Assembly: GCA_903829945.1 (NCBI GenBank)
Contig: CAIKRV010000011.1
Location: forward strand, 78,255 to 112,440
Length of the DNA: 34,186 nucleotides
Source of the DNA: an uncultured bacterium
Lineage (GTDB): Bacteria; Bacteroidota; Bacteroidia; CAILMK01
Direction of reading: 5' to 3'
Part shown: one piece after another, positions 1 through 34,186 of the stretch
Layout of the letters: every line of letters starts with the position of its first letter
How positions within the stretch are numbered: the first letter of the stretch is position 1
The notes under the pieces: model-generated
Told to the model about the DNA's origin: nothing
What the model saw: only the letters and a program-made list of their open reading frames with translations
Databases searched by the model: none
Made by a program: the position numbers and the translations under genes

Positions 1-3000
1 TATATTATATTCCCAATAATATACATATCGGCGGAAACATTGCTTAAATTGATAGCAGAAGCAGTTGAGGAACCGTTCGGCAATACGGTAATATTATTTT
101 GATAAATTTTAGAAGCGGTAGTATAACTTAGTGAAATGCCGCAATTATTAAAACTATCAATGGTAGACTGAAATACTGCAAAATTTGTTCCTGATGCCGT
201 AGAGGTTCCACCATTAATTATACCATAAGATCCATATCGGATTAATACATTGGAAAAGCCATTAGAATTATCAGCTGATCCGCTGGTATATACATTGGAT
301 TGTGAGGTTCCGGAACTTCCTCCCTTTACTCCTAAAATAACACAATTTATAAAATAATTATAGGAAGCTCCATCTTCCAAATCAATTACGGTACCATAAG
401 AATTTGTTCCGGTGGTTTTAATAGTTATCTGCTTAAATGCAACATAACTTGCCGTATCCAGCATTAAAACATAATTATTAGTTGAGGAACTTGAGGAAGC
501 ATATTGTAAAATCACTTTAGAACTATCGCCTAAATCACTTTGAAAAGTAACTCTTGCAGATGATGAGGTGCCTCTAATATTACCAATTCTTATTTTTTCA
601 GTATAAGTGCCATTACGAACTTTAAAAGTAACATTACTACAAACTCCTTTAGTTTCTAATGCCTTTACTGCATCGGCAAAGGTAGCGTAGTCCGGTGAGG
701 TTCCACCAATGGTATAGGTGCCATTCATACAGCTTTTCGTTCCAAAATCATTAGCACCGATGGAAGGTTTAAACGGATCACGAATTTTACCGTCTATATC
801 GTCATTAATGCCGGTAATAGCCAAGCCTGCATTCGCAATACCAGATGCACTGGCATGTAAATCGGTAGTAGAAGTATAGGAAGGATCTACATTTTTACCA
901 TTTGCATCATAACCGCTACCGGATTTCCAAGTACTGAAGCCGGTATAATTTTTGGTATAATAGGCTAAATTACTACCGCTGGTATAAAGGTTATTATAGT
1001 CAGCAGAATAAATAGATCCGCCATTAATGTAATTAGCATAACCTCCGCCTTTATTTGCGAGGTTATTATTATAAACATAATCCGTGGTAGTTCCCCCTGA
1101 ATTATCTACATATAATGCTGCACCACTGGATAAAGAATAATTTGCAAGCAAATTATTAAAGAAGAAGTACAAATAAGTATTATTATATAAATAGGCTGCA
1201 GTACTTGCACTGGCGCCATTATTGACTTGTAGGAAATTATTATAAACTAAATCTACAAAACCAGAGGTAGTAGCACAGCTATATAACATCAAACCCCGAC
1301 AATAGCTTGCCTTCGCACCAATATAAATTTTATTTCTTGTAATATTAAATCCTTTGTCCACCCCATCAAACCTGATGCCATAGGATGCCCAAGCGGATGA
1401 AGAAAATGAACTTGATTTAATCGTATTTTGGAAAATATTTATTGAAAATTGGTATCCGATATAAATCCCGGCCAAACCAAAACTATCAATGATATTATTC
1501 TGCAATACATTGCCACTGGAATAATAAGTTACACCGTATAAATAAAAACCGCACATACCGGCATGCAGTGCATTATTATAATAAAAGTTATTTGATATGC
1601 TGGAACCGTCTGAATTAACCAAAGAATTACTGCCCGTCACTGAACTACTGGCGGCATATTGTCCACGAATAACATTGCTATAAAAATTATTATAAGAAGC
1701 ATTATCCATTAAGTAAATAACATTAGCGTAAGTATTAGAACCCGTACGTTGTATAGTCATTCCTTTAAATGTAATAAAAGAAGAGGAATCTAATTCCAAA
1801 GTATAATTAGTAGTACTGGCACTCGAAGACGCATAGGTGATAATTACTTTTGAACTATCCCCATTTTGACTTTGAAATATTACATTGCTTCCGGAAGTAG
1901 CACCTACAATATTTCCTACCCTTACCTGTTCATTATAGGTTCCATTTCTTACATTAAATGTGACCTGACCGCAAATACCTTTGGCACTAAGCGCATTTGT
2001 AGCAGCTTTAAAAGTGCTAAAATCAGGAGAGGAGCCACCAATGGTATAAGTGCCTTTTAACGGTGCTGCGGCACTGCTATAGGCATTTCCTACGCCAACC
2101 GCATACCAGGCATTGGTAACTTGTATAACCTCATTGGAACATCCACCATATAAATCAATTGCTGCCTGTATAGAACTAATTCTTGCACTGGCAAAAGTTG
2201 CAGAAGATGTTAAATAATAAATTGCCGTACGGTAAGCTATACTTTGTGCTTCGCTGATACCAATTCCACTAACACTATAGCTATTGCTATTATCATTGGT
2301 TCCCGACCCACCATGGGCTACTAAATAAAACCAATAATTTAATACTCCGCTATTGGTGTGCACGCCATTATAGTCATTGGAAGCTGAAGGCGTACCTGAA
2401 GTAGAAACATAATATGTTCCGTTATAGGTATTAGGTTGACTGAAATTTTTAGGTGCAGACATATCACGTATACCCTTACCACTTACGGTTATTGCTTTTC
2501 CGATGATCCAATCAGCGGAGGAGCCGAGCCCGTAAAATTCAATACAAGTCCCAAAAATATCACTTATGCCTTCGTTCATGGCACCGGATTCATTTTGATA
2601 AGCCAATTTAGAAGCATATTCAGTAACTCCGTGTGTAATTTCATGACCACATACATCCAAACAAGTTAACGGATAAAATAAAGACCCGTCTCCATCACCG
2701 TAATTCATTTCATAACCATCCCAAAAGGCATTATTATATTTACTGCTATAATGTACATAGCTATATATGGTTCCGCCAGCATTATCAAAGCTATTTCTTC
2801 CAAAATTATTATAATAAAAATCATAAGTCATTTCCGCACCCCAATGAGCATCACCCGCCACCTCATCATGAGAGGCGTTTACATTGTTCCAGTAATTATC
2901 GGCATCGGTAAAATCAACGGCACTACTGTAGGTCATTCCCGTTTTTAAATTAAGGGTATTTATACCGCCTCCCCTACCGGTTTCCTCCAAATAATAGGTG

Positions 3001-3785
3001 CTGGAACCCACACTATCCCCAACAATAACTCTGGTTCCGCTGTATTTTGTTTTAGCACTTCCTCGCGCGTCAGTATTATCAATTAAATTTAGTGAATAAA
3101 TAACTTTACCGGTATTCACATCCACATACACTGATTTTCCAACTAAAGGTTCGGTAGCATAAATATCAAATTTATATGCCAATTTAAAATCTTTGGTATT
3201 ATAATTATTCGGGCAATAAACTAATTCCGCCTTGGGCATCCAAGTTGCATTCGGATCCTTTTTAATTCGTTTTATTCTTGCTTCTTCAGAGGGTATCTGC
3301 CAACGATACGTATTTGCATTTATTTCATGTATGGCCGATTGAAATGCACTCTTCTCATCTATACTGATATTTGTCGTTCCGCTTGTTGGAAAATAATCGC
3401 CATTAATAGTATTTATTTTGCCGTGCAGGATATGAACTACAATCATACTCCCTTCAATTCTAAATCCTTTCTGATATAGAAAATATTTAATGTGTGTAAA
3501 CCCGATATTATCAGTTTCTCTATGCCATTCTACCAATTGAACTGTTGGCTCCAAATTAAATTGAGCATTAACTTTTGTTCTGATTACCGATAAATCCGGA
3601 ATATAATTATCTGCAAATTCAGGATATTGGATACTTGCAGCGTTTTGAGATTCCTTTATCTTTTGAAGATTTCCGGGTTTAGGTCCCGCATAGGATTGAT
3701 TAAATAAAATAATCAAAAATGAAATTCCACAAAACCACTTTTTCAAACCGAGCCCAACAAACGGCAGTTTCTTAAATGCGTACAT
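1..3785 (-). CDS. Secreted thermolysin-like (M4) metalloprotease with tandem beta-helix modules, C-terminus cut by window edge
   Basis: Reading the minus strand from ATG at 3785 gives at least 1261 residues with no stop before the window edge, so the C-terminus is missing. An N-terminal signal peptide ends near QSYA. Residues about 30-250 look like the FTP/PepSY propeptide of M4 proteases. The active site is complete: HEITH at 381-385 and the third zinc ligand E405 in GAMNEGISD, with the same 20-residue spacing as thermolysin, followed by HTNSGVLN. The M4 domain should hydrolyse peptide bonds outside the cell using zinc. After it come Asn/Ser/Tyr-rich right-handed beta-helix repeats introduced twice by a GTYTIGG motif (codons at about 2054-2034 and 722-702), 444 residues apart. 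Such repeats usually bind surfaces or sugars. A sorting domain may lie in the missing tail. The family call is firm; the role of the helix is inferred. Confidence 0.9.
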   Translation of the reverse strand, partial: MYAFKKLPFVGLGLKKWFCGISFLIILFNQSYAGPKPGNLQKIKESQNAASIQYPEFADNYIPDLSVIRTKVNAQFNLEPTVQLVEWHRETDNIGFTHIKYFLYQKGFRIEGSMIVVHILHGKINTINGDYFPTSGTTNISIDEKSAFQSAIHEINANTYRWQIPSEEARIKRIKKDPNATWMPKAELVYCPNNYNTKDFKLAYKFDIYATEPLVGKSVYVDVNTGKVIYSLNLIDNTDARGSAKTKYSGTRVIVGDSVGSSTYYLEETGRGGGINTLNLKTGMTYSSAVDFTDADNYWNNVNASHDEVAGDAHWGAEMTYDFYYNNFGRNSFDNAGGTIYSYVHYSSKYNNAFWDGYEMNYGDGDGSLFYPLTCLDVCGHEITHGVTEYASKLAYQNESGAMNEGISDIFGTCIEFYGLGSSADWIIGKAITVSGKGIRDMSAPKNFSQPNTYNGTYYVSTSGTPSASNDYNGVHTNSGVLNYWFYLVAHGGSGTNDNSNSYSVSGIGISEAQSIAYRTAIYYLTSSATFASARISSIQAAIDLYGGCSNEVIQVTNAWYAVGVGNAYSSAAAPLKGTYTIGGSSPDFSTFKAATNALSAKGICGQVTFNVRNGTYNEQVRVGNIVGATSGSNVIFQSQNGDSSKVIITYASSSASTTNYTLELDSSSFITFKGMTIQRTGSNTYANVIYLMDNASYNNFYSNVIRGQYAASSSVTGSNSLVNSDGSSISNNFYYNNALHAGMCGFYLYGVTYYSSGNVLQNNIIDSFGLAGIYIGYQFSINIFQNTIKSSSFSSSAWASYGIRFDGVDKGFNITRNKIYIGAKASYCRGLMLYSCATTSGFVDLVYNNFLQVNNGASASTAAYLYNNTYLYFFFNNLLANYSLSSGAALYVDNSGGTTTDYVYNNNLANKGGGYANYINGGSIYSADYNNLYTSGSNLAYYTKNYTGFSTWKSGSGYDANGKNVDPSYTSTTDLHASASGIANAGLAITGINDDIDGKIRDPFKPSIGANDFGTKSCMNGTYTIGGTSPDYATFADAVKALETKGVCSNVTFKVRNGTYTEKIRIGNIRGTSSSARVTFQSDLGDSSKVILQYASSSSSTNNYVLMLDTASYVAFKQITIKTTGTNSYGTVIDLEDGASYNYFINCVILGVKGGSSGTSQSNVYTSGSADNSNGFSNVLIRYGSYGIINGGTSTASGTNFAVFQSTIDSFNNCGISLSYTTASKIYQNNITVLPNGSSTASAINLSNVSADMYIIGNII

Positions 3786-4229
3786 AAAAATTGAATAATT
3801 GAATCGTTTAAAGTTCTTTTAGTGTATGAGGTGAATTCAGAAACTAAACTATTCTAACAATCAGGGAATTTGATATCAAAATTAAGCAAAAAATGATTTC
3901 AAAAGATGTCAAAAAGATTATGTGATAAAAAATAATATGAAATAACAAACTAAGAAATTTAGGGAGGCTATATTAAAAATAAAATCCTATATAATTGTAT
4001 TACAATACATTAAATATTTTCAATAAGGCAAACCAATTTCTAAATCAAATAATTTATCTCTGAAATTTTCAATTTGGGTTTTGCCAATAACCTTGATAAT
4101 TAGAATAATAAATAAAAACATTAGTTTATTTCCCAAGGCATTGAATAATCCTGCCGAAAACATTAACTTTGATTACCAAATGTCAATATTGAAATTGACA
4201 AAAATTAATCAAATTTTAAGAGAATACTT
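3786..4229. other. AT-rich divergent intergenic region
   Basis: This 444-base gap separates the divergent protease gene and dnaE. No convincing gene is present; the only open frame in it (4081-4278) overlaps the dnaE start in another frame. It holds the dnaE promoter described separately and a short dyad (ATTGTA-T-TACAAT, 3994-4006) of unknown meaning. A weak TAGTTTAG box (3844-3851, minus strand) could serve the protease gene. Confidence 0.5.
4141..4171 (+). promoter_or_regulatory. Predicted dnaE promoter (Bacteroidota type)
   Basis: TTG at 4141-4143 and TAACTTTG at 4164-4171 are separated by 20 bases, matching the Bacteroidota TTG/TTTG-N19-TAnnTTTG pattern. This places the transcript start about 50 bases before the dnaE start codon. 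Confidence 0.5.
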
Positions 4230-7200
4230 GTGCCTGATTTCGTACATTTACACGTTCATACTCAATACTCATTACTAGATGGAGCTGCCAGTATCAGCTC
4301 ATTGATGGATAAAGCGAAAGCTGATAACATGAAAGCCATTGCGCTGACTGACCATGGCAATATGTTTGGTGCATTTAGTTTTGTTGCTGAAGCCAACAAA
4401 AAAGGAATTAAACCTATTGTTGGATGCGAATTTTATGTAGTGGAAGATAGAAGTATTAAATCCTTCCAAAAAGAATCCGGTGATAAAAGATATCATCAGT
4501 TATTATTAGCAAAAAATCAGGAAGGATATCAAAATTTATCTATGTTATGCTCCTTGGGTTATACTGAGGGAATGTATAGTAAATGGCCACGAATTGATAA
4601 AAAACTAATTCTTCAATACCACAAGGGGCTTATTGCTACATCATGTTGCATCGGTGCAGAAATACCGCAAGCAATAATTTACAAAAGTGAAGCGGAAGCT
4701 GAAGAATTATTAAAATGGTGGTTGGATGTATTTGGTGAAGATTTTTACATAGAACTTCAAAGACATCACTTAAAAAATTTAGATGGTTCCGGGAAAAGCC
4801 AGGAAGATGTGAATCAAATTTTATTGAAATGGGCTATAAAATATAATATCAAAGTTATTGCCACCAATGACTCCCATTATGTAGATAAAGAAGATGCGCC
4901 TGCGCATGATATTTTATTGTGTGTAAATACCGGAGAATTGCAAAGTACACCGGTAGGAGATGGCAGAGGATTTCGATTCGGGTTTCCTAATGATGAATTT
5001 TATTTCAAAAAACAGGCGGAAATGAATATTCTTTTTAAGGATGTACCGCAGGCGCTTGATAATACTATAGAAATTGTAGACAAGGTGGAAGAATTAAAAT
5101 TGACAAGAGATATTTTATTACCTAACTTCCCTTTGCCTGCCGGTTTTTCAGATGGTGATGAATATTTAAAACATCTCACCTTTCAAGGAGCTGCAAAGCG
5201 ATATTCAGAACTTAGTACGGAAATTGAAGAACGCTTAAATTTTGAATTGCATGTTATCAAAACCATGGGATTTGCGGGTTATTTTCTCATTGTACAAGAT
5301 TTTATAGCAGCAGGAAAAAACTTAGGCGTTGCCGTAGGACCGGGCCGTGGATCTGCAGCGGGTTCAGCAGTGGCCTATTGCATAGGAATTACAAATATTG
5401 ACCCCATAAAATATTCTTTGCTCTTTGAAAGATTTTTAAATCCGGAACGTATATCAATGCCGGATATTGATATTGATTTTGATGATGACGGAAGGCAGAA
5501 AGTGATTGATTATGTAGTAGAAAAATATGGTCGAAACCAAGTAGCACAAATTATTACTTTTGGTACCATGGCTGCGAAATCAAGTATTAAAGATGTAGCA
5601 CGTACGCTTGATTTACCATTACCTGATGCCAATTACCTCGCAAAACTTGTACCTGATGCGCCGGGTACAAATTTGAAAAAGGCCTTTGCTGATGTTCCGG
5701 AATTAAAAGAATTAAAAAACGGGAATGATTTAAAAGCTAAAACACTTCAGCTTGCTGAAAAACTGGAAGGCTCCGTAAGGAATACCGGAATCCATGCTGC
5801 AGGCGTCATCATAGCACCGGATGATATTAAAAAATATATACCGGTTTCTACCTCTAAAGAATCTGAATTATTTGTAACGCAATTTGACGGCAAGTATGTT
5901 GAATCCGCAGGAATGCTTAAAATGGATTTTTTAGGACTGAAAACGCTTTCCATTATTCGCGATGCTTTATTTTTAATTGAAAAGAACAAGGGAATAAATA
6001 TTAATATGGATAATATTCCTTTGGATGATGAAAATACTTTTGCGCTCTACCAAAAAGGTGAAACTGTAGGTACTTTCCAATTTGAATCTGAAGGCATGAG
6101 AAAGTACTTGCGAGAATTGAAACCGACCAATATTGAAGATTTAATTGCAATGAATGCATTGTACAGGCCGGGACCTATGGATTACATTCCAATGTACATC
6201 AATCGTAAGTTGGGCAAAGAAAAAGTTGAATATCCCCATGAATTATTAGAGCCTATTTTGAAAAATACTTATGGCATCATGGTGTACCAAGAGCAAATTA
6301 TGCAAACGGCACAAATCATTGCAGGCTATTCATTGGGCGGTGCGGATTTATTGAGACGTGCTATGGGTAAAAAGGATCAGGCAAAAATGGCCAAAGAGCG
6401 CGAAAAATTTGTAGAAGGAGCCTTTAAAATTCATAATATTGATGAAAATAAAGCCAATGATATTTTTAATGTCATGGAGAAATTTGCCAATTACGGATTT
6501 AATCGTTCTCACTCGGCAGCATATTCGGTTGTGGCGTATCAAACAGCATATTTAAAGGCAAATCATACCGCAGAATATATGGCTTCAGTGCTTACGCATA
6601 ATATGTCGAGTATTGAAAAAATATCCTTCTTTATGGATGAATGCAGAAGTTTAAATATTCCCGTGCTTGGCCCTGACGTGAATGAAAGTGCCATGTATTT
6701 TGATGTGAATAAACAAGGAAAAATACGGTTTGGAATGGCCGCAATTAAAGGTACCGGCGAATCAGCAGTGGAATCTATTATTTCTGAAAGAGAAATAAAT
6801 GGTCCTTTTAACGATGCTTTCAATTTGGCTGAACGTGTAAATTTGCGTGCCGTTAATAAAAAGACCTTTGAAAGTTTGGCACAATCCGGGGCATTTGACA
6901 GCTTTCCGGATATCCATCGGGCACAATATTTCTACAGTGACAGTGAAGCTACGCTTATTGAAAAAATTCTAAAGTATGGCGCTGCCTTTCAAAATTCAAA
7001 ATTAAATGTTACGCAATCATTATTTGGCAATGACAGTAATTACTCCTCAGTATCCAGACCAAAAGCACCCATATGCGAACCTTGGAGCAGCTTGGAGGCT
7101 TTAAATAAGGAAAAGGAAATTGTAGGTTTTTATATCAGTGGTCATCCATTGGATGAATATAAAACAGAAATAAAGCATTTCACCAATGCCAAAACATCCG

Positions 7201-7718
7201 ATTTTAAACCATTAATAGGAAAAATTCAAGTTCTTGCAGGGATCATTTCTAAAGTGGTACTTAGAAAAGATAAACGTGGAAATGATTGGGTTGCTTTTAA
7301 TTTTGAGGACTTTGATGGGAATATGGAATTCCGATTGTTTTCAGAAAACTATATCAAGTTCAGAAATTATATAGAAGAAGGGAAAGTAGTAATGATAAAA
7401 GTAATCGGCAAAACGCGTTATAATGGGGAGGTAGAGTCTGAAATATATGACATTTTTTTATTGGCGGAAGTGCATAACAAAATGACTAAAAATATTACAA
7501 TTAAAATCCCCTTAGGAGATTTAACTACTGAAATTTGTGAAGAGTTGGAGAGAATTGCATTATCCCATGCAGGCCCAACCACTTTGCGTGTAGAAATTAG
7601 TTTACCTGAGGAAAAATTACATATTAATCTGCCTTCATTAAAATATAAAGTTCAACCCGGATATGAATTATTTTCCAAAATCAATACTATTAAAAGTGTT
7701 GAAATTGGACTGAATTAA
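4230..7718 (+). CDS. dnaE: DNA polymerase III subunit alpha
   Basis: This is the replicative polymerase catalytic subunit, 1162 residues, close to the normal DnaE length. It opens with the PHP domain (HLHVHTQYSLLDG, residues 6-18). The polymerase core carries GPGRGSAAGSAVAY and the catalytic aspartates D412 and D414 in PDIDIDF, with the third acidic residue D566 in KMDFLGLK. A helix-hairpin-helix region follows, then an OB-fold at about residues 985-1065 (IQVLAGIISKVVLRKDKRG). The start is GTG at 4230: the PHP motif begins immediately after it, and no in-frame ATG lies upstream at a sensible distance. The gene stands alone, with its own promoter box upstream and a convergent aldehyde dehydrogenase downstream. 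Nothing is truncated. It is DnaE-type, not PolC, because no exonuclease domain interrupts the PHP domain. Confidence 0.97.
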   Translation: MPDFVHLHVHTQYSLLDGAASISSLMDKAKADNMKAIALTDHGNMFGAFSFVAEANKKGIKPIVGCEFYVVEDRSIKSFQKESGDKRYHQLLLAKNQEGYQNLSMLCSLGYTEGMYSKWPRIDKKLILQYHKGLIATSCCIGAEIPQAIIYKSEAEAEELLKWWLDVFGEDFYIELQRHHLKNLDGSGKSQEDVNQILLKWAIKYNIKVIATNDSHYVDKEDAPAHDILLCVNTGELQSTPVGDGRGFRFGFPNDEFYFKKQAEMNILFKDVPQALDNTIEIVDKVEELKLTRDILLPNFPLPAGFSDGDEYLKHLTFQGAAKRYSELSTEIEERLNFELHVIKTMGFAGYFLIVQDFIAAGKNLGVAVGPGRGSAAGSAVAYCIGITNIDPIKYSLLFERFLNPERISMPDIDIDFDDDGRQKVIDYVVEKYGRNQVAQIITFGTMAAKSSIKDVARTLDLPLPDANYLAKLVPDAPGTNLKKAFADVPELKELKNGNDLKAKTLQLAEKLEGSVRNTGIHAAGVIIAPDDIKKYIPVSTSKESELFVTQFDGKYVESAGMLKMDFLGLKTLSIIRDALFLIEKNKGININMDNIPLDDENTFALYQKGETVGTFQFESEGMRKYLRELKPTNIEDLIAMNALYRPGPMDYIPMYINRKLGKEKVEYPHELLEPILKNTYGIMVYQEQIMQTAQIIAGYSLGGADLLRRAMGKKDQAKMAKEREKFVEGAFKIHNIDENKANDIFNVMEKFANYGFNRSHSAAYSVVAYQTAYLKANHTAEYMASVLTHNMSSIEKISFFMDECRSLNIPVLGPDVNESAMYFDVNKQGKIRFGMAAIKGTGESAVESIISEREINGPFNDAFNLAERVNLRAVNKKTFESLAQSGAFDSFPDIHRAQYFYSDSEATLIEKILKYGAAFQNSKLNVTQSLFGNDSNYSSVSRPKAPICEPWSSLEALNKEKEIVGFYISGHPLDEYKTEIKHFTNAKTSDFKPLIGKIQVLAGIISKVVLRKDKRGNDWVAFNFEDFDGNMEFRLFSENYIKFRNYIEEGKVVMIKVIGKTRYNGEVESEIYDIFLLAEVHNKMTKNITIKIPLGDLTTEICEELERIALSHAGPTTLRVEISLPEEKLHINLPSLKYKVQPGYELFSKINTIKSVEIGLN

Positions 7719-7764
7719 AATCATTCTACCACCCTAATATCTTGAAATTTTAGTTGCGATGGAA

Positions 7765-9207
7765 TTAAAGTTTTATACAAACATTTTTAATTTCTCTAAA
7801 GAAATTTAATGCTTCAAAACCACCTTCCCTTCCTACCCCGGATGATTTCATCCCTCCGAATGGGGTGCGTAGGTCTCTTAATAACCAGCAATTAATCCAA
7901 ATAATACCACTTTGCACTTGATGAGCCATACGATGTGCTTTTTGTAAGTTACTGGTCCAAATAGTTGCACTTAGTCCATACATGGTACTATTAGCCATTT
8001 GCAATACTTCCTCTTCGCTTTTAAAAGGCGTAAGGGTAACCACAGGACCAAATATTTCTTCCTGATTGGTTCTACACATAAATGGCAATCCTTCAATAAT
8101 GGTAGGTTCTATAAAATATCCATGGTTGCATCTACCTTCAGGATGTACGGCATTCCCTCCTGCTAATATTTTTCCCCCTTCCTCTTTTGCCAGGTTAATA
8201 TAGGAAAGTATTTTTTCATAATGCATTTTAGACACGATGGCCCCTACCCTGGTATCTTCCAATAACGGATCACCTACTTTTAATTGTTTTGCTTTTTCAA
8301 CGAATGCAGATTTGAACTTATCATAAATACTTTCTTCTACAAAAATGCGGGAACCACAAAGACATATTTGGCCTTGGTTAGAAAAGGAAGATTGCACAGT
8401 TGTTTTGAGCATGGCCTCAAAATCACAATCAGCAAAAATAATATTTGGGTTTTTACCTCCAAGTTCTAAGGATAATTTCTTGAATTTAGGTGCTGCTTTT
8501 CGAGCAATTTCTTCACCTGTTTTGGTACCGCCTGTAAAGGAAATGGCTTTTATGTCCGGATGTTCGGTAATGGCATTACCAACCTTTGGCCCTAAGCCAT
8601 GAACAATATTTAAAACACCTGCAGGCATTCCGGCATCCATACAAATTTCAGAGAGTAAATAGGCAGTCATTGGAGTTACTTCTGAAGGCTTAGCCACCAC
8701 ACAACAACCCGAAGCAATGGCAGGTGCTATTTTCCAAGTAAATAAATATAAAGGCAGATTCCATGGAGAAATACATCCTACCACTCCAATTGGCGTATAA
8801 TAAGCGTAATTGATGGCCGTTAAATCCGTTTGATGAGCCTCATTGGATTCATGAAGTATTGCAGTAGCAAAGAATTTAAAATTATCACGTGCGCGAGGAA
8901 TATCAACGGCCTTGGCAAGCCAAAGCGGTTTGCCATTATCCAAACATTCCGCTTCCGTCAGCTCCTGCATTCTTGATTCAATCATGGCTGCAACCTTCAG
9001 CATGATTTGTGAACGTTTCTCTGCCGGAGTAGCTGACCATATAGGGAAGGCTCTGCCGGCAGCCTCTACTGCCATTTGTACGTCCTTGTCATCGGAATCC
9101 GGAATAAAAGAATATATATCCCCTGTGGCAGGATTATAATTATCTAAAAACTGCCCGGATAAGGCATCCTGCAATTTCCCGTCAATATAATTTTGAATTT
9201 TCCTCAT
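7765..9207 (-). CDS. NAD-dependent aldehyde dehydrogenase, ALDH8 (2-aminomuconic semialdehyde dehydrogenase)-like
   Basis: The 480-residue protein has a complete aldehyde dehydrogenase fold: SPWNLPL (148-154), SFTGGTKTG (223-231), the general base E248 in LSLELGGKN, and the catalytic cysteine C282 in QGQICLCGSR. The C-terminal motif NCWLLRDLRTPFGGMKSSGVGREGG closely resembles the ALDH8A1/2-aminomuconate and hydroxymuconate semialdehyde dehydrogenase branch, which oxidises semialdehydes from aromatic or kynurenine breakdown. The substrate is inferred from that resemblance only; no other kynurenine-pathway gene lies beside it. It is monocistronic: the yceI terminator lies upstream, and a TAACTTTG box at 9227-9234 sits 20 bases before the ATG. 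It converges on dnaE with a 46-base gap and no clear hairpin. Confidence 0.9.
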   Translation of the reverse strand: MRKIQNYIDGKLQDALSGQFLDNYNPATGDIYSFIPDSDDKDVQMAVEAAGRAFPIWSATPAEKRSQIMLKVAAMIESRMQELTEAECLDNGKPLWLAKAVDIPRARDNFKFFATAILHESNEAHQTDLTAINYAYYTPIGVVGCISPWNLPLYLFTWKIAPAIASGCCVVAKPSEVTPMTAYLLSEICMDAGMPAGVLNIVHGLGPKVGNAITEHPDIKAISFTGGTKTGEEIARKAAPKFKKLSLELGGKNPNIIFADCDFEAMLKTTVQSSFSNQGQICLCGSRIFVEESIYDKFKSAFVEKAKQLKVGDPLLEDTRVGAIVSKMHYEKILSYINLAKEEGGKILAGGNAVHPEGRCNHGYFIEPTIIEGLPFMCRTNQEEIFGPVVTLTPFKSEEEVLQMANSTMYGLSATIWTSNLQKAHRMAHQVQSGIIWINCWLLRDLRTPFGGMKSSGVGREGGFEALNFFREIKNVCIKL

Positions 9208-9226
9208 GGCATTAAAATATTAAAGG

Positions 9227-9234
9227 CAAAGTTA
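9227..9234 (-). promoter_or_regulatory. -7 box of the aldehyde dehydrogenase promoter
   Basis: On the minus strand the sequence is TAACTTTG, a full match to TAnnTTTG, 20 bases upstream of the start codon. No good -33 box is seen at the expected spacing. Confidence 0.4.
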
Positions 9235-9274
9235 AATGATAATGATTGAAATACGAATTAGTTAAGTGCATAAC

Positions 9275-9300
9275 AAAAAAGACCGCTCTAATGAACGGCC
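9275..9300 (-). terminator. Rho-independent terminator of the yceI-like gene
   Basis: On the minus strand an 8-bp stem (GGCCGTTC/GAGCGGTC, two G-U pairs) with loop ATTA is followed by six T. On the plus strand the wobble pairs become A-C mismatches, so the hairpin works only for the leftward transcript. It lies 27 bases after the yceI-like stop codon. Confidence 0.75.
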
Positions 9301-9326
9301 TTTTTAACAAAGAATGTGAGTTTATA

Positions 9327-9902
9327 TTATTTAGCTTTTGCTAATTCAACATTGCAATTTATTTCAACATTATCACTTACTACAGCTCCGGCTTCCACCA
9401 TTTTGCTCCAATTTAAACCGAAGTCTTTGCGGTTAATTTTACCGGCAACTTTAAAGCCTGCCTTTTCAGCTCCTTGCATATCTTTAACGGTACCGTTATA
9501 ATTCATATCCAAAGTAACAGATTTGGTTTTATCACGCATGGTTAAATCACCGGTAAGTTTATAATGCTTTGCATCAAGCTTTTTAATGCCTGTGCTTACA
9601 AATGAAACTTTAGGGAATTTTTCAGCATTGAAAAAGTCATCACTTTTCAAATGCTTATCTCTCATTTCGTTTCCTGTGTTTATAGAATTAGTTTCAGCAC
9701 TGAACTGGATTTTTGCATCAGTAAAATCAGCTTTGTTAGCGGTAGCACTTATTTCATATTTATCAAATTGACCTTCTACCTCGTTAATCATCATATGGGT
9801 AACGGTAAAGCCAATTTTAGAGTGATAAGTTTCTGCTTTCCATTCACTTACTCCAGCGGGTTTGAATGCCAATAAGGCTAAGGTAATTATTAACTTTTTC
9901 AT
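9327..9902 (-). CDS. YceI-family periplasmic lipocalin-like protein
   Basis: About 191 residues from the ATG at 9902. This start puts MKKLIITLALLAF, a signal peptide, at the N-terminus; an in-frame TTG at 9926 would add eight residues in front and lies inside the -7 box region, so it is unlikely. The mature part has the YceI pattern: an opening strand with HSKIGFTVTHMMINEVEGQF, then DKHLKSDDFFNAEKFPKVSFVS, then LTGDLTMRDKTKSVTLD, and KINRKDFGLNW near the end. YceI proteins form a lipocalin-like barrel that binds polyisoprenoid or amphiphilic ligands in the periplasm; the ligand here is unknown. A perfect 12-bp-arm palindrome lies immediately upstream of its -7 box, so the gene is probably repressor-controlled. 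The same palindrome arms occur before the dioxygenase gene at 29538. Confidence 0.9.
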   Translation of the reverse strand: MKKLIITLALLAFKPAGVSEWKAETYHSKIGFTVTHMMINEVEGQFDKYEISATANKADFTDAKIQFSAETNSINTGNEMRDKHLKSDDFFNAEKFPKVSFVSTGIKKLDAKHYKLTGDLTMRDKTKSVTLDMNYNGTVKDMQGAEKAGFKVAGKINRKDFGLNWSKMVEAGAVVSDNVEINCNVELAKAK

Positions 9903-9922
9903 TTTTATTAAATTTTGTTGAT

Positions 9923-9930
9923 ACAAAGAT
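9923..9930 (-). promoter_or_regulatory. -7 box of the yceI-like promoter
   Basis: TATCTTTG on the minus strand fully matches TAnnTTTG, about 20 bases before the chosen ATG. The region where the -33 box should be is occupied by the palindromic operator. Confidence 0.5.
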
Positions 9931-9933
9931 ACA

Positions 9934-9959
9934 ACATTATATGTACATACATATAATGT
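9934..9959. promoter_or_regulatory. Perfect palindromic operator upstream of the yceI-like gene
   Basis: Two 12-base arms (ACATTATATGTA and its exact complement) flank a 2-base centre CA. The site lies directly behind the -7 box, where a bound dimeric repressor would block RNA polymerase. The inner 9-base arm TTATATGTA recurs, with the same 2-base spacing, at 29512-29531. The regulator is not encoded in this window; a MarR- or HxlR-type protein is a guess from site architecture. Confidence 0.65.
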
Positions 9960-10052
9960 ATATGCATATTTTTCAATCTAATTTTTAATTAATTGATTAT
10001 CATATATTTAAATTTTACTAATTAACACTTATTTGAGGCCAAAACTTAATTT

Positions 10053-12527
10053 CTACTTAAAATTTAAAGGAATGAGGAGCTTAAAGCTAATATTTCTACC
10101 CATATTATAAACCCCTACCCGATAGGAATTGGCGTAATTGACCGGTAAATATTTGAATCGGCTCATATAATCCATGTAGCCGATATCCAATAAATTATTA
10201 CAGGAAATAAACATTGAACATACTTTATGGCCTAAACTATTTAAAAAATCGGTGCCTATGCCCGCATTTAATAAAGTATAAGCCGCAGTAGGACTATGAC
10301 TGGCAGCAAACTCATATGGTGTAGATGCGGTAGTAAAAGCATTATAGGTCGCACTTTGCAAGTAAATATTTTTTTGTTCAAAATTATACACGGCACCAAA
10401 TCTAAAATAGGTATTATTTAAAGTATTGGTTAAATGCTTTAAAGTAAAAGTAATTGCCCCTTGCAGTCTGGCAGGAGGTGTAAATGGCAGGTATTTTACG
10501 GAATCAGGCACTTGCAATAAATGGGCATTTACCACACTATAGGCAGCATATAAATCAAGCCATTTAATCGCTGTCGGGTGATATGAAAATGCAAGTTCTG
10601 CTCCTGAAAGCATAGCATTGCTTTGTGTATAATTAAATACCGGTGCAGGACCAAATCCTGCAGTACTGCTATCTAATTTTATTCGCCCTTCCTTATCCAA
10701 AACAGCTTTAGGAAAAATAAAATTTGAAACATTATTGACAAACATATTTAATTCGAGGCTAAAGTTTTTGGTATTTATTCCGGGGGTAATATCCAATTCA
10801 ATATTTTCTTCCGGTTTTAAATTTGGATTTCCAATTTCATAAACTACCGTTCCGTCATGAATCCCATTTGAACCACTTTCAGCAACGTTTGGCGCACGAA
10901 ATCCTTTGGCAATATTTGCTTTTAAATAAATATGGTCAGTAAATGCATAAGTGGCACCTAAACTTCCTGAGAGTCCATTAAAATAAGAATTATATCCTAC
11001 AAAACGATGTAAGGCCCCCGGGGTATTTGCACTCACCGGATTTTCGGCAGAGTCAATATAAGAATCCAAGCCTTTAAAAGTTCTTCTATCCATACGAATA
11101 CCTGCACTAATATTTAACTTGTCCCAATGTTTATTTGCGATAAAAAATCCGCCGATATCGAATAAATAATATTCAGGTATAAGCAATAATGTTCCTTTGT
11201 TTTTTGAATCTTGATATAATCCGTTTACGCCGCCGGAAAAATTAAATCCTTTCCAATCAGGAGACACATATCTAAAATCATAGGTCCCTGAATTTAATAA
11301 ATAAGCAATGGGTGCGATATCAGGCGTAGTTGGATCATTGTATTCATTTCTATGATTTTGTTGCCAGGAAAAGCGAGCAATAATTTTACTATTGCCTACA
11401 GCAATACAATTGTCCCAAACAGTTTTATAATGTTTAATAATTTGATTGATGACCGTTGGGGTGTATGATACATACTCTTGATGGGAAGGAATTACATAAA
11501 CAGGATTCCCATTAATATCCAATTGATGCATCAGTTTTCCGGTAGCAGAATCACGAGTACCGTCTACAATACCTGTTTGCAATTCAAAATAAGAAAAATG
11601 TATTTGGGAATACCCCCATGACCGATGCAGGCCTATGGTACCATCATAGCTAAAGTTATTAAATTGAGAATTTAAAACATATCCATCATATTTATTCTGA
11701 TAGGCATGTGCCATGGAAGAACTAATACGACCGCTCCATGTAAAACCATTATTATTCCCTGCCAGATGAGCTGAAAGTCCGATCAAGCCATTATTCGTTT
11801 GGTAATTGCTCAATACCTCACCCTTAATTTGACCTTCAGGTAATGTATTTTCCGGTAAAAAATTAATAACGCCGGAGATGGCATCAGAACCATAAATTAA
11901 TGAGGCAGGACCTTTCAAAATTTCAACGCGATCAATAGCATACGGATCAATTTCAATTCCAAATTCGTCGCCCCATTGTTGTCCCTGCTGAACGATACCA
12001 TCATTTACGGTAACTACCCTATTATATCCTAAGCCCCTAATGACGGGTTTCATAATACTTTGCCCGTCAGATATACCGGATACACCAGGAACCAATGCAA
12101 TGGCATCAATACAATTGGTAGATGCATTTTGAATCAAATAAGAATGAGGTATGGCAGTTACAGCTTGCGGAGTGTATTGTATATCTTTTCCGCTGGTATT
12201 CCCCGTTACAACTACTTCCTGCATTTCTCTGGAAGTAGGTTCCAAACTGAGGTCTAGAACTATTGCCCCATCAATTTTTACAAGTACAGGTTTCATACTA
12301 AAACCCAAACAATGAATTTCCAAAATATAACTGCCTTTTGGCAAATTTGAAAATGAATAGTGTCCATTTTCATCAGTAGTAGCTCCAAGATGTAAATCTT
12401 GAATATATATAGCTACATCAGGAATGCCTTTTGTGTCATCTTTCGCTGTAACTTTACCCGAAAGTGAATTTTGTGCCATAATTGGCAAAGTGCATAATAA
12501 TGCACAAATCATTAAATAAAATTTCAT
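10053..12527 (-). CDS. TonB-dependent outer-membrane receptor
   Basis: About 824 residues from ATG 12527, where MKFYLMICALLCTLPIMAQ gives a clean signal peptide; an upstream in-frame ATG at 12551 would add MFNFNLFL. Domains in order: a carboxypeptidase-regulatory-like beta-sandwich (SLSGKVTAKDDTKGIPDVAIYI...), a plug domain containing VIRGLGYNRVVTVNDG and VEILKGPASLIYGSDAISGVINF, then a 22-stranded-type barrel ending in SFKLLIPLNF with a terminal aromatic residue. Such receptors import iron complexes, metals, vitamins or sugars using TonB energy. No SusD partner is next door, so a metal or siderophore-type substrate is more likely than a glycan, but this is inference. The 179-residue gene lies 71-95 bases upstream, and a 27-base inverted repeat sits in between. 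Confidence 0.92.
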   Translation of the reverse strand: MKFYLMICALLCTLPIMAQNSLSGKVTAKDDTKGIPDVAIYIQDLHLGATTDENGHYSFSNLPKGSYILEIHCLGFSMKPVLVKIDGAIVLDLSLEPTSREMQEVVVTGNTSGKDIQYTPQAVTAIPHSYLIQNASTNCIDAIALVPGVSGISDGQSIMKPVIRGLGYNRVVTVNDGIVQQGQQWGDEFGIEIDPYAIDRVEILKGPASLIYGSDAISGVINFLPENTLPEGQIKGEVLSNYQTNNGLIGLSAHLAGNNNGFTWSGRISSSMAHAYQNKYDGYVLNSQFNNFSYDGTIGLHRSWGYSQIHFSYFELQTGIVDGTRDSATGKLMHQLDINGNPVYVIPSHQEYVSYTPTVINQIIKHYKTVWDNCIAVGNSKIIARFSWQQNHRNEYNDPTTPDIAPIAYLLNSGTYDFRYVSPDWKGFNFSGGVNGLYQDSKNKGTLLLIPEYYLFDIGGFFIANKHWDKLNISAGIRMDRRTFKGLDSYIDSAENPVSANTPGALHRFVGYNSYFNGLSGSLGATYAFTDHIYLKANIAKGFRAPNVAESGSNGIHDGTVVYEIGNPNLKPEENIELDITPGINTKNFSLELNMFVNNVSNFIFPKAVLDKEGRIKLDSSTAGFGPAPVFNYTQSNAMLSGAELAFSYHPTAIKWLDLYAAYSVVNAHLLQVPDSVKYLPFTPPARLQGAITFTLKHLTNTLNNTYFRFGAVYNFEQKNIYLQSATYNAFTTASTPYEFAASHSPTAAYTLLNAGIGTDFLNSLGHKVCSMFISCNNLLDIGYMDYMSRFKYLPVNYANSYRVGVYNMGRNISFKLLIPLNFK

Positions 12528-12560
12528 TAAAAATAAATTAAAATTAAACATTTTAAAATC

Positions 12561-12587
12561 ATTTGCTCAATTTATAATTGTGCAAAT
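12561..12587. promoter_or_regulatory. Near-perfect 27-base inverted repeat before the TonB receptor
   Basis: Arms ATTTGC-t-CAATT and AATTG-t-GCAAAT mirror each other around TAT with one mismatched pair. The dyad lies in the short gap between the small upstream gene and the receptor, a typical place for a metal-responsive or other dimeric regulator. A second small stem (TTCCTT/AAGGAA, 12603-12618) follows the upstream gene but has no T-tract. Confidence 0.4.
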
Positions 12588-12622
12588 AGATAATCAAATA
12601 ACTTCCTTACGGAAGGAAATGT

Positions 12623-13162
12623 TTAACAAAATTTAGGGGGTGAAATGATCAGCTGAGGATAACCATTTGATAAGTGAAGGGATATAAAATTTGATGGCAA
12701 TGAAAGAGTGCTTTGTGAAATAAATACTTGATGTAATTTATGTAAGCTTGTATAGTCCAATAATAATTTTAGTGCAAAGGTATGCGATGCATGTGTACTA
12801 ATATTACTAGTATATTTATTAGCGGAAGTATTACTTAAATCGTCCTTAAGACCGGCATAAATTTCTTCTTCCTCATTATCATGATAACAATACAAAATGA
12901 TGTCCTCAGCGTTAGAATCAATCTTTGCAATATCATATAATTTTTCTTCTGCTATAACTTCATTATCATCCTTAAAAATAAGCTTATGGCCAACTTCTTT
13001 TTTGGAATACTTTAAAACGATAAATGCGCCGGGAGAATTTGAATGTAATAACTTACCTACCTCCTCTTTGATGTGGGACTGCTCAAGTAAAAACACAAAC
13101 ACATAGGCTCCTATGTTGTAAAACATAAGCAATAGCAAACCTATACTTAATATGCGTTTCAT
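12623..13162 (-). CDS. Small exported/membrane-anchored protein of unknown function upstream of TonB receptor
   Basis: The 179-residue product is not recognised. Residues about 4-27 (ILSIGLLLLMFYNIGAYVFVFLL) form a signal anchor or signal peptide. The rest is mixed, with an acidic stretch (HDNEEEEIYAGLKDD) and a C-terminus ending in ISPPKFC. It is transcribed just ahead of the TonB receptor and has its own TATATTTG box at 13185-13192, so the two genes probably form a transport unit. It could be an accessory factor for uptake through the receptor, but nothing in the sequence proves that. Confidence 0.7.
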   Translation of the reverse strand: MKRILSIGLLLLMFYNIGAYVFVFLLEQSHIKEEVGKLLHSNSPGAFIVLKYSKKEVGHKLIFKDDNEVIAEEKLYDIAKIDSNAEDIILYCYHDNEEEEIYAGLKDDLSNTSANKYTSNISTHASHTFALKLLLDYTSLHKLHQVFISQSTLSLPSNFISLHLSNGYPQLIISPPKFC

Positions 13163-13184
13163 TCTGCAATCAATAATTTCAGCT

Positions 13185-13192
13185 CAAATATA
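13185..13192 (-). promoter_or_regulatory. -7 box for the small protein-TonB receptor unit
   Basis: TATATTTG on the minus strand fully matches TAnnTTTG, 22 bases before the start codon. No matching -33 box is evident. Confidence 0.4.
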
Positions 13193-13206
13193 CAAAAAGC
13201 TAAAGT

Positions 13207-14091
13207 TTATTGACCTCCTGCCTCTTTAATTTTACCTTTAACCGTACCAAATAAGTCTTCCTTAAATAGCCACTTTTTGCGTTTAAAAATAAAATAATCA
13301 TAGGAACCATCCGGTACGTACATCCATGGCTTATTGGCCAGTTTAGGAGTCGAAGGTGCTAAATGATCAAATGAAATTATTTTTTGTTCCGGTATATAAT
13401 TGAGCAAAAAATTCGCTTCGCCAAAATATTGAAACAATACCCGGGTTTGCGTTTTCCCATTAATATCAAAAATTGGTGCACCTAATTGCACCTGATTATT
13501 TTTATCAAATGATACTACATCAATTATTTTTTCATCGCTATATAAATTATAGCCATTCCATCCTAAGAGTAAATAATATTTTTTCCCTTTAATTTTACAA
13601 TCAATAATTCCGGTATAGAGTGCTCCAAACCAATTGGTATGGTCGTATGTTTTTACCAAGAGCTCACTATCATCTAATTTATCTGAGCGATCATATAGCG
13701 GAATCAAATGCAAAGAATCTTTAGAATTTAATTGAATAGCTGCCACATAATGAAAGCTACCATCTTCAAATTTTAATAGCCAATTAAACATCCGAAAAGA
13801 TTTATCTTCCGGCACTATCTTTTTCATAAATGTTAAAGAATCAAAAGGATAATCAAATGAACCATGAACCTTCAAAGCTTTCTTTAACAATGGTATATAT
13901 TTTTTATGCGCTTCAGCGCGAATCCGCGGTGAGGTGCCATCCAAAATAGAATCAGAGAGTAATTTTAATTGCATTTCATAGGCCTTAAGACTATCCAAAC
14001 CGGCGTTTGAATAGGCAGGCATCAATTGTGCTTTTACATTGAAATTAAAAAGCAACATGAGGAAAAGACCCTTATAAAAAATTGAATTCAT
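13207..14091 (-). CDS. Exported protein of unknown function
   Basis: About 294 residues from ATG 14091, chosen because MNSIFYKGLFLMLLFNFNVKAQ is a clear signal peptide; an in-frame GTG at 14115 would add eight residues. The mature protein has an N-terminal helical part (Leu/Lys-rich, residues about 30-75) and a beta-rich C-terminal half with many aromatic residues (YYLLLGWNGYNLYSDEKIIDVVSFD). No catalytic motif is recognised. It follows the prolyl oligopeptidase gene by 45 bases on the same strand and precedes the small protein gene by 44 bases, so co-transcription with the peptidase is likely. It probably acts in the periplasm or at the outer membrane. Confidence 0.75.
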   Translation of the reverse strand: MNSIFYKGLFLMLLFNFNVKAQLMPAYSNAGLDSLKAYEMQLKLLSDSILDGTSPRIRAEAHKKYIPLLKKALKVHGSFDYPFDSLTFMKKIVPEDKSFRMFNWLLKFEDGSFHYVAAIQLNSKDSLHLIPLYDRSDKLDDSELLVKTYDHTNWFGALYTGIIDCKIKGKKYYLLLGWNGYNLYSDEKIIDVVSFDKNNQVQLGAPIFDINGKTQTRVLFQYFGEANFLLNYIPEQKIISFDHLAPSTPKLANKPWMYVPDGSYDYFIFKRKKWLFKEDLFGTVKGKIKEAGGQ

Positions 14092-14136
14092 TTTAATGTT
14101 TAAACGCAAATTCACTTTAAAAAGTATTAAATCAAA

Positions 14137-16269
14137 TTAATATTTTGGATTAATACCCATATTATAATAAACAAAGCTCCAAATATCAGTCCATTCATCA
14201 ATTTGTTTTCCGGTTGGCTTTCCGGCGCCATGGCCTGCCTTACTGTCAATTCTAATCATTACCGGTGCATCACCGGTTTGCGCTTGTTGCAAAGTAGCTA
14301 TAAACTTAAATGAATGTGCCGGTACTACCCTATCATCATGGTCAGCGGTGGTTACCAAGGTAGCAGGGTATGCAGCCGGCTTCAGGTTATGCAAAGGCGA
14401 ATATTTATACAATACCTCAAACTGTTCCTTATTCTCACTGCTGCCATATTCCGGCGTCCAAGCATGTCCAATGGTAAATTTATGAAATCTCAACATATCC
14501 ATTACACCAACAGCCGGTAATGCTACTTTAAATAAATCCGGCCTTTGCGTCATACATGCACCTACCAATAAACCTCCATTAGAACCACCTGCAATGGCTA
14601 ACTTTTGCGATGAAGTATATTTATTAGCAATTAAATATTCTGCCGCCGAAATAAAATCATTAAATACATTTTGCTTTTTTGAAAGCATGCCATCCTTATG
14701 CCAATCTTCACCATATTCTCCGCCACCTCTTAAATTTGCTATGGCTAAAACACCTCCATTTTCCAGTATAATTAATCGCCCCACTGAAAAACTTGGATTT
14801 AAAGAAATATTAAATCCACCGTATCCATATAGGTAAGTGGGATTATTTCCATCCAATACTAAACCTTTCTTATGAATAATAAACATGGGTATTTTTTTCC
14901 CATCCTTGCTGGTATAAAATATTTGTTTTGTTTCGTAATCATCAGGATTAAATTTCACTTCCGGCTTTTGAAATATAGTTGTTTTCCCACTTACAATTTC
15001 ATATTTAAATACTGCGGACGGATAAGTGAAAGATGTAAAACTAAAAAATAATTCTTTATCATTTTTGTTACCGTCAAATCCTCCCACCGAACCCGGTGCC
15101 GGCAATGCAATTTCATGTTCCATTTTTCCGTTCATAGCAAATTGATATACATGCTTGGCGGCATCCTGCATATATATTCCGAATATTTTTCCGCCGGCAA
15201 CTTTTACTTCTTGTAAAACATTATTATTTTCCGGAATAATACTGGACCATTGCGCTTCCTTAGGATTTTCTAATTTAAATGATACCAATTTATATTTTGG
15301 TGCATTCCTATTGGTGTGCATAATTAATGTATTTCCAATATTATCTACTATGCTATAATTGGTTTCAAAACCTTCAAAAATCTTAACTATTTTTGAACCG
15401 GGTTGTGATAAATCTTTTATATATAATTCATTCCCTGTGGAAGCGCCTTCCGTACCATAAATAATTAAAAAGCGTTCATCATCGGTAGTAGAAGCGCCAA
15501 ATCCTCTTAAAGGATGTTCTTTATCCATAAATATTAGTTTATCCTTTTCCTGTGATTCACCTAAGATGTGATAATAAATTTTTTGAAATTCATTTTTATC
15601 GCTCAGGCCGCTTCCTCCTTTGGGTGCATCAAAACGACTATAATAAAACCCATTCCCTTGCCATGCAATATCAGAGAATTTCACCCAGCGCAAAGAATCT
15701 TTGGTTCTCATTTGAGTTCGAACATCCAATACATATATTTCCTGCCAATCCGAACCTGATCTATTAATGGTATAACCCATAAAATTCCCGTCTCTTGAAA
15801 AGAAAGTGCCCCCTAAGGAAACAGTTCCATCTTTTGATAAGGTATTCGGATCTAATAATACTTTTGGGGTTTTATTTAAATCATTACTAAAATATAAAAC
15901 ACTTTGATTTTGTAACCCATTATTTTTAAACCAAAAATAATTTGAACCTTTTTTAAAGGGTGCAGAATACCTTGGGAAATTCCAAATCTCTTCTAAACGT
16001 TGATGAATCTTTGCACGAAAAGGGATTTTGGCCAAATATGAATTGGTAACTGTATTTTCTTGGATAACCCATTCCTTTACATCCTCAGCCGTATCAGCTT
16101 CCAACCAACGATAAGGATCATTAACTTTAGTGCCGAAAAAATTATCGCTTACCTCAGTTTTTCGAGTATTGGGGTAAATATATTTATCATTACTGGTTTG
16201 GCCATTTGCAAAAAGCGCCATTCCGAGCATACCGCAAAGAATTGTAGATTTTACCTTATTCATCGTCAT
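14137..16269 (-). CDS. Prolyl oligopeptidase (S9A serine peptidase), exported
   Basis: The 710-residue protein has the two-part S9A architecture: an N-terminal segment (FFGTKVNDPYRWLEA) and beta-propeller at about residues 30-420, then an alpha/beta-hydrolase domain. The catalytic triad is intact: S563 in GGSNGG, D645 in HDDRVVP and H680 in KAGHGAG, with the order and neighbouring residues of classical prolyl oligopeptidase. It cleaves short peptides after proline. An N-terminal signal peptide (STILCGMLGMALFANG) predicts periplasmic action, common in Bacteroidota. Two starts are possible, ATG 16269 and ATG 16263; both fit. A good promoter (TTTG-N18-TATCTTTG, 16311-16282) precedes it. The exported hypothetical gene follows closely. 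Confidence 0.95.
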   Translation of the reverse strand: MTMNKVKSTILCGMLGMALFANGQTSNDKYIYPNTRKTEVSDNFFGTKVNDPYRWLEADTAEDVKEWVIQENTVTNSYLAKIPFRAKIHQRLEEIWNFPRYSAPFKKGSNYFWFKNNGLQNQSVLYFSNDLNKTPKVLLDPNTLSKDGTVSLGGTFFSRDGNFMGYTINRSGSDWQEIYVLDVRTQMRTKDSLRWVKFSDIAWQGNGFYYSRFDAPKGGSGLSDKNEFQKIYYHILGESQEKDKLIFMDKEHPLRGFGASTTDDERFLIIYGTEGASTGNELYIKDLSQPGSKIVKIFEGFETNYSIVDNIGNTLIMHTNRNAPKYKLVSFKLENPKEAQWSSIIPENNNVLQEVKVAGGKIFGIYMQDAAKHVYQFAMNGKMEHEIALPAPGSVGGFDGNKNDKELFFSFTSFTYPSAVFKYEIVSGKTTIFQKPEVKFNPDDYETKQIFYTSKDGKKIPMFIIHKKGLVLDGNNPTYLYGYGGFNISLNPSFSVGRLIILENGGVLAIANLRGGGEYGEDWHKDGMLSKKQNVFNDFISAAEYLIANKYTSSQKLAIAGGSNGGLLVGACMTQRPDLFKVALPAVGVMDMLRFHKFTIGHAWTPEYGSSENKEQFEVLYKYSPLHNLKPAAYPATLVTTADHDDRVVPAHSFKFIATLQQAQTGDAPVMIRIDSKAGHGAGKPTGKQIDEWTDIWSFVYYNMGINPKY

Positions 16270-16281
16270 TTATTTAGTTAG

Positions 16282-16311
16282 CAAAGATACATAAAAGCCC
16301 ATAGTACCAAA
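16282..16311 (-). promoter_or_regulatory. Promoter of the prolyl oligopeptidase gene
   Basis: On the minus strand TTTG (16311-16308), an 18-base spacer and TATCTTTG (16289-16282) match the Bacteroidota primary sigma pattern nearly perfectly. The -7 box is 12 bases before the ATG at 16269. Confidence 0.65.
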
Positions 16312-16412
16312 GTATTTGAATTTAGTACCCTTAAAATTAGTAAAAAAAACAAGTATTAAACTTTTAAATAGTTAATTGTTAATCAATGTATATTAAATAA
16401 ATACATAAACTT

Positions 16413-16427
16413 TGGCATAGGTCTTGC
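16413..16427 (+). promoter_or_regulatory. Candidate sigma-54 (-24/-12) promoter for the small Cys-rich protein gene
   Basis: TGGCATAGGTCTTGC keeps the invariant GG (16414-16415) and GC (16426-16427) exactly 12 bases apart as in TGGCAC-N5-TTGC. Positions 6 and 7 differ (AT-A in place of AC-G). A competing reading is TTTG (16411) with an imperfect -7 box TAATATTG (16432-16439), so the sigma factor is uncertain. Confidence 0.4.
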
Positions 16428-16499
16428 CTTATAATATTGAAATCCTTTCATGGTGATTTCAGAAAAAAATTATAATATTGAACATAAAATTTTAAAGAA

Positions 16500-16853
16500 A
16501 TGAAAAAGTTAACCTTATTAGTTGCTCTTACCTTCAGCTTAACCACAGTTTTTGCACAAACAAAAACTACAAAAACTGACAAAGCAGCACCGGCTACACA
16601 AAAGCCTGCTGCTACAACCAATGCTAAAGCAGCTCCTGCAAAAGCAAATCCATCATCCAAAGTTGAAACTAAAACTGCAAATGCCGGAAAAGTATTTTGT
16701 TGTGATAGTAAAACTGCTACCGTATATCATAATAGCCAAACATGCACAGGAGCAAAAAAATGTACCGGCGCTATGAAAGAAATGACTAAAGCTGATGCTG
16801 AGAAAGCAGGTAAAAAACCTTGCAAACTTTGTGAAAAAGTAGCTGCAAACTAA
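16500..16853 (+). CDS. Small exported protein with Lys/Ala/Thr-rich linker and Cys-rich C-terminal domain
   Basis: The 117-residue product starts with a signal peptide ending TTVFAQ. Residues about 20-62 are a low-complexity Lys/Ala/Pro/Thr linker. The C-terminal part (about 64-114) has paired cysteines (FCCDS, YHNSQTCTGAKKCTG, GKKPCKLCEK). The arrangement resembles small zinc-binding modules of the Ada-like or nuclease-tail type (YH..C....A...G..PC..C), where four cysteines or cysteine/histidine residues bind metal. It may bind metal or be disulfide-bonded in the periplasm; enzymatic function is not evident. The gene is monocistronic, with a candidate sigma-54 promoter upstream and a long palindromic terminator directly downstream that is shared with the converging operon. 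Confidence 0.75.
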   Translation: MKKLTLLVALTFSLTTVFAQTKTTKTDKAAPATQKPAATTNAKAAPAKANPSSKVETKTANAGKVFCCDSKTATVYHNSQTCTGAKKCTGAMKEMTKADAEKAGKKPCKLCEKVAAN

Positions 16854-16863
16854 TTGCAATTGC

Positions 16864-16909
16864 AACGACAAATAAAAAGCCCTGAATTCAGGGCTTTTTA
16901 TTTGTCGTT
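16864..16909. terminator. 46-base perfect palindrome, bidirectional terminator
   Basis: Arms of 23 bases are exact complements centred on GAATTC; the strong core is AAAAAGCCCTGA/TCAGGGCTTTTT. Both directions give a GC stem followed by a T-tract. It lies 11 bases after the plus-strand stop and touches the stop codon of the minus-strand operon at 16909-16911. Confidence 0.85.
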
Positions 16910-18099
16910 TATTTTATTTTCTTGTACACCCCTAATGGGCCATCACTGTACAAATCATTATAATATCTATTTAAAATAGTCCCTAATACCGGAGTATAAT
17001 ATTCCCAGAAAAAGCTAGTTCTGCTGGTTAAGTCCTCCCTAGTATAAAACAAAGGGCTCAAATACCATATTCCTTTTAATTTAGCTAAATAATCTTTAAT
17101 GGGATTATCAGCAAAATCGCCGGAAAAATAAAAGAATTTATAGGCCGAATCATAATGCTCCAACATAGCAGGGAAATGCGTTGGAATATTATAGGCCTGC
17201 AGCAAGGAGTCTCCATGCTTATTCGGATATAACTCAAATACTGAAACAACATGGTTTCTGTGGGTGGTAAGCATAATATCAAACCAATAAGGATAACCTA
17301 CCTTTTCAGGAATATTATATCTGCTTTGGTCCGCTTTATTGGTGATAATGCAAGGACTTTCTTTTTCCAAATGCGTTCCGATTTCCAAAACTTCCACATG
17401 GTCATCATCCCTATCAAATACCATTCCTGCCTTTTTAAATGGCCATCTATTGCCATGTTGCATTTTATAATTCCGAACCACCCAATGGGGTAATTCTTTA
17501 TTTATAGTTGTATCTAAACACTCAAAATAACGACCAATCCAGCCGGTCCATTTCATGCCGTACATTTCTTCAAATTGTGAACGAACACCATAACTGGTCG
17601 GTGAACAAATAGTATTAAACTCACAAATCACTAATTTTTTCTGGTCCTTCATCCTCCGAATAACGTTAAGGTCTTCGGGTTGCATACCTCCAAAAATATG
17701 TGGACTTCTTTCAGTTGTTCTTCCTATTTTATACCACTCATTATAATACATGCCATAAGTATCAGTAAAATAGGCCATATCGTACTTATTGGGAATATTA
17801 TCCAATTGTACCTTGGTCATATTTTCAAAACCTTGCTTATTGAATTTTTCGCTATCCTGAGGAAAGAAACCGTAATAATCATCAGAAATGGAATATTGTT
17901 TTCCGTTCGGACGAACAAATTTTTTATAGTTCAATATCCAATTCAAAGAACGATGTTCTTGCCCTGTTCGAGTCAGGACTGTTTTATCTATTATAGCGAT
18001 CTTGATTTCCCTCTTGGCAGTTAACTGCCAAATTAAATACATCCAAACAGGGGTAAGGAGTATAAAGTAAAATCCAAGAATTATATATCTTCTTCTCAT
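16909..18099 (-). CDS. Membrane-anchored periplasmic protein of unknown function, last gene of the polysaccharide-type operon
   Basis: 396 residues from ATG 18099, one base after the stop of the YaiO-type gene, which is why this start is preferred; an open frame runs further upstream to 18171 but would overlap that gene. MRRRYIILGFYFILLTPVWMYLIW is a single N-terminal anchor (about residues 5-27) with a basic cytoplasmic tip. The rest appears periplasmic: IKIAIIDKTVLT at the start, KLVICEFNTICSPTS and MKWTGWIGRYFECLD in the middle, and FFYFSGDFADNPI near the end. The order of strand-like motifs hints at an alpha/beta fold, but no family could be named and no catalytic site is certain. Its place after a GT2 synthase and an outer-membrane TPR-barrel protein suggests a role in processing or handing over a polysaccharide in the periplasm. 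Confidence 0.8.
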   Translation of the reverse strand: MRRRYIILGFYFILLTPVWMYLIWQLTAKREIKIAIIDKTVLTRTGQEHRSLNWILNYKKFVRPNGKQYSISDDYYGFFPQDSEKFNKQGFENMTKVQLDNIPNKYDMAYFTDTYGMYYNEWYKIGRTTERSPHIFGGMQPEDLNVIRRMKDQKKLVICEFNTICSPTSYGVRSQFEEMYGMKWTGWIGRYFECLDTTINKELPHWVVRNYKMQHGNRWPFKKAGMVFDRDDDHVEVLEIGTHLEKESPCIITNKADQSRYNIPEKVGYPYWFDIMLTTHRNHVVSVFELYPNKHGDSLLQAYNIPTHFPAMLEHYDSAYKFFYFSGDFADNPIKDYLAKLKGIWYLSPLFYTREDLTSRTSFFWEYYTPVLGTILNRYYNDLYSDGPLGVYKKIK

Positions 18100-18100
18100 G

Positions 18101-19861
18101 TTAAAATCTTCTTTCCAAGGTGAAGCCAAAGGTATAATCAAACCTTGTTCTGGAATAAGGCAATTGATCATCCTCCAATGCAGTTCTGAGGTTCAATACG
18201 GTACGACTATTAATTAGGAAGTTTCGGTCTAATTTAATTTTATAGGCATTTAGCAACGGCGATCTACTCACCAATACATAATCCTTAGAATGTTCATCCG
18301 GAGAAAAACCTCTACTAAGACTTAATGTCCAATAATTATCAGCAGTACCTCTAGGATAATACCTGGTAATAAACATAAATGATTTGGAAGCTACACCGTA
18401 ATCGCCCGGAGTAATGAAAGGTCGTAAGGAGAACCAGAATTTCCCATAATATTTTCCAATGGAACCCGTAAATATATCTACCGGGCCTAGACGCGGTGCA
18501 AAATATAAAACACGTATTCCTACTTCAATTTCTAAAGACCAAGGTAAATTTCTATAAATAGATGCACCCCAACGATAGCGCGGGAATACTACTTCCTCTG
18601 CGGAATAGCCGGCATTCAAATACATATAAGTTTTACGCGCAATACTTGGATAAGCATCTATTTCGTATTGAACACCATTAATATTTGTAAATCGATTGGC
18701 ATAATTTACCCTTCCAATGACGGTACCGATCGGTGTCTGTCTGGAATAATATAAAGATACCAAATGCCATGGTGCACTAAATGAATTTTTAGGCGTAAAA
18801 TAATCCAAGTCATAGGATAAACTCAAACTATTATGAATCATTTCATCCCTAAGTGCTTTACGATACATTTTTGAAGAAGTACTGCTATCGGGATGATGTT
18901 GAATAAAACTATCCAGCATATCCGCAGCATCTTTATATTTCTTTTGATCTACCTGAGCTTTTGCTTTTTTTACATGCAAATCATCAGACTTCGGTTTTAA
19001 GCGCAAGGCCTTTGTTGCATAAGATTCAGCTTCCCAAGGTTGATTGGCCCAATATTTTAAATCTATGATGGCATTTAGAGCTTCTAGATTAGTTGAATCT
19101 TTTGACAATACCCAGCGCAGCGTTCTTTCAGCAGTATCATATTTAGAATCCCAAGTATTGATTCTTGCTAAAAAAACATAAACATCCATATAATTTGGAG
19201 AACGTTTCAGAATGGAATCAATTAAAATTCTTGCTTGAGGGCGATTTCCATTAAATGCATAATTTCGGGCTTCTTTAAATAAATCATCAACTCCCTTATC
19301 AAACCTATGCTTTACTAAAGTATCTCTTAAAGACCTGCTTTGCTTATTAGATGAAGTATCGGGATTTATTTTTAGAAAAGTGTCTAACTGTGCAAGTGCC
19401 GCCTCGTTGTCCTTATTGTATACTTGAATTTTTGCCTTTTTATAATGGAACCTATCCGATTTATTATTAATTGATAATCCACGGTCAGCAAAATCATTGG
19501 CAATATTTATTTTATCTGACCAATAATTTAAATCAATACTTGCATCAATAGCTTCTTCATTATTGGGATCTGAATTTAATACATCATTCAATATTGAAGT
19601 TGCAGTATCATATTTCCCATCCCAAATATTTATTCTGGCCAAAAATACCTTAACTTCATTGTATGTTGGAGAAATTTGGAGAATAGTATCAATTGTTTTC
19701 CTTGCATCTGCACGGCGCCCGGAAAAAGCTTGCTTTCGAGCATCCTTAAATAACGAATCTACACTCTTATGTTCGGTACCTTGTGCCTTACTATCATGGA
19801 AGCATAATAGTAAGCATAATATACTTAAATAGGAAATGGTATATTCTCTTAATTTATTCAT
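18101..19861 (-). CDS. YaiO-type outer-membrane protein: TPR region plus C-terminal beta-barrel
   Basis: 586 residues from ATG 19861; this start follows the GT2 stop by 13 bases and opens with a signal peptide (ISYLSILCLLLCFHDSKAQ). An in-frame ATG at 19954 would overlap the GT2 gene by 80 bases and hide the signal peptide. Residues about 34-345 are TPR-like and consist of two homologous halves starting VDSLFKDAR (34) and VDDLFKEAR (191), 157 residues apart. Residues about 345-586 are a beta-barrel rich in aromatic strands ending FDYTFGFTLERRF with a terminal Phe. TPR plus barrel is the layout of exopolysaccharide export proteins such as PgaA, BcsC and PelB, and the barrel resembles YaiO. It probably sits in the outer membrane and exports the product of the adjacent synthase. 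Confidence 0.88.
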   Translation of the reverse strand: MNKLREYTISYLSILCLLLCFHDSKAQGTEHKSVDSLFKDARKQAFSGRRADARKTIDTILQISPTYNEVKVFLARINIWDGKYDTATSILNDVLNSDPNNEEAIDASIDLNYWSDKINIANDFADRGLSINNKSDRFHYKKAKIQVYNKDNEAALAQLDTFLKINPDTSSNKQSRSLRDTLVKHRFDKGVDDLFKEARNYAFNGNRPQARILIDSILKRSPNYMDVYVFLARINTWDSKYDTAERTLRWVLSKDSTNLEALNAIIDLKYWANQPWEAESYATKALRLKPKSDDLHVKKAKAQVDQKKYKDAADMLDSFIQHHPDSSTSSKMYRKALRDEMIHNSLSLSYDLDYFTPKNSFSAPWHLVSLYYSRQTPIGTVIGRVNYANRFTNINGVQYEIDAYPSIARKTYMYLNAGYSAEEVVFPRYRWGASIYRNLPWSLEIEVGIRVLYFAPRLGPVDIFTGSIGKYYGKFWFSLRPFITPGDYGVASKSFMFITRYYPRGTADNYWTLSLSRGFSPDEHSKDYVLVSRSPLLNAYKIKLDRNFLINSRTVLNLRTALEDDQLPYSRTRFDYTFGFTLERRF

Positions 19862-19874
19862 ATGCAAATAATGC

Positions 19875-21353
19875 TTATACGGAAAGATGTGGGTTAGTGG
19901 AAACTTCAGAAATATTTGCTTTATTAGATTTTTTCTTAAGGGTACCAAAACCAATTCTCGTCATTTCACCCCAATTTTTCATTCCCATGAGTAATTGATA
20001 ATTGCCGCGCAATGACCAATAAACTGTTAACGGGTGATAAAAAACAGGCTCTAGAATGGCTGTTAATAATAATTTAAATATATCAGATCTTTTTCGATAT
20101 TGATGAAATGAACGTTCTTCAAACAATAATGCTGAGAGCGAAATCACTAAGGAAAAGGCAAATAACATAGATGACAAAGTAAGGAATAATGGCCAATAAG
20201 CCTGTCCTGATAATACTAAAATAATAAAATAAACTATCCCGGCACTTTCCACCCAAGGCGCTAAAAATTCAAAGAAAAACCAATACGGATAACTCACCAT
20301 TCCTAAAAATCCATAGCTCGGATTAAAGAATAACCCTCTATGCATAAACAAGGTTTCGATGGTTCCGCGCGCCCATCTGCTTCTTTGACGACCAAGTACC
20401 TTTAAGTTATCAGGCGCTTCAGTCCAGCATAATGGATCCGGTACATACATTACTGTATAAGGGATATTGTTTTCAATCATATATCGCCGCATCCGTACCA
20501 CCAATTCCATATCTTCCCCTACGGTATTTTTATTATACCCGCCTGCCTTTAAAGCAATTTCTTTATCAAATAGTCCAAATGCGCCTGATACTAAAAGTAA
20601 TCCGTCTAATCTGCTCCATGCCATTCGCCCCATCAAAAAAGCTCTAAAATATTCCAACACTTGAACTCTTGGCAAGAATTTTTTTGGAAGATTAATTTTA
20701 ATTAAACGTCCTTTATCCACCTCACATGAGTTTGCAATTGATATAACCCCTCCTACCGCTACTACCCTTTTTGTATCTTCCATAAATGGTTTTACAATTT
20801 TTAGCAATGCGGTTTCTTCCATTATGCAATCCACATCAATACAGGCAATAATCTTACAAGAGGAAATATTCATTCCCACATTTAAAGCATCTGCTTTACC
20901 GCCATTTTCCTTATCAATAACTAGTAAGCGATGGTAGGCCGGATTTTTAGATTTATAAATGTTTTTAATAGGCTGCGTAGCTAAATACTCATGGAAGACA
21001 TATTTTACAGCTTCCAATTCGTACGCATCTATTAATTTTTCCAGCGAATTATCCTTACTGCCGTCATTTACAATTATTACTTCGAAATTACTGTATTGTA
21101 AAGATAATAATGACCTTACATTTTGAATGATCGTCAGAGCCTCATTGTAAGCAGGCGCAATAACTGAAATAGACGGAGCAAAAGTGGACCTTAAAATAGA
21201 ACCATAGTCTATATAGCTATTTCTTTTTAAATATTTACTTATAGCACTGGAGGAGATAAACGCCAATAATGCATATGACCCGCATATCACTATGGCATAA
21301 ACCAAAATTCCTTTGATTATAAGCTGGTTAAAAAAATCGTAAAAACCGTACAT
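19875..21353 (-). CDS. Membrane-bound family 2 glycosyltransferase (processive polysaccharide synthase type)
   Basis: The 492-residue enzyme has a transmembrane segment near residues 12-34, a GT2 domain, and C-terminal membrane segments at about 355-410 and 425-445. Motifs are all present: PAYNE (67-71), VNDGS (95-99), DVD (173-175, metal and sugar-nucleotide binding), GED (279-281, catalytic base) and QRSRW (323-327, the Q/RxxRW motif of processive synthases). It therefore probably polymerises a sugar from a nucleotide donor and pushes the chain across the inner membrane, as BcsA, PgaC or NodC do. The sugar cannot be deduced. No PilZ domain is attached. It sits in the operon 24 bases after the LysM-HEAT gene and 13 bases before the YaiO-type gene. 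Confidence 0.92.
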   Translation of the reverse strand: MYGFYDFFNQLIIKGILVYAIVICGSYALLAFISSSAISKYLKRNSYIDYGSILRSTFAPSISVIAPAYNEALTIIQNVRSLLSLQYSNFEVIIVNDGSKDNSLEKLIDAYELEAVKYVFHEYLATQPIKNIYKSKNPAYHRLLVIDKENGGKADALNVGMNISSCKIIACIDVDCIMEETALLKIVKPFMEDTKRVVAVGGVISIANSCEVDKGRLIKINLPKKFLPRVQVLEYFRAFLMGRMAWSRLDGLLLVSGAFGLFDKEIALKAGGYNKNTVGEDMELVVRMRRYMIENNIPYTVMYVPDPLCWTEAPDNLKVLGRQRSRWARGTIETLFMHRGLFFNPSYGFLGMVSYPYWFFFEFLAPWVESAGIVYFIILVLSGQAYWPLFLTLSSMLFAFSLVISLSALLFEERSFHQYRKRSDIFKLLLTAILEPVFYHPLTVYWSLRGNYQLLMGMKNWGEMTRIGFGTLKKKSNKANISEVSTNPHLSV

Positions 21354-21377
21354 ACCTTTAAATTTTGATACCCAATT

Positions 21378-23183
21378 TTAATTATAACTATTAAATACTT
21401 GAATACCTATGTTTTCTTCATTTGTATTGACAATTTTTCTCAATGCATCTACCCCTTTTTCACCGGAGCTCACTAATGCATTGGCCGCAGCATGTGCAAC
21501 TTCAAAATTATCATGAAACACATACTTCGATACTTCACTGATATGGTCATCAAAACCAATCGCAGCAACGCTTGCTAATATGGATTCCTTTACCGGAACA
21601 CTAGCCGTCCTTAGCTCCAAAAATAAAGCCGGTAAGGCCTCTTTTGCTATTAATCCACCTAAAGCAGCAGCTACGGCAGTTTTCACCATCGGTGATTCAT
21701 GATGAATTAATTCAATCAGCCTTGGCACATAACTAAGCATATTAAAATCTTGTACAATCTTCACCCCTAAGCAAATTACCGAGGTATTGGAACAAGATAA
21801 CAATGAGGGCATATTACTAAAATCTCTATTTCGAATAATGTGCAATTTATTAGCAAGCATCATTTGTTGCCAGTCAGTTAAAGGTAATTTTAACTCCTCC
21901 AGAAATACCAAATTTCTTTCATCCTTCAAGCTCATGACTGCAATCTGGGATTCAAATCTCAGCGTATCTATTGGGTGGTCAATATAAGAATAAACCATGC
22001 TGTATGCTTCTTGCACATGCATTTGTTCTACTTCTTGTATCCCTTTCGCTTTAATATGCCAATGTCTATCTTTTATTTTTGATAAAGAATCCTGATCCAG
22101 TTTAAATGCATGATAAAGGTTTACCACCCGGGCCGCACTTACTCCGGTTAAATTACGATATAAGTTTAGCAAGTGATCAATGCATAATTGCCTTTGAAAC
22201 TCATTCGTTAAATATTTCTTTTCAAATTGAGCAATTACACTTAATTGTGCAGCATCAAATTCATCATCTGCTAAACTTGAATCAATTTCATGATCAGCGT
22301 AAATTACTCCTGTAATTAAATCCTCAAATGCATTCCCAAATAAATTACTGATGGCTTCATTAACCGTGGTTCTTACCCTTAAAATAATAATCATGGTCAA
22401 TAAAATCAAAATCACAAAAATCAGTAAAGTAGTAAATATAATTAAACTGGTAACGATGAGGGGCTGGTGACTAATTCTATGAACATAGAAACTAGGCTTC
22501 AACCATTTACTCGGACCTTTAAATTGAGCATTTGCTTTGGCCTTTTCTAGAGCTACTGAATCCTTCCTGTAAGCCTCCTCTATCGAATCACGCTTGGCAA
22601 TAGATAGACTATCGTGTTTTAAGGTGTCTTTTGCTACTACTGTTCCATGATCCTCAGATTGAATATTTTTTTCCTTAATAGGAGTGGAACTTTCATGTTT
22701 TGCGACCTTATTTTCATTTGCCTTTTGAACAGTTGCTAATGGCACTGATGCATGTGCAACAGCATTTGAATTTACTGATGCATTTGCAATCGAATTTGAA
22801 TGTTTTGGAAGAATATGAGTATGTAATCCTTCATAACCTACAATCAATACTTTACCGGTATCCAGTTTATTAAGATTGTGAAGATTGTTCCAATGTGCAA
22901 TTTCATCAATGTAAACATGGTGGGAGATAGCTATAAATCCTAATTCATCGCCATATTTAACTTTATACAATATTGGCTTTCCATAGGAGTTATTAGTATT
23001 TGCAAGAACGGGAAGAATATTATTTTTCTTCTTAGCGACAATTTTTTGTTTTTGTCCGCTGTCTGATTTTATAAGATTATTATTTTGTGCTACCCCAACT
23101 TGAGGAACCAATAAAATAATAAAAAACACTATTGAGAGGTAAGTCGAAGATCTAAAAAAATATTTAAGGGAAATAAAAAGCAT
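21378..23183 (-). CDS. LysM domain-transmembrane-HEAT repeat protein
   Basis: About 601 residues from ATG 23183, chosen because MLFISLKYFFRSSTYLSIVFFIILLV then forms the N-terminal signal/anchor. An in-frame TTG at 23270 overlaps the response-regulator stop (TTGA) and would add 29 residues. In the ATG numbering, a LysM motif (YKVKYGDELGFIAISHHVYIDEIAHWNNL) lies at about 72-118, then a charged low-complexity stretch, a strong membrane segment at about 242-270 (VTSLIIFTTLLIFVILILLTM), and a C-terminal part with HEAT-like repeats (MVKTAVAAALGGLIAKEALPAL; FEVAHAAANALVSSG). LysM would bind peptidoglycan in the periplasm, while the HEAT part would lie in the cytoplasm. It may be a scaffold linking cell wall, synthase and response regulator. 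The domain calls are seen; the scaffold role is inferred. Confidence 0.85.
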   Translation of the reverse strand: MLFISLKYFFRSSTYLSIVFFIILLVPQVGVAQNNNLIKSDSGQKQKIVAKKKNNILPVLANTNNSYGKPILYKVKYGDELGFIAISHHVYIDEIAHWNNLHNLNKLDTGKVLIVGYEGLHTHILPKHSNSIANASVNSNAVAHASVPLATVQKANENKVAKHESSTPIKEKNIQSEDHGTVVAKDTLKHDSLSIAKRDSIEEAYRKDSVALEKAKANAQFKGPSKWLKPSFYVHRISHQPLIVTSLIIFTTLLIFVILILLTMIIILRVRTTVNEAISNLFGNAFEDLITGVIYADHEIDSSLADDEFDAAQLSVIAQFEKKYLTNEFQRQLCIDHLLNLYRNLTGVSAARVVNLYHAFKLDQDSLSKIKDRHWHIKAKGIQEVEQMHVQEAYSMVYSYIDHPIDTLRFESQIAVMSLKDERNLVFLEELKLPLTDWQQMMLANKLHIIRNRDFSNMPSLLSCSNTSVICLGVKIVQDFNMLSYVPRLIELIHHESPMVKTAVAAALGGLIAKEALPALFLELRTASVPVKESILASVAAIGFDDHISEVSKYVFHDNFEVAHAAANALVSSGEKGVDALRKIVNTNEENIGIQVFNSYN

Positions 23184-23266
23184 CACAAGTTTGGTCAAAC
23201 ACTTTATCTCAAATGCATGCAAGTTGGAGCTTTCAAGTTCCCAATAATGTATTTTTTTATTCAGTT

Positions 23267-23641
23267 TCAATTGTCTTTCTGAATTCTATTTAAAATTTTG
23301 GCAACCCTAACACTTAATTCATTAGGGCTAAAAGGTTTAGTTATAAAATCATCTGCACCAAGCCTAAAAGCTTCCAAAATGGTGGCTTCCAAATGCATAT
23401 TTGAAAGGACAATAATTGGCGTTTGTTTCTTTAAAGTATTTTTCAAGGTACTTACCAGTTCCAAACCACTTATAAATGGCATCATTATATCGGTAATAAT
23501 CAAGTCAAAGTATTCCGTCTTGATCTTTTCCAAGGCTAAATCCCCATTACTTGCCGTATCAACCTCATAGCCATCTTTTTCCAATCGAGTACGAATTAAT
23601 TTCATAATCATACCATCATCTTCGGCTATCAATATTTTCAT
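23267..23641 (-). CDS. Stand-alone response regulator receiver (REC) protein
   Basis: The 124-residue protein is a single CheY-like receiver: acidic pocket E7-D8-D9, phospho-acceptor D51 in LIITDIMMP, S80 in the Thr/Ser position and K102 in TKPFSP. There is no output domain, so it should act through protein contacts, as CheY or Spo0F do. It is the first gene of the operon with the LysM-HEAT, GT2 and YaiO-type genes. The downstream partner overlaps or follows within 83 bases. No histidine kinase is encoded in the window, so the phosphate source must be elsewhere. A TATATTTG box (23801-23808) and a leader hairpin (23683-23701) precede it. Confidence 0.95.
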   Translation of the reverse strand: MKILIAEDDGMIMKLIRTRLEKDGYEVDTASNGDLALEKIKTEYFDLIITDIMMPFISGLELVSTLKNTLKKQTPIIVLSNMHLEATILEAFRLGADDFITKPFSPNELSVRVAKILNRIQKDN

Positions 23642-23682
23642 TTACGTTTTTTTCTTTTATATCTCTTAGCTAGGCGCAAAAA

Positions 23683-23701
23683 TCCCCATTATCAGAGGGG
23701 A
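23683..23701 (-). promoter_or_regulatory. Leader hairpin with T-tract before the response-regulator operon
   Basis: On the minus strand a 5-bp GC stem (TCCCC/GGGGA, loop of nine) is followed by TTTTT, between the -7 box at 23801-23808 and the start codon at 23641. It could be a weak attenuator. Confidence 0.3.
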
Positions 23702-23800
23702 CTGAACTTAAAATAAATTTGTACTGCAAGTGCTATTGGGAGAGCAATGCTAGAACAAATTAAAATTAAATAAATTGTGGACCTTTCCGAGTATCCAATT

Positions 23801-23808
23801 CAAATATA
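23801..23808 (-). promoter_or_regulatory. -7 box of the exopolysaccharide-type operon
   Basis: TATATTTG on the minus strand matches TAnnTTTG. It would give a leader of about 150 bases before the response-regulator gene. No -33 box is seen at the standard spacing. Confidence 0.35.
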
Positions 23809-23932
23809 TAACCAAAAATTTCGGAAACCTGAAACTTTTAACTATATTTTTAATATGGAACTTTAACATGCTGAATAACAACATATTAAAAAAGTGTTAA
23901 TTTTACTTGAAAAACGCCACGAAATTGTGCTT

Positions 23933-23946
23933 TTTGCCTAGGCAAA
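23933..23946. promoter_or_regulatory. 14-base perfect palindrome before the ECF sigma gene
   Basis: TTTGCCTAGGCAAA is its own complement and lies 14 bases before the ATG at 23961, in the 319-base divergent gap. It may be an operator for the sigma gene. The rest of the gap (23642-23960) holds the operon promoter and leader hairpin and no gene. Confidence 0.35.
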
Positions 23947-23960
23947 TTTAATATTATTCT

Positions 23961-24575
23961 ATGTATTATCCTATTTTCTCCAAATATTTGCAAATTCTAC
24001 CGATATTCGCCTCATCATTAGCAGTGAATTCACAAATTTCAAATATTGACCAAGAAGAGATCATTATCAAAGGGATCAGAGAAGGAAATCAAGCTGCTTT
24101 ACGTTTGCTGTTTCAAAAATACGGCAAAGCTCTTAAAGGTGTAATTTTCAGAATTATAAATGATGTTGAAACCTCTGAAGATTTGCTTCAGGAAACCTTT
24201 GTAAAAATTTGGCAAAATTTTGATTTATTTGATGAAAATAAGGGCAAACTATTCACTTGGATGCTAAATATCGCCAGAAATACTGCTATTGATAAGTTAC
24301 GGTCCACAAAATTCATCCAAGGGAAAAAGATCCAGGAATTAAATGAGGCCGTTCCTAAAATTGATGCCGCCAATAATTTCGAAATTCAATTGGATCACAT
24401 TGGTATACAAAGTCTTACAAAAATTTTAAAGCCTGAACTTAAGGAAGTTGTGGATTTAGTATATTTTCTAGGTTATTCTCATAGTGAGGCAGCTGAAAAT
24501 CTAAATATTCCATTAGGAACCGTAAAAACTAGAATCCGCTCAGCCATTAATGAATTAAGGAAAGTATTTGTATGA
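23961..24575 (+). CDS. ECF-type RNA polymerase sigma factor
   Basis: The 204-residue product has sigma-70 region 2 (DVETSEDLLQETFVKIWQNFDLFD, with the W of the -10 recognition helix, and FTWMLNIARNTAIDKLRS) and region 4 with a helix-turn-helix (GYSHSEAAENLNIPLGTVKTRIRSAINELRK). Regions 1.1 and 3 are absent, as in ECF sigma factors. The start is uncertain: the ATG at 23961 adds a hydrophobic N-terminal tail unusual for the family, and a GTG at 24024 would begin MNSQISNIDQEEII, nearer the conserved domain. The stop overlaps the anti-sigma start by four bases (ATGA). It is divergent from the exopolysaccharide-type operon, which may be a target, but that is a guess. Confidence 0.93.
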   Translation: MYYPIFSKYLQILPIFASSLAVNSQISNIDQEEIIIKGIREGNQAALRLLFQKYGKALKGVIFRIINDVETSEDLLQETFVKIWQNFDLFDENKGKLFTWMLNIARNTAIDKLRSTKFIQGKKIQELNEAVPKIDAANNFEIQLDHIGIQSLTKILKPELKEVVDLVYFLGYSHSEAAENLNIPLGTVKTRIRSAINELRKVFV

Positions 24576-25378
24576 AACCTGAAGATTACATATTATCCGG
24601 TATTTTAGAGCTCTATGTCTGTGGAGCTCTGAAAAATGAAGAATGCTTGGAAGTGCAACTTATGGCCAAACAACACCCTGAAATTCAAATAGAAATTGAT
24701 AAAATTGAACAAAGTTTAAAAAAACTTGCTGAAAGTGGTCAAACTCTACATGAACATACCTTTGAAAACATCATTGATCAGGTAAATGAATCAGAGCATA
24801 TCGCTGACAATAATAAAATTATTCCATTACATCCTTTCCATGACCAGCAGAGGAGAAGATATATTTCATTAATGGTTGCCGCAGTAGCCTTATTTTTACT
24901 AGCCAGTGTCAGTAATGTTTATTTTTTTAATCATTGGAAAAATAGTGAAAAATCCTTAATTGCCTTAAAAGTAGAGGACAATAAAACACACAAAGCATAT
25001 TTGGAAACCCAACAAAAACTAAATTCAATGCAAGATGAACTTGCTTCCTATAAAAGCAAGGATTTAATGGTCGTCATGTTGCATCCGATGAAAAAAAATA
25101 TGGATTATAAAGCCATTGCATTATATAATCCAAAGATGAAATCCATTCAATTAAAAGTGATGAACTTGCCTACAGCACCTCAAGGCATGCAATACCAATT
25201 ATGGGCCATAAAAGACGGAAAAGCCACCGATGCAGGAATGATAACTGAGATCAATAAAATGGAAACCATGAAATCCATTCCTAATTCGGATTCTTTTGCC
25301 ATCACCATGGAAAAAGCAGGTGGTAGTTCTGAACCAACCATGGCTTCTATGCTACTCATGGGTAAGATTGAAATTTAA
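24572..25378 (+). CDS. Anti-sigma factor, RskA-like
   Basis: The 268-residue protein is coupled by ATGA overlap to the ECF sigma gene. Residues 1-95 are cytoplasmic and acidic, including the short helical zone (ILSGILELYVCGALKNEE) typical of sigma-binding domains. One membrane segment lies at about 98-117 (ISLMVAAVALFLLASVSNVYF), then a coiled-coil-like stretch (LETQQKLNSMQDELASYKSKD). The periplasmic C-terminus has the RskA pattern (YKAIALYNPKMKSIQLKVMNLPTAPQGMQYQLWAIKDGKATDAGMI and FAITMEKAGGSSEPT). It would hold the sigma factor at the membrane until a signal triggers release. The signal is unknown. Confidence 0.92.
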   Translation: MKPEDYILSGILELYVCGALKNEECLEVQLMAKQHPEIQIEIDKIEQSLKKLAESGQTLHEHTFENIIDQVNESEHIADNNKIIPLHPFHDQQRRRYISLMVAAVALFLLASVSNVYFFNHWKNSEKSLIALKVEDNKTHKAYLETQQKLNSMQDELASYKSKDLMVVMLHPMKKNMDYKAIALYNPKMKSIQLKVMNLPTAPQGMQYQLWAIKDGKATDAGMITEINKMETMKSIPNSDSFAITMEKAGGSSEPTMASMLLMGKIEI

Positions 25379-25379
25379 T

Positions 25380-26324
25380 TTATCTCAGCTTTTTAGCTGA
25401 AGAATAAGTAAAAATTTGATACCCTCTAATCTTGACAAATTTCTCAACCACATCCGGTATTTGCTTCTCCATTCTCATCATCTCATATTGTTCTTTAAAC
25501 AACTGATAGGCCTCTTCAAAACGGTGCGACTGAAAGTACAAGCCACAATGATCCTCCAAAGATGAAAATAATATTATTACATTAGAAATTTTATTAAGTC
25601 CTTGAGCAGCAATTGCAATGGTTTTTAAATCATTTAATGCATAAGAAAATGAAGGCTCATTTCTATAATTAACTAAAACAATTCGATCAGAATTTTGTAA
25701 AATATTTTTAGCGCGATGACCGGGCCGCCACCAGCCAAAATTCCCTACATAAACTTCAGTTTTAACAGTGGGACTAAGCATTTTTGAAGCATTAAAAATA
25801 GGAATTAATGAGTTCATAAATTGTTTAAAATTATGCGACGGATTATTATTCCTCCATTCATCTTCCAACTGAAATACATCAATTCTTTCGTTTAAATCAA
25901 TGTGATTTAAATTGTAAGTAAACATAGTTAAATAACTTAAATTTTTATCTTCAGTATAAAACCATTTGGAAGTACTCTCCACTCCTATTATTTCTACAAT
26001 TCCGTAGGTCATTTTGGCCATTTTTATAAAATTAGACAGCCTTATTTTTATTGGATTTGTATCGGAACAATCCAAAATATCGGACATATATAAACTCAAG
26101 GCATTAAAATTATTATTTTTTACCCATTGAAGTAATTCCTCTTCATCCTGATCATTTAATAAGATATTTTTGAAATTATCTATATAAATACTTCTAATTT
26201 CTGCTTCAGCGACTACAGGAGGATGATCCTTTTCTAAATGAATTAAATACCGACAAGCGCTTGTCCCTATTATTAATAAAAGGAAGCTTATCCAAGAAGC
26301 AATAAAAAATATTCTCCTATTCAT
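25380..26324 (-). CDS. Exported or lipid-anchored protein of unknown function
   Basis: About 314 residues from ATG 26324; an ATG at 26330 two codons upstream is equally possible. The N-terminus MNRRIFFIASWISFLLLIIGTSAC is a signal peptide or imperfect lipobox ending at C24. The body alternates strand- and helix-like segments (AEIRSIYIDNFKNILL; FNALSLYMSDIL; GIVEIIGVEST; DRIVLVNYRN; SNVIILFSSLED), which would suit a TIM-barrel or other alpha/beta fold, but no family is recognised and no active site can be assigned. The start overlaps the end of the DUF2400 remnant by eight bases, so the two genes were probably an operon. Its stop is one base from the anti-sigma stop on the other strand. Confidence 0.75.
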   Translation of the reverse strand: MNRRIFFIASWISFLLLIIGTSACRYLIHLEKDHPPVVAEAEIRSIYIDNFKNILLNDQDEEELLQWVKNNNFNALSLYMSDILDCSDTNPIKIRLSNFIKMAKMTYGIVEIIGVESTSKWFYTEDKNLSYLTMFTYNLNHIDLNERIDVFQLEDEWRNNNPSHNFKQFMNSLIPIFNASKMLSPTVKTEVYVGNFGWWRPGHRAKNILQNSDRIVLVNYRNEPSFSYALNDLKTIAIAAQGLNKISNVIILFSSLEDHCGLYFQSHRFEEAYQLFKEQYEMMRMEKQIPDVVEKFVKIRGYQIFTYSSAKKLR

Positions 26325-26588
26325 TAGCAAATTTATCTACCACCCCTAAACCAAATAATGCAAAATCATATTTTACAGGGTCCAAAGGATCAAACTTTTT
26401 CAAATTTTCAGTAAGTTCTATCGTTGCCTCCCAATCGGATTGTTTGCGCTTAAGCAGGCCAAGTTTCCTTGCTACTCTTCCTACATGTATATCCTGCGGT
26501 ATTAGTAACTGTGCTGGCTTTATTTTTTCCCACAAACCAAAATCTATCCCTAAATCATCCTTTCTGACCATCCAACGTAAATACATGT

Positions 26589-26611
26589 ATTTACGGGTAA
26601 TTAGGGTAGTA
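26589..26611. repeat. Terminal inverted repeat, left end of element
   Basis: Pairs with 27210-27232. It begins ATTTACGGGTAATTA. Together with the host flank it forms a 20-base perfect palindrome (26576-26595) centred on the target ACATGT. Confidence 0.8.
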
Positions 26612-26626
26612 GGTGAATGATTCAAT

Positions 26627-26965
26627 CTATTCATGTTTACTACTTATATCTTGAGTGGTTTCATCGCCAAAATTTGTCAACGGATTATAATCATCAATCC
26701 TCTTTCGTGCCCAAGAAAGCCAGTCTACTAGCGGACTAATCAATACTTCATTTTTAGTTGCATTGTCCTCAATTGCGTTTAGATAATTATGAACAATCGC
26801 AGACTTATGCCATTTTTCAGCGTCAGTCATTAATTTATTGAAATCTGCAATTTCCTTTTCTCTTGCTAATTGAGCTTCCTTCCTAATTCTATCCTGTTCT
26901 TTATTCTTTGCTTTGTCCGATGGACGGTGGTCAGTTTGACCGAGTTTTCCATTTAAGTACCGAAA
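26627..26965 (-). pseudogene. Truncated passenger reading frame in the element (left-facing)
   Basis: An open frame of 112 codons ends at 26627. Only its last 67 codons follow an ATG (26830). The product is helix-rich and charged (AKNKEQDRIRKEAQLAREKEIADFNKL, then KWHKSAIVHNYLNAIED and VDWLSWARKRIDDYNPL). The protein-like composition continues upstream of the ATG into a region without a start codon, so this looks like the 3' part of a longer gene. No family is recognised. Confidence 0.5.
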
Positions 26966-27209
26966 CTATGAAGAATATTCAACTTTCTTAACTGACTGGT
27001 CCGCACTTGAATGGCTCTGGATTAGTCATCAAAGAAAACAAGCATTGGACAGTGAAGATTTAGAAGAAGACTATGAACTGACAAAGTTTCTTCTAAAGAG
27101 AAAAGGGATTAAACCTCCTCCTAAATCTGCTTTTAAAGGACTAGAATCAGTATCCTCACATCATGAAACCATTCTGCTGGATACCAATCATTTAATTAAC
27201 TATGATTGA
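26940..27209 (+). pseudogene. Truncated passenger reading frame in the element (right-facing)
   Basis: An 89-codon open frame without an ATG ends at 27209, one base before the right inverted repeat. Its translation is protein-like (YRNYEEYSTFLTDWSALEWLWISHQ; LDSEDLEEDYELTKFLLKRKGIKPPPK). It may be the 3' end of a second gene from the parent element, or chance. It overlaps the left-facing frame by 26 bases, near the presumed deletion junction. Confidence 0.3.
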
Positions 27210-27232
27210 TACTACCTTAATTACCCGAACTT
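27210..27232. repeat. Terminal inverted repeat, right end of element
   Basis: Read inward on the minus strand it begins AAGTTCGGGTAATTA and matches the left end at 19 of 23 positions. Its first bases supply the premature TAA that ends the N-terminal DUF2400 fragment. Confidence 0.8.
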
Positions 27233-27820
27233 ACATGTTTAATCGTTTACAGGAGGAATTTTTCAGCGGACTGGAAATATGCTTTTTGGTTCGTTCCGGG
27301 TATTCAGGCAAAGAAAAAAACAAATCAGAAAATTCAATTAACCCTTGCGTTACATTTTTACTTTCAGAATTAATTGAAGCCGTAAAAGCATCTTCTAAAG
27401 AATTATATTCATGATAAAAATAATGAAAGAATTCAACAAAATACAATAAGTCCTCCGTATTAAAAGTTCGATGTTTAAAATTAACGATTTGAACCAAGTC
27501 TTTGTTAGAATGATTTAAAATAAAATCATAAGGAGCATGGTCCATTCTGCTCATTAATTCCTTGCCTTTATTAATGATCGTTTTTCGACCTCCCCAAGCA
27601 AAAATCGCCGCGAAAAAACCACTGATCTCTATATCTTGTTTTAGAGTAAATGTATGGGGTATACAAATTGGATCGTCCTCAATAAATGCCCATTGATGAT
27701 ATAAATAAAATTTTTCATCGAGAAATGATTTTAGTACTTCTATTTTGGATGGATTCATTATTGAGGTGGTCCGAATATTTTAAAATATCATGCAAAATAC
27801 GATGTTTCCATCCATATTAT

Positions 27821-27855
27821 AAAAAAAGAGCTTGCATTATTCATGCAAGCTCTTT
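27821..27855 (-). terminator. Rho-independent terminator of the small membrane protein gene
   Basis: A 13-bp perfect stem (AAAGAGCTTGCAT and complement) with a 5-base loop is followed on the minus strand by a run of seven T. It lies 28 bases after the stop codon at 27884. Confidence 0.88.
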
Positions 27856-27883
27856 CCTAAGGTAAGTTTTTACCTGGTATTGC

Positions 27884-28096
27884 TTAACTGTGATGTTTCA
27901 CTTCGTTCTTATAGGAACCTGTAGTAGTAAATGCTATAATTAATGCAGCGATTACGCCAAGGCTTACCGGTAACCAAAATACCATGCCTAAATCACCTGC
28001 CGCTCTAGTGCTGATGGATTCTGAAAATGTTGCTGCTTTTACATTTGTAGCTACTATTGTGATGAATAGTAATAGGGTTAATAATTTTGCTTTCAT
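27884..28096 (-). CDS. Small membrane protein with signal peptide
   Basis: The 70-residue product has a signal peptide (MKAKLLTLLLFITIVATNVKA) and one membrane segment at about residues 38-57 (GMVFWLPVSLGVIAALIIAF), leaving a short basic tail (SYKNEVKHHS). No family is recognised. The strong terminator directly behind it and the start codon after an AT-rich leader support a real monocistronic gene. It is divergent from the FAD oxidoreductase gene. Confidence 0.75.
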   Translation of the reverse strand: MKAKLLTLLLFITIVATNVKAATFSESISTRAAGDLGMVFWLPVSLGVIAALIIAFTTTGSYKNEVKHHS

Positions 28097-28162
28097 AAAA
28101 TTTTAATTTATGTTACAAATTTCAGGCATGTTTAATGCTTTAAAAATGACATAATTCAAGCA

Positions 28163-28186
28163 GAAAACTGACGTTTATCAGTTTTC
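28163..28186. promoter_or_regulatory. Inverted repeat in the divergent promoter region
   Basis: GAAAACTGA and its exact complement flank a 6-base centre CGTTTA. It lies 34 bases before the -7 box of the FAD oxidoreductase gene and 67 bases before the small membrane protein start, so it could be an operator for either gene. Confidence 0.35.
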
Positions 28187-28219
28187 GGCTCCTCGTGTAT
28201 ATTTTAGAAGACTAATATT

Positions 28220-28227
28220 TACATTTG
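28220..28227 (+). promoter_or_regulatory. -7 box of the FAD oxidoreductase gene
   Basis: TACATTTG fully matches TAnnTTTG, 23 bases before the ATG at 28251. No clear -33 box is present. Confidence 0.4.
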
Positions 28228-28250
28228 TACATCTAGAAACCAATTGCATT

Positions 28251-29393
28251 ATGGCTTATAGTTCATCCCTTTGGGAACATGATTCCTTTTTAAAATATAA
28301 TTACATCATTATCGGCAGCGGGATTACCGGTCTTTCAGCTGCTTGCAGTTTATTGGAACATCAGGCTCATGCTCGGGTTTTAATACTGGAACGTGGCCTT
28401 TTACCAAGTGGTGCCAGTACCAGAAATGCCGGATTTGCTTGCTTTGGAAGCCCCGGTGAAATTTTATCCGATTTAAAAATCATGAATGAAAATGAAGTCA
28501 TGAATCTGGTGGCATCAAGGTATCAAGGATTGCAACTTTTGCGAAAAAGACTAGGTGATGAGGCCCTCGGATTTGAAGAAAAGGGTGGTCATGAGCCTAT
28601 CCCGAATGGAGTGGTGATCTCAGATGCCGAACTACATTATTTGAATGATTTATTAGCTCCTATTTTTAATGGTAAAGTATTTACCAGAAAAACCAATTTA
28701 TTGACTGATTACGGCTTAAATAAAAAGTATTTTAGTGACCTTATATTTAACCCCTTCGAAGCACAAATCCATTCCGGTAAAATGATGGAAGCTTTGCTTA
28801 AAAAAGCAGCAAGCCTGGGGGCCAAAATAATTACCGGATGCATGGTTGAAAAATTAGAGGAAACGAACATTGGAATGAGCGTAATCGTCCATGATCATCA
28901 CAATCATTCCATGCTCACTTTCAAAGCTGATAAAGTGGCCGTTTGTACCAATGGATTCGCCAAACAATTTTTCCCCGATAAAGATATTTTACCTGCAAGA
29001 GGGCAAGTTTTGGTCAGTGAAAAAATACCTCATTTGCTGGTAAACGGCACCTTCCACGTTGATGAAGGGTATATATATTTTCGAGATGTAGAGGGTCGCC
29101 TGCTTATAGGTGGCGCTCGTAATCTCGATATACTTGGAGAACAGAGTACAGAATTTGAAGCTAACGAAAAAATCATATCCTTTTTAAAACAATTTGCCAT
29201 TGAAAATATACTGCATCAACGGGAATGTAATTTTGAATTCCAATGGAGTGGCATTATGGGTGTAGGGGCCAATAAAATTCCAATTATTGAACAAGTTTCT
29301 GATAAAATAATCGCCGGGATACGTATGGGCGGCATGGGTGTGGCCCTGGGCACTGCCAGCGGCGAAAAAGTAGCAAAATTATTGGCCAATTAG
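28251..29393 (+). CDS. FAD-dependent oxidoreductase of the DAO family
   Basis: The 380-residue protein begins its FAD-binding Rossmann fold at residue 18 (YIIIGSGITGLSAACSLLE; GSGITG at 22-27, acidic E47 ending strand 2). TRNAGFACFGSPGE (57-70) is the DAO-family segment near the flavin. LPARGQVLVSEK and the C-terminal IIAGIRMGGMGVALGTASGEKVAKLL complete the fold. Relatives oxidise amino acids or amines (glycine oxidase, gamma-glutamylputrescine oxidase, the MnmC C-domain); the substrate cannot be chosen from sequence. It has no signal peptide, so it is cytoplasmic. It appears monocistronic; the dioxygenase gene starts 144 bases later with its own operator. Confidence 0.9.
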   Translation: MAYSSSLWEHDSFLKYNYIIIGSGITGLSAACSLLEHQAHARVLILERGLLPSGASTRNAGFACFGSPGEILSDLKIMNENEVMNLVASRYQGLQLLRKRLGDEALGFEEKGGHEPIPNGVVISDAELHYLNDLLAPIFNGKVFTRKTNLLTDYGLNKKYFSDLIFNPFEAQIHSGKMMEALLKKAASLGAKIITGCMVEKLEETNIGMSVIVHDHHNHSMLTFKADKVAVCTNGFAKQFFPDKDILPARGQVLVSEKIPHLLVNGTFHVDEGYIYFRDVEGRLLIGGARNLDILGEQSTEFEANEKIISFLKQFAIENILHQRECNFEFQWSGIMGVGANKIPIIEQVSDKIIAGIRMGGMGVALGTASGEKVAKLLAN

Positions 29394-29511
29394 TATTCAT
29401 GTTAATACAATATTTATTTTTAAAAAAATGTTAGAACTAATCATGTGTATCTCATTTTTATTTAGATTCGTTTATAATACCTTTTATTGAAACGAAAATC
29501 AAATAACATTG

Positions 29512-29531
29512 TTATATGTAGGTACATATAA
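29512..29531. promoter_or_regulatory. Palindromic operator before the DODA-type dioxygenase, twin of the yceI operator
   Basis: TTATATGTA and its complement TACATATAA flank a GG centre, six bases before the start codon at 29538. Both 9-base arms and the 2-base spacing are identical to the core of the site at 9934-9959, so one regulator probably controls both genes. Confidence 0.6.
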
Positions 29532-29537
29532 TTATTT

Positions 29538-30434
29538 ATGGACAGAAAGAATTTTATTAAAACACTGGCAATGTTGCCATTAATAGGAACAGCAATGAAA
29601 TTAAATGAACTGGGCAAACTAAGTGATCGCCTTGCAGCGACCGACAAAATGCCTGTCCTTTTTGTAGGACACGGCAGCCCCACCAATGCCATCGACATTA
29701 ATGAATTCAGTAGGCGCTGGCAACAATTAGCTACTGAAATTCCTGTTCCCAAAGCAGTTTTAATAATTTCTGCTCATTGGCTCACCAGAGGCACTCAAAT
29801 CACAGCCATGGAACATCCAAAAACAATCCATGATTTTGGTGGTTTCTCCCAGGAGCTCTATGAGGTACAATATCCTGCCCCCGGAAGCCCTACCCTAGCT
29901 GCTAGTACCGCCGGAATGATTCATTCCACCGTAGTGGGTTTAGACCATGATTGGGGTTTAGATCATGGGGCATGGTCCATCACCAAACAAATGTATCCTC
30001 ACGCGAATATTCCAATCTTACAACTGAGTATCGACTATAGCAAACCGGCACAATATCACTATGATTTGGCCCAGCAACTGATGGGTTTGCGTGATAAAGG
30101 CGTCCTCATTCTTGGTAGCGGTAATATGGTGCACAATTTGCGAATGATCTCTTTACCAAATAACGATTTCAATAATATTAACAAAGAATATGGTTTTGAC
30201 TGGGCTTTAGAAATGAATCAAATTTTTAAAGACAAAATCAGTCATGGTGACCATAAAGCATTGATTGAATATGAGAAACTGAGCAAATCTGCTTCCTTAG
30301 CCATTCCAACGCCGGATCATTACTACCCCTTAATTTATACCTTAGCCTTGCAAGGAAAAGATGAACAGCCGCAATTTTTCAATGATAAAGCGGTAGCAGG
30401 TTCCTTGACGATGACCTCAGTAAAATTTTCCTAA
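29538..30434 (+). CDS. DODA-type extradiol aromatic-ring dioxygenase family protein (YgiD-like)
   Basis: The 298-residue protein has the class III extradiol dioxygenase pattern of YgiD/DOPA dioxygenase: VLFVGHGSPTNAI (H45), ISAHW (H80), LDHGAW (H143) and TPDHYYP (H261), which include the expected metal ligands, plus LGSGNMVHNLRMI. Members open catechol-type rings. About 35 residues precede the domain, beginning MDRKNFIKTLAMLPLIGTAM, which resembles the degenerate twin-arginine-like export leaders common on Bacteroidota enzymes; there is only one arginine, so export is uncertain. The start is tightly fixed by the operator six bases upstream. The gene is likely repressed until an aromatic or quinone signal appears, inferred from enzyme type and operator. 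Confidence 0.9.
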   Translation: MDRKNFIKTLAMLPLIGTAMKLNELGKLSDRLAATDKMPVLFVGHGSPTNAIDINEFSRRWQQLATEIPVPKAVLIISAHWLTRGTQITAMEHPKTIHDFGGFSQELYEVQYPAPGSPTLAASTAGMIHSTVVGLDHDWGLDHGAWSITKQMYPHANIPILQLSIDYSKPAQYHYDLAQQLMGLRDKGVLILGSGNMVHNLRMISLPNNDFNNINKEYGFDWALEMNQIFKDKISHGDHKALIEYEKLSKSASLAIPTPDHYYPLIYTLALQGKDEQPQFFNDKAVAGSLTMTSVKFS

Positions 30435-30444
30435 GGAAATCATT

Positions 30445-30672
30445 AAAAAAGGGTGGCTGAAAGAAATTCCTCCAGCCACCTCACAAGGATATAAAAGAAA
30501 GGAACGAAGTAATACACAGGGAAAAATTATTAGCAATGCTTTCCTTATCGGAATGCAAACGTCCCCCCTAAAAGACGCTTCTAATAATTAATAACCTGCA
30601 ATAAATCTTTGCCAATTTTTTGCTTACCGTGTTCTCTTTCAAAACGTGCTACGAAGATTATTAAATTGTCTG
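30445..30672 (-). ncRNA. Candidate structured small RNA, 6S-like architecture
   Basis: The 464-base gap before typA (30435-30898) has no protein gene, yet it carries a minus-strand terminator (30480-30446). Upstream of that on the minus strand, complementary segments nest as a rod. The closing stem pairs 30640-30631 with 30505-30497 (GAAAG-a-GAAC/GTTCCTTTC). A large asymmetric open region follows. Then CAGG (30598-30595) pairs with CCTG (30520-30517), and AATTATTAG (30589-30581) with CTAATAATT (30533-30525). Two inner hairpins lie at 30580-30557 and 30553-30541. A long hairpin with a central bubble is the shape of 6S RNA. The 5' end is set only by a weak TAACTTTT box (30686-30679). No consensus comparison was possible, so the family name is tentative. 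Confidence 0.35.
30446..30480 (-). terminator. Orphan minus-strand rho-independent terminator
   Basis: An 8-bp GC-rich stem (GGTGGCTG/CAGCCACC, 13-base loop) is followed on the minus strand by C and six T. On the plus strand the stem is followed by TCACAAGG with no T-tract, so it does not look built for the dioxygenase gene. No minus-strand protein gene lies upstream of it. Confidence 0.65.
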
Positions 30673-30848
30673 CCTCAAAAAAGTTAAAATTTAGGAACGT
30701 AGGCATAGACTTAATAAACGGTCAAAAAAGCCAAGGAACGGGAAACCTATCCTGATCATATATAATTCATTTTATGGCTGAATGACTTTCTTTTCATTTT
30801 ATTAAACACTTGATACTTAGCGTTAACCTAAGCTTAACCCATTTAAAC

Positions 30849-30879
30849 TTGCTTAGCTGTAGTATTATACCTACCTTTG
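30849..30879 (+). promoter_or_regulatory. Promoter of typA
   Basis: TTG (30849-30851), a 20-base spacer and TACCTTTG (30872-30879) match the Bacteroidota primary pattern. The start codon follows only 20 bases after the box, so the leader is very short. Confidence 0.6.
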
Positions 30880-30898
30880 CAGCCCCTTTTCCCTGCCT

Positions 30899-32716
30899 AT
30901 GAACAAGATCAGAAATATAGCAATTATTGCGCACGTTGACCACGGAAAAACTACCTTGGTTGATAAAATTTTACATCAAGCAAAATTATTCCGTGAAAAC
31001 CAAGAAACCGGCGATCTCATTCTAGATAATAATGATCTGGAAAGAGAACGTGGCATCACCATCCTGTCCAAAAACGTATCCATCAGATATAAAGATGTTA
31101 AAATCAACATCATTGATACCCCCGGTCACGCTGATTTTGGCGGAGAAGTGGAAAGGGTACTCAATATGGCTGATGGCGTATTGCTATTGGTGGATGCATT
31201 TGAAGGTGCTATGCCTCAAACTCGTTTTGTGCTATCCAAAGCCCTTCATTTAGGACTTAAACCTATTGTGGTGGTCAATAAAGTTGACAAACCAAATTGC
31301 AGACCTGATGAAGTACACGAACAAATCTTTGATTTGTTTTTCAACCTCGAAGCAACGGAAGATCAATTGAACTTCCCTACCCTATACGGTTCTTCCAAAC
31401 ATGGCTGGATGTCCACTGACTGGAGAAATCCAAGCGAAGATTTGGCCGCACTTTTGGATGCTATCGTGGAGTTTATCCCTCCGGCACCGGCTTGGGAAGG
31501 TACCCCTCAAATGCAAATTACTTCCATTGACTATTCTTCTTATACCGGCCGTATTGCGGTGGGAAGAATTTTCAGAGGAACCTTGGCAGAAAACATGCCT
31601 GTTTCCTTGGTAAAAAGAGACGGCTCCATAGTAAAATCCAGAATTAAGGAATTATATACTTTTGAAGGCCTTGCCAAAGTCCGCACCAAAGAACCAATTA
31701 AAGCAGGTGAAATTTGTGCTGTATTTGGCATCGATGATTTTGATATTGGAGATACTATTGCTGATAATGAAAATCCCGAAGGATTAAAACCTATCGATAT
31801 AGAAGAGCCTACCATGAATATGCTCTTTACTATCAATAATTCTCCATTCTTTGGCAAGGAAGGTAAATTTGTTACCTCTCGTCAAATTCGTGACCGACTC
31901 ATGAAAGAAACCGAAAAGAATCTTGCCATGAGGGTGGAAGAAACCAACTCTGCCGATTCCTTTTTGGTTTTTGGAAGAGGGATCTTACACTTATCCATTC
32001 TTATAGAAACCATGCGTCGCGAAGGCTTTGAATTACAAGTGGGACAACCCAAAGTGATTTTCAAAGACATTGACGGCGAACGTTGCGAACCTTACGAAGT
32101 ACTCACCGTGGATGTCCCTGAGGAGAGCTCCGGTAAAGTAATTGACCTCGTTACCATGCGTAAGGGCGAAATGCTCGTCATGGAACCTAAAGGCGACCTG
32201 CAACATTTAGAATTCAGCATCCCATCCAGAGCTTTGGCCGGATTAAGAAATATGATTCTAACGGCTACGGCCGGTGAAGGAATCATGGCCCATCGTTTTA
32301 AAGGGTACGAACCCGTAAAACAAGGCATCCCCGGACGTATTAACGGGGTCCTCATCAGTGCCGATAAGGGCGCCGCTACGGCTTACCGTATAGATAAGCT
32401 CCAAGACCGTGGCAGTTTCTTCATTGACCCGGGTCAAGAAGTTTATGCCGGACAAATCATTGGTGAAAATACCCGTCCCGATGATTTGGTCGTGAACATT
32501 ATTGAAGGTAAGAAGCTGACCAATATGCGTGCTTCCGGTACCGATGATAATGCAAGAATAGCACCCGCCATTAAATTTTCCTTGGAAGAAGCCCTTGAGT
32601 ATATTCAGGAGGATGAATATGTGGAATTAACCCCCATCAGCATTCGACTCAGAAAAATTTATTTGGACGAAAATGAAAGAAAACGCAGAGAAAAATCTAC
32701 TGCAGGTTCTAACTAA
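30899..32716 (+). CDS. typA: Translational GTPase TypA/BipA
   Basis: The 605-residue protein is a full-length ribosome-associated GTPase of the EF-G-like superfamily, involved in ribosome assembly and stress or cold adaptation. GTPase motifs: AHVDHGKTT (11-19), switch I RGIT (51-54), DTPGH (73-77) and NKVD (127-130). Domain II (MQITSIDYSSYTGRIAVGRI), an EF-G-like domain III, the EF-G C-terminal-like domain (EPYEVLTVDVPEESSGKVIDLVTMRKGEM) and the TypA-specific C-terminal domain (GAATAYRIDKLQDRGSFFIDPGQEVYAGQIIGE) are all present. The start is the first ATG after a good promoter. It is monocistronic, closed by a strong terminator at 32735-32766. Confidence 0.97.
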   Translation: MNKIRNIAIIAHVDHGKTTLVDKILHQAKLFRENQETGDLILDNNDLERERGITILSKNVSIRYKDVKINIIDTPGHADFGGEVERVLNMADGVLLLVDAFEGAMPQTRFVLSKALHLGLKPIVVVNKVDKPNCRPDEVHEQIFDLFFNLEATEDQLNFPTLYGSSKHGWMSTDWRNPSEDLAALLDAIVEFIPPAPAWEGTPQMQITSIDYSSYTGRIAVGRIFRGTLAENMPVSLVKRDGSIVKSRIKELYTFEGLAKVRTKEPIKAGEICAVFGIDDFDIGDTIADNENPEGLKPIDIEEPTMNMLFTINNSPFFGKEGKFVTSRQIRDRLMKETEKNLAMRVEETNSADSFLVFGRGILHLSILIETMRREGFELQVGQPKVIFKDIDGERCEPYEVLTVDVPEESSGKVIDLVTMRKGEMLVMEPKGDLQHLEFSIPSRALAGLRNMILTATAGEGIMAHRFKGYEPVKQGIPGRINGVLISADKGAATAYRIDKLQDRGSFFIDPGQEVYAGQIIGENTRPDDLVVNIIEGKKLTNMRASGTDDNARIAPAIKFSLEEALEYIQEDEYVELTPISIRLRKIYLDENERKRREKSTAGSN

Positions 32717-32734
32717 AAGATAACACCCAAATTT

Positions 32735-32766
32735 ATACCCCGGATTTTATTCGGGGTATTTTTTTA
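32735..32766 (+). terminator. Rho-independent terminator of typA
   Basis: An 8-bp perfect stem (ATACCCCG/CGGGGTAT, 9-base loop) runs into seven T, starting 19 bases after the stop codon. Confidence 0.9.
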
Positions 32767-32850
32767 TTCATCTATATAACGTTTACCTCATTTTATTGTC
32801 AAAGGATAGGAAGCGATGGATGTTAACGTATCTTCGCTTTAGAAATTATG

Positions 32851-32858
32851 TACCTTTG
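32851..32858 (+). promoter_or_regulatory. -7 box of the outer-membrane barrel gene
   Basis: TACCTTTG fully matches TAnnTTTG, 21 bases before the ATG at 32879. No -33 box is seen at normal spacing. Confidence 0.45.
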
Positions 32859-32878
32859 AAAATCAAATTTGCTCTCTT

Positions 32879-33703
32879 ATGCTAAAAAGAATATGCTTCC
32901 TAAGTGCATTTATTATAGGACTTAATGCTCATGCGCAACAAGGTAAATTTATCCAAGTTTGGGGAGGCGGTCAAAGCACCCAAATTAATAATTCCCAAGA
33001 ATCTTATTATGGCGGTACTTCTGTGGATCAGGTTAATTTGGTGGAAACTATTCGGCCCATGTTTGGGGTAGATTATATTTATAATTTCCATAATTATTTT
33101 GGTTTGCAAACCGGTTTGATTTATTCCATGCAGGGGCAAAAATATTCCGGTGCCGTTTATAAAGATGGCAATGATACCACTGGTAATTCTCCTCTAACCA
33201 ATATTCATTATACTTCCCAAGTACTTTTAAACTATGTAAAACTGCCCTTGCTTTTCAGATTTAATTCCGGAAAAGAGGAGGACAATATATTCGACTTTTC
33301 CGTTTATGCCGGCTTTCAAATTGCCTACCTGAGCGCAGTCCAGGATGTGAGTACCAGTCCGCCCCCACCCGCTTGGATGACTGCCCATCCTATGAATTTT
33401 AGGAAGTTTTTTAATTCCGTGGATTTTGAATGGGCTGCCGGTTTCCAAGTTAATATTTTTGTTTCCCAATACTGGGGGCTAGCCGTAGGTGCACGATACG
33501 ACCGCAGCCTGATGGATATTGAAAGTAAAAATGTAATTTATGATCCTGCCATCATCAAAGCACACGGATACCCTGCCGAATGGTTTTATCCTTTGAGTAC
33601 CAAAAAAACCGTGACTCCTTCGCAGGATGATCAATATGATAGGTTTTCTTCCAAGAATAATACCGTAGGCGTGTATATTGGGGTATTTATTCCTTTGCAA
33701 TAA
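32879..33703 (+). CDS. Outer-membrane beta-barrel protein, PorT-like
   Basis: The 274-residue protein has a signal peptide (MLKRICFLSAFIIGLNAHAQ) and then a series of amphipathic strands typical of the PorT/outer-membrane barrel family of Bacteroidota (FGVDYIYNFHNYFGLQTGLIYSMQGQKY; NYVKLPLLFRF; FSVYAGFQIAYLSA; YWGLAVGARYDRSL; NTVGVYIGVFIPLQ). LNYVKLPLLFRF is the most recognisable family element. The function is probably structural or pore-forming in the outer membrane; no ligand can be assigned. The gene stands alone between the typA terminator and a convergent partial gene. Loops contain a proline-rich stretch (SPPPPAW). Confidence 0.85.
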   Translation: MLKRICFLSAFIIGLNAHAQQGKFIQVWGGGQSTQINNSQESYYGGTSVDQVNLVETIRPMFGVDYIYNFHNYFGLQTGLIYSMQGQKYSGAVYKDGNDTTGNSPLTNIHYTSQVLLNYVKLPLLFRFNSGKEEDNIFDFSVYAGFQIAYLSAVQDVSTSPPPPAWMTAHPMNFRKFFNSVDFEWAAGFQVNIFVSQYWGLAVGARYDRSLMDIESKNVIYDPAIIKAHGYPAEWFYPLSTKKTVTPSQDDQYDRFSSKNNTVGVYIGVFIPLQ

Positions 33704-33745
33704 ATTCCTGTTTTTAGCTACAATTATTATTTTAAAATAAGCAAC

Positions 33746-33775
33746 AAAATTCCTACCCTTCAGGGCAGGAATTTT
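33746..33775. terminator. Hairpin shared by the converging genes at the right end
   Basis: A 9-bp stem (AAAATTCCT and complement), one A/C mismatch and CCC/GGG around TTCA form a long hairpin with short T-runs on both sides. It overlaps the stop codon and last codons of the minus-strand gene, so the coding end and the terminator share sequence. Confidence 0.55.
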
Positions 33776-34186
33776 CCTTTGCGATATTTTCCAATTTCGC
33801 TTGCAGATAGTCGTGTACGTTTTTGAAATAGCGGACGCCGTCGATATCCTCGTATTTACGGGCATTATCAATGGCCGTACCCATGGCTTCTTGTTGTTTT
33901 TCTGCAATGGGCGGTGAGTTGCTTGAATTATTAAAATTAGATTGATTGAAGTTGGATACAGATGTATCTATAGTTTGAACTTGTTCCTTAGGAATCTGCT
34001 CAGGAAGGGTATAGGAACTACATGGCCCCACCGTATAGGTTGTTGTTTTGAGCGTAGAAATTCTTCTGCGCCTGCGCTTTCTGGGTTTAAAAATGCGACC
34101 GTATAATAAAGGCATGCCAATGAGGCGTTCTGCTTCCTCACGTGTAATATCACTGGAATAGCATGAACGTAAATCATTGGTAGCGC
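33753..34186 (-). CDS. Partial hypothetical protein, N-terminus beyond window edge
   Basis: The minus-strand frame is open from the right window edge to the stop at 33753, giving about 144 residues without the start. An internal ATG at 34115 exists, but the coding-like sequence before it (SDITREEAERLIGMPLLYG) argues that the true start lies outside. The sequence then has a very basic patch (FKPRKRRRRRIST), an Asn/Ser-rich middle (SNFNQSNFNNSSNS) and a helical end (VRYFKNVHDYLQAKLENIAKE). No family is recognised. The other minus-strand frames in this stretch (33479-33907 and 33968-34177) are shadows. Confidence 0.6.
   Translation of the reverse strand, partial: ATNDLRSCYSSDITREEAERLIGMPLLYGRIFKPRKRRRRRISTLKTTTYTVGPCSSYTLPEQIPKEQVQTIDTSVSNFNQSNFNNSSNSPPIAEKQQEAMGTAIDNARKYEDIDGVRYFKNVHDYLQAKLENIAKENSCPEG

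Follow-up and report, generated by a model that had tools for sequence, protein, structure and literature searches.

Although YceI lipocalins occur widely, little is understood of their physiological role or of the proteins that regulate them. Repressors of the thiol-sensing OhrR/SarZ type have a MarR fold and use palindromic, AT-rich operators. In Staphylococcus aureus and Bacillus subtilis, MhqR is a MarR-type quinone repressor that senses quinones without the need of a thiol (PMC6798810, PMC12893000). BcnA/LcoA of Burkholderia cenocepacia is a stress-induced YceI lipocalin, and members of the family bind ubiquinone-8 (PMC9113575). No published description of a MarR-YceI(-pirin) regulon in Bacteroidota was found in the open-access literature. 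The palindrome described here, probably a conserved MarR operator, links YceI to quinone/aromatic redox enzymes in this phylum, and gives a candidate regulator, an operator and testable inducers.

The window, i.e. the whole stretch of 34,186 nucleotides that was analysed, contains the palindrome TTATATGTA-N2-TACATATAA twice with exact arms, once at a yceI gene and once at a ligB/DODA-type dioxygenase gene (Table 1). Both copies and their positions, one next to a -7 box and the other just ahead of a start codon, are as described in an earlier sequence-only reading of this DNA. That reading also proposed a scan for the 20-base pattern, and in the whole 2.9-Mb genome the scan returned these two exact copies and no others. 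Shuffled windows contain on average 0.14 matches to the palindrome, even with up to 3 mismatches. The copy at yceI is a perfect palindrome of 12+2+12 nucleotides, while the ligB copy has only the 9+2+9 core in common with it and does not extend past the 9-base arms. Translation of yceI begins with the ATG at 9902 and not with the TTG further upstream that opens the mechanically called ORF. The operator lies upstream of TATCTTTG, a -7 box of the Bacteroidota type, with a gap of 5 bp, and this is the placement expected for repression. Operator and -7 box are spaced equally within 1 bp at yceI and at an FMN reductase gene of the same genome (operator 5-6 bp upstream of the box in both), and at yceI of a second genome of the genus, G001. 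At ligB, no clear -7 box was seen downstream of the operator. If the weak box upstream of it is real, repression there could possibly, though uncertainly, act as a roadblock. Elsewhere in the window, a 117-aa ORF at 16500-16853 has a sub-threshold match to a DddA-like deaminase (E=5e-4).

Table 1. Predicted operators, promoter elements and target genes in the window.
Feature	Position	Strand	Remark
Operator 1, ACATTATATGTA-CA-TACATATAATGT	9934..9959	none	Common core 9937-9956; between yceI -33 region and -7 box
yceI promoter -7 box TATCTTTG, Bacteroidota type	9924..9931	-	Spacing to operator kept within 1 bp at FMN reductase gene and at yceI of G001
yceI, lipocalin-like YceI protein with N-terminal signal-like stretch	9327..9902	-	Pfam PF04264, E=4e-48
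Operator 2, TTATATGTA-GG-TACATATAA	29512..29531	none	6 bp ahead of ligB ATG
Possible weak -7 box TACCTTTT, upstream of operator 2	29478..29485	+	One mismatch to TAnnTTTG; uncertain
ligB/DODA-type extradiol dioxygenase gene, 298 aa	29538..30434	+	Pfam PF02900, E=1e-22

When up to 2 mismatches are allowed, the genome contains six sites compared to two for the reversed pattern, a difference that is not significant alone (p=0.14). Their positions are more telling. Five of these six sites come within 84 bp of the gene that follows them, and the genes in question are yceI and ligB, one for an NADPH-FMN reductase (PF03358), one for a bacilliredoxin (PF06491) and a further yceI. A motif spread at random through coding and non-coding DNA, which the sequence-only reading had named as evidence against a regulon, is thus not what was found, as five of the six sites precede redox or lipocalin genes. 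There are four YceI genes in the genome, and the two more distant paralogues are without a site. At 3 mismatches the palindrome has 16 matches, many of them intragenic, and the reversed control has 12; because the counts come this near to the control, this tail is probably mostly chance. One candidate, at C78:79552 and 157 bp ahead of the gene for a large secreted protein, was rejected as probably a chance match.

Similar sites are found in other genomes. Among 40 relatives, sites with at most 2 mismatches stand repeatedly ahead of YceI genes (L031, L033, L035, L037, L040), and also ahead of a MarR gene of about 149 aa (L029, L034, L039, L042). For a class-wide count a strict pattern was used, TTAWATGTANNTACATWTAA, where W is permitted at one position per arm. 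Across 395 genomes of the class it has 17 matches in 15 genomes, and the reversed control has 2 (p=0.0004). All 17 are in promoters: eight belong to MarR genes, five to YceI genes and two to LigB genes, and the last two to a nitroreductase gene and a UbiA/type III polyketide synthase pair. Behind the eight MarR promoters YceI comes next in at least four cases, with LigB added in two of these; one of the eight is broken by the contig end but reads MKLEEELKQGKFQSEHQKAMLNILFTSN. The MarR clade is present in all 15 genomes with a strict site, compared to 262 of the 395 overall (p=0.002). MarR-YceI-LigB operons also occur among the relatives, and in L193 MarR, YceI, FMN reductase and LigB stand in one row.

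Not all targets are equally conserved. Within 30 LigB loci, only those of this genome and of L170 have a site with at most 2 mismatches just upstream, and none of the bacilliredoxin and FMN reductase relatives that were examined has a conserved upstream site. Since sites are rare or absent upstream of the relatives' genes, the predicted membership of LigB, FMN reductase and bacilliredoxin is lineage-specific. Three further loci are worth describing. In L297 (1573-3201) a strict operator precedes a pair of genes, the first for a UbiA prenyltransferase and the second for a type III polyketide synthase, which suggests that this species regulates the synthesis of phenolic lipids or quinones in this way. 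In L013 (2992-3639) the site TTAACTGTACGTACATTTAA is located 72 bp ahead of the gene for a 192-aa protein that has no Pfam match and contains repeated GRPRK-like motifs. In L054 (1497-2643) the site ATTAATGTATATACATTTAA is found about 150 bp ahead of a gene that, judged by eye and not by Pfam, resembles a Gfo/Idh/MocA oxidoreductase.

A link to a regulator comes from the MarR clade itself, sampled at 80 loci with 300 bp of upstream sequence each. At up to 3 mismatches the palindrome is found in 27 of 80 MarR upstreams and in 0 of 1393 control windows from the same loci; at up to 4 mismatches the numbers are 37 of 80 and 21 of 1393. About half of the MarR orthologues are without a recognisable upstream site. 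In an unbiased count of 5+5 palindromes ATGTA-N2-TACAT ranks first, with 17 of 80 MarR upstreams against 4 of 400 control windows. Outside the called MarR upstreams only five more sites occur in 622 kb, two ahead of YceI and three ahead of MarR genes that had escaped the ORF caller or been given a wrong start. The 37 MarR upstream sites have the consensus TTAWATGTATATACATATAW, in which T at positions 2 and 6 and ACA at 13-15 are invariant. Of 78 loci, 45 have YceI close to MarR, mostly directly downstream, and 18 have pirin. At L079, L083, L116 and other MarR loci a third half-site, TTGTACATTAAATGTATGTACATATATTTG, is often seen ahead of the operator, and ACATT-N1-AATGT ranks second among the palindromes upstream of MarR; together these are possibly a double operator.

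An AT-rich genome such as this one, with its small excess over the control at 3 mismatches, might be expected to produce palindromes that recur by chance, or the palindrome could be a repeat element. We hold this to be very improbable. The strong sites gather in the promoters of a few families, and the class-wide and MarR upstream counts refute chance recurrence, which the sequence-only reading had already thought unlikely for both arms. An origin as a REP, terminator or transposon was set aside since the strong sites stand singly in promoters.

Both palindromes are very probably binding sites of one MarR-family repressor, and in this genome the regulator is most likely the MarR encoded outside the window at G000:C84:1639-2082. 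This protein of 148 aa is 45-51% identical to the relatives' MarR and has a MarR winged-helix domain (PF12802 and PF01047, both above cut-off). A site ahead of a MarR/HxlR-type gene had been predicted, and this turned out to be correct for many of the MarR relatives but not for the genome's own gene, which has no operator upstream and directly follows an M16 peptidase gene. In G001 (78% complete) yceI has a site, and a search for MarR at E<=1e-20 found none. The HxlR genes and the other MarR genes of the genome were rejected as regulators, as no good site is nearby; for both HxlR genes this applies within about 1.5 kb. It could still be argued that operator and regulon are as described and that the binder is an HxlR protein or the C78 MarR, a second MarR whose gene lies in a TolC-EmrA-EmrB-like operon. 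At the -7 box of the C78 MarR gene itself there is a half-site, ATATATGTACTAACTTTG (L020:1350-3183), and the protein is 34% identical to the C84 MarR, whose gene is the one without an operator. However, in relatives every MarR gene found behind a strong site is of the C84 type, and the helix region reads DRNSDITR in C78 compared to DKNSNASR, nearly invariant among orthologues of the C84 type. We therefore consider another binder improbable.

On balance, we are confident that a conserved Bacteroidota MarR repressor, here the C84 protein, controls this target set from the predicted operator by blocking transcription, and would be released by a ligand, most likely a quinone or aromatic compound. 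At the level of sequence, the operator, its targets, the tie to the MarR clade and the promoter geometry support this, and an operator between -33 and -7 together with autoregulatory sites looks like the geometry of a MarR repressor. Repression, the ligand and C84 as the binder are what we infer. A MarR dimer would bind ATGTA-N2-TACAT, which at yceI and the FMN reductase gene lies between the -33 region and the -7 box and at ligB beside the start codon, and would stop transcription there. A small molecule, for which a quinone or another aromatic electrophile is the most likely candidate, would then free MarR from the DNA. The cell would make YceI, which would bind lipophilic isoprenoid quinones, as well as the NADPH-FMN/quinone reductase, the LigB ring-opening dioxygenase and bacilliredoxin. 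The nature of the inducer is a best guess from the target genes, because these reduce flavin or quinones, open aromatic rings and repair thiols, and YceI relatives hold ubiquinone-8.

How the signal is sensed may differ between species. The C84 MarR is cysteine-free, so direct thiol oxidation is excluded in this genome, and sensing would take place via ligand binding or indirectly. Wing position 96 is Cys in 60 of 81 orthologues and Ser in the protein studied here. It is possible that this residue splits the orthologues into thiol-assisted and pure ligand sensing, and those with Cys96 could add a thiol switch in other species. A regulon that responds to general oxidative or lipid-radical stress, and not to quinones or aromatics, is conceivable though we rather doubt it. 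This has been reported for BcnA, which guards against lipid peroxyl radicals and whose gene responds to superoxide stress (PMC9113575). Bacilliredoxin, a thiol-repair protein, and the wing cysteine of most orthologues would fit such a response, whereas proteins such as LigB, pirin/quercetinase, FMN reductase and nitroreductase typically deal with aromatics or quinones, and the absence of cysteine argues against it here.

Returning to the quinone- or aromatic-responsive MarR regulon, the sequence-only reading had joined a YceI lipocalin and a LigB/DODA-type enzyme. The genome-wide and class-wide sites support this and extend it, with FMN reductase, bacilliredoxin and a second YceI in this genome, and pirin, nitroreductase and UbiA/polyketide synthase in relatives. 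As a tentative extension, which we would not yet count on, this may be a Bacteroidota-wide quinone/phenolic-lipid defence regulon where MarR senses quinone directly, exported YceI acts as carrier of isoprenoid quinones next to cytoplasmic reductases and the dioxygenase, and in some species MarR also controls a UbiA-type III polyketide synthase pathway for phenolic lipids. In practical terms, PyceI can be used as a reporter, and the 20-bp motif for annotating target genes in any Bacteroidota genome.

Compared to the known systems, the OhrR/SarZ repressors share the MarR fold and the AT-rich palindromic operator, and differ in their reactive cysteine, as the MarR described here has none. BcnA/LcoA is likewise a YceI-family lipocalin and is stress-induced, but its gene lies beside a cytochrome b561 gene, and no MarR regulator is named in the text of that paper, (PMC9113575); here yceI shares a predicted MarR regulon with genes for reductases and for a ring-opening dioxygenase. 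MhqR is also a MarR-fold repressor with a 9-9 palindrome at the promoters of a ring-cleavage dioxygenase, a quinone reductase and a nitroreductase (PMC6798810, PMC12893000); the comparable targets are LigB and FMN reductase here, and nitroreductase in a relative. The operator differs, as that of MhqR is TATCTCGAA-aTCGAaATA (PMC6798810). The S. aureus MhqR (9QDR) is also distant from the C84-type MarR (E=1e-4) and ranks after five other MarR chains. The dioxygenase here is of the LigB family, a different family from that of MhqE, and YceI, bacilliredoxin and pirin are additional. The system would thus work like MhqR and yet not be MhqR, with another operator, a distant sequence and partly different enzymes.

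Follow-up and report, generated by a model that had tools for sequence, protein, structure and literature searches.

We propose, with moderate confidence, that five same-strand genes of an uncultured Bacteroidota bacterium encode a synthase-dependent machine for polysaccharide synthesis and export, placed under two-component phosphorylation control through a phosphorylated receiver (REC) protein and a HEAT-repeat protein. The predicted parts make it probable that a sugar polymer is both produced and exported by this machine. The five genes are one copy of a machine that is widespread in Bacteroidota and has apparently gone undescribed; we found no description of REC-HEAT-GT2 in the literature searched, most subscription journals being outside its coverage.

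Gene organization

The genes lie in a window of 34,186 nucleotides, by which we mean the whole stretch of DNA that was analysed. All five ORFs are on the minus strand and follow each other, 5' to 3', as REC, LysM-TM-HEAT, GT2, TPR-YaiO and a membrane-anchored protein (Table 1). This is the order given by an earlier sequence-only reading, and the domains it had assigned to the first four genes were confirmed. The gaps of 1, 13, 24 and 83 bases, or an overlap, which it had also reported, are reproduced when later starts are taken for HEAT (about 23183), YaiO (about 19861, an ATG) and the fifth gene (about 18099). These later starts yield plausible signal or anchor sequences in all three proteins and are probably the true ones.

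Table 1. The five genes of the cluster, in window positions; each ORF is listed from its first possible start codon.
Gene product	Position	Strand	Family evidence
Stand-alone REC (receiver), 124 aa	23267..23641	-	PF00072, 1.8e-30; Response_reg, 105.8 bits
LysM-TM-HEAT adaptor	21378..23270	-	PF01476 (LysM, 33.2), PF13646 (HEAT_2, 49.5)
Membrane GT2, putative synthase, 492 aa	19875..21353	-	PF00535 (Glycos_transf_2, 82.4), PF13641, PF03142
TPR + YaiO outer-membrane beta barrel	18101..19954	-	PF19413, 4.8e-60, and TIGR04390, 1e-43, both above cut-off
Inner-membrane-anchored protein, GATase1/GIFT-like domain	16909..18171	-	No Pfam family; 39-member alignment, AF2 fold

An Rfam scan of the whole window gave no match, and the Bacteroidota -33/-7 promoter pattern matched twice, below chance expectation and in neither case before REC. 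A reading of the locus as a defence system was rejected, PADLOC having returned weak matches only, to REC- and GT2-like pieces.

Conservation across Bacteroidota

A search with the GT2 protein, taking one genome per GTDB species, left 80 loci at 53-86% identity, most of them titled as Sphingobacteria-, Chitinophaga-, Cytophaga-, Flavobacteria- and Bacteroidales-type organisms. Immediately upstream of GT2, and on its strand, 79 of these 80 loci have a TM-HEAT gene, the remaining contig beginning at GT2, and the HEAT and GT2 ORFs overlap in 63. Within 8 kb, 69 loci have a stand-alone REC and 63 have YaiO; an LtaS-like membrane protein is encoded in 49 loci, the fifth protein in 37, and 39 loci have a histidine kinase. 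Since YaiO and the fifth gene vary in strand and position between lineages, the link between HEAT and GT2 is not merely an unbroken ancestral gene order.

The same pairing holds when it is approached from the genome side. HEAT-profile and strong GT2 matches coincide in 60 relatives, and across 198 genomes of the phylum every HEAT-profile match adjoins a GT2 match (32/32) and every GT2 match of at least 425 bits has a HEAT match (31/31). That sample contributed 17 further loci, mostly deeply diverged and including GT2s at 36-43% identity, with a HEAT-profile match beside GT2 in 16, some of them weak and the lowest at 18 bits. By these counts, whose loci are related by descent and cannot be taken as independent, the gene linkage is far beyond chance. 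Conservation of gene order in Bacteroidota had been chosen beforehand as a check that could overturn the sequence-only reading, and the genes proved to be co-conserved far beyond close relatives. Among the five proteins, the distance correlations are 0.58-0.84 and exceed those of every shuffle, which shows co-inheritance only and not binding. The HEAT-GT2 pair can serve as a genome marker for finding the system. One contig titled Beijerinckiaceae (L085; L numbers denote our loci) carries a typical Pedobacter-type arrangement and is probably mis-binned.

Synthase and exporter

Pfam and alignment place all the motifs of a processive synthase (D, DxD, xED and Q(R)xRW in a membrane GT2) in the window protein, where they read D, DVD, GED and QRSRW. 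They are invariant across 91 aligned homologues except for the S of QRSRW, which is mostly replaced by N. The host genome holds one strong GT2 copy. The top NCBIfam model for this protein is PgaC_IcaA, at 131.9 bits, and the identity to E. coli PgaC is 26% over 305 columns. On these figures GT2 belongs with the processive synthases but not to PgaC, as it falls far below the PgaC/IcaA cut-off of 422.3 bits. In the deep relatives L145 (5010-5987) and L146 (9733-10719), a sugar-nucleotide epimerase/dehydratase gene lies directly upstream of HEAT and may point to the sugar donor.

The exporter belongs to the YaiO barrel family, scoring well above the curated cut-offs of PF19413 (202.9 against 23.9) and TIGR04390 (149.9 against 32), and it joins to this outer-membrane beta barrel a periplasmic TPR part, likewise above cut-off, of the kind typical of synthase-dependent secretion. 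To the PgaA equivalog it scores 42.2 bits against a cut-off of 366.7, the signal coming from the TPR part. Together, the GT2 motifs and the TPR-barrel protein fit the synthase-dependent secretion architecture that the sequence-only reading had predicted. In L031, the run of genes also includes one for a CotH-kinase family protein (6737-8071), flanked by YaiO and HEAT.

HEAT adaptor and receiver

The HEAT protein of the window is an inner-membrane protein with a TM segment at about 266-303 (TM scan) and a cytoplasmic HEAT solenoid at 340-630, of which the 400-500 segment is conserved, with W404, R438, E440, W467, Q469 and N495. The AlphaFold2 model has pLDDT mostly above 93 over HEAT residues 341-610, with lower values at the C-terminal end and poor ones over the LysM part. 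A fold search with this model matched many alpha-solenoids, among them alphaRep and the PP2A A subunit; these matches confirm the fold and are uninformative on function. The common form of the family is shorter, with about 340-390 aa comprising a TM segment and HEAT repeats. Pfam assigns HEAT_2 to 68 of the 69 family members; 3 carry LysM and 2 carry SPOR. LysM and SPOR are, on these domain counts, optional peptidoglycan-binding additions to a core of one TM segment plus HEAT, so that the LysM anchor, which had been taken as part of the system, turns out to be lineage-specific. The Flavobacteriia-type loci L136 (7348-9927), L137 (8560-11355) and L138 (8548-10629) encode HEAT proteins with acidic C-terminal extensions of about 300-500 aa, and that of L137 has an extra HEAT match near its end.

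The REC protein is by sequence a stand-alone response regulator: it lacks an output domain, and its acceptor Asp51 and its Lys102 are intact. Of 77 aligned sequences, 75 keep the acceptor Asp and 76 the Lys, which bears out the earlier view that this REC can be phosphorylated. REC stands directly before HEAT in 51 of the 80 loci and is present in 57 of the 66 that have 4 kb of upstream sequence; YaiO takes its place immediately before HEAT in 9, and REC is on the opposite strand in several. A histidine kinase gene lies directly 5' of REC, on the same strand and at most 55 bases away, in 21 of 68 loci. Both kinases that we looked at are of the hybrid type, rich in PAS domains and equipped with Hpt, while in one Flavobacteriia-type locus Hpt is encoded by a gene of its own. 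L048 and L059 are examples of loci with a hybrid kinase next to REC. No kinase gene adjoins the window locus.

In well-studied bacteria it is mostly c-di-GMP that switches the synthesis of matrix polysaccharides. We found no GGDEF and no PilZ family match in the host genome (99.99% complete), with control genomes positive for both, so what the sequence-only reading had noted for the cluster holds genome-wide, and the PilZ-type c-di-GMP receptor that is common in, if not strictly defining for, synthase-dependent secretion has no match in this host. A HEAT adaptor tied by gene order to one GT2 clade throughout the phylum, together with REC and often a kinase, offers a concrete, directly testable answer to how such bacteria may switch synthase-dependent secretion. 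The absence of c-di-GMP enzymes does not extend to the system as a whole: the deep relatives L140 (4633-6195) and L141 (3907-5532) encode, at the equivalent place upstream of GT2, REC-GGDEF-REC proteins whose C-terminal domain is REC, and in L140 the gene immediately precedes HEAT. In L141, none of the ORFs beside GT2 was recognized as HEAT, although a frameshift or a missed ORF is possible there. These fusions suggest that the input may differ in kind while REC stays, and c-di-GMP may matter in some lineages.

Transferase and fifth protein

A major component missed by the earlier five-part list, all of whose parts stood, is an LtaS-like PF00884 membrane phosphotransferase/sulfatase, which has no gene in the window locus. 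It is encoded in 49 of the 80 GT2 loci, 17 of which have it joined to the GT2 C-terminus, and it bears TPR repeats in L071, L101 and L136. These GT2-transferase and transferase-TPR fusions would tie synthesis, modification and export together in a fusion chain from synthase to exporter. The transferase matches VP1736 (3lxq) and LtaS (2w8d) in sequence and is a putative phosphoglycerol or phosphoethanolamine transferase, or a sulfatase. On another contig, the host genome carries a tandem pair of relatives of this transferase, at 38% and 44% identity.

The fifth protein is membrane-anchored, as had been recognized, and its AF2 model (mean pLDDT 86.6) adds a GATase/GIFT-like fold. The model matches GATase1-like folds at Z 12-14, namely GH42 domain B, STM1381, STM3548, Agd3, OST48 and IFT52; sharing this Flavodoxin-like GATase fold is uninformative on function. 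The protein has no Pfam or NCBIfam family match, and comparison of the family with solved structures by sequence gave chance-level matches only (E 0.45). Its 39 homologues share many invariant columns, including K63, H73, D98, D137, E184 and N186, and constitute an unclassified conserved protein family. Going by residues it is not a glutamine amidotransferase, because no invariant or nearly invariant Cys occurs among the 39 members. Our guess from gene context is that it binds or modifies a glycan.

Comparison with known systems

By analogy, the layout resembles those of the Pga, Bcs, Yai and Nfr clusters, none of which, to our knowledge, has a counterpart of the HEAT-REC control unit. E. coli PgaABCD likewise combines a membrane processive GT2 with a TPR-barrel outer-membrane exporter but has PgaB, PgaD and c-di-GMP control, in place of which we find HEAT and REC, a YaiO barrel, a GATase-fold protein and, in relatives, the LtaS-like transferase. 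Membership in Pga was rejected, GT2 and exporter both being below the NCBIfam equivalog cut-offs. The E. coli yaiS-yaiP-yaiX-yaiO cluster shares a GT2 (YaiP, 25% over a part) and a barrel named YaiO; however, YaiP is only weakly similar, the two YaiO proteins give no significant BLASTP match, and the cluster is without HEAT or REC. In E. coli K-12, yaiX is interrupted by IS2. The E. coli NfrA/NfrB/YbcH set also unites a GT2, an outer-membrane protein and an auxiliary protein, but NfrB is annotated as c-di-GMP activated, and kinship with it was discarded because the two GT2s have next to no similarity (E 0.018).

In the Bcs system with BcsG, a processive GT2 is combined with BcsC, a TPR-barrel protein for export, and with a transferase by which the polymer is decorated in the periplasm. 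All three elements have their like here, the transferase in relatives, but BcsA carries PilZ, whereas here PilZ is lacking and HEAT/REC occupy the regulator position. The transferases of the LtaS type (2w8d, 3lxq) resemble the partner found in relatives in sequence but differ in that the latter is linked or fused to GT2 and TPR, in Gram-negative Bacteroidota.

Proposed mechanism and alternatives

In the mechanism we propose, a (hybrid) histidine kinase would phosphorylate REC, and phosphorylated REC would dock on the HEAT solenoid in the cytoplasm. Kept beside GT2 in the membrane, the HEAT protein would then alter the activity or the assembly of GT2, which would extrude the polymer into the periplasm. 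There, the LtaS-like transferase, encoded elsewhere in the host genome, and perhaps the GATase-fold protein may bind or modify the polymer before TPR and YaiO carry it out, and in the lineage of the window LysM would tether the complex to peptidoglycan. In this scheme REC, HEAT and GT2 would be in physical contact. The strongest form of this proposal, in which phosphorylated REC binds the solenoid and directly gates GT2 as a phylum-wide post-translational switch replacing c-di-GMP/PilZ in Bacteroidota, is tentative, and we would put it slightly short of an even chance.

It is also conceivable, if somewhat unlikely, that the machine is the same and that HEAT is a constitutive scaffold for the assembly or localisation of GT2, with REC acting elsewhere, for example in a kinase relay or on transcription via another regulator, so that phosphorylation would have no direct effect on synthesis. 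The near-absolute linkage of HEAT to GT2, set beside the weaker one of REC (57/66), would fit such a role, as would the 9 loci with YaiO directly before HEAT and those with REC on the other strand. On the other hand, REC lies directly before HEAT in 51 loci, has a kinase gene directly before it in 21, and carries no output domain.

The remaining alternatives concern the product. The frequency of the LtaS-like partner (49/80 loci, fused to GT2 in 17) and its matches to LtaS and VP1736 could mean that GT2 makes a cell-bound glycopolymer, teichoic-acid-like or lipid-linked, which the transferase decorates, rather than an exopolysaccharide. We regard this as unlikely, in view of the TPR-YaiO exporter in 63 of 80 loci, the fusion of the transferase to TPR in some, and the precedent of BcsG, a pEtN transferase that acts on a secreted polymer. 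An ordinary, divergent Pga-type poly-GlcNAc system would be in keeping with the top NCBIfam model and the PgaC identity of GT2 and with the TPR-barrel exporter; it is nevertheless highly improbable, given the GT2 score (132 bits against 422), the different barrel family (YaiO), a window cluster without any PgaB- or PgaD-like gene and an E. coli pga cluster without HEAT and REC.

Neighbouring genes

Divergent from the REC gene, and about 320 bases from it, are genes for an ECF sigma factor and an RskA-type anti-sigma factor (23961-25378). They are followed by a 316-aa ORF (25380-26330) with no Pfam or NCBIfam match, which lies between the anti-sigma gene and a broken DUF2400/TIGR02757 gene (26317-27758). 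About 600 bp, with imperfect inverted repeats of about 28 bases on either side, separate the N-part of the latter (27231-27758) from its C-part (26317-26634). The repeat core is confined to this site genome-wide, bar one match with 2 mismatches, and a 42-base piece inside the insert recurs at 8 further genome sites, several of them near contig ends. The interruption is probably a small transposon-like insertion.
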